Assembly (NCBI GenBank): GCA_036490175.1
Contig: DASXEJ010000002.1
Coordinates: 1 to 64,000, forward strand
From: Pirellulales bacterium
Lineage (GTDB): Bacteria; Planctomycetota; Planctomycetia; Pirellulales; JACPPG01
Length of the DNA stretch: 64,000 nt
Direction: 5' to 3'
A model generated the notes under the pieces. It did not search any database. It was given only the letters and a program-made list of their open reading frames with translations, and was not told the origin of the DNA. Below, piece after piece: positions 1 to 64,000 of the stretch. The position numbers were made by a program, and so were the translations under genes. Position 1 is the first letter of the stretch; every line of letters begins with the position of its first letter.

Positions 1-202
1 TGGCATCGGCAACACCCTTGGTGCCCCCGAGGGAACCATCGTCGTAATTCCAGACCACCAGACCCATCTGACCCGAGAAACTCACTTGACTGTTCGCCGA
101 CTGAATTGCCCAGTTGATCTGAGCTTGAGCCGTAGACGTCAGAAACCCGATGGCAACGGCAAGCAACCCGAACGCGAACTTGCACGCACGTCGATTGTTC
201 AT
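1..202 (-). CDS. Secreted protein, N-terminal 67 residues only (cut by window edge)
   Basis: Only the N-terminus is in the window. The ATG at 202 is preceded by an AAAGG Shine-Dalgarno with a 9-nt spacer. Residues 1-28 form a signal peptide ending STAQAQ. The mature start (INWAIQS, then FSGQMG) resembles the mature start of the dockerin/PEP-CTERM protein at 3353-4525 (VNWVLQP, then FAAQVG). The two are therefore probably paralogous exported planctomycete proteins. Function unknown; whether this copy also carries dockerin repeats or a PEP-CTERM tail cannot be seen. Confidence 0.7.
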   Translation of the reverse strand, partial: MNNRRACKFAFGLLAVAIGFLTSTAQAQINWAIQSANSQVSFSGQMGLVVWNYDDGSLGGTKGVADA

Positions 203-394
203 CGTAGAGCACCTTTAGGAACCTTGACCGCTCGGAATGAGCGATGACATGAGGACGCAAATCTCTCCCACGCATTCCAAATGATACCTAGCGCATAAAC
301 CATTCGCAACGTTTTTTTCGGAAAAATTTGCAATTCCGCTATAAGCACTACGGATTTGTAAGAGTGTGCCCGATCCCCCCCAACCCACAAATGG

Positions 395-422
395 CAGCGG
401 CCCTCCGTGAGGAGGGCCGCTG
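395..422 (-). terminator. Perfect 12-bp stem hairpin between two minus-strand genes
   Basis: Perfect inverted repeat: arms 395-406 and 411-422 around a GTGA tetraloop, very GC-rich. It lies 67 nt past the stop codon of the repeat protein at 489-1568 and 190 nt before the partial gene at the left edge. There is no clear U tract on either side, so it is a terminator-like or mRNA-stabilising hairpin rather than a textbook intrinsic terminator. Confidence 0.55.
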
Positions 423-488
423 TTAGAACTGTCTCATTGATCCGTCGACGACCGTTTGGGACGACCTGCGACCGATCTCTAAGGCCGT

Positions 489-1568
489 TTACTTGGCATC
501 CGAGCTCTTTTTGGCCGTGAAGTCTAAGGTGCCGGTCTGACCACTCAGGTCGTAGTCGACCTGCCCTTTGATCTTCTCGCCATCTACCTTTCCCTTGAAC
601 TTGGCGATCAATGCCGATCCTTCGAAATCGACGTTGATCTTGAAGGACAACTCGTCTCCGGCCAGCTTTCCATCTTCAAGCTTCACTTCCTTGCCGTCGG
701 GAGTGACAACGACACCCGAGATCTGATCTCCCTGCTTGTCGATTTTCACGCTGGATTTCAAGGTCTGACCATCGTCTGTGGCGACCTCGACGTCCCACTT
801 GCCAGCGATCTTGACATCGCCACCACCCGCAGCCGCCGCGGGACGCTTGGCAATTACGTCCAATGTTCCGGTCTGACCCCCCAGGTCGTAGTCAACCGTC
901 CCCTTGGCACCGTCGTCGGCCGATTTGAGCTTGAATTTGGCGACCAATTCGCTGCCCTGGAAGTCGATGGTGACCTTGAACGCCAACTCGCCATCCTTCA
1001 CCGAGGCTTCGTCCAGCTTTTGCTCCGTACCGTCGACGCCGACGAACGTGCCTGTCAGCTTGTCTCCGTCTTTCTTGAACTTCACCGAGGCCTTCAGGGT
1101 TTGGCCATCGTCGGTCTGAATCGCCAAGTCCCAGGCCCCGTCTTCCAGCTTGCCCCCAGCTGCCGCAGCCTTACCACCGCTGACGTCCAGCGTGCCGGTC
1201 TGGCCACCCAAGTCATAATCAACGGTTCCCTTGAGATTCGATCCCTCTTGTTTGAGGGCAAATTTGGCGACAAGCTCGGTTCCTTGGAAGTCGAGAGTCA
1301 CCTTGAAATTCAGGGCGTCTCCCTTGGCCGTGATATCCTCGGCCTTAACTTCCGTACCGTCCATGCCGACGAAAGTCCCCTTCAGCTTCCCGTCCTCCTG
1401 GCTGAGCTTGAGCACGGAAGTCAGCGACTGGCCATCATCGGTCGAAACCTTCAGATTCCAATCACCTACTACCTTCGCTGCATCGTCGGCGCGGGCAACG
1501 CCACCCAGACCCGCCGCCGTAACAAAAGCCGCAATAAGCATCAATCCCCGAGACAAATAGCGTCGCAT
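489..1568 (-). CDS. Secreted protein of three tandem ~107-residue beta-rich repeats
   Basis: 359 residues from ATG 1568, chosen because GGAGG sits 8 nt upstream and a clean signal peptide follows (MRRYLSRGL to VARA-DD). The mature protein is three tandem copies of one domain, at about residues 30-137, 138-247 and 248-359. Each runs G-x-W-x-(L/V)-x(3)-TDDGQ, then LKG/LTGTFVG-x-DGTE, then VDYDLGGQTGTLD, and copies are joined by Ala/Gly linkers. The same short domain (G-x-W-x-VE then LSGKI) appears to sit inside the amidohydrolase fusion at 55460-58768. It looks like a small lipocalin-like beta-barrel, probably periplasmic. No catalytic motif is visible and the role is unknown. Confidence 0.8.
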   Translation of the reverse strand: MRRYLSRGLMLIAAFVTAAGLGGVARADDAAKVVGDWNLKVSTDDGQSLTSVLKLSQEDGKLKGTFVGMDGTEVKAEDITAKGDALNFKVTLDFQGTELVAKFALKQEGSNLKGTVDYDLGGQTGTLDVSGGKAAAAGGKLEDGAWDLAIQTDDGQTLKASVKFKKDGDKLTGTFVGVDGTEQKLDEASVKDGELAFKVTIDFQGSELVAKFKLKSADDGAKGTVDYDLGGQTGTLDVIAKRPAAAAGGGDVKIAGKWDVEVATDDGQTLKSSVKIDKQGDQISGVVVTPDGKEVKLEDGKLAGDELSFKINVDFEGSALIAKFKGKVDGEKIKGQVDYDLSGQTGTLDFTAKKSSDAK

Positions 1569-1809
1569 AGCACCGACCTCCACGAGAAGACAGAAAGGAT
1601 CCAGAATAGTTCGGCAGTCGGCGCGCCGACCGCACAGGGCAACCGCGAACACGCAATTTACCCCGGAAACATGCGGAAAAGTTTCAAGAATCTCTACAAT
1701 ACCAACGTGCCGGACGCGCCACAAACGATTTTTGCGATTCCGTTCCCCTGAACCGAGCGTCTCCTTTGTCCCCCTAGAACACGCTTCGAAACATGGTCAA
1801 AACGTCCTA

Positions 1810-3303
1810 ATGACGACACTTCACGAGCCATTGATCTTGGGAATCGACCTGGGAACCGGCGGGGCGCGGGGGATCGTCGCAACCATGATGGGCCGGGTCG
1901 TAGCCAAGGCTTCGGCCAGCTTGACCCCGGCCGAGACCGTTTGCGCCCGCGGCCACGAACAGGACCCCCACGCGTGGTGGGCAGCGGTGCTGCGCTGCTT
2001 GCAGGAGCTTGCCGAGGCGTTAAGGAACGCCGGATACCAGTTGGCACAACTCACGGGCGTTAGCGTGGACGGCACCTCTGGGACTATCGTGGCGCTCGAT
2101 CGGGCTGGACGCCCCCTGCGGCCGGCCATCATGTACAACGATCCTCGCGCCACTGCCGAGGCGGATAGCCTGACGGATCGCGCGCGGTCCTGGTGCGCGC
2201 GGGCGGGATATCGATTCGAATCTTCCTTTGCACTTCCGAAGATTCAATGGATCGCCGCGCACGAGCCTTTGGTGTTCGAGCGCTCAGCACGTTTCGTTCA
2301 CCAGGCGGACTACATTGCCGGGCAACTGACCGGCGACTATAGCGTGACTGACTATAGCAACGCATTAAAGACTGGCTTTGATTTGCACGAAAGCCGTTGG
2401 CCGGGCTGGATCGAGCAGTTGCCAGGAGTACCCGAACGCCTCCCCAGCGTGGTTTCTCCAGGGACGCCAATTGGATGCGTCTCGAAAGCTGCCGCGGCCG
2501 CGACAGGACTGCCGGCCGGCTTGACGGTTGTCGCCGGAGCTACCGATGGCGTTGCGGCAGCCATCGCCTCGGGATTGCGTGTGGCTGGCGACTACAACAC
2601 GTCCCTGGGAACGACGTTGGTGTTCAAAGGGCTCAGCCGCGACTTCGTGCGCGATCGCGCGGGCCTCGTTTATTCACACAAGCTGCCTGGCGGGCTGTGG
2701 CTGCCCGGGGCGGCCAGCAACACGGGCGCCGCCTGGATTGCCGCCTGGTTTGCCGATACGCCGGTCAAAGATCTAGACCGTGCAGCGGCTCCGTTTCTGC
2801 CCAGCCCGGTAGCAGCGTATCCGTTGGTCGGGCGCGGCGAGCGGTTCCCGTTTAACTGCCAAGACGCCGCCTGTTTCGCCATGCCTGAACCAAATGATGA
2901 GCCGGAACGATATGCGGCATACTTGACCGGAACGGCATTGGTGGAACGATTGGCGTACGACGTACTGGATGATGTTTGCGGCACGTCCCGCGGCGAAGTC
3001 TACAGCACCGGAGGCGGTAGCGCAAGCGACCTTTGGATGCAATGCCGGGCGGATGTCACCCGGCGCGTCCTGCACCGCCCGCAAGTCGCCGAGTCCGCCT
3101 TGGGGAGTGCCATCCTGGCGGCGTCAGGAACCATTTGTCCATCGCTGGACGAAGCCGTACAGACGATGGTGCAGATCGCGCGATCGTTCGTTCCGTCGGC
3201 ACGGACCGAGAACAGCAGCTTGGAGCTCTTCGATCGTTTTCGCGACGAACTGCGGCAGCGGGGCTATGTGGCACGGCCAACAAAAAAAGCCTCCCCAGGG
3301 TGA
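1810..3303 (+). CDS. FGGY-family carbohydrate kinase
   Basis: 497 residues from ATG 1810; the frame is open further upstream but homology begins at LGIDLGTGGARG. This is an ATP-dependent sugar kinase of the hexokinase/actin fold. The N-terminal phosphate-1 loop GIDLGTGG is at residues 11-18, SVDGTSGT is near 82, and the FGGY C-terminal signature GGGSASDLWMQCRADV is near 400-416. The VDGTSGT/AIMYNDPRA pattern recalls the D-ribulose kinase branch (cyanobacterial/plant XK-1-like) more than glycerol kinase, but the substrate cannot be fixed from sequence. It stands alone, with a minus-strand gene on each side. Its stop codon lies in the loop of the terminator hairpin at 3282-3323. Confidence 0.88.
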   Translation: MTTLHEPLILGIDLGTGGARGIVATMMGRVVAKASASLTPAETVCARGHEQDPHAWWAAVLRCLQELAEALRNAGYQLAQLTGVSVDGTSGTIVALDRAGRPLRPAIMYNDPRATAEADSLTDRARSWCARAGYRFESSFALPKIQWIAAHEPLVFERSARFVHQADYIAGQLTGDYSVTDYSNALKTGFDLHESRWPGWIEQLPGVPERLPSVVSPGTPIGCVSKAAAAATGLPAGLTVVAGATDGVAAAIASGLRVAGDYNTSLGTTLVFKGLSRDFVRDRAGLVYSHKLPGGLWLPGAASNTGAAWIAAWFADTPVKDLDRAAAPFLPSPVAAYPLVGRGERFPFNCQDAACFAMPEPNDEPERYAAYLTGTALVERLAYDVLDDVCGTSRGEVYSTGGGSASDLWMQCRADVTRRVLHRPQVAESALGSAILAASGTICPSLDEAVQTMVQIARSFVPSARTENSSLELFDRFRDELRQRGYVARPTKKASPG

Positions 3304-3323
3304 AGACCCCAGGGAGGCTTTTT
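3282..3323. terminator. Bidirectional intrinsic terminator overlapping the kinase stop codon
   Basis: Stem GCCTCCC (3289-3295) pairs with GGGAGGC (3312-3318), flanked by A7 (3282-3288) and T5 (3319-3323), so it has a U tract on both strands. It serves the kinase on the plus strand and the convergent dockerin gene (stop at 3353) on the minus strand. The left arm is inside the kinase coding sequence and its TGA (3301-3303) is in the loop. Confidence 0.85.
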
Positions 3324-3352
3324 AATGAACAACAATTACACCAGATGGCAGT

Positions 3353-4525
3353 CTAGCGAGCCGCGCGACGGCGCAACACCCACATGCCGATGCTGCCCAG
3401 GCCCATCAGCACCCAAGTGCTCGGCTCTGGAACATTCGAGCCTGTACCGCTGCCTCCGGAAATCGGCGGAACGACCGAAGACGGCAGAGCCGGGGTCGTA
3501 GCCAGCCAGTTGGCGGCGATGGCGTTGATATCCAAGCCATTGACGACACCATCACCGGTAACGTCGCCGGGTCCAAGCTTATTGGCGTTGGTCTGCAACC
3601 AATGCGAGGCAATGATGTTGACATCGAGACCGTTGACGACGCCATCGAAGTTGGCATCTCCCTTGGCCAGATTGGCGACCGCGGTGACGTTTTCATTCGT
3701 TGTGAGCATCGACCAGAACGGGTCTGAAATGAAAGGCGTCGTCACGTTGATCTGCGTGTGCATGATGTATTGGTAGGAATTGGCACCAGTGCCACGCGTA
3801 AAGAAAGCATCTACCGGACCGTTCGCAGGGTCGTTGCCAATGCTTCCAGAGTCCGGTAAAGACAGGGCACCTTGTTGATAATTCGTATTAATATTCAAGT
3901 TGAGAGTCAACGAACCGACGGTCTCCAGGTTTACAGCGTCGAAATGCCCAGATGAGTTCGTTGGGACGGCAACGCCATTCGAATCGACATTCCCGTATAG
4001 GTTTGTCAACGAAAGCCTGCCCGCATCCGGGACTTCATTAGCCGGATAGAGCCCACTGGCCACCAGTGTGGCACCGACATTTGTTGGAACGGGAGTCCCG
4101 TAGGTACCTGGAATGACCGTACCAGTAACGGGATTCGGCAGCCACAAACCACTGTTCTGCGCAACGATCTTGGCATTAGCCTGGGTGATGGCGTTCTTGT
4201 TCCCTTCGACGCCAAAATTCACGCCCGCCAGGAAGTTGTTGCCGTAGGTAGGGTCATTCACAGTCGTGAAACTCCCCGTGAGGCCAGTAATAAGCCCACT
4301 CGTAAAGCCGTTGGCAAGGTGCGTCCCCGGGTCGGTTTGCGGAACAGCGTTGTAGATTTCGTAGAACTGGTTGTTTGTAAACGTGCCCACCTGTGCGGCA
4401 AACGTCAATGTCGTACTCGGCTGGAGAACCCAGTTCACGTCGGCACGTGCCACATTACCCACGAAGAGAGCTGCCGCCAGAGACGCAGCGAATCCACGCC
4501 AAACATTTCTAGTTGCGATCATCAT
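3353..4525 (-). CDS. Exported dockerin type I / PEP-CTERM protein
   Basis: 390 residues from ATG 4525 (AAGG 8 nt upstream; a second ATG follows at once). Residues 1-28 are a signal peptide ending VARA-D. The long middle part, about 30-290, has no family I recognise and is rich in Asn, Gly and Thr. Two dockerin type I calcium-binding repeats follow near 291-340 (DANFDGVVNGLDVN and DVTGDGVVNGLDIN). The C-terminus is a classic PEP-CTERM tail: VPEPSTWVLMG, a hydrophobic stretch, then RRRAAR. PEP-CTERM tails are sorting signals processed by exosortase in bacteria with exopolysaccharide export, so the protein is probably surface-anchored. No exosortase is in the window. Confidence 0.88.
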   Translation of the reverse strand: MMIATRNVWRGFAASLAAALFVGNVARADVNWVLQPSTTLTFAAQVGTFTNNQFYEIYNAVPQTDPGTHLANGFTSGLITGLTGSFTTVNDPTYGNNFLAGVNFGVEGNKNAITQANAKIVAQNSGLWLPNPVTGTVIPGTYGTPVPTNVGATLVASGLYPANEVPDAGRLSLTNLYGNVDSNGVAVPTNSSGHFDAVNLETVGSLTLNLNINTNYQQGALSLPDSGSIGNDPANGPVDAFFTRGTGANSYQYIMHTQINVTTPFISDPFWSMLTTNENVTAVANLAKGDANFDGVVNGLDVNIIASHWLQTNANKLGPGDVTGDGVVNGLDINAIAANWLATTPALPSSVVPPISGGSGTGSNVPEPSTWVLMGLGSIGMWVLRRRAAR

Positions 4526-5119
4526 CTATGATGCCTTTCCCAAGGCCCCCTACGGCCAATTACGCCCTAATCGCCAGCACCACGCCGGCAATCTCGTCCA
4601 AGTATTGTTAGTACCATCCGATGACAACAATGGCAAGGGTTCTTGCGTTTTTTCCGGATTTTCTACTTTCCTACTTTCCGACACTCCGCCCCCCTTACTT
4701 CTTGGGTCGATCAATGCCATTCAAACCCATTGCTGACAGCACGTCGGCAAACGCGGAACTTTCCGCATCCGCCCCCCCAAAAGATGCATCTTGTGCCCCG
4801 AAGATTCAGTTCGCGATGCGTCGAATCGTCATCGCAACCCCCATCGATAGCGGAGGAATTCTCATTGGCCGTTTGTGCAGATGGCGACGGTATGACCGTT
4901 GGGACCGAATTAACCGCTGCGTGAAATTCCGAACCGGCACCTGGCGAATTGTAGCCCTGGAGTTGCCTTAATCGAGATCCGATTGCCCTGCGTCGACTAA
5001 GCTAGAACTATCTACGACCCCTGGTTGCCGATCCGGCGTTCTGCCAGCCAAGCGGTTTGAATCATTCTGTTCACCAACTTCTTCGCCGCCAGTCATTGCT
5101 GCGAAAGCAAAAGCAAACA
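4526..5119. other. Intergenic, 594 bp, no convincing gene
   Basis: Divergent intergenic region between the dockerin gene (minus) and the PCMT-like gene (plus); it must hold both promoters. A 116-codon plus-strand frame at 4621-4971 exists but has no Shine-Dalgarno, a Cys/Arg/Trp-heavy tail typical of frame shadows, and no recognisable domain. I see no RNA gene or repeat. Confidence 0.5.
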
Positions 5120-6406
5120 ATGCCGACACGAGTACAGCAGCTTCACTATCTCGTTCTGATCCTCGGCGCGTGGCCGTGCGCCGCATTATCGAGTGCCGAT
5201 GACGAATCGGTCGCGCTGCATCGGATGGTGGACCAAGAGGTGGCCGAGGTTGGAATTAAAAATGAACGTGTCATCGCGGCGATGCGTTCGACGCGCCGCG
5301 CGCAATTCGTGCCGTCAGACGAACGCGCCAAGGCGTACTTCGACATGGCGTTGCCGATTGGTCATGGCCAATCGATCTCACCTCCGTTCGTCGTCGCCTA
5401 CATGACCGAGCAGCTCGATCCTGATCCCGCGGACCGCGTTCTCGAGATTGGCACCGGCAGCGGCTACCAGGCGGCTGTGCTCAGCCCCCTGGTCAAGGAC
5501 GTCTACACGATCGAAATCGAAGAATCCTTGGGGAAAAGGGCCGCCTCGACGTTGGCACGCCTCGGCTACAAAAATATCCACACCCGCGTTGGCGACGGCT
5601 ATCAAGGATGGCCCGAAGCCGCGCCGTTCGACAAAATCATCGTCACCTGCTCACCGGAAAAGGTGCCGCAACCGCTGGTCGATCAATTGCGCGAAGGGGG
5701 CCGGTTGATCGTGCCGATCGGGGAGCGATTTCAACAGACGCTGTATCTATTCAAGAAAGAAAATGGCAAGCTCGTTTCGCACGCGCTCGAACACACGATG
5801 TTCGTACCTATGACCGGCGCTGCCGAACGTCAGCGCGTGGTACAACCTGATGGCTCACATCCGGCTTTGCACGGCGGCAGCTTCGAACAGCTATCGGCCG
5901 ACACCGACACTCCTGCAGGATGGTATTACCTGCGCCACGCCAAGGTGCAAACCGATCCAACGGCGCCCGATGGCAAGCATGTCATCACCTTTACAAACGA
6001 CGTGCCAGGCCGCAGCGCGCGTGCTCTGCAGGCCATCGCGATCGACGGTCGCGCTGTGGCGCGATTGAACGCATCGCTATGGATTCGCGCACACGAAGTG
6101 AAAGCCGGCACGACACCCGATCAAACGCCAGGCTTTCTGATTTCCTTCTTTGGCGAGGACCGCAAGCCGCTCGGCAATCCGCAATCATTGGAGGCCGCTG
6201 TGGGTTCGTTCGATTGGCAGCAATTGGAGGCGAACATCCCCGTGCCGGTCGATGCCCGCATGGCCATCGTGTGGATTGGCCTCATGGGAGCGACAGGAGA
6301 AGCGTCGTTCGACGACGTGACACTGGCGATTGGCTCCAGCAACCCTTCGGTCCTGCCCGCGCGCCGCATATCAAAGCCATCGGCGCCGCAGCCGTCAGAT
6401 CGATAA
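5120..6406 (+). CDS. Exported protein-L-isoaspartate O-methyltransferase-like protein with extra C-terminal domain
   Basis: 428 residues from ATG 5120, chosen because a signal-peptide-like start follows (hydrophobic core YLVLILGAWPCAAL). The PCMT fold spans about residues 30-235: LPIGHGQSIS, which in the family binds the isoaspartyl substrate, and the SAM motif LEIGTGSGYQ near 122-131. Family role: methylating L-isoaspartyl residues to start repair of aged proteins. Ordinary Pcm is about 210-230 residues and cytosolic. This one is apparently exported and carries about 190 further residues resembling a carbohydrate-binding jelly roll (WYYLRHAKV, then SLWIRA, then FDDVTLAI). It could serve periplasmic repair or have taken on another substrate. 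Its stop lies 4 bp from the convergent metF stop. Confidence 0.82.
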   Translation: MPTRVQQLHYLVLILGAWPCAALSSADDESVALHRMVDQEVAEVGIKNERVIAAMRSTRRAQFVPSDERAKAYFDMALPIGHGQSISPPFVVAYMTEQLDPDPADRVLEIGTGSGYQAAVLSPLVKDVYTIEIEESLGKRAASTLARLGYKNIHTRVGDGYQGWPEAAPFDKIIVTCSPEKVPQPLVDQLREGGRLIVPIGERFQQTLYLFKKENGKLVSHALEHTMFVPMTGAAERQRVVQPDGSHPALHGGSFEQLSADTDTPAGWYYLRHAKVQTDPTAPDGKHVITFTNDVPGRSARALQAIAIDGRAVARLNASLWIRAHEVKAGTTPDQTPGFLISFFGEDRKPLGNPQSLEAAVGSFDWQQLEANIPVPVDARMAIVWIGLMGATGEASFDDVTLAIGSSNPSVLPARRISKPSAPQPSDR

Positions 6407-6410
6407 TCGC

Positions 6411-7283
6411 CTAGGCCGGCCGTGTCACTGCCCGCAACACACGGCACGTGGCCGTCGACTTATTGAGCACGTAAAAGTGCAATCCGGGCACGCCGTGATC
6501 CAGCAGTGCCTGCACCTGGGCGGTGGCGAATTCGACCCCCACCTCGAACTGCTCCTCGGGATCGTCCTCATGCGCTTCGAGCCGGGCGACAAACTCCGCC
6601 GGCAATCGCGCGCCGCACATGCTTGTAATACGGCGGATCTGAGCCAGATTCGTCACCGGGAGCACACCGGGAACGATGGGCACTTTCACTCCGACGTTCT
6701 CGCACCGCTCCGCAAAGCGAAAGAAATCGTCGTTGTCATAGAATAGTTGCGTAATGACGGCATCCGCGCCAGCATCAACCTTTCGCTTGAGGTTTTCCAG
6801 GTCGGCCTCGGGACTGGGCGCCTCTTGATGAGTTTCGGGATACCCGGCCACGGCAATTCCCAAATCCGGAAACTCCTTGTGAATCAGTGCCACCAATTCG
6901 TTAGCGTAACGCAGACCACCAGCGACGGGCTGAAACTGGGTCTCGCCTTTGGGTGGATCGCCACGCAATGCCACAATATTGGCGACGCCGCGGGCCGCTG
7001 CATCGCGCAAATAGGCGCGAAGCGTGTCGACGGTCGAACCGACACACGTCAGATGGGATGCCACGGGGCAGCCGAACTCGCGATGAACGCGCTCGACGAC
7101 TTCCAGCGTCTTGGCCTGTGTTGACCCCAACGCACCGTAGGTACATGTGACATAGCTGGGCTCATAGGCCGCCAGGTCAACCAGATGCCGGAACAGCTCG
7201 TGCTCTCCGGCGGGGGTCTTCGGTGGAAACAGCTCGAACGACAGGCCGAATTTGCCTGTCCCGTACGCATCACCAACTCGCAT
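6411..7283 (-). CDS. metF: Methylenetetrahydrofolate reductase
   Basis: 290 residues from ATG 7283; a TTG further upstream would add 31 residues with no homology. The enzyme is FAD-dependent and reduces 5,10-methylene-THF to 5-methyl-THF, supplying the methyl group for methionine synthesis. Visible hallmarks are FELFPPKT at 16-23, with Glu17 the catalytic acid, VALRGDPP at 105-111, with Asp109 contacting the flavin, and QLFYDNDDF, PGVLPV in the second half. Length is normal for the bacterial family. It is followed on the minus strand side by nothing co-transcribed, and sits 122 bp downstream of the GlmU-like gene, possibly in one transcript. Confidence 0.93.
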   Translation of the reverse strand: MRVGDAYGTGKFGLSFELFPPKTPAGEHELFRHLVDLAAYEPSYVTCTYGALGSTQAKTLEVVERVHREFGCPVASHLTCVGSTVDTLRAYLRDAAARGVANIVALRGDPPKGETQFQPVAGGLRYANELVALIHKEFPDLGIAVAGYPETHQEAPSPEADLENLKRKVDAGADAVITQLFYDNDDFFRFAERCENVGVKVPIVPGVLPVTNLAQIRRITSMCGARLPAEFVARLEAHEDDPEEQFEVGVEFATAQVQALLDHGVPGLHFYVLNKSTATCRVLRAVTRPA

Positions 7284-7405
7284 GCGAGGAGATCCCTGAC
7301 TGACACCATGAATTCCGGCGGCATTGTGGGCGTGCCCCGCCTCGGCACTGCGGCCGAGCTCGTCGCGGAGGCCCAACCGTGGCCTTCCATTCTAGTCGCC
7401 GGCTG

Positions 7406-8641
7406 TCAGAGGGACAGCGGTTCGCCGGCTAATTGCCGCTCGTGCCGCGTCAACTCGTACATATCGTGCAACAACTGAATATCGCACGGCCGCTGGCTGA
7501 CGTTGCGGCGGGCAAACATTCGCGCCTGCGTGGCCACCATCACGTCGACCGGAGCCTCGGTGACCTGCCCAAACAGTCGAGCATAATTGACAAAGCTGGG
7601 CACATTAGTGGTCACAAACCCGTACAGCATGCTGCACGCGCCGACGGTCTTGCCTGTGAAAATGCCCGTGTTTATGGCGGTTTTTGCGTAATCGCCGACG
7701 ATGGTGCCAATGAATTGCATGCCCGTCGGCACGCGCTGGCCCCAATATTCCATGTTCACCTGGCCATAGGTGTTCTTCAGATCGCTATTGCAGGTTCCGG
7801 CCCCCAGGTTGACCCAGCTCCCTAGATAGCTGTGCCCCAGAAAACCGTGATGCTGCTTGTTGGTATAGGGCTCGATGACCGATCCTTCGACCTCGCCGCC
7901 GATCTTGGTCGTGTGCCCCAGGCTGACGCCATCTTTGATGGCCGCATGCTCGATAACCCGTGCCCCCTGCCCCAAGTGGGCTGGCCCGCTGATATAGCAG
8001 TACGGTCCGACCGACGCCCCCTGGTCGAGCACGATAGGGCCCTTGCGGGTATCGGTCACGACGAATTGTCCTAGTGACGCCCCCTCGGCCGCGAAGACGC
8101 CGTCGGCAATTTCGCGATAGGCGCCCTGCTTCAGCCGATAATCCAGGTTCCCAGGCAACGACGTCAGATGATGCCGCACAATGTCGTGTGGGTAGGCAAA
8201 TAGCGGCAGATCCAACTCGATAATCGGCAGCTCGCAACGGTCGACGCGCCATTGCAAGTCGTGCATCGGCGTGTCGACCGGAGGCATCTCAGTCCCCAGC
8301 GGTAACAACGCCACGGCGAGATTCGTGCCATTGTTAACCCGACAGGGTTTCCCCGTACGCCGTAGCTCTTCGAGCTGCGCAATAACTTCGACCGACGGAA
8401 CCAAGCGGGCGTTCACCAACAGAATCGGCTCGTCGCCGCGCGCGCCGGTCGTCGGTGCCGGATAGTCGGCGTCATGCACAGCCCGCAAATGGGGTCGCAC
8501 CCGGACTTGGACGTGCGGATCGATTTGCGTCACCAGATCCAGCAGCCGAAAGCTGCCACACGACAAGAGGAACGCCGGCTTCCCTACCGAGACAGGATAG
8601 AGTTGCGTCACCTGCTCGTCTTCAAACAATAGGATGGGCAT
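7406..8641 (-). CDS. Putative sugar nucleotidyltransferase, GlmU-like family
   Basis: 411 residues from ATG 8641. The N-terminal ~190 residues (LFEDEQVTQLYPVSVGKP) match the reduced nucleotidyltransferase-like domain seen in GlmU-family proteins of Planctomycetes and Bacteroidetes. They lack the canonical G-x-G-T-R-M signature loop. The second half is a left-handed beta-helix of hexapeptide repeats (GASLGQFVV, GASVGPYCYI, GAGTCNSDL, NTGIFTGK), as in acyl- and acetyltransferases. By family it may make or modify an N-acetylated sugar nucleotide for the cell envelope, but neither activity is demonstrated by visible active-site residues. True GlmU is about 450 residues and better conserved. Confidence 0.78.
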   Translation of the reverse strand: MPILLFEDEQVTQLYPVSVGKPAFLLSCGSFRLLDLVTQIDPHVQVRVRPHLRAVHDADYPAPTTGARGDEPILLVNARLVPSVEVIAQLEELRRTGKPCRVNNGTNLAVALLPLGTEMPPVDTPMHDLQWRVDRCELPIIELDLPLFAYPHDIVRHHLTSLPGNLDYRLKQGAYREIADGVFAAEGASLGQFVVTDTRKGPIVLDQGASVGPYCYISGPAHLGQGARVIEHAAIKDGVSLGHTTKIGGEVEGSVIEPYTNKQHHGFLGHSYLGSWVNLGAGTCNSDLKNTYGQVNMEYWGQRVPTGMQFIGTIVGDYAKTAINTGIFTGKTVGACSMLYGFVTTNVPSFVNYARLFGQVTEAPVDVMVATQARMFARRNVSQRPCDIQLLHDMYELTRHERQLAGEPLSL

Positions 8642-8913
8642 GGATCATGCTGCTGGTCGGCGACTACTCTCCTCTCGTCCCTGGCGGGAGAGGAGTCGGG
8701 AGGATGAAACAAATTCAGGTCTATAAGTCTACCGCAGGTTTTGACCAGCGCTGAAGATCCTTTCCAGGGCCCTGCTGCCGGCGGTCGAGCAACTTGAGCA
8801 TGGCATTCAGGTTCTTTTTTTGCCCCCACCGTGGTCGATTGGCAGGAGCCATTCTGTGGCAGTAAAATCCCTTCAATCAGCGCGGCCCGAGGCCAGCAGC
8901 TGCCTAAAGGAAT

Positions 8914-9321
8914 ATGGCAACCATGCGTAGCGAACCCCCCTATCGCGTCTATCCCTGGTGGCCGGAAGACGGCAACGCCTGGATCCATCCCGACGATGTC
9001 CGCCTAGCGCGCCGGCTGATTCCCAGCAACCGCGTCTTTCGTCGTGTGGGGCGCGAAGGTCCCTATCTCGTATTGAGCTATGGAAAGCTGCGTTTGCGGG
9101 TGAAACCGACCCTGCGGCAGGCGATCGACGGCGATGGTTTCGACCTAGGGGACACGGTCGAGGTCTGCTCGCTCGTGGGCAAAAATCGTCCGCTAGTGGC
9201 AACCATTCGCGACATGCACTGGAACGCCCGCTCCCGCGCCATTCAATACCGGCTGTGCCGCCGCAACATGACGCTGGCACGGCGCTATATGGCCGAAGAT
9301 CTGCGACCTGTGGCAAGGTGA
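8914..9321 (+). CDS. Hypothetical conserved-looking 135-residue protein
   Basis: Function not recognised. The frame starts at ATG 8914; a second in-frame ATG at 8923 has AAGGA 11 nt upstream and may be the true start. The protein is soluble, basic and rich in Arg, Trp and Tyr (YPWWPEDGNAWIHPDD, then RLIPSNRVFRR, then YGKLRLRVKPTL). The pattern looks like a small folded beta domain rather than a frame shadow: it has even hydrophobic spacing and no Cys/Ser clusters. No signal peptide or membrane segment. It is flanked by minus-strand genes, so it has its own promoter. Confidence 0.65.
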   Translation: MATMRSEPPYRVYPWWPEDGNAWIHPDDVRLARRLIPSNRVFRRVGREGPYLVLSYGKLRLRVKPTLRQAIDGDGFDLGDTVEVCSLVGKNRPLVATIRDMHWNARSRAIQYRLCRRNMTLARRYMAEDLRPVAR

Positions 9322-9441
9322 AACGACGCCACGGCTGCCAAGTTCTACCTCGCCGGCCGGCGACTCGTGCGTCCGGCATTTGCGCCTTTGGTCCCGCAAG
9401 TCCTCAACCGAACGTGCATAGCGATTTGCCAGCACGCAGAC

Positions 9442-9483
9442 AAAAAAAGGCCGCGACAGGTGGGGCAGGAACCTGTCGCGGCC
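9442..9483 (-). terminator. Strong intrinsic terminator, 13-bp perfect stem
   Basis: Arms 9449-9461 and 9471-9483 pair perfectly around a 9-nt loop. The A7 run at 9442-9448 becomes a U7 tract for minus-strand transcripts. The nearest minus-strand gene upstream is the 76-residue protein at 9744-9974, which already has its own hairpin at 9676-9712. This one is therefore either a backup terminator or ends an unseen transcript from 9484-9675. On the plus strand it also lies 120 nt after the 8914-9321 gene, but without a U tract. Confidence 0.8.
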
Positions 9484-9675
9484 GAATGCGGGGCATTGCT
9501 GCCCTACGTTGGTTATTTTAAGCGCAAGTAAAAGTTGGTCAAGCGATTCGCGCTGCGAGTCATTAAGGTCGACAATGCCATCCGGGGCATTCAGTCCGTC
9601 TCGAAACGGTTGTGTACGCGGCGAAAAGACGAATCACTGCAACACCTGACACTCCCTTTCGCTGGCCTAGCGCAA

Positions 9676-9712
9676 TAAGAAAGCCGCCTGGCGGGTCATC
9701 CCCACCGGCGGC
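9676..9712 (-). terminator. Intrinsic terminator of the 76-residue protein gene
   Basis: Read on the minus strand: stem GCCGCC/GGCGGC (9707-9712 with 9683-9688), then TTTCTTATT. It starts 31 nt past the stop codon at 9744. The loop is 18 nt and can pair partly. Confidence 0.65.
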
Positions 9713-9743
9713 CAATATTAGGATCAGAAGGCGTGAGCAATTC

Positions 9744-9974
9744 TTAACGTTGCTCTTGCGGCTGGCGTCCGACCGTCATGCGGGCTTCGCCACAATTCCA
9801 ATATTCTTCCAGGCGCTCCAACAGCGCGTCGGCGCCAATTTTCGATACCCCATGAGCGACGAGTAGTTGCTTTACCTTGTCGTGGCGACCGACCAGCGTG
9901 TCGAGCGCGCTAAACTCGTCGAGCGACATCGGGGCGGAGAAAATCTCCTGGATGGTTGGCTCTTGGATCGACAT
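9744..9974 (-). CDS. Small hypothetical protein, 76 residues
   Basis: ATG 9974 has AGGA 8 nt upstream, and a terminator follows directly, so this is probably a real short gene. It is acidic at the N-terminus (SIQEPTIQEIFSAPMS), helical in the middle (LDEFSALDTLVGRHDKVKQLL), and has two Gly/Ala turns before a Leu-rich helix (ADALLERLEEYW). No signal peptide, no membrane segment, one Cys. Not recognised; the layout resembles a small cytoplasmic adaptor or regulatory protein, but nothing proves this. Confidence 0.6.
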   Translation of the reverse strand: MSIQEPTIQEIFSAPMSLDEFSALDTLVGRHDKVKQLLVAHGVSKIGADALLERLEEYWNCGEARMTVGRQPQEQR

Positions 9975-10310
9975 ATCCCCATTCCTGTTGACGTTGAGAG
10001 AACACTTGAAAGTCTAGCTCACGGCTGCACGTCGCACCTGGTATGCCATACGCCGACGGAAACGTCGTCCCAATACTCATAAAAGCAATACTCGCACTCG
10101 GCCAACGACCGTGATGGCCGCAGGCAGCCAACTATTGACAGGAGTTGGCCGCTCGCACGGGAAATGAATTCGATCCCAGTGCAGTTCTGGGATGTAACGG
10201 GCCGCCGACATTCTCCGACTGGGCAGCAGCGAAAGTCGCTAGGGAGGGCCCGACTTGCCCCGGATTGACCTCCCGCCCGCCGCTCGTCAAAATTGGGGCC
10301 TCGCTCTCGT
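9975..10310. other. Intergenic, 336 bp upstream of tRNA-Leu
   Basis: Holds the promoter of the small minus-strand gene and presumably that of tRNA-Leu. A TTGACA occurs at 10135-10140 but no acceptable -10 box lies 16-18 nt after it. Nothing else seen. Confidence 0.4.
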
Positions 10311-10393
10311 GCCGGAGTGGCGGAATGGCAGACGCGCTGGACTCAAAATCCAGTGGCCGCAAGGTCGTGTGGGTTCAAGTCCCACCTCCGGTA
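10311..10393 (+). tRNA. tRNA-Leu (anticodon CAA)
   Basis: 83-nt class II tRNA with a long variable arm. The acceptor stem is GCCGGAG (10311-10317) with CTCCGGT (10386-10392) plus discriminator A. The first pair is a G-U wobble. The anticodon stem is CTGGA/TCCAG around the loop CTCAAAA, giving anticodon CAA, which reads UUG leucine codons. The T-loop is GTTCAAGTC. The 3' CCA is not encoded. Confidence 0.95.
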
Positions 10394-11171
10394 TTCAAAG
10401 CCCGATATATATTCGAGGAACTATCGGCTCCGTCGGCCGCCGTGGCATCTTGATCGTTGGCACCTTGGCCATCAGGGCCGTCTTGACCGCCCAGCTCAGT
10501 GCGGCCTTTCGAGGGGCGGGGTTGCTCTCGTTCATCGCCTGGGTGCGTTCAGGGTGTCGCACCTCGGTCGGATAGTGGCTAATCCTGCCGACGTGAGTTA
10601 GCGCGGCAGAATGTCACCGTCCCGACATGTCGCTATCCAGGCCTCCGGAGAACGTCCGCGGCGTGTTACCACGTGGGCACGGCAACCGGGGTTGCAACCA
10701 TGTGATCGATCATCAGGTCGTCCTTTGGCCCTGGCCTCGCGACCCGGAGGTCGAGAATCGTCCCCGAGGAAGACCCTGAGAATTTGCGCCGTGGGGCGAT
10801 TTCCATTGACTGCGGTCCAGGCGAGTTCTACGATCCTAGCTGGTGGAGAGGAGAGGCCCTTCCGCCGGAACACACAACTGGGCAGCTAATGGTGTGGATA
10901 TCTCGGCAACGTAGCGCGTAGACGCTTGCGCTCGTTTCTCGTTTTTTCATCCGTACGTTTTCTTCTGCCGTCGCGCGCGGGCATCTTCCTGCGCGCCACG
11001 GTAGGTCACTCAAGAGATCGAGACCCATGTTCGTTTTGCTTTTCTTCGTTTTCCTGTGTGTTGTTATCCGATTCGTTTTCGCGCTCTCGCGCGCACCGGT
11101 TGTGACCGCCGCTTCTTCGGCGCCCGATCGGCTTCTTGGGACAGGTCGAGGCACTTGCGAGGATTCATATC
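10394..11171. other. Intergenic, 778 bp, no gene seen
   Basis: Lies between tRNA-Leu and the pentapeptide-repeat gene. All frames here have shadow-like composition (Arg/Ser/Pro/Cys-rich). A pyrimidine-rich stretch lies around 10930-11000 and again near 11036-11050. It presumably contains the promoter and a long leader for the downstream gene. No RNA family recognised. Confidence 0.4.
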
Positions 11172-14100
11172 ATGTTTCGTCAATTCCGCACTTTTTGTGC
11201 GACATTCCGTCCGGCCGCGCTTGCGGCCACAAAGCCATGCCAGTCATTCATTGTTTCACAGCGCGCCGTTGCGCCAGTCGGAGTTCTGTCCGTTTGCCGG
11301 CGTCAGCGACCACGTTGCAACATCGTCGCCGCAGCCTGCACGACGCTCGCGATGGCGTGGATGTGCGTGGCAGTCGCGCCCTTGCGCGCGCAGATCAATA
11401 GTCTGCAAACAGGCCAGCCGATTCCTGGCACGGCAGGGATCACGCTCGGCCCCGGGATCGATCTATCGGGCTGGAACGCGGCCGGTCACAGCCTGCGGTA
11501 CGGCGATTTTAGCGGCGGCGGTGCGGGCGGGCTCAACTTGGCCGGCGCCACGTTCGACGCCAGTTGGCTTGACAACGCCTCGTTCAATAGCGTAATGGCG
11601 ACGAGCGCCAGCTTCGTCGGCGCCTCGCTCACGAATACAGATTTCGGTTTTAGCACCCTCACCAATGCCAACTTCAATCAGGCCAATCTCACCGGCGCGT
11701 ACGTGGGCTATTCGACGCTCACCGGGGCGAGCTTTAGCGGAGCCAACGTGACGGGCACGGATTTTCGCTATTCGAACCTGACCAGTGGGCAGTTCTACGC
11801 CACGGTCAACTATCAGAATCAGGATCTCACGGGCATCAACTTCTCGGGCGACGACCTGACCGGCTGGAACCTGGCCGGACAGAATTTGAAGAATGGCGGT
11901 TTCTCGAATACGTCGCTGGTGAATGCTGACTTGGCGGGCGCCAACTTCACAGGCGCAACCATCGATGGAGCGAATTTCCACGGCGCGACGGGTTTTACCA
12001 CCGCACAGTTGTATTCCACCGGCAGCTATCAAGCGCACAATCTGGGAGCGATCAGCCTCATCGGCTACGACCTTACCGGCGTGAATCTCGCTGGCCAGAA
12101 TATGCCCGGTTTGAACTTCGGCAGTGCTGTACTGACCAATGCCAATCTCAGCCAGGCCAATCTGACCGGTGGCACGCTCTACTACGCCAACTTCGCAAGC
12201 GCCAATTTGAACCAGGCGAACCTGACCAACGCCAACCTGTATAGCGCGATACTCACGAACGCCAATTTCACTCAGGCGAATTTGACCAATGCCAACCTAT
12301 CGAGCACTACACTTTCGGGCGCCGACTTCGGCCAGGCGGACTTGACCAATGTCAACCTTTCCGGCGCCACGCTCTCGGGCGCCGACTTCGGAAAGGCCAA
12401 CTTAACGAGCGCTAATCTGTCAGGACAGGCACTTGCGGGCATCAACTTTGCCGGTGCCACCATTGCCGGCGCAAACTTTACGGGCGCCACGGGCCTTTCC
12501 AATCAACAGATCTACGGCACCACGGATTATCAGGCGGGAAAGCTTCCGGGCCTCAACTTCTCCGGCCAGGATTTAACAGGCGGAAACTATAGTAGGCAGA
12601 ATCTCGAAGGAACAAGCTTCGCCGGAACCAAGCTCACCGCCGGCAATCTGAGTGGTTCCAACGCCACAAACACCAATTTCACCGGCGCCGACCTCTCGCA
12701 AGCAAATCTTTCGTCGGCAGCATTCACGAACGCTCAACTGCCAAATTCCAACCTGCGCGGCGCTAATGCAGCGAACGCCGTCTTCAACAACGCCAACCTG
12801 AATGGCGCCGACTTAAGCCAGGCGTACTTGGGTAACCAGCCGCCCGGCAGTATGTTCCCTGGCAACTCAACTAGCTTTGTTGGCGCGACGCTCGTTAGCG
12901 CCAAGCTTGTTGGCGCCTCCGCCCCAGGAGCAAACTTCACGAACGCCAACCTCACGACTGCCGATATGTCGCAAGCTGATTTCACCGGCGCGATTTTCAC
13001 CGGCGCGACGCTCACCGGTTCCAACTTTGCCGGCGCGATCGTGGCGAGCGGAAACTTTTCAGCCACCCCGACCTTTACTTCGGCTCAGCTTTATTCCACG
13101 GCCAGCTACCAGAATCAGAATCTGGGCGCGATCAATCTCAGCGGCAACGACGTCACGGGCTGGAATTTTGCCGGGCAAAATATTCCTGGTGCGAATTTCA
13201 GCAATACCCCGAGTCTGACTGCCCAGCAGATTTACAGCACAGGCAGCTACCAGTCATTGACTCTGGGGGCGATCAATCTCAGCAATAACGACATCACGGG
13301 CTGGAACCTTGCCAATCAGAACTTGACGCAAGCCAATTTCAGCGCGGCGACGCTGGCGGGCGTCAATTTCGCCGGCACAACGGTTGCCGGCGCGAATTTC
13401 AATAATACAGGCCTCACAGCCCAACAGCTTTATTCAACGGCCAGCTATCAGGCGAAGTCGTTGTCGACGGCCGTTTTTCCATACGTTGGCATTCAGCTTG
13501 CCGGCGATGTTGTCAGCGGTTGGAACTTTGCCGGGCAAAACCTGTCTGGCGCTAGCTTCGCAGGCGATAACTTAACCAACACGGACTTTACCGGTGCCAA
13601 TGTTAACGGTGTCAACTTTGCCAACACCAATCTCACTGCCCAGCAGCTGTACTCAACGGCCAACTACCAGGCGAAAACGCCCTTCGGGAGGCTTAGCGTC
13701 CTTTTGGGGCAAGGTCCGAATTTTAGCGGTGACAATTTGACGGGTTGGAATCTTGCCGGCCAGAATCTGCCGTTCGCCAACTTCCTTGGAGCAGATCTCA
13801 CGAACACTAATTTTTCCGGAGCAGACCTGCGCCGGGCGTTCAACTATTCGGCATCGTTCTCCGGTGTAAATCTCTCGGATGCAGATCTGCGCGGTACGTC
13901 GATCACTACCTCCACATTGTCCGGGGCATTCACAACCAATGCCATTTTGCCCGTTCCGGGGTTCCTAAACATGGGCCAAATTGGGCCGCTGGCACTTGCT
14001 GCATCGGAGACACTGGTGGTGCGAGAGCCGCCGAGCACACAAACTTTCCCAAACAATACGGTTACAATCAATCAAGGCCTGTCGCTTACATCGACGAGTA

Positions 14101-14492
14101 CGTTGCAAATGCTCATTGGCACCAGCCTCCTTGGCTACTTTGGCATTCCCACTTTCCCTTTCTCCTCTACGATCTATCTCAATCTCGCGCCGGGCAATGT
14201 GCATTTGGGCGGCACGCTGGATCTGGCTTTCGACCCAGCCACGGGCCCACCCTCACTGAGCAGTTTCACGTTGCAACTTTTTAATTGGAATGCCGAGCTG
14301 CCGGCTGGCCAGCATTTCGACCAGATCATCGCCCCCGCAGGATACATCGCGGATACGAGCCAGCTCTACACGACGGGCTACGTCACGTTCACGGCCGTAC
14401 CTGAGCCCACGAGTGCCGTACTGGCCGCGCTCGGCGGCTTTGGCTTGCTCGCGCTTCGACGGCGGACCCGTATTCGATCGAAGCGCGGTTGA
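11172..14492 (+). CDS. Giant secreted pentapeptide-repeat protein with PEP-CTERM tail
   Basis: 1106 residues from ATG 11172, chosen for GAGGA 8 nt upstream. It has an unusually long basic leader (about 75 residues) ending in a hydrophobic stretch and APLRAQ. From about residue 90 to 830 the chain is dominated by A(N/D)Lxx/A(N/D)Fxx pentapeptide repeats, the right-handed quadrilateral beta-helix fold. These are organised in about seven longer modules, each opening with (A/Q)QLYSTxSYQ and closing with DLTGWNLAGQNL. After the repeats comes a ~160-residue beta-rich domain and a PEP-CTERM tail (VPEPTSAVLAALGG, then LRRR). Most pentapeptide proteins are cytosolic. An exported, surface-sorted one is more likely a structural or adhesive fibre than a DNA-mimic. 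Confidence 0.9.
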   Translation: MFRQFRTFCATFRPAALAATKPCQSFIVSQRAVAPVGVLSVCRRQRPRCNIVAAACTTLAMAWMCVAVAPLRAQINSLQTGQPIPGTAGITLGPGIDLSGWNAAGHSLRYGDFSGGGAGGLNLAGATFDASWLDNASFNSVMATSASFVGASLTNTDFGFSTLTNANFNQANLTGAYVGYSTLTGASFSGANVTGTDFRYSNLTSGQFYATVNYQNQDLTGINFSGDDLTGWNLAGQNLKNGGFSNTSLVNADLAGANFTGATIDGANFHGATGFTTAQLYSTGSYQAHNLGAISLIGYDLTGVNLAGQNMPGLNFGSAVLTNANLSQANLTGGTLYYANFASANLNQANLTNANLYSAILTNANFTQANLTNANLSSTTLSGADFGQADLTNVNLSGATLSGADFGKANLTSANLSGQALAGINFAGATIAGANFTGATGLSNQQIYGTTDYQAGKLPGLNFSGQDLTGGNYSRQNLEGTSFAGTKLTAGNLSGSNATNTNFTGADLSQANLSSAAFTNAQLPNSNLRGANAANAVFNNANLNGADLSQAYLGNQPPGSMFPGNSTSFVGATLVSAKLVGASAPGANFTNANLTTADMSQADFTGAIFTGATLTGSNFAGAIVASGNFSATPTFTSAQLYSTASYQNQNLGAINLSGNDVTGWNFAGQNIPGANFSNTPSLTAQQIYSTGSYQSLTLGAINLSNNDITGWNLANQNLTQANFSAATLAGVNFAGTTVAGANFNNTGLTAQQLYSTASYQAKSLSTAVFPYVGIQLAGDVVSGWNFAGQNLSGASFAGDNLTNTDFTGANVNGVNFANTNLTAQQLYSTANYQAKTPFGRLSVLLGQGPNFSGDNLTGWNLAGQNLPFANFLGADLTNTNFSGADLRRAFNYSASFSGVNLSDADLRGTSITTSTLSGAFTTNAILPVPGFLNMGQIGPLALAASETLVVREPPSTQTFPNNTVTINQGLSLTSTSTLQMLIGTSLLGYFGIPTFPFSSTIYLNLAPGNVHLGGTLDLAFDPATGPPSLSSFTLQLFNWNAELPAGQHFDQIIAPAGYIADTSQLYTTGYVTFTAVPEPTSAVLAALGGFGLLALRRRTRIRSKRG

Positions 14493-14643
14493 AAAGAAGT
14501 GTCGAGATTTGCGGGCGACGAAACCAGCATCCCTGCAAATCCCACTCGTCGACGGCTGTTGCTGCCGCCTCCGGTTTAGGGTACCGTTTTCCTCAATCTC
14601 GACGATCCCGCGAACCGTACCATTTCAGGCGCAGTCTGAAGGT

Positions 14644-15843
14644 ATGGCCGCGACGAACTACGATCGCATGTCGCCGGTCGGCGTTGGCAATTTCACTCGA
14701 GGACAAACGGTGCGTTGTTTCCATTCGCCCTTGGCCCGTTGGTTGATTCCCTTCGCTTGTATCTTCATCGTCGTTGTGCCAGCTGCGCCGGCCGCGCAAC
14801 TGGTACTAGTGGCGGGCGGCCGTGAGGAACAGGTGCCGGCCTTGGCGACCAAAGCCAAGTTGAACGGCCCCTTCGGCGTCGAATTCAACGCGTCAGGCAC
14901 GTTGTTCTTCGTCGAGATGCCCGGCAATCGCGTGTGCGCCGTTGATGCACACGGCGTGTTGAAGACTGTCGCCGGCACGGGGGAGAAGGGGAATTCCGGC
15001 GACGGCGGACCGGCGCTATCGGCCACGTTCGATGGCATGCACAACCTGGCCATCGGTGCCAGAGGAGACATCTATATTGCCGACACCTGGAACCATCGCG
15101 TCCGCAAGCTCGACCCGGCCGGCAAAACGATCACCGCGTTTGCCGGTACCGGCCGCAAGGGCTTTAGCGGCGATGGCGGCCCCGCCGACAAGGCCGAGTT
15201 CGGCGCAGTCTACTGCGTGGCCTTACAGCCAGACGGCCGGAGACTGCTGATCGCCGATCTCGATAACCGGCGGATTCGCGCCATCACGCTCGCACCGGGC
15301 ACTGGCAATCCGATAGACGATACGGGGAACCCCGTGGCCGGTACTGTCGAGACCGTGGCGGGCAATGGCGAGCGCGGAGTGCCCACCGACGGCGCCCTGG
15401 CACGCGAAGCGCCACTGGCTGATCCGCGGGCCGTGGCCGCCGACGCGCGCGGCAACATCTATATCCTGGAGCGTGGCGGCAATGCCTTGCGCGTGGTCGA
15501 TACGGCCGGACATATTCGCACCGTGGCCGGAAAAGGAACCAAGGACTGTCGCGACGAAGAGGGACGCGAGCCGTCGCCGCTGAATGGTCCCAAGCATCTC
15601 TGCATCGACCTCGACGGCAACGTCGTCATCGCCGACACAGAGAACCACATGATCCGAAAATATCTGCCGGCAGAACACAAGCTCGTTCGCATCGCCGGGA
15701 CGGGCCAGGCCGGCGCCGCAGGCTTGGATGGCCCACCGCTCGCGGCCCAATTAAACCAACCGCACGGTGTCTTCGTGCATCCCACCGGCACGCTGTATAT
15801 CGCCGACAGCTCGAACAACCGGATCGTCAAAATTACGCCATAG
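14644..15843 (+). CDS. Exported NHL-repeat beta-propeller protein
   Basis: 399 residues from ATG 14644; the frame is open upstream into the pentapeptide gene but that part is shadow. GAAGG lies very close to this ATG, so the exact start is uncertain; ATG 14668 is an alternative. A hydrophobic signal or anchor (WLIPFACIFIVVVPAAPA) is at about 37-55. The rest is NHL repeats, each with LNGPFGVEF, IYIADTWNHRVRK, VTVAGTG-like strands: GTGEKGNSGDGGPA, GTGRKGFSGDGGPA and GTGQAGAAGLDGPP mark blade ends. Six-bladed NHL propellers are binding or enzymatic platforms; the partner here is unknown. It is separated by 150 bp from the pentapeptide gene on the same strand and may share its transcript. Confidence 0.85.
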   Translation: MAATNYDRMSPVGVGNFTRGQTVRCFHSPLARWLIPFACIFIVVVPAAPAAQLVLVAGGREEQVPALATKAKLNGPFGVEFNASGTLFFVEMPGNRVCAVDAHGVLKTVAGTGEKGNSGDGGPALSATFDGMHNLAIGARGDIYIADTWNHRVRKLDPAGKTITAFAGTGRKGFSGDGGPADKAEFGAVYCVALQPDGRRLLIADLDNRRIRAITLAPGTGNPIDDTGNPVAGTVETVAGNGERGVPTDGALAREAPLADPRAVAADARGNIYILERGGNALRVVDTAGHIRTVAGKGTKDCRDEEGREPSPLNGPKHLCIDLDGNVVIADTENHMIRKYLPAEHKLVRIAGTGQAGAAGLDGPPLAAQLNQPHGVFVHPTGTLYIADSSNNRIVKITP

Positions 15844-15846
15844 CTG

Positions 15847-15868
15847 AAAAACCGCGACCGTCGCGGTT
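15847..15868 (-). terminator. Intrinsic terminator after the TVP38 gene
   Basis: On the minus strand: AACCGCGA, loop CGG, TCGCGGTT, followed directly by TTTC. It starts 12 nt beyond the stop of the 15881-16627 gene. The convergent NHL gene ends at 15843, so the hairpin separates both transcripts. Confidence 0.85.
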
Positions 15869-15880
15869 AGCGGCGCGTTC

Positions 15881-16627
15881 TCATGCTGTAGCGGATGCCT
15901 GGCTTTCACTATCGGCAATCGCCCGCCGCGCCAGACGCACGATGTACACCAGCATGGCGATGCACAGCACCAGGCCGCCGATAGTAAGCATGCTGTGCAG
16001 GGTCGAATGCTCGCTCGCACTTCCGGACATCTTGGCCACGTGTTTGGCCACGTAACCAAAATAAACTTCCACAAACAGGCTCGGCACCAGCCCGAAGCAA
16101 GCGGCAAGGAATGTCGGAAAGCGGGCCGCCGTAGCCCCCAATACGTAGCTGACCGTGACGGGATTGATCGGCGTCAGCCGCAGCAGAAATTGAAAGCGAA
16201 AGCCTTCGCGATTCACCGCCCGCTCGATGGCTGCCAACTGTGGTTTGCGTGCCAACAGCGCGCGCACGGCCCGCTCGAAGAACAACCGGCCAAGCAGGAA
16301 GTTCACCGTGGCGGTCAGCAAGCAGGCAACCGTCATCAGTGCCGTCCCCCACAATAGGCCGAACAGGGCCCCGGCCATTACTGCAAAGGCCGTATCAGGC
16401 ACAAAGATCGAAGTGCCGACAACGACGGCGGCCATGAATATCACATAGCCCCATGACCCTTGCGATGCCACCCAATCTTCGAGCGCCGGGATGTGATGGC
16501 CGAAAGAACGGCCCACCCACAGCGCAACGGCAACCAATAGCCCCCCCGCGGCGACTTTAACCCACGTTCGTCCGCGGCCGTTGTCCGGCGTCGCAACGAC
16601 CGGCTGCTGTTTCGTCGGTTCGCTCAT
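15881..16627 (-). CDS. TVP38/TMEM64 family inner-membrane protein (DedA-like)
   Basis: 248 residues from ATG 16627 (GGAG 11 nt upstream); an open frame continues upstream to 17665 but only as a shadow of the gene on the other strand. About six hydrophobic segments: 23-40, 56-78, 85-110, 150-172, 176-198 and 212-235. The family core is visible as GTSIFVPDTAFAVMAGALFG and LLRLTPINPVTVSYVLGATA, the latter resembling the re-entrant-loop Arg/Pro motif of SNARE-associated/VTT proteins. These proteins are implicated in lipid scrambling and membrane homeostasis. Followed by its own terminator. Confidence 0.85.
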   Translation of the reverse strand: MSEPTKQQPVVATPDNGRGRTWVKVAAGGLLVAVALWVGRSFGHHIPALEDWVASQGSWGYVIFMAAVVVGTSIFVPDTAFAVMAGALFGLLWGTALMTVACLLTATVNFLLGRLFFERAVRALLARKPQLAAIERAVNREGFRFQFLLRLTPINPVTVSYVLGATAARFPTFLAACFGLVPSLFVEVYFGYVAKHVAKMSGSASEHSTLHSMLTIGGLVLCIAMLVYIVRLARRAIADSESQASATA

Positions 16628-16825
16628 CCGTGCTACTTCTCCGATTGATTCTCGGACGTGCCCCTTGTTACGCTGACGTCGCTCCGGCCGCAAGGGCGCG
16701 CCGCTGGGTAATGCGGGCCACGCCAGAAAACGCTTCGTGCGCCGAACGCACCCAGACCGACGGCGGTCGTTCGATCCGCATTCGGACGGAAAAACCGTTC
16801 GTGTCTCTCTGCAAGGAAAAGTGTG

Positions 16826-17701
16826 ATGCGTATTCCTGCCTATTGGGCAAAGGGGACTGCCAACGAAACCGCGCCTGACGGCGCGGCGCGCTCGTTTTCT
16901 TGTTGGCGCAGTTCGGATGCCAGTCAAAGCGAAGCCCAAGAGTCTGCGCTGGCGGCAGCCGCGCGCATTTTGCGTGCGCGTCTCAGTGGTCAGCGGCTCG
17001 ACCGGTACGGTTATGGCAACGTCCCGTTGCGTGAGGAGGTCATCCAGCGATTCACGAGCTCCGACGGAGAGATCACGGCCGCTGTCACGCGCAATGCCTA
17101 CGGGGCGCTCGTGCTGAATACGGCGCGCGTCATGTTTGTCGACATCGATTTTCAGGAAGTCGGGGCAGGCGCCACGCTGAGTCAAATGTTTGGCGCCCTG
17201 TTGGGCCGCAAGCCGCCTTCCCCCGTTGCCCCCATTGAACAGCAGGAGCAAACTGCCCGCCTGCGCGTCGAGAACTTTGTCCGCGACAACCCGGCTTGGA
17301 ATGTCCGCGTTTACCGCACGCATTCCGGGCTGCGGCTGCTGGCGACGCACGATCTGTTCGATCCGACGGGGGACGAAACGCAGGCCTGTTTCGTGGCACT
17401 CGGCGCCGATCCGCTTTATACGCGGTTGTGCCAGGCGCAGGCCTCGTTTCGCGCGCGGCTCACTCCCAAGCCCTGGCGCTGCGGGATTTGGAAACCGGCC
17501 GTTTCCTGGCCGCGCGACACGGGCGCGGCGCAGGCTCGTTTCGACGCTTGGCAGGCCAAATACTCGGCCAGCCAGGCAAAATATGCCACCTGCCGCCATC
17601 TGGCGACATTGGGCAACGCCACAATGCACCCCGACGCCGAAGTGATCGTGAAAGTTCACGACCATATCGCCCGCTGCGACGCCGCGCTGCCCCTGGCATG
17701 A
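16826..17701 (+). CDS. Conserved-looking protein of unknown function, 291 residues
   Basis: The start ATG 16826 has AAGGA 8 nt upstream; a GTG lies one codon earlier. The N-terminus MRIPAYWAKGT, then SFSCWRSSD, is distinctive, followed by a helical segment (EAQESALAAAARILRARL) that suggests a real, conserved family. The middle has a hydrophobic-DxD strand (VMFVDIDF, near 104-111) and RVYRTHSGLRLLATHD near 165-180. Together these weakly recall motifs I and II of archaeo-eukaryotic primase-like folds. No signal peptide or membrane segment; two Cys near the C-terminus. Function not assigned. It is divergent from the TVP38 gene across about 200 bp. Confidence 0.75.
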   Translation: MRIPAYWAKGTANETAPDGAARSFSCWRSSDASQSEAQESALAAAARILRARLSGQRLDRYGYGNVPLREEVIQRFTSSDGEITAAVTRNAYGALVLNTARVMFVDIDFQEVGAGATLSQMFGALLGRKPPSPVAPIEQQEQTARLRVENFVRDNPAWNVRVYRTHSGLRLLATHDLFDPTGDETQACFVALGADPLYTRLCQAQASFRARLTPKPWRCGIWKPAVSWPRDTGAAQARFDAWQAKYSASQAKYATCRHLATLGNATMHPDAEVIVKVHDHIARCDAALPLA

Positions 17702-17872
17702 CGAGCCGGCGGCGGCGGGTTACACTCGATGCCTTCAGCAGCACCCACGAAATACGTCCGTGTTGCCGCTACTGTGTTTGATCGGTCGAACGGGAACCCG
17801 CCCGCCAGGTCGCCCAAGCCGCTACATTTGTCGCACGCCGCCCGCAGATTCACCCGCCCGAAAGCCCATCCG

Positions 17873-19423
17873 ATGCTCAAGATTCATTCGACGATTAAAA
17901 TCCTGGCGACGCTGATCGCCACGGCATGCGGATCCGCAGCGCCCTGTTTGGCCAAGGCTCTCGAGCCGCTTTCGCCAGGGGCCCGCCCCTTGGTTGTCGC
18001 GCCCGGTGGATACACGCGACAAGCACCCGTCAATACGGCGCGGCCGCTGGCAATGGCCGGCGAAGACGATCTCGATTACGTCGAACTAGAAATACGCCGC
18101 ACCAAGGACGGACAACACGTTGTTTTTAATACCGACCAGATCGACGGTAAAACATCGGGCGCTGGCGCCGTCGGTGATCACACGCTGGCCGAGTTGCAGG
18201 CGCTGGATGCCGGCAGTTGGTTCGCCAAGCGCTTTGCCGGGGCCAAGGTGCTTTCGCTCGTCGAAGCTCTTGATCTGGCCAAGAACCACACTCGGTTAGT
18301 GCTGGTCTGCCAAGACGTCGAGCCGGCGCAGCTTGTCGAAGAAGTGAACACTGCCGACATGCAGGATCGGGTAGCCGTCACCGGCACCGCAGACGTTATC
18401 GCGCGAATCGCGCACGCGGCGGCTGGCAAAATCGCAATTCTCGGTCGACCGCCAGCCAGTGAGGACATCATTCAATGGGCCGCCCAGACAAAGCCCAATG
18501 CCATCTTGCTGCCGGCCGCGCTCGCCACTGCCGAAATCTGCCGGGCATTGCACAACTCGACAATGTCCATCGTGGCCGATTGTTGCAGCGGCCAAGACAA
18601 TCACGAAATGTGGGAAAAGTTGACAGCCGCGGGCGTGGATGCCGTCCGCACGAATTTGCCAGAAGAGTTCCTTGTCGATGCGATCTCGCGGCGCGTCGAC
18701 AAGCGGCCCGTGCAGATCGCCGCCCATCGCGGCCAGTTGCGTTATGCGCCGGAGAACACGGTGGCGTCGCTCGAAAAAGCGGACCACATGCTGGCCGACT
18801 TCGTCGAGATCGACGTGCAAACGACCGGCGACGGGGCATTTTACCTGCTACACGACGGTACGCTCGACCGTACTACGGATGGCCACGGGCGGGTTCGCCA
18901 GAACACAGCTGAGACGCTCGGCGGGCTGGACGCGGGGAGTTGGTTCGGGCTCCCCTTCGTAGGCACGCCGGTTCCCGAATTGCAAGAATACCTGGCTCAC
19001 TTCCCGCCGCAAATGGGATTGTACTTCGACGCCAAGGACATCACGCCCGAGGCTCTGGCAGCGGCGGTCGCGCGGCATGGACTGGTCGAACGCACGGTCG
19101 TTTATCAGGGCCCGGTATACCTTGAGAAATTGAAGCAGATCGATCCGCGTATCCGGCTGTTGTCTCCTGTCGGCACCGTCAGCCACGTCGACACGCTGGC
19201 CAAGCGATTGGCTCCCTATGCCGTCGATACGCCCTGGAAGCTGCTGTCTCGCGACTATATCGCGCACTGCCACGAACTCGGAATCAAAGTCTTCTCCGAC
19301 GCCAAGGGGGATACCACCGTCGACGGCTACGCCCAGGCGATCGAATGGGGCATCGATTTGATTCAGACCGATCATCCCTTGCGACTGTGGCGAGCGATCG
19401 AACGATTGGCGGCCAAGCCGTAG
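17873..19423 (+). CDS. Exported tandem-domain glycerophosphodiester phosphodiesterase-like protein
   Basis: 516 residues from ATG 17873, which opens a signal peptide (LKIHSTIKILATLIATACG to CLAKA). Two GDPD TIM-barrel units follow. The C-terminal one (about 278-510) is intact: AAHRGQLRYAPENT (His285-Arg), VEIDVQTTGDG and LLHDGTLDRTTDG provide the two catalytic His and the metal-binding Glu/Asp. The N-terminal one (about 38-265) is degenerate: HRG is replaced by APGG, E-x-D by E-L-E, and the second His is lost (VFNTDQIDG). Expected role: hydrolysis of glycerophosphodiesters in the periplasm, releasing glycerol-3-phosphate. The dead unit may bind substrate or stabilise the fold. Both units share the DAGSWF signature, pointing to internal duplication. 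Confidence 0.88.
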   Translation: MLKIHSTIKILATLIATACGSAAPCLAKALEPLSPGARPLVVAPGGYTRQAPVNTARPLAMAGEDDLDYVELEIRRTKDGQHVVFNTDQIDGKTSGAGAVGDHTLAELQALDAGSWFAKRFAGAKVLSLVEALDLAKNHTRLVLVCQDVEPAQLVEEVNTADMQDRVAVTGTADVIARIAHAAAGKIAILGRPPASEDIIQWAAQTKPNAILLPAALATAEICRALHNSTMSIVADCCSGQDNHEMWEKLTAAGVDAVRTNLPEEFLVDAISRRVDKRPVQIAAHRGQLRYAPENTVASLEKADHMLADFVEIDVQTTGDGAFYLLHDGTLDRTTDGHGRVRQNTAETLGGLDAGSWFGLPFVGTPVPELQEYLAHFPPQMGLYFDAKDITPEALAAAVARHGLVERTVVYQGPVYLEKLKQIDPRIRLLSPVGTVSHVDTLAKRLAPYAVDTPWKLLSRDYIAHCHELGIKVFSDAKGDTTVDGYAQAIEWGIDLIQTDHPLRLWRAIERLAAKP

Positions 19424-19510
19424 TTCGTTGCACGGACTTTTTGTTTGCCGGCGTGTCCGCTGGAATGCGTCGACGTTCCGATACGATACTCACTCGCGTT
19501 GCGAAAGAGC

Positions 19511-20401
19511 ATGCCCCAGACTCGACCACGACTGCTCGTTATAGGCGCCGGCGGCTTTGTCGGTTCGCAAATCACACGCACCGCTGCCGAGGCCTGCGAT
19601 GTTGTGGCAGGACTGCGCCGCGCCGCGGGCGAGGCGTCGAAATCGGTGTCGATCGACATCACACAGTCCGACAGCGTGCGCGCGGCGTTCGATGCGGTCC
19701 GCCCTGATGCCGTAATTCTTACGGCGGCGATGGCCGACATAGATCGATGTGAGCAGGAACAGGTCCTTGCCGAGCAAGTAAACTATTTTGGGCCGTTGCA
19801 CGTAGCGAGAGAGTGTCAACGTTTGGGCGCGCGATTATTGTTTACGTCGACCGATGCCGTGTTCGACGGCACATTGGCCGCGTACCCAGAGGATTCCCAG
19901 CCTACGCCGGTGAATTTTTATGGCCGCACCAAGGCCCGTGCCGAGGCCGTCATTCAAGAACTGCTGCCCACTGCCGTGATCGTGCGATTTTCGCTGGTGT
20001 TGGGGCTTTCCCCGACGCCGGGCAATAACTCTTACGTCAACAAGCTGGCCGATACGTTGCGCGCCGGGCGCGAAGTACGGTCGCCCAGCTATGAGTTTCG
20101 CAATCCGATCGACGTCGGCACGTTGGCCCCACTTTTGGTGAAACTGCTACGGCAAGATGCGGCGGGCATTTTCCATATCGGCTCATCGGATAAGATGTCT
20201 CGCTACGAACTCGCGCGGCGGCTGGCTGTAGAGTTAGGGGCACCACCAGAGCTTGTCCGCCCGCAGACCGAACCGATCGCCGGACGCGCACCGCGCGGCA
20301 CGGACGACTTTCTGGTTTGCGAGCGACTCCCCCATTTGATCGGATTCCGCGTTCCTACCTGCGATGAGGTCATAAAGCGAGCCGTGCATGGAACTGCCTA
20401 A
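19511..20401 (+). CDS. SDR-family NAD(P)-dependent sugar reductase, RmlD-like
   Basis: 296 residues from ATG 19511; GAAAGAG lies just upstream. Extended short-chain dehydrogenase fold: glycine motif VIGAGGFVGSQI at 10-21, TSTDAVFDG near 110, and the catalytic YxxxK as FYGRTKARAE near 132-141. It resembles dTDP-4-dehydrorhamnose reductase (RmlD) and related NDP-sugar or free-sugar reductases. It is the first gene of an operon: its last 14 bp overlap the start of the aminotransferase gene. Substrate unknown; the neighbours suggest that it reduces or epimerises a keto-sugar. Confidence 0.87.
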   Translation: MPQTRPRLLVIGAGGFVGSQITRTAAEACDVVAGLRRAAGEASKSVSIDITQSDSVRAAFDAVRPDAVILTAAMADIDRCEQEQVLAEQVNYFGPLHVARECQRLGARLLFTSTDAVFDGTLAAYPEDSQPTPVNFYGRTKARAEAVIQELLPTAVIVRFSLVLGLSPTPGNNSYVNKLADTLRAGREVRSPSYEFRNPIDVGTLAPLLVKLLRQDAAGIFHIGSSDKMSRYELARRLAVELGAPPELVRPQTEPIAGRAPRGTDDFLVCERLPHLIGFRVPTCDEVIKRAVHGTA

Positions 20402-21578
20402 GGCGATTCACGAACTGGAATTCAACCACGGGTCCGCCTATGGCGAGGAAGAAGCCGCGGCTCTGCGCGACGTACTGGCCGCTAGCGCCCCCTCATGCGG
20501 CCCACGCGTCAAGCAGTTCGAAGAAGCGTTCGCCACCTACTGCGGCACGCGTTATGGCTTGGCCGTGGCCAACGCGACGATGGGGCTCGAACTGGCCATG
20601 ATCGCGGCCGGTGTGGGCCCTGGCGATGAAGTGATCACGACGCCGCTGAGTTGGATTTCCACGGCCAATGCAATCGCGGCACGCGGGGCCAAAGTCGTGT
20701 TCGCCGACATCGACCCCCGCACCCTTAATCTCGACCCGGCCGCAGTCGCTGCCAAGATCACGCCCCGAACGAAGGCGATCTTACCGGTCCATTTGTACGG
20801 TCAATGTTGCGACATGGACGCGCTGGTGGCCCTGGCTAAGCCGCGTGGCATTCGGATCGTCGAAGATTGTGCCCACGCTCCCGGCGGCGAATACAAGGGG
20901 CGCAAGGCCGGAGCCTTGGGAGACATTGGCGTCTTCAGCTTTCATCAGCAGAAGAATATGGTCACGCTTGGCGAAGGTGGCCTGGTTACCACAAACGATC
21001 CCCAACTCTACGAGCGGCTCCTTTCCTATCGTTCGCTGTGCTGTTTGACTTACGATCCCAAGGGAAAGTATCTGCCGATCGACGAGCGCGAACGCCCCAT
21101 GGGCAAGCGCTATTGGATGTTGGACTTCGCCGACGTGGGATACAACTTCCGCCTGACCGACGCGCAGGCCGCCGTGGGGCTGGCACAATTAGCCAAACTC
21201 GATGGCTTCAACGCGCGCCGCCGCCAGATCGCGGCTCAATATGACCAAGGACTGGCTGGCATTCCTGGGCTGGGCCTGCCGTACGTCTCTGCGGACGTGG
21301 TACATACTTTCCACATTTATTGCGTGCTACTCGGTGACGAGTTCCCGTTGTCGAAAGAAGATTTCATGTGGGAGCTGTATACGAAGAAACGGATCAAGGT
21401 CTGGTCGCATTACATGCCCATGCACTTGACGACCGCGTATCGCCAGTTGGGACATAGCGAGGGAGAATGCCCCATCGCCGAAGCACTTTTCGCGCGCTAC
21501 GTCAGCCTGCCAATTCATCCGCGGCTGACGAGCGACGGCATCGACTATCTGATTAATTCGATTCGGTCGCTGGCATGA
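20388..21578 (+). CDS. DegT/DnrJ/EryC1/StrS family PLP-dependent aminotransferase
   Basis: 396 residues; ATG 20388 lies inside the upstream gene, showing translational coupling. It transfers an amino group, usually from glutamate, to a keto-sugar or keto-cyclitol. Visible marks are ANATMGLELA (phosphate-binding turn), VVFADIDPRTLNLDP, VEDCAHAPGG (Asp160 pairs the pyridine nitrogen), and GVFSFHQQKNMVTLGEGG with Lys189 as the Schiff-base lysine. Full family length. The last 4 bp (ATGA) overlap the kinase start. Substrate not predictable, but coupling to a sugar kinase suggests a free or phosphorylated amino sugar. Confidence 0.92.
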   Translation: MELPKAIHELEFNHGSAYGEEEAAALRDVLAASAPSCGPRVKQFEEAFATYCGTRYGLAVANATMGLELAMIAAGVGPGDEVITTPLSWISTANAIAARGAKVVFADIDPRTLNLDPAAVAAKITPRTKAILPVHLYGQCCDMDALVALAKPRGIRIVEDCAHAPGGEYKGRKAGALGDIGVFSFHQQKNMVTLGEGGLVTTNDPQLYERLLSYRSLCCLTYDPKGKYLPIDERERPMGKRYWMLDFADVGYNFRLTDAQAAVGLAQLAKLDGFNARRRQIAAQYDQGLAGIPGLGLPYVSADVVHTFHIYCVLLGDEFPLSKEDFMWELYTKKRIKVWSHYMPMHLTTAYRQLGHSEGECPIAEALFARYVSLPIHPRLTSDGIDYLINSIRSLA

Positions 21579-22984
21579 AAGACTTTCCCACCACGGTGCG
21601 CGGACTGCAGCGAGACGAGCAACTCTTCTCGCTCGATTCCTCGATTTTTATTGCCCGCAGTCCTGGGCGGCTCGACTTGATGGGGGGCAACGACGACTAT
21701 ACCGGCGGCATGGTTTTCGAAGCGACCATCCGCGAGGCCACCTGGGCCGCCGTACAAGGGCGCCGCGACGGCCGCATTGTTCTTGTTAATCCCCAGCTTG
21801 CCGAACAGGGTTGGCAACACACCGTCGAATTCGCGCTCGACGACCTGACGGACGAATCACGTGTCCGCGAGCTGGTGAATCGCGATCCTACGATTCGTTG
21901 GACGGCCTATGTGCTGGGGCTCTTCTATTGGCTTCGCTGGCGGGCGCCCAAGCGCGTGCGGCAGGGAGCCACCGTGTACATCGAGTCCGATGTGCCCTTG
22001 AACAAGGGGGTCAGCTCGTCGGCCGCGATCGAAGTTGCCGTGATGAAGGCCGCGGCCAGCGCATACGGCATACCGCTCGAAGGAGTCGCATTGGCCGAGG
22101 CCTGCCAGTGGGCCGAAAACGTCATCGCCGAAAGCGCCTGCGGCATCATGGATCAAATCGCGGTCGTGCTTGGCGACGAAGGATGCGTGCTGCCACTGGT
22201 ATGTCAGCCCTGTGTGCCACAACCGCTGGTGCGGCTGCCAGCGGATCTGACCTGCTGGGCCATCGACTCCGGCGTGTCGCACGCCGTGACGGGCATTGAA
22301 TACGAAGCGGCCCGGGCGGCTGCCTACATGGGTTATAAACTGATCTGTGACTGGGAAGAGATCGCCGTGCGTCCCGATGACGCGTCGCCGATTCCGCGAT
22401 TCACCGATGACCGCTTTGCTGGATATCTCGCCAATCTTTCGCCGTCGCTCTTTCGCGAGCGATTCGAATCTAGGTTGCCCGACCGGATGAGCGGCGCCGA
22501 ATATCTGCGTGTCGCTCATGAGCACGTCGATCCCTTTACGAAGGCGCGACCAGAAATTGACTACGCCGTGCGGGCCTGTACGCGTTACGCCGTCGAAGAG
22601 AATGAACGCGTGCGCATGTTTGCCGAGTTGGCCCGCGGCGCCGATGCGACGGACGCGCGCTCGGCGGCGATCCTGATGGGCGAGTTGATGTATCAATCGC
22701 ACTATGGCTATACCGAGACCGGTCTCGGAAACGAGGCGACCGACCTGCTGGTCCGGCTGGCGCGCGAGCAAGGTCACGCGCGAGGCATCTTCGGCGCGAA
22801 AGTTACCGGCGGTGGCGCCGGAGGAACGGTGGCCGTTTTGGGCTTAGCGGACAGCGAGCCGGCCTTCGAATGCCTCGTGAAGCACTATGCCGAGGCGCGC
22901 GGCGCGCGACCCTACGTGTTCCGCGGCAGCTCGCCCGGCGCCGATCGCTTTGGCGTGATCGAGCTTGCCCCAAGTGCTTCGTAG
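21575..22984 (+). CDS. GHMP kinase resembling the kinase domain of plant L-arabinokinase
   Basis: 469 residues, start ATGA-overlapped with the aminotransferase stop. The three GHMP motifs are present: sugar-binding ARSPGRLDLMGGNDDYTGG region at 27-45, ATP loop VPLNKGVSSSAAIEVA near 139-154, and KVTGGGAGGTVAVLG near 409-423. From memory, the pattern PGRLDxMGGxxDYxG, VCQP near 210, IDSGVSHAV and GELMYQSHYGY follows plant ARA1 L-arabinokinase more closely than galactokinase (which has GEHTDYNGG). ARA1 phosphorylates C1 of L-arabinose; here the sugar is unknown. The N-terminal glycosyltransferase-like half of ARA1 is absent. Last gene of a three-gene operon. Confidence 0.88.
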   Translation: MKDFPTTVRGLQRDEQLFSLDSSIFIARSPGRLDLMGGNDDYTGGMVFEATIREATWAAVQGRRDGRIVLVNPQLAEQGWQHTVEFALDDLTDESRVRELVNRDPTIRWTAYVLGLFYWLRWRAPKRVRQGATVYIESDVPLNKGVSSSAAIEVAVMKAAASAYGIPLEGVALAEACQWAENVIAESACGIMDQIAVVLGDEGCVLPLVCQPCVPQPLVRLPADLTCWAIDSGVSHAVTGIEYEAARAAAYMGYKLICDWEEIAVRPDDASPIPRFTDDRFAGYLANLSPSLFRERFESRLPDRMSGAEYLRVAHEHVDPFTKARPEIDYAVRACTRYAVEENERVRMFAELARGADATDARSAAILMGELMYQSHYGYTETGLGNEATDLLVRLAREQGHARGIFGAKVTGGGAGGTVAVLGLADSEPAFECLVKHYAEARGARPYVFRGSSPGADRFGVIELAPSAS

Positions 22985-23004
22985 TCAATCAAGAGGATTG
23001 CACG

Positions 23005-23295
23005 TTCACCACGGAGACACTGAGGCACGGAGAGGATGAAGAGAAATACGTTAGAACCACGAATCACACGGATTGCACGAATTCGAAGAGGTGGGCGATC
23101 TCGCATCGACTCGACCGCAATTTTCCAGTGTTCGGGGAGGTCACACCATTGCATTCCTACGCGTCGTTCCTATGTATTGCTCCTACGCCTGGTGTCGATG
23201 TCTTGTTCCTATCCGTGTCATTCGTGTGATTCGTGGTTAAACCGAATTCCTACACGGCCGTCAGTCTCTCTCCGTGCCTCCGTGTCTCCGTGGTG
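23005..23295. repeat. Nested inverted repeat in the gap between two plus-strand genes
   Basis: Two pairs of inverted arms, one inside the other. Outer arms 23006-23034 and 23267-23295 match at 28 of 29 positions (unit with CACGGAG words). Inner arms 23055-23082 and 23211-23238 match at 24 of 28 (unit with AACCACGAATCACACG). About 130 bp of unrelated sequence lies at the centre. The 342-bp gap (22985-23326) holds no gene. A further copy of the inner unit lies at 55363-55385. From memory, CACGGAG/ACGAATCACACG words of this kind recur in intergenic regions of many planctomycetes and other soil bacteria. Confidence 0.85.
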
Positions 23296-23326
23296 AGCTA
23301 TAAAAGAACCAAAGCAAGTCGTTCCC

Positions 23327-24310
23327 ATGCCGCATGATGGACCAACTCCGCCGGTCGATCGCCGCTCGCGAGGGCTGTGGTTTTTGTTTTTGTTGGCACT
23401 GGCCAGCTTGATGTGGTCGGCCCAAGGAACCGCCGTCAAGTTTTTGGCACCCGCGGACGCCGCCGTTGAAGGGACCGATGCGCCGCCGACGCTGGGACCG
23501 ATCACGATCACGTTCTTGCCCTTCTATGTGGCCACGGCTTTGCTGTTGCCATTATTGGTGCGCTTACGGCGTCGCGATAAAAAGACTTCCTGGCCGACGC
23601 CGCGCGACTGGTTGCATTTCGCCATCGCCGGTATCGCTGGGCAGGTACTGGCACAGTTAGGGATGACATGGGGAGTGATGAAGTCGCTGGCGTCGAACGC
23701 CGCGGTGCTCAACCTGCTGATCCCGGTCTTTAGCGCCCTGCTGGCATCGCTGATGCTCGGCGAGCGGCTAACCCGGCTGCGGATTTTATGCCTGCTCATC
23801 GGCCTTATCGGAGTCGCGCTAATGTCCGTTAACGACCTCGAGCAAAGCGACTTTCTCGAACGCGGCTATCTGAGGGGCAATTTGTTGATTCTGCTGGGCT
23901 GCCTGGGCTCGTCGTTTTACAACGTCTATTGCAAGGGGCTGATGACGAAGTTTCACGAAGTCGAGATTCTCATCTACAGCTATATCACAGCTTCGCTCGC
24001 CAGTTTGCCGCTTCTGCTATGGTGCGAGCCGCTCAATCCGGCCGCGTTCGCCGCGCTCGACGGACGAGGCTGGGCCGCCCTGGCCTTTCTGGCCGTGTTC
24101 ATGTACACGGTCTCGATGCTGCTTTTCTTTTATGTGCTGGAACACATTCCCGTCACCGTGGCCTCGGCGGCGCTGTATCTGGTGCCGCTATTTGGCGTGC
24201 TGTTGGCCAGCGCCCTGCTGGGGGAACGGATGAGCACGCTCGCGCTCGCCGGGGCGGGCGTGGTGCTGGCAGCAACGGTGCTCATCATGCGTTACGACAG
24301 CGCCGTCTAA
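23327..24310 (+). CDS. EamA/DMT-family transporter
   Basis: 327 residues from ATG 23327. Ten hydrophobic segments are visible in two five-helix EamA halves, the first at about 18-175 and the second at 188-322. The typical end-of-half signatures are present: LNLLIPVFSALLASLMLGERLT and ASAALYLVPLFGVLLASALLGERMS. A hydrophilic insertion (about 43-62, PADAAVEGTDAPPT) follows the first helix. These are drug/metabolite transporters that export amino acids, purines or other small molecules. Substrate unknown. The upstream gap contains the nested inverted repeat. Confidence 0.92.
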   Translation: MPHDGPTPPVDRRSRGLWFLFLLALASLMWSAQGTAVKFLAPADAAVEGTDAPPTLGPITITFLPFYVATALLLPLLVRLRRRDKKTSWPTPRDWLHFAIAGIAGQVLAQLGMTWGVMKSLASNAAVLNLLIPVFSALLASLMLGERLTRLRILCLLIGLIGVALMSVNDLEQSDFLERGYLRGNLLILLGCLGSSFYNVYCKGLMTKFHEVEILIYSYITASLASLPLLLWCEPLNPAAFAALDGRGWAALAFLAVFMYTVSMLLFFYVLEHIPVTVASAALYLVPLFGVLLASALLGERMSTLALAGAGVVLAATVLIMRYDSAV

Positions 24311-24413
24311 ACGCCTTATATCGTTCGTGCTGCAATAACTGCGGCAGCCAATGAAGACGATTTATCTCGCACGTGCTTCAACGTGCTCGTCGTCGCAGTC
24401 CCATCGGCGCCGG

Positions 24414-25883
24414 TTAGGGTACCCGCTTCGCGCGCACCCGCCGGCCGTCGAAGTTGAAAGTCACCGCCTCGATCGCACCCTGCGCATCGATAACCCAACC
24501 GCCGCTAACTTCGGGCTCTTCGGTAATGAATTCTGTCGCGGATTGTGGATACAGCTCGAAGGCCGCCTGCCTGGGCAGTTTGACGAACAAACGGTCCTCT
24601 TGCCGCGAGACCATCGCCACCGAAGCGGCATTCAGCGCATAACTGCCGACAAAGCGTTCCAATTGGTCGGCCTCGCTGTGAACCATTTCCCGCTCTTCCG
24701 GCAGGAAGTCGGGCCATGCGTAGACAATCGCGATGGCGTTCATGGTTTCGTTTACGGCTCGATTGCCGGCGTCGGAATTGGTCATCACGACCGCACCTTG
24801 ACCGCGATCCAGCAGAGCGATGAAATTGCAGCGGAAGCCCTCATTTCCGCCGCCATGCTCAAAACGCCGTGTCGTACCACGTGTGACTAGAAAGGGTCCA
24901 AGCCCGACCGGGCCACCCCCTTGCGGTGTGAGCATCTGGTCGATCATTTCACGACTCAGAATTCTCTGTGATTTCCCTTCGTGGGTCAGTTGTAGTTCGA
25001 TCGCGTAGCGCGCCATATCCGAGGGAGTTGTCCAGAGTCCCGCCGGAGCTTGCTCGGGATAGACGTGCCATCGTCCCACGACCGGCTGGCCCCGGTCGTT
25101 GTGTGCCGTCGCTGCCCGTGGTTGCAAGCTCTCTGGCAGCGGCTGTGCGAACGTGCTGGAGGACATTTCCAGTGGGGCGAGCACCGTCTCGCGCATCAGG
25201 TCCGCGAACGGTCGCTGCGTCACATCCGTCAACAGCATTTGCACGATCGTTGTGCCGCCGCCCGAGTAGCGGAAACCGTGCCCCGGCACTTTATCGACGC
25301 GTACCGGCGCGGTGTTCGCCGGTTTCAATCCGTCGAGGATCTGTGGCACGGTGGGAAGCGTCGCTCCCACGGCGTAACCGGGGAAACCGTGTACGGTCAG
25401 GCCGGCCGTATGGCTGAGCAGGCCGCGTAAATCCACAGCGTGCTGACGCGTAAAGTCATTCTCCGGGACGTGCCACGACTTCAACTGTTTATTGACGTCG
25501 GCATCCAATTCGAACGTTCCCGCTTCGACCAGCTTCAGCGCCGCGAGCGCCGTGACGGGCTTGCTCATCGAGGCCGCCTGGAATAGCGTCTCGCTAGTCA
25601 CAGGCCCGCCGGCCGTGGCATCGGCGACGCCATATCCCTTGGCCCATTCGATCTGATAATTATTGATCACCGCCACGCTGACAGCAGGGACGTGATCTTG
25701 CGCCAAGCGGTCCGTGATCGACTTGGGCACCGTCCGCCCCTTGATTCGCACGGCCGGAATCAAACCTTGTTCGACCGCCGCGATTCTTTTTTGCACTTCC
25801 GGGCTGTAATCGGCCGACGTGGCCACCGAGACCAGTGGCCATAAGGCGAGCACGACCAACCGAATGGCAACCGAGCAGCGCAT
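24414..25883 (-). CDS. Exported serine hydrolase, beta-lactamase class C / esterase family VIII type
   Basis: 489 residues from ATG 25883 (GGGGGGA 5 nt upstream). Signal peptide MRCSVAIRLVVLALWPLVS to SADY. Penicillin-binding-type catalytic motifs: SMSK with nucleophile Ser105 and Lys108, Tyr206-Ser-Gly in FRYSGGGTT, and HGGGNEGF as the third motif in place of KTG. A C-terminal ~90-residue beta domain (about 400-489, FVGSYALNAASV) is like those in peptide or ester hydrolases of the family. It more likely acts as a D-peptidase or esterase than a true beta-lactamase. Convergent with the transporter gene. Confidence 0.88.
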   Translation of the reverse strand: MRCSVAIRLVVLALWPLVSVATSADYSPEVQKRIAAVEQGLIPAVRIKGRTVPKSITDRLAQDHVPAVSVAVINNYQIEWAKGYGVADATAGGPVTSETLFQAASMSKPVTALAALKLVEAGTFELDADVNKQLKSWHVPENDFTRQHAVDLRGLLSHTAGLTVHGFPGYAVGATLPTVPQILDGLKPANTAPVRVDKVPGHGFRYSGGGTTIVQMLLTDVTQRPFADLMRETVLAPLEMSSSTFAQPLPESLQPRAATAHNDRGQPVVGRWHVYPEQAPAGLWTTPSDMARYAIELQLTHEGKSQRILSREMIDQMLTPQGGGPVGLGPFLVTRGTTRRFEHGGGNEGFRCNFIALLDRGQGAVVMTNSDAGNRAVNETMNAIAIVYAWPDFLPEEREMVHSEADQLERFVGSYALNAASVAMVSRQEDRLFVKLPRQAAFELYPQSATEFITEEPEVSGGWVIDAQGAIEAVTFNFDGRRVRAKRVP

Positions 25884-26116
25884 CGATGTCCCCCCGCATG
25901 AGATTGGCAAACCGAGGATCGTTTGCCATGCTATTCGACGGCGCGGTGCAAATCTTGCAGATTCGCCCGCTCCGTGCGCCCCTTCCGCGCTCCGTCCTCA
26001 GCGCGCGGGACTTTCTAACGGCGCACTTTTGCCGACGGCAGGCGCCGTCTGAGATGATTCTAGCGTGACGAATAGGGGCACGCGCAGCGGAACCCGTCGA
26101 GTTCGCAGTCGGGGTC

Positions 26117-26815
26117 TTAGTATCCCAGCGTGATCACGGTCCAGTTCGGAGCATCGCTGTCGTAATACCAGCGCGTGCTCCCCCCTTCTTTCGCATCGCC
26201 GTCTTCCTCGGCATTCCAGTAATCCCAGCCGAGTTGGAAACAGGCCGAACCGGTGATCTTCACCCGCGCTTCGACCCACACCTTGCTTGGCTTCCCGATG
26301 TCGCTGCGCCCGCAAGAATACCAGTGATAGACCTTGTCTTGCTGGTCGCTGGGCTGCACGGTTGCATAGCCGCCCGACAGGGTGAAGGGCATCGGATCGT
26401 ACGTGCCGGCAAGCGTCGTGCCGTATCCGAACCAGGGGCTGCGGATGTACAAACCACCGCACATGGTGGAACCAAAACTCTGATTGATCGCGACGAAATG
26501 CTCACCCTTGATGATCACATGCAACTTTAAATAGCTGATCGAAACCGTCCCCACTTCGGTGCGGCGCGAGGTATCGCAGACCGCCTCGCACCAGGGGATG
26601 GCCCAAGTGTAGCCGGTGGGCGGGAGGGCGATCTCGACCACGTCAGCAGGCCAGGCAGGACCAGAGTTTGCCGGCTGCGGCGGAGTACTCGCCGTGACCG
26701 GAGGATTAGCAGGTGGCGCCGGCGTATTCACTGGCTCAATGTACGCATTCTGCCAATTGCACCCGGCCAGCGAACTGAGTGCGCAGAGTAACACCGCAAA
26801 CAATTTGAGGGACAT
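26117..26815 (-). CDS. Lipoprotein of unknown function
   Basis: 232 residues from ATG 26815, with AAGGA upstream. A lipoprotein signal peptide ends LAGC, so Cys19 should be lipidated and the protein anchored at the membrane. A Pro/Ala/Thr-rich spacer (about 30-60) precedes a compact aromatic-rich domain (YTWAIPWCEAVCDTS, SPWFGYGTT, YHWYSCGRSD, WDYWNAEEDGD, WYYDSD), with four Cys that could form disulfides. The fold looks like a beta-sandwich binding domain, but I do not recognise it. Stands alone. Confidence 0.78.
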   Translation of the reverse strand: MSLKLFAVLLCALSSLAGCNWQNAYIEPVNTPAPPANPPVTASTPPQPANSGPAWPADVVEIALPPTGYTWAIPWCEAVCDTSRRTEVGTVSISYLKLHVIIKGEHFVAINQSFGSTMCGGLYIRSPWFGYGTTLAGTYDPMPFTLSGGYATVQPSDQQDKVYHWYSCGRSDIGKPSKVWVEARVKITGSACFQLGWDYWNAEEDGDAKEGGSTRWYYDSDAPNWTVITLGY

Positions 26816-27162
26816 AACAGAGAACTTCCTTCGCGCGTGGCGGCTCGAATGGCCGCAGAATAACGCGCCCCCGTATGCACGATGCGACGGTACCGACACA
26901 AAGGTCGAGACCCTATTCCCGTCGCGACGTGACTACTAACCCGAACTGGCAGCCCTATTGGAGGCCAGATAGCCGTAAAAGTCCAGTGCCTGGCTGCGAA
27001 ATCTGGAGTTCCGACGCCGATTTTTCATTAGGGAGGCCAGCCGGCTCGCCTCAGACGTCGGCTACCGGCCTCGGCCAGGCAGCGGCACAATTATCTCGAA
27101 CCGCCGGAAACGTCGGCCCGGCGTGCGACCAAGAGAGGTCAAACCAAAGATCACCTGCCCAA
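26816..27162. other. Intergenic, 347 bp, nothing recognised
   Basis: Between the lipoprotein gene and tRNA-His, both on the minus strand. No gene, repeat or hairpin of note; the lipoprotein promoter must lie here, while the tRNA promoter lies beyond 27238. Confidence 0.4.
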
Positions 27163-27238
27163 GGGTGGCTGAGGGGACTCGAACCCCCGACTTCTAGAAC
27201 CACAATCTAGCGCTCTAACCAACTGAGCTACAACCACC
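27163..27238 (-). tRNA. tRNA-His (anticodon GTG)
   Basis: 76 nt, read on the minus strand: starts GGTGGTTG and ends CAGCCACCC. The extra 5' G (G-1) opposite C73 is the hallmark of tRNA-His. Anticodon stem CTAGA/TCTAG, loop TTGTGGT, anticodon GTG (CAC/CAU codons). T-loop GTTCGAGTC. No encoded CCA. Confidence 0.97.
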
Positions 27239-27400
27239 ATCCGCGAAGAATCCGAATATAGTGGCAGCGAAAAAGGGGGTCAACGGCGGCCGCGCCGCGG
27301 AATGTCCCGTAGCAGCAGGCCGGGCGGCACTTTTCCCTTGGCGGCGCAAGCTTGTCTCGTAACTCCGTTTACAACGCGCGGGACCGAACCGCTGAGCGGA

Positions 27401-28216
27401 TCAGTTCGCCACCGGGGCGGCCGGCGCAGCCTTGCCCGTCATTTCTCGCTCTATCTTCAGGAACACGTCCCCATGATCCAGGTTCACCATGTCGGCCTTC
27501 AATTCCACGATACGGCGGAAGGCAGCCGGATCGTTCTTGGTTTGCAAAACCATGATTTTTAGATTTCGCTCGCGGCAGGCCTCGCTCAATTCCGGGCTGA
27601 GTTGCCGCAGCCCCGTTTCAACGATGTTGGCCTGATATCGTTCGACAGCATCGCGCACGTCGTCGACGTTTCCAACGTTCACTTTCAGCGGCAGTTTCTT
27701 GTCGAGCTCGCGGAATTCCAGTGCCCGATCGGCCCGATCGAACCAGAAGAAGCAGTCATTTTCCATCCCCACGTCGTAGACCATGGCAATCAGCTGCTTA
27801 AGGTCTGCGTTCTTAACGTCGAAATAGACCTTGATCTTCCCCTTGATCGCCCGCAAGTAGGGATCGAGCCGTGGCACCTTTTCACCGGCAAACTTCTTGT
27901 TGAACCAGCTGCCCGCGTCGAGCTCGTCGATTTCGGAGCTGGTTAGTTGCGAGAGAAACCCTTTGCCGTTAGTCGTGCGGGTTAGCCACGGATCGTGCAG
28001 GAGGTACATCACCCCGTCCTTGCTGGTCCGCACATCGACCTCGACGTACGCGACGCCCCAATCGATACAAAGCTGGGTGGCAGCCATGGTATTCTCAGGC
28101 GCATACTCATTGGCGCCACGATGGCATACGACCTCGACCGCATCTACATGCGCCGCCGCAAGCAAGCTCGCTGCGAAGATCCAGCAGAACGACAATCTGT
28201 GCCAAAGGCGGTTCAT
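27401..28216 (-). CDS. Exported glycerophosphodiester phosphodiesterase
   Basis: 271 residues from ATG 28216 (AGGAG 5 nt upstream), with a signal peptide ending HVDAVE. It is a single intact GDPD barrel: VCHRGANEYAPENT, VEVDVRTSKDG, LLHDPWLTRTTNG, DAGSWF and KVYFDVKN. It hydrolyses glycerophosphodiesters outside the cytoplasm. It shares the DAGSWF(N/A)KKFAG patch with the tandem GDPD at 17873-19423, so the two are related but this one has no degenerate extra domain. Short Ala/Pro tail. Divergent from the BtuF-like gene across 160 bp. Confidence 0.92.
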   Translation of the reverse strand: MNRLWHRLSFCWIFAASLLAAAHVDAVEVVCHRGANEYAPENTMAATQLCIDWGVAYVEVDVRTSKDGVMYLLHDPWLTRTTNGKGFLSQLTSSEIDELDAGSWFNKKFAGEKVPRLDPYLRAIKGKIKVYFDVKNADLKQLIAMVYDVGMENDCFFWFDRADRALEFRELDKKLPLKVNVGNVDDVRDAVERYQANIVETGLRQLSPELSEACRERNLKIMVLQTKNDPAAFRRIVELKADMVNLDHGDVFLKIEREMTGKAAPAAPVAN

Positions 28217-28376
28217 AACGGCTCCTGTAGTTTCCACGACGGCTGGTGACCTTGGCATTAGAATGTCATTATTGTGCGCTGGCGGCAGGCGTGGCGAAAG
28301 GGTCTCAACATGCCAACCAGTTGTCGCCAAATCGTGTGGCGGCCGGCCGGCTATCCAGATCGCTAGAGATACAACC

Positions 28377-29330
28377 GTGACTCAATCTGCCTATCCATCG
28401 CGCATTGCATCGCTGTTGGCCAGCGGCACCGAGATTCTGTACGCACTTGGTTTGGGGAACCGGGTCGTGGCCATCAGCCACGAATGCGATTACCCGGCCG
28501 CAGCGGTCAGCAAGCCTCGCGTTACGACCAGCAACGTGGCCGCGCCCACCAGCGGCGAGATCGACGCCCAGGTGCGGCACATGCTGGCCGCAGGGCAAGC
28601 TCTGTACGGAATTGACGGCGCGCGATTGTCACAATTGGCGCCAGAACTGATCGTTACTCAGGCGCAATGCGACGTCTGCGCTGTGAAGTACGAAGACGTG
28701 CTATCGCTGGTGCGTTCCGAGCCCGCGCTTTCTGCTACGGAAGTCGTGGCGCTCAATCCCATGACGTTCGACGACATTCTGACCGACATCCTCCGCATCG
28801 GCGAGGCCACCGGAGCGCAAAGGGCCGCGGAGTCGTACGTCACGGACCTTCGCCAGCGCGTCACCCAGGTGCAGCAACGCGTTGCCCGCCTGGGCGCGAA
28901 TGATCGGCCGCGAATCGCTGCTATCGAATGGATCGAGCCCGTCATGCTGGCCGGAAACTGGATGCCCCAGCTCGTCGAATGGGCCGGCGGCGTGCAACCG
29001 TTACCGCAAGGCGGACGGCACAGCACGTACGGTGACTGGCGCGACATCATCGCTTTTGACCCGCAGGTCGTGCTCGTCATGCCGTGCGGATTCGACCTGG
29101 CCCGCGCCGTGACGGAATCTCGTGTGCTCACGGCAATACCGGGCTGGAATGAGCTCTCGGCAGTGCGTGCCGGCCGGGTTTACGCCGTGGATGGCAATGC
29201 GTACTTCAATCGGTCTGGACCGCGGATCGTCGACAGCCTCGAGATCCTGGCCGGCCTGCTCCATCCCGAGATTTTCGGCTGGCCATCGCGCACCGTTGAG
29301 GACGTGCCGGTTTGGCAACCGCTGCTCTGA
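28377..29330 (+). CDS. BtuF-like substrate-binding protein without a visible signal peptide
   Basis: 317 residues from GTG 28377; upstream in-frame sequence overlaps the divergent GDPD gene and is not convincing, though ATG 28263 remains possible. The fold is the TroA/BtuF periplasmic-binding family: SRIASLLASGTEILYALGLGNRV at the start, PELIVTQAQCDVCAV, AGNWMPQLVEWAGG, then PQVVLVMPCGFDLA and the long connecting helix. The family binds cobalamin, heme or siderophores for an ABC importer. Two oddities: no signal peptide, and no permease or ATPase nearby. It may be a cytosolic cobamide- or metal-binding protein. Confidence 0.82.
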   Translation: MTQSAYPSRIASLLASGTEILYALGLGNRVVAISHECDYPAAAVSKPRVTTSNVAAPTSGEIDAQVRHMLAAGQALYGIDGARLSQLAPELIVTQAQCDVCAVKYEDVLSLVRSEPALSATEVVALNPMTFDDILTDILRIGEATGAQRAAESYVTDLRQRVTQVQQRVARLGANDRPRIAAIEWIEPVMLAGNWMPQLVEWAGGVQPLPQGGRHSTYGDWRDIIAFDPQVVLVMPCGFDLARAVTESRVLTAIPGWNELSAVRAGRVYAVDGNAYFNRSGPRIVDSLEILAGLLHPEIFGWPSRTVEDVPVWQPLL

Positions 29331-29383
29331 CAACGGCGCCTAAATACCAATTGCTCTCACGGCCGCGATGCGACGAGCGTGCC

Positions 29384-30109
29384 TCATTCGCGTTCCGCGC
29401 GCACCAACTGCGGCAATCGCCCGCGATGCGTCGGTTCGTCCTGATCGCGCAACAGTCCCCACCGACTGGCTTGCCAAAGCTGCTTCGTGTGCAATTCGAG
29501 GGCCGTTAGCCAGCCATGCTGCCAGCAGGCGGTATCGATGCACACGGCGAAACCCAAGTCGTTAATCTCGCAATCGGCCTGCTCCGTATGCCCGACGATC
29601 ACAGGCTTGCCTGAATAATGCGGCCGCATTTCGGCGGGATCGAATAAGGCCCAGCGCAGCTGATGATCCGGCTGCGCGCTCATGGGAAGGTCAGGCAGGT
29701 AGTGCGCATGCGTGAAAATAAATTCGTCGGTTTCAAAATAGGGCCGGCACTCCTCCAGAAACCCCCAGTGCCTGGCGGGAATCGCGTCCAAGCCTCCGCC
29801 GAATCGGTACGAGTTGAGCGTAGTTACTCCGCCACAGTTTTCCCAATAACGCAACGCCGGTTCGCTATCGCGGGACGCAAACAACATCTCCTCATGGTTG
29901 CCCCGAATCAGTATCACCTGGCACTGTTGCTTGAGTGCGATCAGACGGTCAAGCACCTGGCAGCTGTCATGTCCTTGGTCGATCAAGTCGCCCAAAAAAA
30001 CCAATTGATCCTGCGGCGCCGGAACAATGGCTTCCAGCAGCGCGTCGAGCGCGTGGACGCAACCATGGACGTCGCCAATGGCTATCAGACGATTCTGAAG
30101 TATGTTCAT
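29384..30109 (-). CDS. PPP-family metallophosphoesterase (serine/threonine phosphatase-like)
   Basis: 241 residues from ATG 30109; the Shine-Dalgarno is poor. Metal-binding signatures of the calcineurin-like PPP family are in order: AIGDVHGC near 10-17, FLGDLIDQGHDS near 38-49, and IRGNHEEML near 67-75, followed by FTHAHYLPD and VGHTEQ with further His ligands. Bacterial members dephosphorylate phosphoproteins or act as diadenosine-tetraphosphate hydrolases. Cytosolic. Convergent with the BtuF-like gene. Confidence 0.9.
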   Translation of the reverse strand: MNILQNRLIAIGDVHGCVHALDALLEAIVPAPQDQLVFLGDLIDQGHDSCQVLDRLIALKQQCQVILIRGNHEEMLFASRDSEPALRYWENCGGVTTLNSYRFGGGLDAIPARHWGFLEECRPYFETDEFIFTHAHYLPDLPMSAQPDHQLRWALFDPAEMRPHYSGKPVIVGHTEQADCEINDLGFAVCIDTACWQHGWLTALELHTKQLWQASRWGLLRDQDEPTHRGRLPQLVRAERE

Positions 30110-31404
30110 GTGCGCCGTGGGTGACTGTGCCCGCGAGTACCAGGAAAACTCAACAATACGAGTTGCCGGGCGACGGAACAAGCAGCCATCGGCAGACCGG
30201 CGCATCTGTCAGTCCTAGCGCATCGTCGGCTGTGACGATTCTTGCTGCGAGCTCGGTCGACTTTAGCCGTTTCTCGCTGGCCGAACGGTACAGACGATCA
30301 ACACGTGCAGTTCGTCGCGCGCTCTGTGGGGCATGCAGCGATGGCCAGACGAGGAAGATACTTCCAAAACCGGAAGGTGCCTTGTGATACTCGGCGGGCC
30401 AGCTTATGGTGCGTCCAGCCCGTGTTCCACTCCGTTCACGGGTCAGGGTCGCCGGTATGCATCGCCCGCCGTGTATGCCTCTGCCGGCGACCCGATACGT
30501 TTTTCCACGTACACGATTGCACGGTCCGTGCTCGCGAAACAATGCAGTCGCGCGAAGCGACTTTCGACGGCGTTGTGCGTTTCTACGGGCCGGCGGCGAT
30601 ATACGCTGTGGAAAACCCCGACCAACTCAATCGGCCGATCTTGACACGCCCAGGCGCCGTTGCACCGCGCCAGATCGGAGCCGCCTAGGGCACAGACGAC
30701 AACGTGTCCATTTCCGTCAGCGAGCTCTTATCGCGGACCAACGCTCACGCGACCAAGGGCCTTACCTGGGACGCAGACGGCAATGGCTCGTTCCGTGCGG
30801 CCGAAAGCATCCAGCGCAGTCAGTTTTCCTAATTGTTCGACTCGACTAACAGCACCTGATCCGTCGTCGTCGACACGGCCGCTGCCCCATCATTTGTGCC
30901 GCCTTCAACGGCCCGCGGGCGAACTGATAGCGACGGTCAGCAGCACCTTTGCGAACTGGGGCACCGATAACCAGACAGCGCAGAATGGTCAGCCAGCAAC
31001 CAGCTTGAATGCCCTGCGTGCAAAACGTCGGTTCGAGTAGGGGTCGTCGATCTAGGGGCTTGCGCGACATGCTAAACCCAGGAAGGCATTAAATGCACGT
31101 CCCAAACAACGCCACTGCACCGAGATGCACTGGGGGCAAGTCGTTAGCTTCAAAGCACGGGCGCCGCCAAATAACCGATTGATCTTTGTTCTTAGGGAAC
31201 GGCACAAAGCTAGATCCACGCCTGATTAAGAACAGCACTAGGCAATCCACGAACCGCTTCGGCGCAACGGGCTTTCTATCCGTGGTCAGGTCGCCTCCAC
31301 GTTGGCCGTCAGGCATTCCATTTGCAGCGTCAGGCTGGCGCGCTTAGAACCTTGAATATCGAGACTCCAAAGCCTGTGGTCCGACCGTGTATCGTCGGTG
31401 CATC
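30110..31404. other. Gene-poor stretch, 1.3 kb, probably decayed sequence
   Basis: The longest gap in the window. Frames of 100-150 codons exist (for example 30242-30688 and 30406-30849) but overlap in all phases, lack Shine-Dalgarno sequences and are Arg/Ser/Cys-rich. One short stretch (30689-30832) encodes a perfect EF-hand loop, suggesting remnants of a lost gene. A minus-strand 75-codon frame at 31089-31316 is not supported by other signs. It borders the putative accessory genes at 31405-34012. Confidence 0.45.
30689..30832 (+). pseudogene. Possible EF-hand protein remnant
   Basis: A 47-codon stretch between TAG (30686) and TAA (30830-30832) with no start codon. It encodes SVSELLSRTNAHATKG and then DADGNGSFRAAE, which fits the 12-residue EF-hand calcium loop at every key position (D1, D3, N5, G6, F8, E12). 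It could be a fragment of a decayed dockerin or EF-hand protein, or a chance match. Confidence 0.22.
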
Positions 31405-32253
31405 ATGACGCGTTACAAGACTACAACCGTTCGTGGCCAGCAGCATTTTTATCGTGAAGCTGGCGCCCCGGACGCGCCGACCCTGGTCTTGCTGCACGGC
31501 TTCCCAAGCTCGTCGCACATGTACCGGGATCTGATTCCCCAACTTGCCAGCAAGTTTCACCTCGTCGCCCCTGACTATGTCGGATTCGGTTATAGCGATG
31601 CTCCCCGCGTGAACGAGTTTTCCTATACGTTTGATAACCTCGCGGCTCACGTCGAGGAATTGCTTCTCCGCAACCTCGGACTCACGAAGTTCAGCATCTA
31701 CGTGCAGGATTACGGGGCACCTGTGGGCTACCGTATCGCATCAAAGCACCCGGATGCCATTGAAGGGATCGTTGTGCAAAATGGCAATGCCTACATCGAG
31801 GGCATTGGGCCGGCCTTCGATCCGATGAAACCGTTTTGGAAGAACCGGAACGCCGAGACCGAGAAGCCTGTGCGTGCCATGGTCACGCTCGATACGACCA
31901 GGTTTCAGTACACGCACGGCGTCCAGAACCCTACGGCAATCAATCCAGACTCGTACACCTTGGATCAGCATTTCCTCGACCGCGACGGCAATGCCGCGAT
32001 CCAATTGGAACTGCTGCACAATTATCAATCCAACGTCGCGCTTTACGACGGCTGGCATGAATATTTTCGTAAGTATCAGCCGCCGATGTTGATCGTATGG
32101 GGGAAAAACGATCCGTTCTTCACCATCGAAGGTGCCAAGGCTTATCTGCGAGATATCCCCAAGGCGGAACTGCACCTCATCGATACCGGACATTTCGCGC
32201 TCGAAGAGCATTGCGATTTTATCGCTGGCAAGATTCGCTCGTTTTTCACATAG
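31405..32253 (+). CDS. Alpha/beta hydrolase with Asp nucleophile (haloalkane dehalogenase / epoxide hydrolase group)
   Basis: 282 residues from ATG 31405. The oxyanion-hole motif LLHGFPSSSHMYRDL is near 31-45. The nucleophile elbow is YVQDYGAPVG near 98-107, with Asp where esterases have Ser; that places it with haloalkane dehalogenases and epoxide hydrolases. A cap domain with FWKNRN and YTHGV follows, and the catalytic His is in IDTGHFALEEH near 260. No signal peptide, so cytosolic. It is followed at 41 bp by a second hydrolase and then an oxidoreductase on the same strand, suggesting a catabolic or detoxification operon, possibly acquired. Confidence 0.88.
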   Translation: MTRYKTTTVRGQQHFYREAGAPDAPTLVLLHGFPSSSHMYRDLIPQLASKFHLVAPDYVGFGYSDAPRVNEFSYTFDNLAAHVEELLLRNLGLTKFSIYVQDYGAPVGYRIASKHPDAIEGIVVQNGNAYIEGIGPAFDPMKPFWKNRNAETEKPVRAMVTLDTTRFQYTHGVQNPTAINPDSYTLDQHFLDRDGNAAIQLELLHNYQSNVALYDGWHEYFRKYQPPMLIVWGKNDPFFTIEGAKAYLRDIPKAELHLIDTGHFALEEHCDFIAGKIRSFFT

Positions 32254-32294
32254 CACCTTCGATCTTGGTTCACACGTTGGGCGGGAGTGCAGCC

Positions 32295-32990
32295 GTGGGG
32301 TTTCAAAATGACGCGACCGTGATTCTTGTTCACGGTGCCTGGGCGGATGGCTCGAGCTGGAGCCGTATCATCCTTCCGCTCGACAAAGTAGGGCTTCAGG
32401 TAATCGCCGCTCCAATTCCGCTCACGTCTTTGAGCGATGACGCAGCGGCATTGCAGCGGGTGATCACCAGAACCAGAGGGCCGATCCTTTTGGTTGCTCA
32501 TGCCTATGCCGGGGCAGTAATCGCGGCCGTGAACGATAACCGGGTGAAGGGACTCGTTTACATCGCGGCCTTGGCCCCCGACGAAGGCGAAACCGTTGCT
32601 CAGGTGTTTTACAAGGATGAACCGCATCCCCAGGCTCCCAAGCTCGTCCCCGACACAGACGGGCTCATATGGATGCCGGACGACGGATTCGGCAACGCCT
32701 TTGCGCATCATGCCAGCAAAGAGCAAGTGCTTCTTTCCAAAGCAGTGCAGCGGCCCATTGCGGTGAAGTGCATTCAGGAAGCTGCCCCGAGACCACTCTG
32801 GAGGTCACAGCCCACTTGGTATTTGTTGGCCGAAGAGGACCGGATGATCAACCCGAAGACTCAGCACTTCATGGCGAACCGAATGCAAGCGACTATCAGC
32901 GCCCAGAAGGTCGACCACGCGCCGTTGTTAACGGCACCCGCCGCGGTCACGGAATTGATTCTCACCGCGGCGAAGGCCACGCTCTCATAG
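32295..32990 (+). CDS. Alpha/beta hydrolase-fold protein lacking the Ser nucleophile
   Basis: 231 residues from GTG 32295, which has GGGAG 7 nt upstream and follows the previous stop by 41 bp. It belongs to the small alpha/beta hydrolase type with VILVHGAWADGSSW at the oxyanion hole and DEGETVAQVFY after strand 6. Where relatives have GHSYGG, this protein has AHAYAG, so the nucleophilic Ser is Ala. The His (VDHAPLL) and the acid strand (EEDRMI) remain. It is either a non-hydrolytic family member, perhaps a lyase or binding protein, or inactive. Second gene of a three-gene set. Confidence 0.83.
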   Translation: MGFQNDATVILVHGAWADGSSWSRIILPLDKVGLQVIAAPIPLTSLSDDAAALQRVITRTRGPILLVAHAYAGAVIAAVNDNRVKGLVYIAALAPDEGETVAQVFYKDEPHPQAPKLVPDTDGLIWMPDDGFGNAFAHHASKEQVLLSKAVQRPIAVKCIQEAAPRPLWRSQPTWYLLAEEDRMINPKTQHFMANRMQATISAQKVDHAPLLTAPAAVTELILTAAKATLS

Positions 32991-33037
32991 CCTAGGGCCA
33001 ATCGCCCCCTTTCTTAAGAGAGGATATCCCCGCGCGT

Positions 33038-34012
33038 GTGATTGTCATTGATCATTTCGGCGGACCGGATGTTCTGGTTTTCAAGGACATCTCGGAACCC
33101 GAGCCACAGCCAGGCCATGTCGTCATCCAGATCAAGGCCTTCGGCATCAATCACGCTGAAATGCACGTGCGCCGCGGCGAATGGGCTGAATCGATGCCTA
33201 TCAGCGGCATTGAATGTGTCGGGATCGTGAAAAGCTGTCCAGGCGGCGAGTTTGCCGTGGGGAGCAAAGTTGCCGCGTTAATGGGAGGTCTTGGTCGAAC
33301 GATCAACGGAAGCTACGCGGAGTTTACGCGAGCACGCGTGAGCGGCGTCGCTCAGATTCAAACTGCTCTGCCCTGGGAAGAGGTCGCTGCGATTCCCGAG
33401 ACATATGCCACCGCTTGGTCGTGCCTGTTTCGAAATCTCGACATCAAGCAGGGACAGACGCTCGTCATTCGCGGCGCAACGTCATCATTTGGATTGGCGG
33501 CACTGAATATGGCGGTGGATGCCGGAGTCAAGGTGATTGCCACGACACGCAATCGTGACCGTTTCAGGAAACTCGAGGATCGAGGGGCGATGCGCGTCGA
33601 ACTAGAAGGTCCGGATCTTTCCAAACGAATCGCTGAAGCGAAACAGATTGACGCCGTTTTGGACCTCGTGGGAAACAGCACGATCTTGGATTCCCTCGAC
33701 ATGCTTCGCCGAGGCGGACGGGCGTGCCTTGCCGGCTGGCTGGGAGGGCTTGCTCCGATCGCCGACTTCAACCCGCTGCTGCAAATGGCGAGCGGCGTCT
33801 ACCTGACATTTTTTGGCAGCTTCGTCTTTGGCACGCCGCAGTTCCCCCTGTCCGACGTTCCATTGCAGGACATCGCTCACAAGGTGGCCGAAGGACGGTT
33901 CGATGCCAAGCCATCTCGCGTATTTCGTTTCGACGACATCCGCGAGGCGCATCGCGTCATGGAGGCCAACGAAGCGAACGAAAAAATGGTGGTCGTAGTT
34001 GACCCTCGGTGA
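33038..34012 (+). CDS. Medium-chain dehydrogenase/reductase, quinone-oxidoreductase-like
   Basis: 324 residues from GTG 33038, with GAGAGGA 11 nt upstream. It has an N-terminal GroES-like domain (PQPGHVVIQIKAFGINHAEMHVRRG) and a Rossmann domain with TLVIRGATSSFGLAALNMA, lacking the Cys set that binds structural zinc in alcohol dehydrogenases. This points to the zinc-independent NADPH:quinone oxidoreductase or enoyl-reductase branch. It is the last gene of the run that begins at 31405, 47 bp after the second hydrolase. Likely substrate: a reactive enone or quinone, but unproved. Confidence 0.87.
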   Translation: MIVIDHFGGPDVLVFKDISEPEPQPGHVVIQIKAFGINHAEMHVRRGEWAESMPISGIECVGIVKSCPGGEFAVGSKVAALMGGLGRTINGSYAEFTRARVSGVAQIQTALPWEEVAAIPETYATAWSCLFRNLDIKQGQTLVIRGATSSFGLAALNMAVDAGVKVIATTRNRDRFRKLEDRGAMRVELEGPDLSKRIAEAKQIDAVLDLVGNSTILDSLDMLRRGGRACLAGWLGGLAPIADFNPLLQMASGVYLTFFGSFVFGTPQFPLSDVPLQDIAHKVAEGRFDAKPSRVFRFDDIREAHRVMEANEANEKMVVVVDPR

Positions 34013-34075
34013 ACGCAAGTCCGCCGAAATCGATAATATCCCGCGCAAAAAGCTCACAACCCCGGTATAGGGAAG

Positions 34076-36094
34076 CTAATCGCTCGCAGAGCCGCCGCCG
34101 GCCGCATCCGCCGATTTCTCATCCTGCGCCTTTTTTTTCTCCAGCAGGCTCTCGACCTCGGCGATGGGCAACGAAATGTCGTACCAGCCGATCATCATTT
34201 CGTCCCAGGTCTGCGGGCCCCAAAGAATCGTCTGGGTTGGGTCTGGATTGTAAGGATTCTCGGGTGAATTGTCGTACGACGCGGTACACAAAAGCTTTGT
34301 CCCTTGCGGGATCAACTTCGGTTCAGCAAGAATGAAGCTATTCTGCCAATTGAAGTCATACCGCGGCACGTCCAACAACACTTCGTGCTTGCCGTCCGGA
34401 TAGGTTATTTCGTACCGGAACGACTTGCCGCGAATGTGCATGTGCGGGAACATCGACATCACCAGGGTATCGCGGGTAAAGGTCTTATCGGCTTCGACCG
34501 TGTAGTTCGCATCCCCGGCCGGGATGTTCAACTGATGGTACGACACGTTGGTCGTCGACATCTGGTGCGTTACATCTTTCTTGTCCATAAACATCAACCC
34601 CACCGCGCTGCGATCAGTCTGCTCCGACCCGCAAGGCGTGTAGTGCATTTGAAAGACCAACTTAGAACCGGCAGGGATTTTCCTGGCCACTCCGTCAGGC
34701 GCGATGACGGGCCGTGTACCTGGAGCAAAGCCGGCTAAGAAGCCAAACCCCGAAATATCGTTGTCGGCCAGGGGTCCACCGCGGCGGCGTCCGCCAGTTC
34801 CCGCGCCACGATTGCCGTCGCCTTGTTGAGAGTTGCCGTCTTCGTCGCGTGCTACGTTCTGGCTCCCTTCGCCCGCACCGGCACCGCCAGCTCCGCCGCC
34901 GCCCGAGCCGCCACGCCCCATGCCTCCGGTTGCAGGTTGCACGAACACAATGATGTGATGTACGACCTTGCGGTTACCTGGCATGCACTCGACGATTTTC
35001 ACCCATTTGTCTTCGGTAAACTTCGGGTCAACGACATAATGCCGATAGGCTTCGACACCGTCGGCCTTCACGTTTACGGGTTCGTCGGTCATATAAACGA
35101 TTTGGTCGGGCGCCTGCGGCATCAGCCAGCCTTCCGCGAAGTCCTTGGGCTTCGGCAGGTCGGCCGCGTTCCCCTCGGGACAACCGTTGTCGACCCAAGC
35201 GTAGATCTGGGCTTTTTCGTCATCGCTTAATCGCGCATCATTGGCAAAGGTGCCGTGCGTGGGGTTCGCATGCCAGGGAGGCATCCGCTGCTCGCGGACG
35301 ACTTCGGCGATCATTTCGCCCCAACCGGCTACTTCGTCATAGCTGGTCATGGCGAATGGACCGATCTGACCGTCGCGATGACATTCTTGGCAACGGCTCT
35401 GGAAGATCCGTGCGATCTGATTCGAATACGTGACCTCCGATTTTTCCTTCGGCGGACGCACGCGGCCAATCAGGCATCCCTTCACGTCGGTCGATGCGAC
35501 GCTAATCTCCTTGCCGGCCAGCAGCTCGCCGAGCGCCTCGGCCAAGTCGCGGCGCTCGGCCTTGGGCTGTGCATAGCCGACGCCCGCGCCAAAACTGTAT
35601 TGCCCATCAATGCGACCGTGATAGCGCACAATGCTCTGCGGGTCGAGGACGAAAACCTCCGGGGTGCGGGTGGCGCCAAACGCGTCAGCAACCGCATTGC
35701 CAACATCCTTAAGAAGCGGGAAAGTGAGACCATGAGTTCGGGCAAACTGGTCAAGTTCGGAAATCGAGTCTTGCCGGTTGGCATCGATGCCCAAGAAAGC
35801 GACGTCCTGCGACCCAAACTCCGTCGCAAGCTGCTGCAGTCGCTGCCCATATAATTTGGCGATCGGGCACTCGGCGCCGAGGAAAACGACGACCACCGCC
35901 TTTTTGCTTTGGAAGTCTGCGAGCGAATACTGCTGACCGCGGAAGTCCTTGAGAGTGAAGGGCGCGATCTTGCTGCCCACCGGCGACTTCGCAGCAACGG
36001 GCGCCCCAATATCCGGCTTGCCTTCGGCGGCCGTCGCGTGGCAAGCGAACATGGTCGACGCCGCCAATCCCAGCAGCGCAAAGAAATCTCGCAT
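34076..36094 (-). CDS. Exported redoxin - cytochrome c - PHM-like copper monooxygenase fusion (copy A)
   Basis: 672 residues from ATG 36094. After a signal peptide (MRDFFALLGLAASTMFA to TAAEG) comes a thioredoxin/AhpC-like domain (about 40-200) with one Cys, GAECPIAKLYG at Cys76. A c-type heme site CQECH at 235-239 follows. From about 340 on, the spacing fits the two copper sites of peptidylglycine monooxygenase: HH at 379-380, H484 in MHYTP, HMH at 551-553 and Met633/634 in DEMMIGW. A Gly/Asp/Asn-rich insert (about 390-450) lies between the first two ligand sites. Inferred role: periplasmic ascorbate- or cytochrome-driven copper oxygenase or oxidase. It lies 127 bp downstream of copy B, same strand. 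Confidence 0.86.
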   Translation of the reverse strand: MRDFFALLGLAASTMFACHATAAEGKPDIGAPVAAKSPVGSKIAPFTLKDFRGQQYSLADFQSKKAVVVVFLGAECPIAKLYGQRLQQLATEFGSQDVAFLGIDANRQDSISELDQFARTHGLTFPLLKDVGNAVADAFGATRTPEVFVLDPQSIVRYHGRIDGQYSFGAGVGYAQPKAERRDLAEALGELLAGKEISVASTDVKGCLIGRVRPPKEKSEVTYSNQIARIFQSRCQECHRDGQIGPFAMTSYDEVAGWGEMIAEVVREQRMPPWHANPTHGTFANDARLSDDEKAQIYAWVDNGCPEGNAADLPKPKDFAEGWLMPQAPDQIVYMTDEPVNVKADGVEAYRHYVVDPKFTEDKWVKIVECMPGNRKVVHHIIVFVQPATGGMGRGGSGGGGAGGAGAGEGSQNVARDEDGNSQQGDGNRGAGTGGRRRGGPLADNDISGFGFLAGFAPGTRPVIAPDGVARKIPAGSKLVFQMHYTPCGSEQTDRSAVGLMFMDKKDVTHQMSTTNVSYHQLNIPAGDANYTVEADKTFTRDTLVMSMFPHMHIRGKSFRYEITYPDGKHEVLLDVPRYDFNWQNSFILAEPKLIPQGTKLLCTASYDNSPENPYNPDPTQTILWGPQTWDEMMIGWYDISLPIAEVESLLEKKKAQDEKSADAAGGGSASD

Positions 36095-36221
36095 GGTCTC
36101 GCCCATCCTTTTAAAGAACAAAGTCTGATCGCAATTCAAATGTCTATAGACGTTTTTTGCGCCCGAACCGCGATTTACAATTCTCGTTCGCACTAGGCGC
36201 TTGCCGCCTAATGGCATTTGC

Positions 36222-38312
36222 TCATTGCCGGCCGCCGGTAACGGTACGCATGAGCGTCAGCAGCATTTCCAACTCCTGCTTGCTCAATGCGCCGTCGTGA
36301 TTTTGATCGACGAGGTCAAAACGCTCGCCAATCCGACCAGGCACTTCTTCCTTCGTGAGCTTGCCATCTTTGTTGACGTCGAGAGCGGCCAACACCTTGT
36401 CGGGAGTGAACTGCTCAAACGAGCGCCCCCCCGAGGGTCGCGCGGGCATCTCACCCTTGGGAAACACCTCGACGTAGAAGCCGATCATCATCTCTTCGAA
36501 CGTTTGCGAGCCCCAGGTCACGATCTTGTTGGGATCGGGATTCGAAAGATTCTCCTCTGAGTTGTCCCAATGGGCGGTGCAGACGAGCTTGGTCCCCTTC
36601 GGCAGCATTTTCGGTTGGTCCAGCAGGTACGTCGTCTGCCAGTTGAAGTCGTACCGCGGCACGTCCAGTAGGATTTCCTGCTTGCCGTCGGGGTAGGTGA
36701 CTTCGTAACGGAACGACTTGCCCCGCGTGTGCATGTGCGGAGTCAAGTTGGCGACGAGCGTATCGTGCTCGAACTTGCCTTCGGCCGTCACCTGGTAGTC
36801 GGAGTCGCCCGGCGGAATGGCGAACAACATGTTGGCCACCGATGTGCTGCGGGCCACCCATTTGACCTTATCAGGATCAGTGAATTTGAGACCGACATAG
36901 CTGCGATCCTTGGCGGGCGTGCCGTTGGGCGTATAGTGCAATTGAAACACGAGCTTGGAGCCAGCCTTTACGTGCATGGCCGTCGTGCCATCGGTGTGCA
37001 ACATGGGGTTCATGCCCGGCGCGTAGCCGGCAATCATGTTTCCGCTTTCGATCCCACCACCCCCGCCGCGCCGTCTATTCGGGTTCGGCCCGCGCCGGTT
37101 GGCATCGCCACCTTTGGCTTGGTCGCCTTTTGTGTCGCCGCGATTCGCATCGCCACGACCCAAAAATCCACCGCCGGCACCCGGCGGTTGCACGAAAACT
37201 AGAATGTGGTGCACCGTGTCCAGGCTGCCGGGCTTGGCTTCGGCGGCCATCAGCCATTTGTCCTCTGTCCAGCCGGGATCGACCGAGAAGTGGTAGTATT
37301 CAATCACGCCTTCGGCGGGCACATCCACCGGCCCGTCGCCGATGTAGACGATCTGATCGGGCTCGCCAATCACCCAGCCATCGGTAAACTCTCGCGGCTT
37401 CGGTAGATCGGCGGGATTCCCCTCGGGGCATCCACTGTCGACCCAATCGGCGATTAGCTTCTTGTTCTCGTCACTGAGTCGCACATCGTTGGAAAACTTG
37501 CCATGCCCCTTGTCCGCATGCCAGGGCGGCATGCGTTCCAGGTCGACCACCTCGCGAATCATCTCGCCCCAGCCGGCGACTTCGTCGTAGCTGGTCATGG
37601 CAAAAGGACCGATCCGGCCCGGGCGATGGCATTCGACGCAATGATCCTGAAAGACGCGCGCGATTTGATTGCTGTATGTAATCTTCGCATCGGCAACCGG
37701 TTGACGAACGCGGCCGATTTTGCAGCCGACGGCCTCTGTACTTGGCACGCTAACCCCTTGGCCGGCGACAAGTTCGTTGATCGCTTCGGCCAAGTCGCCG
37801 CGCGTCGCTTCCGGGCGCTGATAGCCGACGCCGTCGGCAAATCCATACTGATCGTCGATGCGGCCGTGATAGCGCACCACACGGCTGCTATCGAGCACGA
37901 ACATCTCCGGCGTACGCTCGGCACCGAATTGATCGGCTATCTTGTTGCCAGCGTCCTTGAGCAGCGGAAAGTCGATGTGGTGCCGTGAGGCATAGGCGGC
38001 AATCTCTTCGATTGAATCTTGCCGGTTCGAGTCGATGGCCAAAAACGCCACCTTGGAATCTTTGAACTTCGCCGCCAGGTCGGCAAGCCGCGGACCATAT
38101 AGTTTGGCCAGCGGACATTCGGCGCCGACAAAAGCCACGACTACCACGTCGGCATCCTTCACGTCGGCCAGGGAATACTCCTTGCCGAATTGATTCTTGA
38201 GGGAAAAGTCGTCAATCTTCTGGCCGATTGAGCTCGACTCGACGGCGCCTACCCTGGTCCCGCAACAGACCACCGCAGCACAAACAACAACGGCGAGGTT
38301 CGAACGCAGCAT
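36222..38312 (-). CDS. Exported redoxin - cytochrome c - PHM-like copper monooxygenase fusion with EF-hand tail (copy B)
   Basis: 696 residues from ATG 38312 (AAAGG 6 nt upstream). Same order as copy A: signal peptide to VGAVES, redoxin domain with GAECPLAKLYG, heme site CVECH at 225-229, copper-ligand set HH 368-369, H459, HMH 526-528 and Met608/609. The insert between the first ligands differs in sequence (RGDANRG, then NRRGPNPNRRR). Unlike copy A it ends with two EF-hand loops, DVNKDGKLTKEE at 645-656 and DQNHDGALSKQE at 669-680, so calcium may matter for it. The stop lies 127 bp before copy A's start. Probably made with copy A and controlled by the sigma cassette just upstream. Confidence 0.87.
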   Translation of the reverse strand: MLRSNLAVVVCAAVVCCGTRVGAVESSSIGQKIDDFSLKNQFGKEYSLADVKDADVVVVAFVGAECPLAKLYGPRLADLAAKFKDSKVAFLAIDSNRQDSIEEIAAYASRHHIDFPLLKDAGNKIADQFGAERTPEMFVLDSSRVVRYHGRIDDQYGFADGVGYQRPEATRGDLAEAINELVAGQGVSVPSTEAVGCKIGRVRQPVADAKITYSNQIARVFQDHCVECHRPGRIGPFAMTSYDEVAGWGEMIREVVDLERMPPWHADKGHGKFSNDVRLSDENKKLIADWVDSGCPEGNPADLPKPREFTDGWVIGEPDQIVYIGDGPVDVPAEGVIEYYHFSVDPGWTEDKWLMAAEAKPGSLDTVHHILVFVQPPGAGGGFLGRGDANRGDTKGDQAKGGDANRRGPNPNRRRGGGGGIESGNMIAGYAPGMNPMLHTDGTTAMHVKAGSKLVFQLHYTPNGTPAKDRSYVGLKFTDPDKVKWVARSTSVANMLFAIPPGDSDYQVTAEGKFEHDTLVANLTPHMHTRGKSFRYEVTYPDGKQEILLDVPRYDFNWQTTYLLDQPKMLPKGTKLVCTAHWDNSEENLSNPDPNKIVTWGSQTFEEMMIGFYVEVFPKGEMPARPSGGRSFEQFTPDKVLAALDVNKDGKLTKEEVPGRIGERFDLVDQNHDGALSKQELEMLLTLMRTVTGGRQ

Positions 38313-38397
38313 GACAAACCTTTCTGTGGTGGACGTAAGCGGTCGGGGGCCGTATGGCATTCGATTACAATTTGCGTCGCATCGATGCAACTAAACG

Positions 38398-38889
38398 CTA
38401 GTTAGACGTGCGATCGTGAGCGTTTGGTTCGCCATCGGCCGGAAAAAACTTGTCGAGGCGTGGCTGTGCCTCGGAACGGAATTGGTTCGCCTGCTCGGTA
38501 GTCAGGGCCTTGCACATTTCGTCCATGACTTGTTGCAGTTCCGTGCGCATTTCCCGTATCGTGTGCGTGCGAATGTGATCCAGTTCGGGTTGATGCGCGC
38601 GGACAATCGCTTGAATATCTGCCTGCTGCAATTCGGTCAGGTCAAGGTCTCTTTGCATCCGATTGGCGACGCGGCTCAGCAGATCGCTCCAATCCTCGGG
38701 CTGTCTCGACCTCGGGAATGCGCGCATCGCCGCCGCGCCACAAAGCAGCCCCGCGACGAATACGACCATCACGAGCAGAAGCGAAATCCACGGCCGGGCG
38801 CGATTGCGCCGCCCTGAGGGAAGCCGTGCCTCCATCGTCGCGCTGCCGACGTTTCCTCCCATTTCGTCACTTTCTTCGAAGCGCATCAT
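38398..38889 (-). CDS. One-TM Spy/CnrX-like putative metal-sensing protein
   Basis: 163 residues. The ATG at 38889 overlaps the upstream gene's TGA (ATGA), so it is translationally coupled. A cytoplasmic basic N-tail, one membrane segment at about 34-55, then a periplasmic four-helix-like domain (66-150) rich in heptads: LDLTELQQADIQAIV, MRTELQQVMDEM. Potential metal ligands cluster at His99, His105, His109, Met114 and Met125. Shape, length and position match CnrX/Spy-type proteins (heavy-metal resistance family): they hold the anti-sigma in check and release it on metal binding. The identity of the metal is not visible. Confidence 0.72.
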   Translation of the reverse strand: MMRFEESDEMGGNVGSATMEARLPSGRRNRARPWISLLLVMVVFVAGLLCGAAAMRAFPRSRQPEDWSDLLSRVANRMQRDLDLTELQQADIQAIVRAHQPELDHIRTHTIREMRTELQQVMDEMCKALTTEQANQFRSEAQPRLDKFFPADGEPNAHDRTSN

Positions 38890-39170
38890 GGTTCGATCAC
38901 GCTCCGTAACGCGTCGGGGCCCGTCGCCATGACAGCGGCGTCGGAAAGAGAGGCCAAGTTGTCATTCGCCGGTTGCGTCGACCATGCGGCCGCGATCACT
39001 GCCGCCGACAGTACACAAGCTCCTATCGAGGCCAGCGACAAACGGTGATCAATCATGCTGGACCGGCCGTGCCTGATCCGCTGGATCACCCGATCGCTCA
39101 CGTCAATTGCGACATCTGCATCGGCACCCATTTGTGCGCCAAACTGCCTGAGGAGCTCAAAGTCGTTCAT
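38886..39170 (-). CDS. Short one-TM anti-sigma factor-like protein
   Basis: 94 residues. Its start lies 14 bp inside the end of the sigma gene, and its stop overlaps the start of the next gene. The cytoplasmic N-terminus (1-43, DFELLRQFGAQ) is followed by a single membrane helix at 45-63 and a short outer tail. The size is that of CnrY-type anti-sigma factors (about 95 residues), which bind their ECF sigma through a short N-terminal helix; no zinc-finger HxxxCxxC motif is present. Overlap on both sides indicates equal-ratio synthesis of the cassette. Confidence 0.75.
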   Translation of the reverse strand: MNDFELLRQFGAQMGADADVAIDVSDRVIQRIRHGRSSMIDHRLSLASIGACVLSAAVIAAAWSTQPANDNLASLSDAAVMATGPDALRSVIEP

Positions 39171-39753
39171 GTATGGCGTCCCCCACCGTTTCGCATGCCG
39201 ACTGAACGTTGTCGATGCCTAGCTCGGCAAAAAATGCACGCATCTTGCGACGTGCCCGAAATGCTTGCACCTTGACCATAGTTTTTGACCAGCCGGCCAG
39301 TCGCGCGGCCTCGTCGATGCTGTGACCTTCGATGTAAATCAAGACCAGTGCCAGCCGATCTCTCGGAGGCAACCGATCCATCAGGGCGCGGACCAGACGG
39401 ACGACTGCCGCCCGATCCAACACTTCGATCTTGTGTTGTGCCAACTGGCGCCACCATTCGTCGTCGCGGCCCGATTCCGCGCGACGGCGGTTTTTCTTCC
39501 AATACCGGTATCCGACGCGGGTCGCGATTTGCTTCAGCCATCCGGGGAAGTTCCCTTCACGAAACTTGGGAAGGCTGAAGTAGGCATCGACGAACACTTC
39601 CTGAACCAATTCTTCGACAACCGCCGGATCGTTGGCGAACACCCGCATGCGGCGCGCGATCTGAGTCTGATAGCTAGCTACGATGCGCGCGTACGCCTCC
39701 CCGTCTCCCTCCAAACTCCTCGCCAGATTGCTTTGCTCGGTTGGTTCACTCAA
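39157..39753 (-). CDS. ECF-family RNA polymerase sigma factor
   Basis: 198 residues, TTG start at 39753 as the first in-frame start after an upstream stop; no ATG is available. Region 2 is clear (EELVQEVFVDAYFSLPKF and WLKQIATRVGYRYWKK) and region 4 has a helix-turn-helix (HSIDEAARLAGWSKTMVKVQAFRARRKM region). It directs RNA polymerase to a small regulon when released by its anti-sigma. It is the first gene of an overlapping sigma/anti-sigma/sensor cassette, and the two copper-heme fusions lie directly downstream on the same strand, making them the likeliest targets. Confidence 0.93.
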   Translation of the reverse strand: MSEPTEQSNLARSLEGDGEAYARIVASYQTQIARRMRVFANDPAVVEELVQEVFVDAYFSLPKFREGNFPGWLKQIATRVGYRYWKKNRRRAESGRDDEWWRQLAQHKIEVLDRAAVVRLVRALMDRLPPRDRLALVLIYIEGHSIDEAARLAGWSKTMVKVQAFRARRKMRAFFAELGIDNVQSACETVGDAIHERL

Positions 39754-40319
39754 CCGTCAACCCACTTGGTAGCCGCCCCGGCACAAACAGTGTCCGGCGA
39801 CCGCGAATACAGGTGCGCTACAGTAGTAATGGCCGGTTTATCGATTCGGTTACACCGGATTTCGAGATTTTTGTGAATTTCGTCGCCCCGCGGCACCAAG
39901 ATGCCAGCAACAACCTGCCAACGGCGGGCCGGCGCCGCGTGCAGCCGCAGGCGATCTAGCATACCGTCTAGGCAATTTGTCCCGAAGAACCTCGGTTTGA
40001 TTCGTGCGTCCCCCTGGCAGGAACGCCCCCAACCGGCAACATCCTCGCCTGCGGAGAAGATGGTCGCGTGATGGCGGCCCCGGCAAGTTCACGCCACACG
40101 TAGGCGTTCCCAAGGCCCGGGCCACAATGTCGCTCTTGGGTCGTGTTTCAGAAGACGGCGGCCAGTCCTGCGGGCAGGGCGCATTTACCCCGGCAGAGCG
40201 ACGATCGCGACAGAATCGGCCTTCATTTCACGACAGAGCGCCGTCGATGGAGTTCGTCCTGGCGAGGCGTTATGATGCTCTCGCATTGAATCCTCAACTT
40301 CTGCGCAAAGGTGCGAATT
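39754..40319. other. Intergenic, 566 bp, divergent between sigma cassette and YceI gene
   Basis: Should contain the sigma-cassette promoter(s) on the minus side and the YceI promoter on the plus side. A GC-rich stretch with imperfect hairpins lies around 39990-40110. I found no gene, RNA or clear promoter consensus; the ECF promoter, if autoregulated, cannot be named without comparing several targets. Confidence 0.4.
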
Positions 40320-40907
40320 ATGACAATGGTTATTCGGCAGATCACTTTGGCAACTATTCTTGTCGCCTGCGTCAGCGTCACGCACGGGGCGGACACCTAC
40401 ACGGTCGATCCGGTCCATTCCTCGATTTCGTTCATGATCTCCCATGTCGGAATCAGCAATATTCACGGACGATTCAACGACTTTTCGGGGAAAATCACGA
40501 TCGACCAGGCGGATCCGGCCAAATCGAGCTTCGCGTTATCAATTCCGATGGAGAGTATCGATACCAACAACGTCAAACGCGACGAGCATCTGCGGGCGCC
40601 CGATTATTTCAACGCAAAGCAGTTTCCGACCATGTCGTTTCAAAGCACGAGTGTCGCAGCGGTCGACGGCGGCTTTAAGGTGACAGGTGACTTGGATATG
40701 CACGGGGTTTCCAAGCCCGTTTCGTTCACGCTCAAGGGGGGCGATAAAGTCGTTGAATTTCCCAAGGGAACCAAGCGGATCGGTCTGGTGTCGACGTTCT
40801 CGATCCGACGCAGCGACTTCGGCGTCAACGCCGAGCCCAAGGCACTGGGCGACGAGATCCCCATTTTCATCGGTATCGAGGCGGCCAAGACCGAGGCAGC
40901 CAAGTAG
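40320..40907 (+). CDS. YceI-family periplasmic protein
   Basis: 195 residues from ATG 40320 (AAAGG 8 nt upstream); an upstream GTG is less likely. Signal peptide to THGADTY. The YceI lipocalin-like barrel is complete: YTVDPVHSSISFMISH at the start, GRFNDFSGKI, SIDTNNVKRDEHLRAPDYFN, FPTMSFQS, GDLDMHGVSKPVSF and RSDFGVN at the end. The family binds polyisoprenoids and amphiphiles, and in some species reacts to stress or neutralises antibiotics. A short gap separates it from the membrane protein at 40987-41922. Confidence 0.92.
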   Translation: MTMVIRQITLATILVACVSVTHGADTYTVDPVHSSISFMISHVGISNIHGRFNDFSGKITIDQADPAKSSFALSIPMESIDTNNVKRDEHLRAPDYFNAKQFPTMSFQSTSVAAVDGGFKVTGDLDMHGVSKPVSFTLKGGDKVVEFPKGTKRIGLVSTFSIRRSDFGVNAEPKALGDEIPIFIGIEAAKTEAAK

Positions 40908-40986
40908 GCATACACCGTGGCGGCATGTCGCGCGGCGAGTCTCGCCGCACGCTAGGCTGGCCTGACCACGACGGAAGCTGTGGCCA

Positions 40987-41922
40987 ATGCTTGATGTCTT
41001 CCTGCTGGCGAAAGTGCTGCTGGTTGGTGGACTGACGGCGGCCGTGTCTATGCTTTTGTCGGCCTGGGGCACCGTGCGACTATGGCAACGCAGCGCGTGC
41101 TGGAGCTGGGCCGTCGGCGCCGGAGTGCTGGCCGCCAGCGGCGCTACCGATCAATGGCCGCATTGGCCTGCGCTTGAAGACCGCGGACGATTTTTGACCC
41201 TGCTGGTGCCCTTAACGCTATTGCTCGACACCTTGGCTTCAACCGCGCGCTCACGCCGCGTGGCTTGGATCATGCGCGCGGGGCTGGCGGCAATCGTGAC
41301 GCCTATCCTGTTGCACAATTCCGTCTACCTGGCCGACCTCGATGGTCGGAATTCGGCGGAATGGTCGTCCCTGCAAGCGACGATAGTCCTGTGCGGACTT
41401 GCCGCACTATTGATGCTGTGGTGGGCGATGTTAAGCGGGCTGCAATCACAAACATCCAGTCATGTGGTGATGTGGGTGTTGGCTCTCGACGCGCTGGCAG
41501 TAGCCGCCACGGTCATGCTTTCGGGCTACTACCGTGCAGGACTGCTCGGACTGGGCCTGGCCGCAGCGCTGGCTGGTGCCACACTAGCTTCGCACCTTGC
41601 GCGACCACAATCGACGGCCAACGGCAGCCTCAGCATGGCTGTGGTGGGCATATTTTCGGTGCTACTCGCCGGTCGGTTCTTCGGTCAGCTGTCGACCGGA
41701 CAGATGGCATGGTTGCTGCTTGCGCCGATGCTGGTATGGACCGTAGAACTACCGCGACTGCGCTCTCTTTCACCCGGCTGGCGCAACGCCGTACGGCTAA
41801 GCTGCCTCACCGTGCCACTGATCGTCATCGTGATTGTCGCGCAGCGGAAGTTTATCGCCGCATCCACGGCGCGTTCGACGCCATCGAGCCCGAGTGCATT
41901 TCGAGATCTGCATGAGAAATGA
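40987..41922 (+). CDS. Polytopic membrane protein of unknown function
   Basis: 311 residues from ATG 40987. About eight to nine hydrophobic segments (10-30, 37-53, 66-84, 93-112, 126-148, 158-178, 180-200, 215-232, 235-255, 275-290). There is no channel, transporter or enzyme motif I recognise; Trp and Ala/Leu dominate. The polar C-tail (about 295-311, STARSTPSSPSAFRDLHEK) is probably cytosolic. It lies 80 bp after the YceI gene on the same strand and may be co-transcribed; planctomycete genomes hold many such lineage-specific membrane proteins. Confidence 0.75.
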   Translation: MLDVFLLAKVLLVGGLTAAVSMLLSAWGTVRLWQRSACWSWAVGAGVLAASGATDQWPHWPALEDRGRFLTLLVPLTLLLDTLASTARSRRVAWIMRAGLAAIVTPILLHNSVYLADLDGRNSAEWSSLQATIVLCGLAALLMLWWAMLSGLQSQTSSHVVMWVLALDALAVAATVMLSGYYRAGLLGLGLAAALAGATLASHLARPQSTANGSLSMAVVGIFSVLLAGRFFGQLSTGQMAWLLLAPMLVWTVELPRLRSLSPGWRNAVRLSCLTVPLIVIVIVAQRKFIAASTARSTPSSPSAFRDLHEK

Positions 41923-42009
41923 CGGGGAAAAACGCTGCGCGCTTTGCGCCCATGAGCGAGCGGATTTGCATTGGGTGTCAAAAACCGGTGAGGCCTGTCG
42001 ACAAAGGCG

Positions 42010-42183
42010 TCAAGTTGGCGACGGTTGTCTGTCGAGCCACCGAGCCAGCAGCCACTGGTGCTTAGCCAGTTCGTCGGGATCCTTACGACGGCGCAATAGA
42101 AAAATCGCTTCATCGATGTCGACGAATTCCGCCTCCATGCGGGTCGACAAGTAGCTGGGGAAGGACGCGAACACCGAGCCCAC
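42010..42183 (-). CDS. Small hypothetical protein, 57 residues, downstream of the RraA-like gene
   Basis: Reads from GTG 42183 (alternatives: GTG 42174, ATG 42138 for a 42-residue form) to TGA at 42010. It contains MEAEFVDIDEAIFLLRRRK followed by a Leu/Trp helix (KHQWLLARWLD), an ordinary-looking amphipathic small protein. It is in the same reading phase as the RraA-like gene whose TAG lies 36 bp upstream of the GTG. It could therefore be a separate short gene or an extension lost through a stop codon. No strong Shine-Dalgarno. Not recognised. Confidence 0.45.
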   Translation of the reverse strand: MGSVFASFPSYLSTRMEAEFVDIDEAIFLLRRRKDPDELAKHQWLLARWLDRQPSPT

Positions 42184-42219
42184 GGCGACGGAAACGCACT
42201 TTGGCGCTCTCGGGCAATA

Positions 42220-42891
42220 CTACAGCACCCCGAACTTGTGATACGCGGCGACGGCTTTCATGCCGGCTGCAATACACGCGCGCGTTTCGTTCTCGGCGTG
42301 TACTTTTTGCCATGCGCGCTGTACGGCCTCGATCTCGACTTCCTGTGGAACGACAACCACACCGTCTACATCCGCGATGACCAGATCTCCGGGACAAAAC
42401 CGCACTCCGTCGATCTCGACCGGCACGTCGATGTCGACGACCCGCTGACGATTCTGGCTGTCGTAGACGCAGGTTCCCCGCGCAAACATCGGGAATCTCA
42501 TCTGGCGCATTTTACGGACGTCGCGAACTTGTCCGTCAACGATCGCACCCACACAGCCGCTGTTGCGTGCGGCTGTGCTCAACAGTTCCCCCCACACGCC
42601 CGATCGCACTGAGCCTGCCGCAGCGGCAATGACAACGTCATCCGCCTGACAACTGTCGACGGCACGCAACTCTAACTCGTAGGGTTGCGGATCCGCGTGG
42701 GCCATGTCGACCCACAACGTCGTTTTGCAGCGACCCACGAGCACCACGTCGACCGTCAGCGGCGCGAGCGGAACACGGGGCGATTGACGGCAAAATCCCA
42801 GCGTGTCGAGCGCGTCGCACATGACAGCGCTATAAATCGTTTCCCGCAGCATCGCGAGCGTAATGTCCGCAGGCACAGCGTGCTCGGTCAT
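42220..42891 (-). CDS. RraA-like / HMG aldolase family protein
   Basis: 223 residues from ATG 42891 (AGGGGA 7 nt upstream); the ATGA overlaps the IclR gene's stop. The fold is shared by RNase E inhibitor RraA and 4-hydroxy-4-methyl-2-oxoglutarate/oxaloacetate aldolases. Visible family marks: SAVMCDALDTLG, GELLSTAARNSGCVGAIVDGQVRDV and DLVIADVDGVVVVPQE. In a cluster with an IclR regulator, RidA and M81 peptidase, a catabolic aldolase or decarboxylase role is likelier than RNase regulation. Typical length for the family. Confidence 0.88.
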   Translation of the reverse strand: MTEHAVPADITLAMLRETIYSAVMCDALDTLGFCRQSPRVPLAPLTVDVVLVGRCKTTLWVDMAHADPQPYELELRAVDSCQADDVVIAAAAGSVRSGVWGELLSTAARNSGCVGAIVDGQVRDVRKMRQMRFPMFARGTCVYDSQNRQRVVDIDVPVEIDGVRFCPGDLVIADVDGVVVVPQEVEIEAVQRAWQKVHAENETRACIAAGMKAVAAYHKFGVL

Positions 42892-43664
42892 GGATCGGTC
42901 CCCTGCTCAGATTGGGCCACGGCGCCCGTCTTCAACTGTTTCGTGATTCGCAAGGCACCCTGCTGCAGCAACTTCAACCATTTGCCGTTTTGCAACTTAT
43001 CGGTTCGCGAGCTGGGGACGCTCAGGCTGATCGCCGCACGCACTCCCCGTGTATCGAAGATCGGCACGGCCAGGCATGTTACGCCGACATCCGTTTGATC
43101 GACTTCGATCGAGTAGCCACTGCCGTGTACCTCTTGTAATACCCGCTGCAGTTTCGCCACGTCGATCACGGTCGACGTGGTCTTCTTCTGCAACCGTGCC
43201 GTGGAAAGGAGAAAGTCAATCTGCGGCGAAGGTAAGTGGGCCGCGATGGCGCGACCCAATGCGGTGCAATAAAACGGGTCCGTCGAATTCGCCGTGACAA
43301 CGCGGCGGAGCGGTTGCGGGCTCTCCAACACCTTGAGATAGACGACGTCGGCATGCCGCAGCACGCCCAGATTCACCGTCTCGCGCGTTACGCGGTGCAA
43401 TTCCTTCAATACCGGTGCGGCGATCCCCTGCAGGATGTCGTCGGCACCCCGTGCGGCCAATCGCGCCAGGGCCGGCCCGGGACGATACATGCCCGGGTCT
43501 CTTTTTTCCACGTACCCCGTCGCCGACAAGGTCTTTAGCAGCCGATGCGCAGTCGGCTTGGGCATGCGCATCTCGAGGGCCAACTCGGCGAGCGATTTGC
43601 CGCGGCCGGTCATGGCCAGCGCTTCGAGCAATCCGAGCGCCTTGATGACTGTTGTTGATTCCAT
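42888..43664 (-). CDS. IclR-family transcriptional regulator
   Basis: 258 residues from ATG 43664; upstream in-frame sequence would run into the operator. N-terminal winged helix (SLAELALEMRMPKPTAHRLL, RYV-like turn TGYVEK) at about 1-75, then the GAF-like effector domain (DVVYLKVLESPQPLRRVV, CTALGRAIAAHL, VAVP-like strand CLAVPIFDTRG). It most likely senses a catabolic intermediate and controls its own operon (with the RraA-like gene) and the divergent RidA-MlrC genes through the palindrome at 43681-43695. The gene's end overlaps the RraA-like start by 4 bp. Confidence 0.93.
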   Translation of the reverse strand: MESTTVIKALGLLEALAMTGRGKSLAELALEMRMPKPTAHRLLKTLSATGYVEKRDPGMYRPGPALARLAARGADDILQGIAAPVLKELHRVTRETVNLGVLRHADVVYLKVLESPQPLRRVVTANSTDPFYCTALGRAIAAHLPSPQIDFLLSTARLQKKTTSTVIDVAKLQRVLQEVHGSGYSIEVDQTDVGVTCLAVPIFDTRGVRAAISLSVPSSRTDKLQNGKWLKLLQQGALRITKQLKTGAVAQSEQGTDP

Positions 43665-43680
43665 TCTTTCGAATATAATG

Positions 43681-43695
43681 TTCCACAATATGGAA
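43681..43695. promoter_or_regulatory. Probable IclR-family operator palindrome
   Basis: TTCCACAATATGGAA: inverted repeat TTCCA-N5-TGGAA, centred in the 81-bp divergent gap between the IclR gene (start 43664) and the RidA gene (start 43746). AT-rich flanks are consistent with overlapping promoters. TGGAA/TTCCA half-sites are typical of IclR-family operators. Confidence 0.7.
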
Positions 43696-43745
43696 TCAAG
43701 GGCGCTGTCACCGGGCCGGTGCCGCATTCGACCTTAGAGGTGACC

Positions 43746-44150
43746 ATGCCGATCCAATCGATCCGCGACCCACAGCTGTCCGAGAATCCACTCCCATTTA
43801 GTTCGGCCGTGCGCGTGGGGCCCTTGATATTCGTCTCGGGCCAGGCCTCGGTCGATCGCGAGGGCGAGATCGTGTCCGACAGCTTCGCGGGCGAGATGCG
43901 TCGCTCGCTGTCGAATATGCGATCGGTGCTCACCGCAGCGGGCGTTGATTTTTCCCACGTCGTTCAAGTCCGTAGCTATGTCGGCCGCGAGGAGGACCTC
44001 GAGGAATACAACAAGGTCTATCGCGAGTTTTTCTCCGAGCCGTTTCCGGCGCGCACCACGCTGGTTGGCTGTCTGGGGACGGCCCTGAAGTTCGAAATCG
44101 ATGCGATCGCCATGATCGATCCTTCCGAAACTTCGCAGCCCCAGAGGTAG
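43746..44150 (+). CDS. RidA/YjgF/YER057c/UK114 family protein
   Basis: 134 residues from ATG 43746 (GAGG 5 nt upstream). Trimeric small enzyme family that deaminates reactive enamine/imine intermediates. Family marks: FVSGQASVDREGEIVSD near 30-46, and PARTTLVGCLGTALKFEIDAIA near 104-125 with the substrate-carboxylate Arg. Some members act in catabolic clusters on specific imines. The M81 gene begins 5 bp after its stop. Confidence 0.9.
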   Translation: MPIQSIRDPQLSENPLPFSSAVRVGPLIFVSGQASVDREGEIVSDSFAGEMRRSLSNMRSVLTAAGVDFSHVVQVRSYVGREEDLEEYNKVYREFFSEPFPARTTLVGCLGTALKFEIDAIAMIDPSETSQPQR

Positions 44151-44155
44151 TCCCC

Positions 44156-45649
44156 ATGCGCGTTGGCATCATCGCGATTCAGCAAGAATCGAATACGTTC
44201 ATCGGCAAACCGACGGTTCTCGATCGCTTTCGCGAAGACCTCCTTCTCACGGGCGCAGACGTACGATCGGCCCTCGCCAGCGCTCACCATGAAGTCGGTG
44301 GCTTCTTTAGCGGGCTGGAAGAATGCGGGATTGAGGCGGTGGGGATCATGGCAGCGCGCGCGATGCCCTTTGGCGTCATCGCGGGCGACACGTGCCGGTC
44401 GCTGATGGGAATTTTAGACGCCGCGCTGGCCGGCGCCGGAGAACTGGACGGAGTGCTCGTCGCGCCGCACGGTGCCGCGGTCAGCGAACCAGAGCCCGAC
44501 TTCGACGGATTCTGGTTGTCTCGCTTGCGTCAGCAGCTCGGCAACCAGATGCCGATCATGGGCACGTTAGACCCTCACGCGAATCTATCGGCGAAGATGG
44601 TAGCGGCATGCAACGCACTGGTGGCCTATCGGACGAATCCCCACCTGGATCAACGCGCGCGGGGCTTGGAGGCAGCCGCCCTGATGGCGCGCACCTTGCG
44701 CGGTGAGGTCTTTCCCATACAGCGAGCCTGCTTTCCGCCTGTGGCGATCAATATCGAGCGGCAGTCCACGGCTGCCGAGCCATGCCGTGGAATTCTGGAA
44801 TCGGCGCGCCTCGGGCGCGAGCGCCTGGGCGTTCTGTCGAGCAGCATTCTCTTGGGTTTCCCCTATGCCGATGTGACGGAAATGGGATCGGCCACACTAG
44901 TCGTCGCCGACAAGGACACGGACCTCGCCCAGAGATGCGCCGACGACTTAGGGCAGCTCCTTTGGAGGCGGCGCCACGAGTTGGTCGGCCAGCTCATCGA
45001 TATACCAGCGGCTCTTGCCTTGGCAACGGCATTGACCGGATCGGTATGTCTGCTCGATATGGGAGATAACGTCGGCGGTGGGTCACCGGGCGACGGTACC
45101 TCGCTGGCGCAGGCTATGATGCAGCAGTCGCTGGGCCCAACATTTGTCTGCCTATACGATCCAGAGTCTGTCGAGGCATCGCGAGCGGCGGGCATCGGCC
45201 ACACCGTTAGCCTTCGCGCCGGGGGAAAAACCGACGACGCACATGGCGCACCGCTAGAGATCGAGGCAACCGTCTCGCAATTGTGCGATGGCAAGTGGAC
45301 CGAGCCCGAACCACGCCACGGCGGCTTCATGAGTTTTGATCAGGGATCGACCGCGATTGTGCAGGTCCGCGACCGCCTGACTATCATGCTCACTTCGCGT
45401 CGCATGGCTCCTTTTTCCCTGCGTCAGCTTTCCCATTGCCAGATCGATCCCTCTTCGTTTCGTTATCTGATTGTGAAAGGCGTCCACGCGCCCGTTGCCG
45501 CCTACGAGGCTGTCTGTCTGCATTTCATCCGTGTAAATACGCCGGGCACCACGACGGCCGACATGGGAGCACTGTCGTATCATCACCGGCGTCTTCCCAT
45601 GTTTCCTTTTGAGCCGGACACGCGTTGGTCATTACCGCCACGCGCTTGA
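44156..45649 (+). CDS. M81-family metallopeptidase, MlrC-like
   Basis: 497 residues from ATG 44156, 5 bp after the RidA stop (AGAGG in its tail as Shine-Dalgarno). Family of microcystinase C (MlrC), which cleaves linear microcystin-derived tetrapeptides or small amino-acid conjugates. The proposed zinc ligands are conserved in form: LDPHAN with Asp139 and His141, and YRTNPHLD with His163, 22 residues later. GGGSPGDGT near 306-314 marks the C-terminal MlrC domain. Here the substrate is probably a small modified amino acid or peptide, not necessarily microcystin. No signal peptide. Confidence 0.9.
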   Translation: MRVGIIAIQQESNTFIGKPTVLDRFREDLLLTGADVRSALASAHHEVGGFFSGLEECGIEAVGIMAARAMPFGVIAGDTCRSLMGILDAALAGAGELDGVLVAPHGAAVSEPEPDFDGFWLSRLRQQLGNQMPIMGTLDPHANLSAKMVAACNALVAYRTNPHLDQRARGLEAAALMARTLRGEVFPIQRACFPPVAINIERQSTAAEPCRGILESARLGRERLGVLSSSILLGFPYADVTEMGSATLVVADKDTDLAQRCADDLGQLLWRRRHELVGQLIDIPAALALATALTGSVCLLDMGDNVGGGSPGDGTSLAQAMMQQSLGPTFVCLYDPESVEASRAAGIGHTVSLRAGGKTDDAHGAPLEIEATVSQLCDGKWTEPEPRHGGFMSFDQGSTAIVQVRDRLTIMLTSRRMAPFSLRQLSHCQIDPSSFRYLIVKGVHAPVAAYEAVCLHFIRVNTPGTTTADMGALSYHHRRLPMFPFEPDTRWSLPPRA

Positions 45650-45979
45650 AAGTAACCACGATCCCATCCAACTTGCTTCAACGGCAACGCGCCACCGGCC
45701 GGCAAGCCCGCCCCCATCTGCTCATCTTGCGAGGCATACACGGGGACGCGGGGCGCTTGCGTTTGTCAGGACTGTGCTGAGAATTGGCGGTGGACGAAAC
45801 GCCATAGGGTATTCAAGCTCCCGAGGGCTGCCACTCCCCTCCCAATTTCAGTACCGGCGTCCGTGAGAGTTTCCGTTAAGGTTTAGCTTGCGTGTAGTGT
45901 CGGAAGGAACGGCGCAGATGCCGACTTGCAGTTGCCCGCCATGTGACTCGTGCTTTCGCGGACGAAACTGCATTGCGTT
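45650..45979. other. Intergenic, 330 bp, nothing recognised
   Basis: Convergent gap between the M81 gene and the DUF1501 gene. No clear terminator hairpin or gene; composition slightly less GC-rich around 45880-45960. Confidence 0.4.
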
Positions 45980-47416
45980 TCAGGCGAGGATTTCTGGAAC
46001 CAGCTTTCCGTGGACGTCGGTGAGGCGGAAGTCGCGGCCTTGAAAGCGGAACGTGAGACGCTCGTGGTCGAAGCCCAGGCGGTTGAGAATCGTGGCGTTC
46101 AGGTCGTGAATATGCACCGGGTCGCGGACGATGTTATAGCCAAACTCGTCCGTTTCGCCGTGCACGACGCCAGGCCGGATGCCGCCGCCAGCCAACCACA
46201 TCGAGAAGCAGCGGCCGTGATGATCGCGACCGTAATCGTCTTGCAACCCCCCTTGGCAATAGACGGTGCGACCGAACTCGCCACCCCAAATCACGAGTGT
46301 ATCGTCGAGCAACCCTCGTTGTTTTAAGTCCTGAATCAGGGCGGCCTGACCTTGGTCGATGTCGCGACATTGCTTCGGGATATTCGTCGGCAGTCCGGCA
46401 TGCTGATCCCAGCCGCGATGATAAAGTTGCACGAAGCGCACGCCTCGTTCCAGCAGCCTGCGTGCCAACAGACAATTGCTTGCGAAACTACCGGGCCGTC
46501 GCGCATCCTCGCCGTAAAGTTGAAATGTGGCTGCCGTTTCGGATGACAGGTCGGCCAGCTCCGGCACCGACGATTGCATTCGGAACGCCATTTCGTATTG
46601 CGCGATGCGGGTGGCGATCTCGGGATCGCCCGTTTCGTCGTAGTGTTGCTCGTTCAGTTGCGTGATGCCATCGAGCATTTGGCGACGTAGCGTGCTGTCG
46701 ATTCCGGGGGGATTCGACAAATACAGCACGGGATCACCAACACTGCGCAGCTTCACGCCTTGATGGCTCGTCGGCAAAAAGCCGCTTCCCCACAAGCGGT
46801 CGAGCAAACCTTGATTGGAATCGTTGCCGCTTCCGTGCGAGATGAGCACGACGAACGCCGGCAGTTCTTCCGTAGCGCGCCCTAGGCCGTAGCTAACCCA
46901 CGCGCCCAGCGAAGGCCGGCCTGGCTGCTGCGAGCCGGTCTGCAAAAACGTGATGGCCGGATCATGATTGATCGCCTCGGTGTGCATCGAGCGAACGAGG
47001 CACACTTCGTCGATAACGCGACCAGTATGCGGCAACAATTCGCCGAGCCAGGTTCCCGACTGGCCAAATTGTCGAAAGCCGAATTTCGGCGCGACTACGG
47101 GAAAACTTTTTTGGCCGGACGTCATACCCGTCAAACGCTGGCCCTGGCGAATCGAATCGGGAAGCTCCGAGCCGTGCAGCCTGCGGAGTTCGGGCTTGTA
47201 GTCCAACAATTCCAACTGCGACGGCCCGCCCGACTGAAATAAGTAGACGATGCGCTTGGCGGTCGGCGCAAAATGCAGATTCCCGAGTGGCGTCGGCGCC
47301 GCGTAGCCTTCGGTGCTCAGCAAAGATGCCAAGGCGGCCGTGCCAATGGCCGTTCCGCTACGACCAAAGAACTGTCGGCGTGCGATTCGTGCGCAGGCTT
47401 CGCTGATCGGCGTCAT
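45980..47416 (-). CDS. DUF1501 exported protein (alkaline-phosphatase/sulfatase superfamily)
   Basis: 478 residues from ATG 47416, overlapping the stop of the upstream DUF1553 gene by ATGA. The N-terminus [22 protein letters not shown] is a twin-arginine signal. DUF1501 body: [18 protein letters not shown]-like start ([19 protein letters not shown]), [41 protein letters not shown] and [17 protein letters not shown] with metal-binding Asp/His. In planctomycetes it almost always forms a pair with a PSCyt1/DUF1553 cytochrome, as here. The joint role is not established; polysaccharide or sulfated-glycan processing is often proposed. Confidence 0.92.
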
Positions 47417-50400
47417 GACTTAGAGATCGCCTCATCGAGATTCAGGAGCATGCTCATCACAACGGTCCAGGCGGCCAGGTCCAAGCGTTCGAGATGAGGG
47501 TCGGACTTCGTGTATCCCACCTGCAGCAGTTTTTCCGCGGCGGCCGGGTCGCGGTGAAATTGTGCGAGCGCCTTACGATACGTGTCGAGAAGTAGCTCTT
47601 CTTCTCTGGCGTGCGGACGGCGGCACAAAACACGCTTGTAGGCGAATGCGAGTCTTTCCGTCTCACTGCCGGCATGCTGCAGGGCGTGCTCGGCAAGGTG
47701 CCGCGCGGCCTCCACGTAGGTTGGATCATTGAGAAGAATCAGTGCTTGCAGCGGGGTATTGGTCGTGGCCCGTCGAACCACACAGGTCTCACGATCTGGA
47801 GCGTCGAAAGACGACATTGTCGGCGGCGGGCAGGTGCGTTTCCAAAAAGTGTACATGCTGCGACGATACAATCCCTCGCCCACGTCAATGACATACTTTT
47901 CCCGTCGTTCGACGGACACGTCTTCCCACAGCCCTTCTGGCTGATAGGGCTTCACGCTGGGGCCACCAACGCGCGCCTGCAGCAGTCCACTGGCCGCGAG
48001 CGCCGCATCGCGGAGCGTTTCTGCCGGCAGCCGTCCGCGTGGCCCGCGCGCCAGCAGGCGATTCACAGGATCTTTGGCTAGCAACTCGGGCGTGACCCGT
48101 GAAGATTGTCGATAGGTAGCAGACAACGCTATCTGCTTGAGGATGGCGCGAGTATTCCAGCCACTTTGGATCAGCTCGGTCGCCAACCAATCGAGTAGCT
48201 GGGGATGGCTCGGCAACGCCCCCTGCACACCAAAGTCGGCGCTGGTTTCCACCAGCCCCGTGCCGAATAACATCTCCCACCAGCGATTCACCGCCACACG
48301 CGCGGTCAAAGGGTGGCGTGGGTCGACGAGCCATTGTGCCAGGCCCAATCGATTGCGCGGCGCATCTTTGGAAAGTTCCAAGAGCGTAGCCGGCACATCG
48401 GCCGAGACTTCGGCCACATGCTGATCGTAGCGGCCTCGACTCAACAAATATGTCGGCCGCGGCGGAGACGCTTCTTGCATCACCATCATGCTGGGAATAG
48501 CGAGGCGGACGTCCTCGACCTGCTTCTGTAGATCGGCCAATTCTGTGCGCAGTTGCCGTGTCTGTGGGTCGATCTGATTCACAAAATATTGGCGTATCAA
48601 GTCGTGCTGCGGCATCGATCTTTGCACGGGCGGGATCGAAAGGCAGTTTTGCAAAGCCACAAGGTCTTGGCCTGTGGCGAGCTGGGCAACTTGATCGGTA
48701 TTGAGGACTCGGTGGTAGACCTGCACGTCGTCGATCAATCCTTTGAACGGAGCCGACGTCTGCCGCCGACCAATATGAAAGGGCTTGTCAGTCTGGATCG
48801 TGCCGCGCAGCGTATCCGCGCTGACGTCGGTCTCCTGCAAACGACCGTCGATGTAAATCGCAACGCCTGACACGCGCCGCGAGCCGTCATACGTAACCAC
48901 GAGGTGCTGCCAGGCGTCCTGGCTGAGGGGCTTCTTGGTAATGATCTTTAGCGCATCGTCCGGCCAGGCGTGGACAAAATGCGTGGCTACCTTGCCACCT
49001 TCCAGGATGATGTCGTAGCCGCGAAAGGCGTTCACCTCATCCATCTTGGAAAGCACGGCCATCGCGTCGGTCGACTGCGGCCGTACCCAGACCGCGAACG
49101 ACAGCGGCTCTTCGCTTTCAAATGTTCCGCCTGCGGCGAATTCGACAGTCGTCGTGCCGTCAAACGCGAGCGCTGTCCCCAGCTTCCCAGGCTCACGAGA
49201 TACTCGCCCTAGAATCACGCCCTGCTGTGCGGGGTTCAGTTCATTGAGAACGATTTCGGGATGAAACTCGTTTTCGTCAACATTCGACTCATCGAATGCG
49301 GCGCGCAACATCAACCCGCCCGGCGCGAAGTTCGCAAGCTGCTCGGCGGACAGGCTTTTTTCCCACAGGTCCGCTTCGGAAGGGGCGTCTGCCAGTCGTC
49401 GCTGCACCGATTGTTCGAGTTGCTGGCGCCGGTCGTCAAGTTGCGCCAATTGATCTCGCTGCGCTGCGCTGGGGACTGCCAAGAGCGGCTCGGCCATCTT
49501 CCCTTGGCTGTAGCTCACGATCTTGTCGGGCACATTGTTCAAGAATGCCGAGAATTTGTAGTAGTCTCGCTGCGTGATCGGATCGTACTTGTGATCGTGA
49601 CAGCGGGCGCATTGCATCGACAACGCCATGAACGCCGTTGAAACCGTGTGCACGCGGTCGGCGACATATTCCGCGTGATACTCCTCCTCGATGACGCCAC
49701 CTTCGGTGGTCAGAACGTGATTGCGGTTGAATCCGGTCGCCACACGCTGCGATAGTGTTGCCTGGGGGAGCAGATCGCCAGCCAGTTGCTCGGTGAGGAA
49801 TTGGTCGTACGGCATGCCCTGTGCGAAGGCATCAATGACCCAATCGCGCCAAGGCCACATCGTGCGCACTTCATCATTGTTGTAACCATTCGTGTCGGCA
49901 TAGCGGGCCAGATCCAGCCAGTGCATCGCCATTCGCTCGGCATGCCGAGCTGAATTGAGCAGACGATCAACCACCTGTTCATAGGCCAGAGTCGTGTCGT
50001 CAGAGAGAAACGCGTCGAGCTCGTCCGGCAAAGGGGGAAGCCCTGTTAGATCGAGAGTGACTCGCCGCAACCAGGTCGCGCGATCCGCCTCTTCGGCGGG
50101 AGCCAGGCCTTCAGCTTCTAGTCGATGGAGAACAAAATGGTCGATCTCGCCGCGGGGCCAGGTCGCTTGCCGTACGATCGGCGTCTCGTGGCGTTGCGGT
50201 GCCGTGAATGCCCAATGTTGAGAATACGACGCGCCGCCGGCGATCCAACGCCGCAGCACGTCGCGCTGTTCCGACGTCAACGGCTTCTTCGCTGCCGCGG
50301 GCGGCATGATCGTCTCAGAGTCTGTCGCATCAACCCGCGCCAGCAAGTGGCTGGACTCCGGTTTGCCTGGCACGATCGGCGTCTCACCACTATCCGCTGG

Positions 50401-50634
50401 ACGCAGCGCCACATCGCGCAGATCCAACCTCAAACCGGCCTGCCGCGAAACCCCGTCCGGCCCATGGCAACTCCAACAATGATTCGACAGGATCGGGCGC
50501 ACATCCCGATTGAAGTCAATCGCGTCGGCGGCTCGTACAGCCACCGATGGTTGCCATATCCAGCAAGCATAAAACACCATGCGCCAGAAGGTGTTCTGGA
50601 ATCTGGAGCGATGCTGATAGCCGAATGATGCCAC
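47413..50634 (-). CDS. PSCyt1 - DUF1549 - LamG - DUF1553 planctomycete cytochrome
   Basis: 1073 residues. The start is taken as GTG 50634 because AGGGGA lies 9 nt upstream and a signal-like stretch follows ([20 protein letters not shown]); ATG 50658 and ATG 50580 are alternatives. PSCyt1 heme domain with CWSCH at 53-57; DUF1549 (about 125-345: [35 protein letters not shown]); a LamG/concanavalin-like domain (about 465-650: [31 protein letters not shown]); and DUF1553 (about 735-1010: [45 protein letters not shown]). Probably periplasmic, forming a unit with the DUF1501 protein downstream. Divergent from the sulfatase. Confidence 0.88.
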
Positions 50635-50807
50635 GTGGAACTGTCCCCTAAACAACATCGAAGAGGCAGCATGTTTCTTTGAAGCACACGAACTGATTAA
50701 ACGACCCGCCAGGGAGCCGTAGCAGACAGTGTTAATGAGACCTATTATGTCAGACTGATGACCGTCGTACACTGTTCTTGGCCGTTCATGCCTGCGAGCC
50801 CGTCGTC

Positions 50808-52238
50808 ATGCGATACCAACTGACTGTGCGATTACTACAAAAAATAGCTGCACTTATCGTTGTTGCGACTGTCGCATTGCATGGCGATTCCCCTTCAAAA
50901 GCAGCCGATAACGCGGATTTGCCGCGTAGTCCGAATATCATCGTTATCCTGGCGGATGATCTTGGCTATGGTGATTTGCACTGCTATGGGCAACAAAGAA
51001 TCCAGACGCCGCGGTTAGACCGTCTGGCGGCCGAGGGCGTCCGCTTTACCGATTGTTACGCCGGTTGCACGGTCTGCGCCCCCAGCCGATGCACTCTAAT
51101 GACCGGCCTGCATACCGGGCATTGCCGTATTCGCGGCAATGCGCAGGTGCCTCTGGAAGCGAACGATGTCACCGTGGCCGAAGTGCTAAAAACGGCCGGC
51201 TACGCGACAGGCATCATTGGCAAATGGGGGCTGGGGGAAGCCGGTACTTCAGGCGCTCCGAACGAGCAGGGCTTCGACCACTGGTTCGGCTACCTCAGCC
51301 AGCATCATGCGCACAATTATTATCCAGACTTTCTCTGGCGCAACCGAGACAAGGAACCCGTGGTCGGCAATGTCGTGCGCGATGGGGTCGCTAGCGAGCG
51401 CGCTGTGTACTCGCAAGATCTTTTCGTGCGCGAAGCGATAACATTTCTCGATCGCCAGCAGGCGCACCCCTTCTTCCTGTATCTTGCGTTCACGAGCCCG
51501 CACGCCAACAACGAGGCCGGAAAGCAAGGCATGGAGGTCCCCAGTGACGCGCCCTATACGAATGAATCGTGGCCGCAGCCGCAGAAGAACCATGCCGCGA
51601 TGATCACGCGCTTGGATCGAGATATCGGCATCGTGCTCGATCACTTGCAGGATCTTGGAATCGCCGACAAGACGATCGTACTTTTCTCCAGCGATAACGG
51701 TCCGCACAAGGAAGGTGGCGCCGACCCGAACTTTTTTCACAGCTCCGGTCCCTTGCGCGGAATCAAGCGCGATTTGTACGAGGGAGGCATTCGAGTGCCG
51801 GGCATAGCGAAGTGGCCCGGCCAGATTGCGGCCGGATCTACGTCGGACTTGCCCTGGGCTTTCTGGGATGTCTTGCCCACGCTGGCCGAGATCGCGCAGG
51901 TGCAGCCACCAGCCGGCTTGGACGGAATCTCGATCCTGCCCACGCTCGTCGGCCCCCCGCGCGCGGGCCACACGCAACAACACCACGATTATTTGTACTG
52001 GGAGTTTCACGAGCGCGGTTTCCAGCAAGCGATTCGGACTGGCAATTGGAAGGGAATTCGATCCGGCATGTCGACGCCGATCGCGCTCTACGACCTTGCG
52101 AGCGATATTGCCGAGACCCGGAACGTCGCAGACGCAAATCCGCAGGTCGCCGCCAAGCTCACGGCGCTGATCGATTCCGCCAGAACCGAATCGCCCGATT
52201 GGCCACTCCCCGCCGGCGCGCAACCGTCCAAGCACTGA
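50808..52238 (+). CDS. Exported type I sulfatase (arylsulfatase-like)
   Basis: 476 residues from ATG 50808; signal peptide to SKAADNAD. Metal-binding ILADDLGYGD near 47-56 and the formylglycine motif C-A-P-S-R at Cys90 in the TVCAPSRCTLMTG block; GKWGLGE, HPFFLYLAFTSPH and SSDNGPHKEGG complete the active site. It hydrolyses sulfate esters in the periplasm after maturation of Cys90 by a formylglycine-generating enzyme (not in the window). It shares a 173-bp divergent promoter region with the PSCyt/DUF1553-DUF1501 operon, so the three may act on the same sulfated glycan. Confidence 0.93.
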   Translation: MRYQLTVRLLQKIAALIVVATVALHGDSPSKAADNADLPRSPNIIVILADDLGYGDLHCYGQQRIQTPRLDRLAAEGVRFTDCYAGCTVCAPSRCTLMTGLHTGHCRIRGNAQVPLEANDVTVAEVLKTAGYATGIIGKWGLGEAGTSGAPNEQGFDHWFGYLSQHHAHNYYPDFLWRNRDKEPVVGNVVRDGVASERAVYSQDLFVREAITFLDRQQAHPFFLYLAFTSPHANNEAGKQGMEVPSDAPYTNESWPQPQKNHAAMITRLDRDIGIVLDHLQDLGIADKTIVLFSSDNGPHKEGGADPNFFHSSGPLRGIKRDLYEGGIRVPGIAKWPGQIAAGSTSDLPWAFWDVLPTLAEIAQVQPPAGLDGISILPTLVGPPRAGHTQQHHDYLYWEFHERGFQQAIRTGNWKGIRSGMSTPIALYDLASDIAETRNVADANPQVAAKLTALIDSARTESPDWPLPAGAQPSKH

Positions 52239-52502
52239 GCATTCGGTGCATCCCACTGCGCGTGGCACCCTCTCAATGCGAGGCCCGCTCACTCCCCGCG
52301 CAATACCTCCCGCACGATCCGTGCAATACGTCGCCGACGGCAGTTCCGGTTCTCGGGAACCTGCTAGCGGCGCGGTTTACAGCGGTCGCAGCACTAGCCC
52401 ATGTTCGACGAACGGTCACTCGCCGGAGCAGTACATGGGACTCTAAGATCATTTTCCGACGTAAGGTTTCGTTGGCAAACACAATTCCGCGGAGCAGCGG
52501 CC

Positions 52503-53891
52503 GTGCATAAGCAAGGGGCCAAGGTAAGCGCACGTTGGCTATGGGTGCTCGCATTGGCAAGCTGCCAAATGCTGTGCCTGATTGTCACGCTTGCCTGGTA
52601 CGGCAAGTTACTGGAACGGGGCCTGACGCTGGCCCTGCGCGGACAGATTGCCGCCGTCAACTCGGAGGTCGTCGGAGAATTCGCCGCGTTTGTGGGCGAA
52701 TGGGGCATATCGGACTTGCGTCCCGGCAGCCAAGACTTTCAACGCGTGCAATCGCTGATCGAACGCTTCCGGCTGCCCAATAACGGCTACCTGTACCTGG
52801 CAGATGCCCGCACCGGCAAGATCATCTGTCATCCCACGCTGCAGGACGACGCGCGCGGCCCGGTGGTGCCTTCCGACCCGAAGCTCATCGAGCAAACGCT
52901 GGGCAAGATTACCCCTGGAGGCACGATCGGCGGCTGGGTCGATTTGCCCGACGGCACGCACTATTTCACGATCCGCGATCTGGCGGACTGCGGCGCACTA
53001 TTAGTCGCCGATCAGCACGAAGGGGAAAACTGGGCCGTGGTCGATCATATCACGACTCCGTTGTGGACATTTGGGGCGTTCGTAACCGTGGTCCTGGTGC
53101 TGCTGGGGACCGCCTTCAGCATGGGCATCATCCACGGATACGAGAATACCCTCGAGAACATCAATGCCCGTCTCGAGCGAACCATAGCGCAGCGGTCTCG
53201 GGCGCTCGTGAACACACGCGATGCCGTCATCTTCGGCCTGGCGAAACTGGCAGACTCGCGCGATGCGGAAACGGGCGAGCACTTGGATCGAGTCCACGAG
53301 TACATCGCCATCCTCGCCAAGGAACTCGCCAGGCACCATACCGGCATCGACGAGGAATATATCGAACGGCTCAAGTTGGCCTCTTCGCTGCACGACATCG
53401 GCAAAGTGGGCATCCGCGACGAGATCCTTCTCAAGCCCGGAAAGCTGACCAGCGAAGAGCGCAAGGTCATGCAGACGCACGGAGTGATTGGCGCGCGCTG
53501 CCTGGCCTCGATCCAGCAGCGATTGGGAGATGACGACTTTCTCGACATGGCCTGCGAAATTGCCGCTGCTCATCATGAGCGGTGGGACGGTCTGGGCTAT
53601 CCCTATGGGCTTAAAGGGGAGGAGATCCCGCTCTCGGCGCGGATCGTCGCAGTGGCCGACGTTTACGATGCCCTCACGACGCAGCGCGTCTATCGCGATG
53701 CGATGCCGCACGAAGAGGCCATGCAGCTGATCCTCTCTGGCGCAGGCACGCAGTTCGACCCCTCGGTTGTCGACGCATTTCGAGCTTGCATCGACAGCAT
53801 TGAACAGGTCGCCGAGAAATTCTCGAGCGGAGAATACCAGCCCATATCGCCGGTGGCTGACGACAAGAGCGCTGCCGAAGTCGTCTTTTAA
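52503..53891 (+). CDS. Membrane HD-GYP c-di-GMP phosphodiesterase with dCache-like sensor
   Basis: 462 residues from GTG 52503 (GGAG 8 nt upstream); ATG 52401 would add 34 residues but lacks a ribosome site. TM1 at about 12-32, periplasmic dCache-like domain (about 40-185: RFRLPNNGYLYLADARTGKIICHP), TM2 at 187-211, a coiled linker, then the HD-GYP domain: HDIGKVGI with His297-Asp298 and HHERWDGLGYPYG with Gly-Tyr-Pro at 365-367. It is expected to degrade cyclic di-GMP in response to an outer signal, tuning attachment or motility. Stands alone. Confidence 0.9.
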   Translation: MHKQGAKVSARWLWVLALASCQMLCLIVTLAWYGKLLERGLTLALRGQIAAVNSEVVGEFAAFVGEWGISDLRPGSQDFQRVQSLIERFRLPNNGYLYLADARTGKIICHPTLQDDARGPVVPSDPKLIEQTLGKITPGGTIGGWVDLPDGTHYFTIRDLADCGALLVADQHEGENWAVVDHITTPLWTFGAFVTVVLVLLGTAFSMGIIHGYENTLENINARLERTIAQRSRALVNTRDAVIFGLAKLADSRDAETGEHLDRVHEYIAILAKELARHHTGIDEEYIERLKLASSLHDIGKVGIRDEILLKPGKLTSEERKVMQTHGVIGARCLASIQQRLGDDDFLDMACEIAAAHHERWDGLGYPYGLKGEEIPLSARIVAVADVYDALTTQRVYRDAMPHEEAMQLILSGAGTQFDPSVVDAFRACIDSIEQVAEKFSSGEYQPISPVADDKSAAEVVF

Positions 53892-53923
53892 GCCCCGCTA
53901 ACGCTTCACACCGCGCTCGATCG

Positions 53924-55279
53924 TCAGGGATTCTTAATCCCCTGGCGGCGGTACTTTTCTTTGTACTTCTCCCACAGCCGTTTGTGCCGGTCAGTCAATT
54001 GCACCGTGCGGCCTTGAATGTAGGCCGCCGTGACCTGTGTGGGAATCTCGAGCGGGTCGCCGCTGGTGACGATCAACGTCGCATCCTTGCCCGCATCAAG
54101 TGTCCCCACGCGGTCGGCCACGCCGAGGATCTGAGCCGGGTAAATCGTAATTGCCTTCAGCGCCTCTTCCGCCGGCAGACCGTGCGCCGCGGCCGTACCG
54201 GCATGATAGGGCAGGTTCCGCAAGTTCGACGGCAACGATCCCGAAGCGCCGCCAATTACGCCCGCGATACAAAAGGGAACGCCCGCAGCCTGCAAGCGAG
54301 CAGGCACAGTAAAGGGAGCGTCGTAGGCATCCATGCGGCGCCGTGGCAGGCGATGGACGCCCCCCACGATAACCGGCACAGCATTCTTTTTTAGCAAATC
54401 GATACACTCCGGCGCGTCATACCCTCCGACGATCACCAGACGCAGCCCCTCTTGCTCTGCAAATGCCACGGCCGATTGAATTTGCTGAATATCCTCGGCA
54501 TCGACGAACACCGGAATCTTCTTTTCCAAGACGGGGATCATCGCCTCCCAGCGGATGTCGAACTCGGGCGCGGCTGCACCGCTGGACTGCTGCGCGCGCT
54601 TGGCCGCCAAATACGCCCGGGCATCGACTACCGCGCGACGAATCGTCTTGAGAGCTTTATCGCGATCCCGTCCGGCGGGCGCCTCGCCGGGTTCACTCAG
54701 GGCCGCTTCAACGGGTGCCATGCGCGGCCAGCTGATGTGCATGCCGACGTCTGGTTTCAGGCACATGTCTTCCCAGGTCCAGCCATCGAGCTGCATGCAA
54801 GCCGACAAGCCCGTGATCAAGCCGCCACTAGGCACCGTCAGCACGGAAAGCACGCCGCCGGAACGACCAACGGGAATCAATTCGCTATCGGGATTGAACG
54901 CCACCTGCGCCTTTACGTTGGGATTGATGTCTCCCGTTTCGGCCTGGTCTCGCGATCCACGAACCGAGGGAATTTCGACCAGGCCCAGCTGCGTATTGGC
55001 ATCGATGAGTCCCGGGTAAACATGCTTGCCCGCAATGTCGACGCGTTCGGCATCCGCCGGAACCGCCACTTCACGCCCGACGGCCACGATCTTACCGTCC
55101 TGAAATAGCAGCGTTGCGTTCTCGATCACGGGCCCACTTACTGGATGCACCGTCCCGCCCACCAGCGCAATCGGCCGCTGCTGCGCCGCGCCAGGCACCT
55201 CGGGCGTCGCCATTGCGCGGCGGCCCTCGCCCAGTCCACCGAATACAACTGCCAGGATAATTATCAGGCAATGTCTCAT
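53924..55279 (-). CDS. Exported amidohydrolase-fold protein lacking the HxH metal motif
   Basis: 451 residues from ATG 55279 (GGGAAGG 6 nt upstream); signal peptide MRHCLIIILAVVFGGLGEG to RAMATPEV. The imidazolonepropionase-like barrel of the amidohydrolase superfamily is recognisable: LFQDGKIVAVGREVAVP, GKHVYPGLIDANTQLG, then VGTLDAGKDATLIVTSGDPLE near the end. Where active members have GxxDxHxH, this one has GLIDANTQ, so the two metal-binding His of strand 1 are missing. It may be non-catalytic or a binding partner of the 1102-residue protein encoded upstream on the same strand, 180 bp away. Confidence 0.85.
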   Translation of the reverse strand: MRHCLIIILAVVFGGLGEGRRAMATPEVPGAAQQRPIALVGGTVHPVSGPVIENATLLFQDGKIVAVGREVAVPADAERVDIAGKHVYPGLIDANTQLGLVEIPSVRGSRDQAETGDINPNVKAQVAFNPDSELIPVGRSGGVLSVLTVPSGGLITGLSACMQLDGWTWEDMCLKPDVGMHISWPRMAPVEAALSEPGEAPAGRDRDKALKTIRRAVVDARAYLAAKRAQQSSGAAAPEFDIRWEAMIPVLEKKIPVFVDAEDIQQIQSAVAFAEQEGLRLVIVGGYDAPECIDLLKKNAVPVIVGGVHRLPRRRMDAYDAPFTVPARLQAAGVPFCIAGVIGGASGSLPSNLRNLPYHAGTAAAHGLPAEEALKAITIYPAQILGVADRVGTLDAGKDATLIVTSGDPLEIPTQVTAAYIQGRTVQLTDRHKRLWEKYKEKYRRQGIKNP

Positions 55280-55362
55280 GATGTACCTTCCCAAAACCGC
55301 ATATGGGCCGATCAAATGCGTGAATGCGTTATTCATAATCAAATTAAGTGCCGTCACTTCTC

Positions 55363-55385
55363 TTCATTCGTGTAATTCGTGGTTA
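55363..55385 (+). repeat. Second copy of the inner repeat unit seen at 23211-23239
   Basis: Matches 23217-23239 at 21 of 23 positions (core ATTCGTGGTTA). It lies in the 180-bp gap between the two amidohydrolase genes. Here only one arm is present, with no inverted partner. Confidence 0.7.
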
Positions 55386-55459
55386 CAAGCTGTTTGCTTT
55401 TTTGCGATGCAATTGAATAGTCAACGCCTGGGAAGACGTAAAGACCGCGATCCATTGCG

Positions 55460-58400
55460 CTAATGGTCATGATCGTGAATTCCGCCGTGGCAGAAGAGGT
55501 CTTCCCGCGGCCAGAATGCTGATTCACGCTTCTTTTCCTCGTCGGGCCCCACGGTCGGTTCCCCCGAGCTGAGAATTCGCTGCACCAAGGCTGCATGCAG
55601 GGTAGCGGCCGCGCGGCGCTGTTGACGATCCTCTTCGGCGTCGAAATATCGTCGGCCGTCGATCCAAGTCTGCTCGCAACGGCTGTAGGTCGACAGCGGC
55701 GAGGCGCTCCACACGACAACATCGGCGTCTTTGCCAGGCTCGAGCGATCCGACCCATCGATCAATGCGCAATTGTTTGGCTGGATTCAGGGTAACGAACT
55801 TGAGCGCCTCTTCGGCGGGAACCCCTCCGTATTTGACGGCCTTGGCCGCCTCGGTGTTCAACCGCCTGGCCAACTCGGCATCGTCCGAGTTGAACGACAC
55901 CACGACTCCGGCGTTGTGCAACAGGGCACCGTTGTAAGGAATCGCATCGAGCACCTCGAACTTGTAGGCCCACCAGTCTGAAAAGCTCGAGCCGCCAACA
56001 CCATGCTTGGCCATCACGTCGGCCACCTTGTAGCCTTCCAGGATGTGTTGAAACGTGGCGATCTGCACGCCGAACGCCTCACAAGTGCGCAACAATGCCA
56101 GAATCTCGTCCTGCCGATACGAATGGCAATGGATTAGCCGCTTACCTTCGACGACCTCGGCCAATGCCTCGAGTTCCAAGTCCACGCGTGGCGGCAAGCC
56201 GACCTTGGTCCGCTTCCATTCTTCCTGCGTCTGGCGATATTGCTGCGCGGCGCGAAAGGCGTCACGCACGAGTTGCTCGACCCCCATGCGCGTCTGCGGA
56301 TAACGACCGTTGGCCCGTTCGCCCCAGTTGCTTTGCTTGACGTTCTCGCCCAGCGCGAACTTGATGCCTTGCGGAGCGGCCACGAGTTTCATTTCTTCCG
56401 GCCCCGCGCCCCAGCGGAACTTCAGCACCTGGTTCTGGCCACCGATCGTATTGGCCGAGCCGTGCAAGATGTTAGAGCTGGTCACGCCGCCAGCCAGCTG
56501 CCGGTAAATGTTGATGTCGTTCGGGTCGACGAAGTCGCCGACACGAACCTCGGCCGTGATCGTCTGTCCCGATTCGTTCACGCCACCGTCGGTGGCGACG
56601 TGGGAATGGCAGTCGATCAGGCCCGCCGAGATATGTTTACCCGTGGCATTGACCACCACAGCCCCCGCCGGCGCGGCAAGGCCGGGACCGACGGCCTTGA
56701 TTTTGCCCTGCTCGACCAGGACATCAGCGTTCTCCAGTCGACCTTGCGGACCACTCGTCCAAACCGTGGCATTGCGAAACAACACGGCGGCTGGCTGCTC
56801 AGGTGCGGTCGCGCGGCCGAATTCTCCCAGGGGATAGTTCACCTCAGCCAGGGCGCGGACCGGTTTCTTCGGCTCGGTATCTTTCTTCGCCACTTCGGCG
56901 GCGGGCTCGCCTTCTTTGGCGGGCGCGGCTGCTTTTGCCGCTGCGTCTTCGGTCGTCGCCGCAGGCTCAGCCGGTTTGGCCACTGCGGGCGCGTCGTCCG
57001 GCTTGGCCGCAGGCGCGGCCGGTTCGTCGGGCGTCTTTGTTTTCTCGCCTTCGGGTGCCTTCTCTTTTTTGTCGTCGGCGCTGGGCTCGGCATTGTCCGA
57101 GTCGGATGCTTTGGCAGGCGCATCACGCTTGGCAGTGCAGGCGGTCTTTTGGCCATCAGGCCAAACGATCGACCCCAGCCAGGATAGCTCGGGCGCGGCG
57201 TCAGTCACGGCGGCATTCGACTTCGAAACCGTCGCCGAGAGTTGCAGCACGCCGTCGATCCCGAGTGCCTCCCCCTTGAACGACGCCGAGAATTGCAAAT
57301 CAGCCAGCGCAGGATTGGTCAGTGCGGTCGACTTGTCGCCCCGTTTGATCTTGCCCGAGAGCTTGGTCGGCTGCCCCTTGATCTCGAACTGAATCGATTC
57401 CTTGGCGCCGTCTGGCTTCGTAATCTCGACGGTCCACGTGCCGCGCATGTCCAACTGCGGTTCGGTCTCCACCTCATAGCGTACGCCGTCGATCCAGGTC
57501 TCCAGGACCTTGGGCTTGCCGTGAAACAGGTCGCCACTGGCCACGATAATATGAGCCGCCTTGCCGGGCTCAAGCGTGCCCAGCCGACTCGCCACGCCGA
57601 ACATCTCGGCGGGAGCGACTGTCAGTGCTCGCAAGGCTGCTTCGGGTGTCAGTCCTCGTTCAACCGCTTTGCGTACCGCCGCCAGAAACGTGCCGGCATC
57701 CTTCAAGCCGTGCGATGTGAGTGCAATCTTGATGCCGGCCGCCGCCAGACGCCCGGGGTTTTCTGGTGCGATGTCCCAATGCATTAGCCGTTCGAGCGAC
57801 ACGTTCATCGCGGACTCTGGCGTCGACACGCTGGGCGCCTTGGGAAAATCGAGCGGCACGATCACCGGACGATGCGTCGCCACGATGTCGGCCACGCGAC
57901 GATACTCTTCACCCGACCCGTTGATGAGGACGTCCAGGCCAAACTCTTTACTGATCCGATCGGCGCGCAGGAAATAGAGCTCGTCCGGCGCGTCGATAAC
58001 GACCGGCAGCTTGCCCCCTAGATAACCTCGCAAAGCGGCCAGGGCATCACTGCGTTCGGGACGAGGCAGATCTTGATTTGCCTGGTAGGCGTCCCACGCC
58101 TGGCCGTACCAACCGGCATCGTAGAACGCCTGCCGCACGAGCGTGTACGCCCCCATGGGAGAGTTCGGATAACCTCCCATGCCGCGGGCGGTGGTCAACT
58201 TGGCGTGCATGGCGACCTGATCGCGGATGATAGATTGCTTGCCCGCGTCGTCGCCGGTGGTTACCAGGGCGCTCGTCCCCTTGACGATTCCGGCCGACGG
58301 AGCGATCAGCCGCGCGGCAATTCCTTGCGATCGCAATTTGCGGTTCGCACCTGCATCGCCGGCGTATAGCATTGCGGCGCGTGTCTGGGCGGCGATGTTC

Positions 58401-58768
58401 GCGTTCCAATAGCCGGCTCCTGCCTTATCGTTCGCCGCAGCACGCGACCCGTCACCAGGCAACTCGCCGTAGGCATCGATGAAACCGGGGTAGATTGTCT
58501 TGCCGACCGCACTATGAACCTGCGCATCGGCCGGCGGCGCGATTTTTTCGCCGACCGCCACGATCACACCGTCGCGAATGACAATCGTGCCATTCTCGAT
58601 CGTGCGGTCGGGCGAGACGATGATCTTGCCGCCGACGATGGCATGCACTGTCAGCGAGCCCTCGCGCAATCCCGGAAAGGGAGCAGTACGCGGTGCGGCG
58701 ATCGCGATCGTCGACAACAGACAAAGTGCTACGACACTCGCGGTGAGGTAAATTCGTCGAAGTTGCAT
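55460..58768 (-). CDS. Exported fusion of two amidohydrolase domains with lipocalin-like and Ala/Pro/Lys-rich linkers
   Basis: 1102 residues from ATG 58768; signal peptide to TIAIAAPR. The first amidohydrolase barrel (about 45-445) has GFIDAYGEL in place of the HxH motif, so it is probably inactive. Then a small beta domain (about 450-560, RGTWTVEITKPDG, LSGKIKRGDK, GSIVWPDGQ) akin to the repeats of the 489-1568 protein, and a long charged linker rich in Ala, Pro, Glu and Lys (about 565-660). The second barrel (about 680-1060) is intact: LIDCHSHVATDG, LIHCHSYRQDE, TFQHILEG and FNSDDAE supply the metal ligands. Imidazolonepropionase-like or prolidase-like activity is possible; substrate unknown. 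Confidence 0.87.
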   Translation of the reverse strand: MQLRRIYLTASVVALCLLSTIAIAAPRTAPFPGLREGSLTVHAIVGGKIIVSPDRTIENGTIVIRDGVIVAVGEKIAPPADAQVHSAVGKTIYPGFIDAYGELPGDGSRAAANDKAGAGYWNANIAAQTRAAMLYAGDAGANRKLRSQGIAARLIAPSAGIVKGTSALVTTGDDAGKQSIIRDQVAMHAKLTTARGMGGYPNSPMGAYTLVRQAFYDAGWYGQAWDAYQANQDLPRPERSDALAALRGYLGGKLPVVIDAPDELYFLRADRISKEFGLDVLINGSGEEYRRVADIVATHRPVIVPLDFPKAPSVSTPESAMNVSLERLMHWDIAPENPGRLAAAGIKIALTSHGLKDAGTFLAAVRKAVERGLTPEAALRALTVAPAEMFGVASRLGTLEPGKAAHIIVASGDLFHGKPKVLETWIDGVRYEVETEPQLDMRGTWTVEITKPDGAKESIQFEIKGQPTKLSGKIKRGDKSTALTNPALADLQFSASFKGEALGIDGVLQLSATVSKSNAAVTDAAPELSWLGSIVWPDGQKTACTAKRDAPAKASDSDNAEPSADDKKEKAPEGEKTKTPDEPAAPAAKPDDAPAVAKPAEPAATTEDAAAKAAAPAKEGEPAAEVAKKDTEPKKPVRALAEVNYPLGEFGRATAPEQPAAVLFRNATVWTSGPQGRLENADVLVEQGKIKAVGPGLAAPAGAVVVNATGKHISAGLIDCHSHVATDGGVNESGQTITAEVRVGDFVDPNDINIYRQLAGGVTSSNILHGSANTIGGQNQVLKFRWGAGPEEMKLVAAPQGIKFALGENVKQSNWGERANGRYPQTRMGVEQLVRDAFRAAQQYRQTQEEWKRTKVGLPPRVDLELEALAEVVEGKRLIHCHSYRQDEILALLRTCEAFGVQIATFQHILEGYKVADVMAKHGVGGSSFSDWWAYKFEVLDAIPYNGALLHNAGVVVSFNSDDAELARRLNTEAAKAVKYGGVPAEEALKFVTLNPAKQLRIDRWVGSLEPGKDADVVVWSASPLSTYSRCEQTWIDGRRYFDAEEDRQQRRAAATLHAALVQRILSSGEPTVGPDEEKKRESAFWPREDLFCHGGIHDHDH

Positions 58769-58979
58769 GGTCAAGGTTGCTCGGGTGGTTGTGCCGCGTC
58801 GCACGGGCCTTGTCAGATCTCGCGACCATCGCGAAGCAATGTCAGCCGGCGCGCTAGGGTTTTAGGGCTTATTGACCTAGCGCGCTTGTGGGCTGGACAG
58901 CCCGCAAGCTGCCTTTGACGATAACCCGCGGCGTTACACGATGCCAGCACGCGCAACGGGTGGCCAATTTAGCTCCCGT

Positions 58980-59873
58980 TCACTCGCCGTAGGCGGTCGA
59001 ACGGCGGAACTGTTCGACGATCCGTCCCTCTTTCCGCTTAATCACGGGGCTGACGAGCAGGAATTTGGCAAGCGATGCGCGGCGTTCGGCCAGGTTATTC
59101 GGGTCGTAGGCTTTCAACATCGCGCCGAATTGGCTGGTGTGGGCCGCCGCGGCTTCGGCCTTTTTTTGCATGACGTCCGTGACGTCGACCGTGTAGTTCG
59201 GCTGGTTCGAATAAAAAAGAAATGCCACGGGCACCTTGTGATGCTTGAGTCCCTCTCGCTCCAACTCCGGAAAATACAACCGCCAAGCCGAGGCCCGCAT
59301 GGCGTCGACCGTAATCTGCGCACCGCTGCGATGGTCGGATTTGTGCCACTGCTCATACGGCGCGCCCGGATCGATGGATAGCACGGCGTCGGGACGATGA
59401 CGGCGAATCTCGCGCACAACCTGCTTGGTCAACTCGCGGCGATCGACATATTCCAACATGCCGTCGTCGTAGCCCAACCAGGTGATGTGATCCTTAGGGA
59501 TGCCTAGCACCTGGCACGCGTCCTCTTCTTCCTGGCGGCGGATCTCGGCGAGCTTCTCCTTGGTCATGTCTGGATCGTTGGAACCGGCATTGTCCGTCGT
59601 GTAAATCAGGATCTGCACGTTGTTGCCGCCCGCGACCAGCAGCGATAACAACCCGCCCGATGTAAATGTATCGTCGTCCGGGTGGGGCGTTACCACCAAG
59701 ACGGTCTTGTCGTGCCACTTCTCGATGCGATCGTCACCCGTGTATTCCGGCTCGGCGACGGCAACCTGCGCGCGAACACTCACCCCCGCCGTCAAAGATA
59801 GGGCCACGCCCACAACTACGGCCAACGTATCGAAGCAGCTCCATCGCGGCAGTTTGAATGGTGGAACAGTCAT
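58980..59873 (-). CDS. Exported PIG-L family deacetylase
   Basis: 297 residues from ATG 59873; signal-like stretch (LAVVVGVALSLTAGVSVRAQ) to about residue 37. LmbE/PIG-L fold: VVTPHPDDDTFTSGG with His64, Asp66/67 as zinc ligands, a second part YEQWHKSDHRSGAQITVDA with further His. The family removes N-acetyl groups from GlcNAc-type sugars or mycothiol/bacillithiol precursors; an exported member would act on envelope or extracellular glycans. Same strand as the amidohydrolases and ALDH, but with gaps of about 190-210 bp. Confidence 0.9.
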   Translation of the reverse strand: MTVPPFKLPRWSCFDTLAVVVGVALSLTAGVSVRAQVAVAEPEYTGDDRIEKWHDKTVLVVTPHPDDDTFTSGGLLSLLVAGGNNVQILIYTTDNAGSNDPDMTKEKLAEIRRQEEEDACQVLGIPKDHITWLGYDDGMLEYVDRRELTKQVVREIRRHRPDAVLSIDPGAPYEQWHKSDHRSGAQITVDAMRASAWRLYFPELEREGLKHHKVPVAFLFYSNQPNYTVDVTDVMQKKAEAAAAHTSQFGAMLKAYDPNNLAERRASLAKFLLVSPVIKRKEGRIVEQFRRSTAYGE

Positions 59874-60060
59874 GGTGTAGTTTTCCAAGTGGAAGTATTT
59901 GGCCCGGAGCGTCCGGCGGGCACGATTGCGCAGAAGAAGGGCAGCAATCCGTCGCACCCACTCGCGTAGCGCCCGTCGCGCCGTAGCGCGATAACTTACC
60001 ACCCGAAGCGCAGCACCGCCAACAAGCGACGCGCAGCAGCCTGCGCGTTTTTGGCTGTGC

Positions 60061-61785
60061 TTAGCCGCGCATCGCGGGCAGCATGAGCCCTGGCAGCTTC
60101 AACCACGAAGGATGGTTGGTCAGGTCCAAGGTTTTTCGCGCCAGGATATTGGCGGTGCGATGCGTGGGGAACCAGAACGGCTTGGGCATCATCGTAAGCG
60201 GCCCCTCGATCACGGTCTTTTGAGCCGAGTCGAGGAAATATGTGTTGTGGACCCAACCCAGCCCGCTCTTGGGATCTTCGAGCGTCCCTTCGGGAAATCC
60301 GCCCCACGGCGTACACATGAGCGCGTAAGAAATAGCCGGCCAATGGTTGATGCCGACGGTGCCAAATCGCAGTTGCGCGATGGTGTCCTGGAACCGATCT
60401 TCCATGCCCGGCTCGCGCCGCGACTTGGGATGAATCATGATCCCCGCGCCCAAATTGCCCCACAATTGATCGTTTACGAACTCTGGCACGCGTTCGAGAA
60501 ATTCCTGCGGCGTGCTGGCATCCAGCGCCGTCTCGGCACAGACGCATACAAAGGACTCTTCCTCGAAATACTGCGGTGCCTGATCCTTCTTCACGTCGCG
60601 CACGAGCGTCCACGGCAATGTGCCCGGAGTCCCCGCTTCAGGCGGCCGGCCGGCGAAACGCGTGAAGCGTTCTTCAGCACCAGGGTAATAGGCGCGGCGG
60701 CGCGGAATGCGGGCGAGTACGGCTTCCAGCTTGTCGAGGAATCGCTGCCGATCGGGCCAGCTGCGACTGGTCACGATCATTTTGGTGGCGATGCAATTGA
60801 ACGACGCGTTGTTCGTGATCATCGCGGCCACGTTCTCGGCCTGGAAATCCAGCTCACGATCGCTGTACGGGCCGGGAACGACGATCCATGGTGTCACGTT
60901 GCCGAGTTCGCTGGTGATGCGCTTTTGCAGCCGCGCCACACCGTCGGCCTTGCGCCGATCGCGTTCTGGGCCCGGAGGCCCCCACACGATCGTCTCGTGC
61001 GAATAAACCGAACCGGTGATATGAACTTCGTCGACCACCTGGTGCTCGATGGCATATGCTCCGGCATCGGCGCCGCCGTAGATAATGCGCAGGAAGCCCG
61101 CCTCGATCAGCGGCGCGAAGGCCTGGGCGAAGATGCCCCCCAGGTATTCATTCACCGGATTCATCTTCAGCAGGACGACCTTGCCCTCTTGAAAAAGCTT
61201 GCTGAAGGCATCTGTCGGTGCAATGCTGCTCACGTTGCCTGCGCCAAGCACCAGGGCGATGCCCGCCGGCGCCGTGCCCGGCCGAACTGTGCAGGCCATA
61301 TGGTGGGCGAGGTTCTCGCGCGTTACGCCCGGTTGCATCCAGACGTCGGCGCGAAAGCCGGCGAAGAGAACCGAATCGTAAAGTCCGCGCGTGGGAAAAA
61401 CCTGAATGCTCAACTGCCCGCTACGGGTTATAGCGATTTTTCCAGGCAAGCGGACAGAGCCGGTTTTCTCCAAATCCGACAGCGAGCGAATCAGCAATTT
61501 CAGATAGCGAACCGTGGCCAACGGTCCGGCCGCGGTCTCCTCGCCTTCAAGTGACGAACCCGGCTCGATCCCCTTGGCGCGGCAGGCCTCGGCAATCCAT
61601 CCGTCCGAGGCGGCAATTGCTCCGTCCAAGCAAGCCTTGGCCAACTCGATGCGCTTGGCCAGTGGCAGATCGCGCCAACGATCTTTGGCCTGCGATAAGT
61701 CGTTGAGGCAGCGGTCGATCACGTCGCGCGACGTGACCTGACCCGTCCGCTCTTGATACAGCGAGGCGGCGGCGGCAATACTCAT
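60061..61785 (-). CDS. Aldehyde dehydrogenase family protein
   Basis: 574 residues from ATG 61785 (GGGAGGA 7 nt upstream). It oxidises an aldehyde to the acid with NAD(P). The catalytic pair is present: Glu293 in SELGNVTPW and Cys331 in NASFNCIATKMIV. The cofactor loop resembles VLGAGNVSSIAPTD near 179-193 and HITGSVYSHE near 255. It is longer than the usual ~490 residues, with an extended N-terminus (about 90 residues before the first barrel-like strands), so it belongs to a divergent branch. No signal peptide. Confidence 0.88.
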   Translation of the reverse strand: MSIAAAASLYQERTGQVTSRDVIDRCLNDLSQAKDRWRDLPLAKRIELAKACLDGAIAASDGWIAEACRAKGIEPGSSLEGEETAAGPLATVRYLKLLIRSLSDLEKTGSVRLPGKIAITRSGQLSIQVFPTRGLYDSVLFAGFRADVWMQPGVTRENLAHHMACTVRPGTAPAGIALVLGAGNVSSIAPTDAFSKLFQEGKVVLLKMNPVNEYLGGIFAQAFAPLIEAGFLRIIYGGADAGAYAIEHQVVDEVHITGSVYSHETIVWGPPGPERDRRKADGVARLQKRITSELGNVTPWIVVPGPYSDRELDFQAENVAAMITNNASFNCIATKMIVTSRSWPDRQRFLDKLEAVLARIPRRRAYYPGAEERFTRFAGRPPEAGTPGTLPWTLVRDVKKDQAPQYFEEESFVCVCAETALDASTPQEFLERVPEFVNDQLWGNLGAGIMIHPKSRREPGMEDRFQDTIAQLRFGTVGINHWPAISYALMCTPWGGFPEGTLEDPKSGLGWVHNTYFLDSAQKTVIEGPLTMMPKPFWFPTHRTANILARKTLDLTNHPSWLKLPGLMLPAMRG

Positions 61786-61945
61786 GGACGGGTCCTCCCA
61801 CAAAGACCAAAGAGGCGGCGCGTCAGTGGCTCAGATCCGGCTGAGACGGATCCAGCGTAATTCAACTCTACTACAGCGCCGCGCCGCCCCTATTCTGCCG
61901 AAGCCGGCGAGTACCCGCTACCGATTTTGCCGCTTTTTTTCCGGC

Positions 61946-61964
61946 GCGGGGGGCTGCCCCCCGC
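61946..61964. repeat. Perfect GC hairpin between ALDH and GlgX genes
   Basis: Arms 61946-61954 and 61956-61964 are perfectly complementary around a single T, so the practical loop is 3-5 nt. It lies 74 nt past the stop of the GlgX gene on the minus strand. There is no U tract in that direction (a T7 run lies on the plus-strand 5' side), so it may only slow or stabilise the transcript. Confidence 0.4.
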
Positions 61965-62037
61965 GACCGCCTCGACCGGAAGCGGCGTTCAACCCGGTCC
62001 GCCGGCCTGCCGTCGTCCCCACATTCGGCAAGAGCCG

Positions 62038-64000
62038 CTACGTGGCCGAGACGTAGCAAACCAGGGTGTGGTCCAACAGCGTGAGCTTGCGATCCGGCAC
62101 CAGTTCCGGACCGTCCAAATTCGGAAAGATATCGGCCGGACTTTCGGCCGAGGTATTGATGAACTGCCTCCATTTGATCCATCGCGCTGGACCCGGCACC
62201 GAAAAATCGCGAGGCAGTGAGCCTGCATGGCACATCAGCAGCACATGGCGAGGCGTTTCGTCCATATTCTGCGCCTGCGGCGCCGCTAAAAGGCAGGTCA
62301 GACTGAGGTCATCACTCGACCAGTCGACGGCGCCTGCCTCGGCGCTGAACCAGCTCACATCGGGAAGCATGCCTGGAGCCGTTGGTTCCCCCTTGAGAAA
62401 ATTCGATCGCCGCAACGTGAGCTGCTTTTTGCGGAACCCAATTAACGCCTGCGTAAAACGGACCAGGTCGACGTTTGTTTCAACCAGCTCCCAGTCGAAC
62501 CACGAGATTTCGTTGTCCTGGCAATAGGCATTGTTGTTGCCGCACTGCGTGCGTCGACATTCATCCCCCGACAGCAGCATCGGGACACCCTGGCTCAGGA
62601 AGAGCGTGGACAGAAAATTGCGCATCTGGCGGCCGCGAATGCGCTCGATGGCGCGGCGGTTCGTCGGCCCTTCGATGCCGTAGTTGTCGCTGTAGTTATT
62701 GTTGTCGCCGTCCCGATTATTCTCGCCGTTCAGCTGATTGTGCTTGCGCGTATAGGTCACCAGGTCATTGACCGTGAACCCATCGTGCGACGTGATGAAA
62801 TTAATGCTGTGGTACGGCTGCCGAAACGGGGCATACAGATCGCTCGATCCGGCCAATCGCGTGGCGAAGTCGCCCAAGGTCCCCTGGTCTCCACGCCAAA
62901 AGCGACGCGCATCGTCGCGATAGCGACCGTTCCACTCTGCCCAGCGTAAATTCGCAAACGAGCCGACCTGATAGGCGCCCGCGGCGTCCCACGCTTCGGC
63001 AATGATCTTGGTGTCGGCCAATAACGGGTCTTCGGCGATCGTTTCCACCAGCGGCGGATTCGGCAGCAATTCGCCGTTACGGTCGCGGCTGAGCACCGAC
63101 GCCAGGTCGAAACGGAATCCGTCGACGTGGTAGTTCAACACCCAATGCCGCAGACAAAGGAAGATCAATTCCCGCACGATCGGATGGTTACCGTTGACCG
63201 TGTTACCGCAGCCCGAGTAATTGCGGTAAGAGCCACCGCCATTCTCGAGCATGTAGTAAACGCGATTCTCCAACCCCTTGAAGCTGAGCGTGGGTCCGTT
63301 CTCGTTCCCCTCGGCCGTGTGATTGAAAACGACATCGAGGATCACTTCGATGCCGGCCTGGTGCAAAGCCCGCACCATCTGCTTGAACTCGACGGTCTGG
63401 GCGCCCGGCTCAGGACTCGCGGCGTAGCCACGATGCGGCGCGAAGAAGGCCAGCGGATCATAGCCCCAATAGTTGGACCGTTCGTCCTTCGAACCAAAGC
63501 AATTGTTCATCGGGTATTCGTGAACCGGCATCAGCTCGACGGCCGTCACGCCCAACGATTTCAGATAGGGAATCTGCTCGATGACGCCCAGATAGGTGCC
63601 CGGATTCTCGACACCACTCGTCGGCGACCGGGTAAAGCCCCCCACGTGCATCTCGTAGATGACGGTATCGGCCAGGCTGCGCCGCAAATGGCGGTCTCCC
63701 TGCCAATCGAAGGTATCGTCGATGACGACACATTTGGGGGGGCGAATGACCCCGCCCGTGCCCGGCAGGAAATTGCCCGCCAAAGCGCGCGCGTAGGGAT
63801 CGATCAACCGAGCGCGACCGTCGAATCGGTGGCCGTGCTGGGGGTCGAAGGGCCCGTCAGCTTGCAAGTGATAAAGCTGACCGGGACCGACGCCGGGAAT
63901 GAATATGCTCCAGATGTCGCCCCAGCGGTCGTTGTCGGCATCGTAGGGAATAACATCCGTGGGCTCGGCGTCGTCGACATTGTCGTACAGCATCAGCCGC
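62038..64000 (-). CDS. glgX: Glycogen debranching enzyme GlgX / isoamylase family, 5' end beyond the window
   Basis: The last ~650 residues plus two more codons are present; the N-terminal carbohydrate-binding domain is partly cut off. GH13 catalytic regions in order: DVVFNHTAEGN (region I), GFRFDLASVL with the nucleophile Asp (II), IIAEAWDAAG with the acid Glu (III) and FITSHDGFTVNDL (IV). SYRNYSGCGNTVN and GDECRRTQ(C)GNNNAYCQDN are typical of GlgX/TreX. It cleaves alpha-1,6 branches of glycogen or limit dextrins; cytosolic. No other glycogen genes are visible here. Confidence 0.95.
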   Translation of the reverse strand, partial: RLMLYDNVDDAEPTDVIPYDADNDRWGDIWSIFIPGVGPGQLYHLQADGPFDPQHGHRFDGRARLIDPYARALAGNFLPGTGGVIRPPKCVVIDDTFDWQGDRHLRRSLADTVIYEMHVGGFTRSPTSGVENPGTYLGVIEQIPYLKSLGVTAVELMPVHEYPMNNCFGSKDERSNYWGYDPLAFFAPHRGYAASPEPGAQTVEFKQMVRALHQAGIEVILDVVFNHTAEGNENGPTLSFKGLENRVYYMLENGGGSYRNYSGCGNTVNGNHPIVRELIFLCLRHWVLNYHVDGFRFDLASVLSRDRNGELLPNPPLVETIAEDPLLADTKIIAEAWDAAGAYQVGSFANLRWAEWNGRYRDDARRFWRGDQGTLGDFATRLAGSSDLYAPFRQPYHSINFITSHDGFTVNDLVTYTRKHNQLNGENNRDGDNNNYSDNYGIEGPTNRRAIERIRGRQMRNFLSTLFLSQGVPMLLSGDECRRTQCGNNNAYCQDNEISWFDWELVETNVDLVRFTQALIGFRKKQLTLRRSNFLKGEPTAPGMLPDVSWFSAEAGAVDWSSDDLSLTCLLAAPQAQNMDETPRHVLLMCHAGSLPRDFSVPGPARWIKWRQFINTSAESPADIFPNLDGPELVPDRKLTLLDHTLVCYVSAT

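Follow-up and report, generated by a model that had tools for sequence, protein, structure and literature searches.

The kanosamine operon ntdABC of Bacillus subtilis combines a DegT aminotransferase with an oxidoreductase and does without nucleotide activation. A DegT aminotransferase and an oxidoreductase, predicted likewise to do without such activation, are found in a trio of genes in the window (the whole stretch of DNA analysed, 64,000 nucleotides of a Pirellulales contig). The two systems differ, however, in three respects: the oxidoreductase NtdC is a Gfo/Idh/MocA protein rather than a short-chain dehydrogenase/reductase (SDR), a phosphatase stands where the trio has a sugar-1-kinase, and ntdABC is biosynthetic. 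The trio, encoded on the forward strand, consists of an RmlD-like short-chain reductase (RED; 19511..20401, 296 aa, Pfam RmlD_sub_bind 188 bits), a DegT/DnrJ/EryC1/StrS aminotransferase (AT; 20388..21578, 396 aa, Pfam DegT_DnrJ_EryC1 (PF01041) 385 bits) and a GHMP sugar kinase (KIN; 21575..22984, 469 aa, Pfam GHMP_kinases_N 59 bits and GalKase_gal_bdg 35 bits). The open reading frames overlap by 14 bp (RED/AT) and 4 bp (AT/KIN), as described in the original prediction; RED was read from the ATG at 19511, an alternative TTG at 19445 giving a longer frame. All three superfamilies are known, but their combination appears to be an uncharacterised module conserved over several phyla: none of the proteins reaches a curated NCBIfam equivalog cut-off, and the literature searched (L-arabinokinase, DegT plus GHMP, kanosamine catabolism, amino-sugar salvage) held no description of such a trio or pathway, in agreement with the original prediction, which knew of no described pathway of this composition.

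If the three genes belong to one pathway, as originally proposed, their association should extend beyond the window. RED, AT and KIN are contiguous, in the same order and on a single strand in 38 of the 40 loci in which all three genes are full-length; with the window excluded the identical order is found in 37 of the remaining 39, from several phyla. Planctomycetota, Acidobacteriota, Armatimonadota and Bacteroidota all contain contiguous trios. Moreover, the pairwise distances computed for RED, AT and KIN correlate strongly with one another (r 0.87-0.97 vs 0.35 for the best among 500 permutations). Because the order recurs and the distances correlate, the association is not attributable to chance, and this strong conserved linkage supports the view that RED, AT and KIN would act together in a single pathway. 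In the branch of kinases to which the window's KIN belongs, AT lies in the same locus in 43 of 51 cases, and the genomes lacking a linked pair encode AT and RED elsewhere in all six instances tested (AT at 50-52% identity and 443-463 bits; RED at 159-183 bits). The trio, whose separability in most genomes would have counted against the original prediction, is inseparable in this branch; in a second branch (19 of the 70 kinases of the clade, from Chloroflexota and Spirochaetota) KIN occurs without the RED-AT pair. Many apparent open reading frames opposite KIN in GC-rich loci were shadow frames and were disregarded.

Each protein was compared with the nearest characterised enzymes. RED carries the motif G-x-x-G-F-x-G, and S113, Y137 and K141 are invariant among 43 homologues. 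Like RmlD, the dTDP-4-dehydrorhamnose reductase, it is an SDR with Y-x-x-x-K, but its match to the NCBIfam rmlD model TIGR01214 (168.7 bits, also 187.6) is below the cut-off of 224.05, and no rmlABC neighbours were seen in trio loci. AT belongs to the DegT/DnrJ/EryC1/StrS superfamily by virtue of PF01041 and its PLP lysine, K189, which lies within FSFHQQKNMVTLGEGG and is invariant in 44 sequences. Among solved structures it comes closest to perosamine synthetase and to ArnB, at about 250 bits, and the NCBIfam model for PseC gives 313.9 bits (also 339.4) against a cut-off of 423.5. While AT shares the DegT fold and PLP lysine with these enzymes, it falls below every equivalog cut-off, and its partners are a sugar-1-kinase and a reductase, with no dehydratase.

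The kinase had been assigned to the pattern of plant L-arabinokinase (ARA1). The three motifs cited, PGRLDLMGGNDDYTGG, IDSGVSHAV and GELMYQSHYGY, are all present in KIN, and the N-terminal glycosyltransferase-like half of the plant enzyme is, as claimed, missing: the protein contains only the GHMP kinase and galactose-binding domains. The likeness to ARA1 is real, but KIN belongs to a sister clade with another sugar-pocket motif (GGNDDYTGG vs GGIADYSGS). In the tree, for which AbGHMP (PDB 9ulx/9uly) served as the nearest proxy in place of plant ARA1, KIN lies in a clade of 70 members with the motif GGN-D/V-DYTGG; beside it sits an ARA1-like clade with GGIADYSG, which contains AbGHMP, and both AbGHMP and its GalT-linked planctomycete relatives are outside the KIN clade. 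GGNDDY or GGNVDY was read in 69 of the 70 members (the motif of one is unread). The extra Asp of GGNDDYTGG was considered as a ligand for an amine, but four trio kinases that carry V instead weaken this idea. A search of the PDB with KIN gave a full-length match to AbGHMP of 375 bits, vs 82 bits for the best galactokinase. KIN and AbGHMP have PGRLDxMGG, VPxxKGVSSSAA, CGxMDQ, IDSGxxHAVTG, GELMYQSH and GAKITGGG in common; a literature search on AbGHMP found no paper.

With galactokinase (GalK) KIN shares its fold and its catalytic Asp and Tyr, the conserved residues being R32, D41, D193 and Y243. In a fold search, an AlphaFold2 model of KIN (pLDDT 90.8) retrieved galactokinase and GalNAc kinase, with TM-scores of 0.66-0.73 (normalised by query) for GALK1, 1pie and 2cz9; 9ulx is not among the fold matches listed. 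In contrast, galactokinase GEHTDY – which we take to be the motif contacting the sugar 6-hydroxyl – is replaced by GGNDDY, its E and H corresponding to G38 and N39. The galactokinase equivalog TIGR00131 scores KIN at 108.9 bits (relatives 119.8-122.2), far under the cut-off of 226.65, and in the tree the branch between the two is longer than 2 changes per site. The grouping with ordinary galactokinases that had been set against the original prediction does not occur. Judged from motif, score and tree, KIN is not an ordinary galactokinase and defines a new galactokinase-like clade.

The neighbourhood as earlier described proved too narrow, for an EamA gene after KIN and a GDPD gene before RED are both conserved in relatives. 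The former (23327..24310, forward strand, Pfam EamA 143 bits) encodes an EamA/DMT-family protein that is probably the transporter of the pathway: a homologue 57-75% identical lies directly 3' of KIN in 17 loci from Planctomycetota, Acidobacteriota, Armatimonadota, Hydrogenedentota and Verrucomicrobiota, and a weaker one (43%) follows KIN in one further locus (L085). A FucP-like MFS carrier precedes RED in 24 Bacteroidota loci, and a GlpT/PgtP-like MFS carrier precedes the unlinked pair in three others (L129, L130 and L133). As would be expected of a sugar catabolic operon, a putative importer (EamA, FucP-like or GlpT-like MFS, or ABC) is thus linked in most loci. The GDPD gene (17873..19423, forward strand, Pfam GDPD 131 bits; the frame opens at 17729 and the start was picked by eye) encodes a two-domain protein resembling glycerophosphodiester phosphodiesterase (GDPD). 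Read by eye, the translation has a likely N-terminal signal sequence, and HRG/E-x-D motifs that are retained in the C-terminal domain but absent from the N-terminal one. The gene stands immediately 5' of RED in four planctomycete loci (L025, L027, L113 and L114) and probably belongs to the operon. A supposed GDPD beside an unlinked AT (L131) proved to match a beta-propeller and was discarded. In Acidobacteriota, Verrucomicrobiota, Armatimonadota and Hydrogenedentota a secreted protein of six-hairpin fold, without a Pfam match, lies beside KIN, and Chloroflexota have a form lacking the signal sequence; a hydrolase-like family with no Pfam entry is thereby brought to light. A PMM-type mutase adjoins RED in Bacteroidota and in one Hydrogenedentota locus.

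Conserved over several phyla and flanked by putative sugar importers and secreted hydrolases, the trio suggests that a free sugar is taken up and used by a route not yet described. Tentatively, and with a little less than even confidence, we regard it as the core of an uptake and salvage or catabolic route that brings a free, probably amino, sugar into central metabolism. The sugar, most likely amino-deoxy, would be released by a secreted hydrolase (the six-hairpin protein or GDPD) and imported by EamA, or elsewhere by the FucP-like or GlpT-like carrier. AT would then move the amino group onto 2-oxoglutarate, RED would reduce the resulting keto group, KIN would phosphorylate the anomeric position, and a PMM/PGM-type mutase would shift the phosphate so that the product enters glycolysis; the steps may follow in another order. 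C4 is the favoured position, as 4-keto sugars are the substrates of the aminotransferase and reductase families closest to AT and RED. Direct observation covers the gene content, order, families and conserved linkage, catalytic residues that are intact, and the repeated presence of transporter and hydrolase genes nearby. In the proposed route sugar aminotransferases would be tied to uptake and salvage instead of, as is usual, to nucleotide-sugar synthesis. Against it, EamA carriers are often exporters, no six-hairpin protein was detected in the window's genome (E<=1e-5), and no PMM-type mutase lies near the window's genes; the genome has no strong homologue of that subtype, and PMM was rejected as a universal partner of the trio. 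The four kinases with V at the extra Asp of the motif also count against it. A more specific proposal is a widespread, undescribed catabolism of amino-deoxy sugars that bypasses nucleotide sugars altogether: the free sugar would be deaminated by a DegT enzyme, the keto sugar reduced by an RmlD-like one, and C1 phosphorylated by the new galactokinase-like clade. This is possible but doubtful.

That AT and RED belong to families best known from nucleotide-sugar biosynthesis (PseC, ArnB and perosamine synthetase; RmlD) raises the converse reading: KIN salvages a free sugar to its 1-phosphate, a housekeeping nucleotidyltransferase makes the NDP-sugar, and RED oxidises C4 for AT to aminate; the product, an NDP-4-amino sugar comparable to UDP-L-Ara4N or perosamine, would go into a surface glycan. 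GalT, which converts sugar-1-phosphates to UDP-sugars, does adjoin the sister kinases in planctomycetes. Yet reduction is the normal direction of RmlD-type enzymes, the second KIN branch is located in catabolic operons, and around the trio no nucleotidyltransferase or sugar dehydratase turns up repeatedly in any phylum, while the glycosyltransferases seen there are isolated neighbours only, the recurrent neighbours being importer-type carriers and secreted hydrolases instead. We consider biosynthesis rather unlikely, and the same neighbours lend support to the salvage path suggested earlier, here one that starts from a free sugar.

The six planctomycete loci in which ARA1-like kinases adjoin GalT (two also with a GalE-like epimerase) leave the name 'L-arabinokinase' unestablished even for these kinases. 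They also lend some weight to KIN being a plain galactokinase or L-arabinokinase beside a RED-AT sugar module that is separate and adjacent by chance, as does the lack of any further GalKase_gal_bdg protein in the window's genome. This is improbable: neither GalT nor GalE was found beside KIN in any KIN locus, the pocket motif differs, and AT and RED accompany KIN even when unlinked. Least probable of all is that the trio makes a free, kanosamine-like amino sugar, exported by EamA as an antibiotic or signal, with KIN serving self-protection or priming. The EamA family includes exporters, and keto sugars, free or phosphorylated, are known substrates of some DegT enzymes (3-keto-glucose-6-P, for example, of NtdA); however, in other phyla EamA is replaced by FucP-like and GlpT/PgtP-like carriers, of families that import, and the gene set is common to unrelated lifestyles and phyla.

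The second KIN branch bears on the substrate of the preferred salvage route. Its kinases are neighboured by an ABC importer, an AraA-like isomerase, an FGGY kinase and a DhnA-type aldolase. The importer is similar to 2-aminoethylphosphonate/polyamine systems, as would suit a substrate that carries an amine, but KIN here works without AT and RED, and the amino group may therefore not sit on the substrate of the kinase. Cultured bacteria in which the substrate could be sought include Dyadobacter frigoris and Flavihumibacter profundi, and the sister branch is represented among them by Pelolinea submarina.

The reductase, aminotransferase and sugar kinase of the window are encoded by overlapping genes on the + strand: RED (19511-20401), an RmlD-like SDR, AT (20388-21578), a DegT/DnrJ/EryC1/StrS aminotransferase, and KIN (21575-22984), a GHMP kinase with a galactose-binding signature. 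RED is below the NCBIfam equivalog cut-off for RmlD (169 bits vs 224), AT below that for PseC (314 vs 423) and KIN below that for galactokinase (109 vs 227); the Bacteroidota versions likewise fall under the curated cut-offs. The catalytic residues of all three are intact: the PLP lysine of AT (K189) is invariant among 44 homologues, S113, Y137 and K141 of RED among 43, and KIN conserves its ATP loop, D193 and Y243. Each protein adds a new member to a known superfamily, and together they look like a new form of sugar-use operon; no paper on the trio was found in the open-access library searched, although absence there is not proof.

A search for KIN over 84,980 prokaryote species genomes returned 70 loci, most with 46-83% identity, from Planctomycetota, Hydrogenedentota, Verrucomicrobiota, Acidobacteriota, Armatimonadota, Bacteroidota, Chloroflexota and Spirochaetota, and also Syntrophaceae. 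In the tree KIN falls within a 70-member clade (support 100/100), separate from AbGHMP (the kinase of PDB 9ulx) and ARA1-like kinases and from planctomycete galactokinases. A grouping of KIN with ordinary galactokinases, named as evidence against the original prediction, is thus not seen. The window's branch (B) holds 51 rows, 43 with AT in the locus. As to the other eight, L024 is cut by a contig end; L085 lies on a long branch, and no AT was found in its genome at the search threshold; and six (L028, L030, L031, L033, L034, L056) have no linked RED-AT pair, yet all six genomes encode AT (443-463 bits, 50-52% identity) and RED (159-183 bits) elsewhere, in several cases adjoining each other. 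Branch A comprises 19 rows (Chloroflexota, Spirochaetota, Syntrophaceae), and in the genomes tested the DegT proteins are all generic (<=253 bits) and the RmlD matches weak (<=117 bits).

The gene-neighbourhood survey proposed with the original prediction found RED, AT and KIN contiguous, in that order and on a single strand, in 38 of the 40 loci where all three are full-length (window included); in L032 KIN lies upstream of the RED-AT pair and in L038 RED is inverted. The pairwise distances of the three proteins are correlated (KIN-AT r 0.87, KIN-RED r 0.90, AT-RED r 0.97; highest r in 500 permutations, 0.35). Acidobacteriota and Armatimonadota share with planctomycetes an 11-base projected overlap of RED and AT; the Bacteroidota junctions are mostly short gaps. 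Within Planctomycetota the module is rare: in a 294-genome sample no other genome has a trio-type AT, and KIN relatives show 36-45% identity.

In its AlphaFold2 model (pLDDT 90.8) KIN has a fold that matches those of GalNAc kinase and galactokinase. Nearly all clade members carry the pocket motif GGNDDYTGG (GGNVDYTGG in L029, L035, L037 and L079); the corresponding motif is GEHTDYN in galactokinases and GGIADYSG in ARA1-like kinases. KIN has a polar N, usually also D, at the place of a hydrophobic I-A in the ARA1-like kinases. Galactokinase contacts the 6-hydroxyl through E and H of GEHTDY, which predicts a difference between KIN and galactokinase at C5/C6. Unlike ARA1-like planctomycete kinases of the AbGHMP type, which adjoin GalT in six loci (L103, L105, L106, L109, L111, L112) and, in two of these (L105, L106), a GalE-like epimerase as well, KIN never adjoins either; the GalT linkage suggests that those kinases are an unrecognised Leloir pathway galactokinase.

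Carriers recur among the neighbours. The gene directly downstream of KIN encodes an EamA carrier in the window (23327-24310) and in 18 other loci (the set spans Planctomycetota, Acidobacteriota, Hydrogenedentota, Verrucomicrobiota and Armatimonadota), and a FucP-like MFS carrier precedes RED in Bacteroidota (24 loci), often with a PMM/PGM-type mutase (16 loci) whose TASHNP, DGDGDR and EESGH motifs are intact. Ahead of the unlinked RED-AT pair lies a GlpT/PgtP-like MFS carrier in L129, L130 and L133; in L131 it is a mutase. Branch A loci contain an ABC importer of the 2-aminoethylphosphonate/polyamine type, an FGGY kinase and a DhnA-type aldolase, and in several cases an AraA-like isomerase or DUF4432 protein. 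In kinase loci of Chloroflexota a second ABC importer is accompanied by an adjacent protein with metallo-beta-lactamase fold, similar to RNase Z and cyclic phosphodiesterases (L075:5890-6642, L083:2849-3703, L086:8607-9359, L089:6706-7479).

In both branches KIN is adjoined by a hydrolase-like protein of ~400-500 aa with no Pfam match above cut-off (L073:3536-5002, L029:1718-2998, L033:6311-7702 and relatives); at E<=1e-5 the window's genome has none. Modelling (pLDDT 88.5) gives an alpha/alpha-barrel of the six-hairpin type, nearest to AGE/cellobiose 2-epimerases and GH76, and the protein has a weak profile match to GH76. A signal peptide is apparent in Acidobacteriota, Verrucomicrobiota, Armatimonadota and Hydrogenedentota and lacking in Chloroflexota: the protein is apparently secreted in the former and cytoplasmic in the latter. 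Because of its conserved acidic residues (D157, D165, E279, D280, E337, D405, D409), single invariant histidine and secreted location, we favour a glycosidase over an epimerase. In L028 (4988-7960) a family member is fused to a further 500-aa region without Pfam match.

How might the trio act? The main rival to sugar use is that an NDP-4-amino sugar is made from salvaged sugar. However, neither a nucleotidyltransferase nor a dehydratase recurs among the trio's neighbours, as originally noted for the window, while importer-type carriers and hydrolases do: we therefore prefer a reading in which a free sugar is taken up and used. In the simplest sequence for such use, AT would deaminate an amino sugar to a keto sugar, RED would reduce this to the sugar, KIN would yield the sugar-1-phosphate, and a mutase would act on that product. 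C4 is the favoured position, since 4-keto sugars are what RmlD and the closest relatives of AT (PseC, ArnB, perosamine synthetase) act on.

Planctomycete loci also carry a two-domain GDPD upstream. The window has two GDPD genes within 10 kb (17873-19423 and 27401-28330), and in the former two GDPD domains stand in tandem, the N-terminal one degenerate and the other intact. At 11136-14492 lies a 1118-aa protein with many pentapeptide-like repeats (A-D/N-L-x-x) and a PEP-CTERM-like C-terminal end. Between KIN and the EamA gene is a palindromic repeat of ~290 bp (23006-23296), with terminal arms of 29 nt (97% complementary) and inner arms of 46 nt; its end sequence occurs in ~20 copies in the genome (0 for the reversed control), and it resembles a small mobile repeat without coding capacity.
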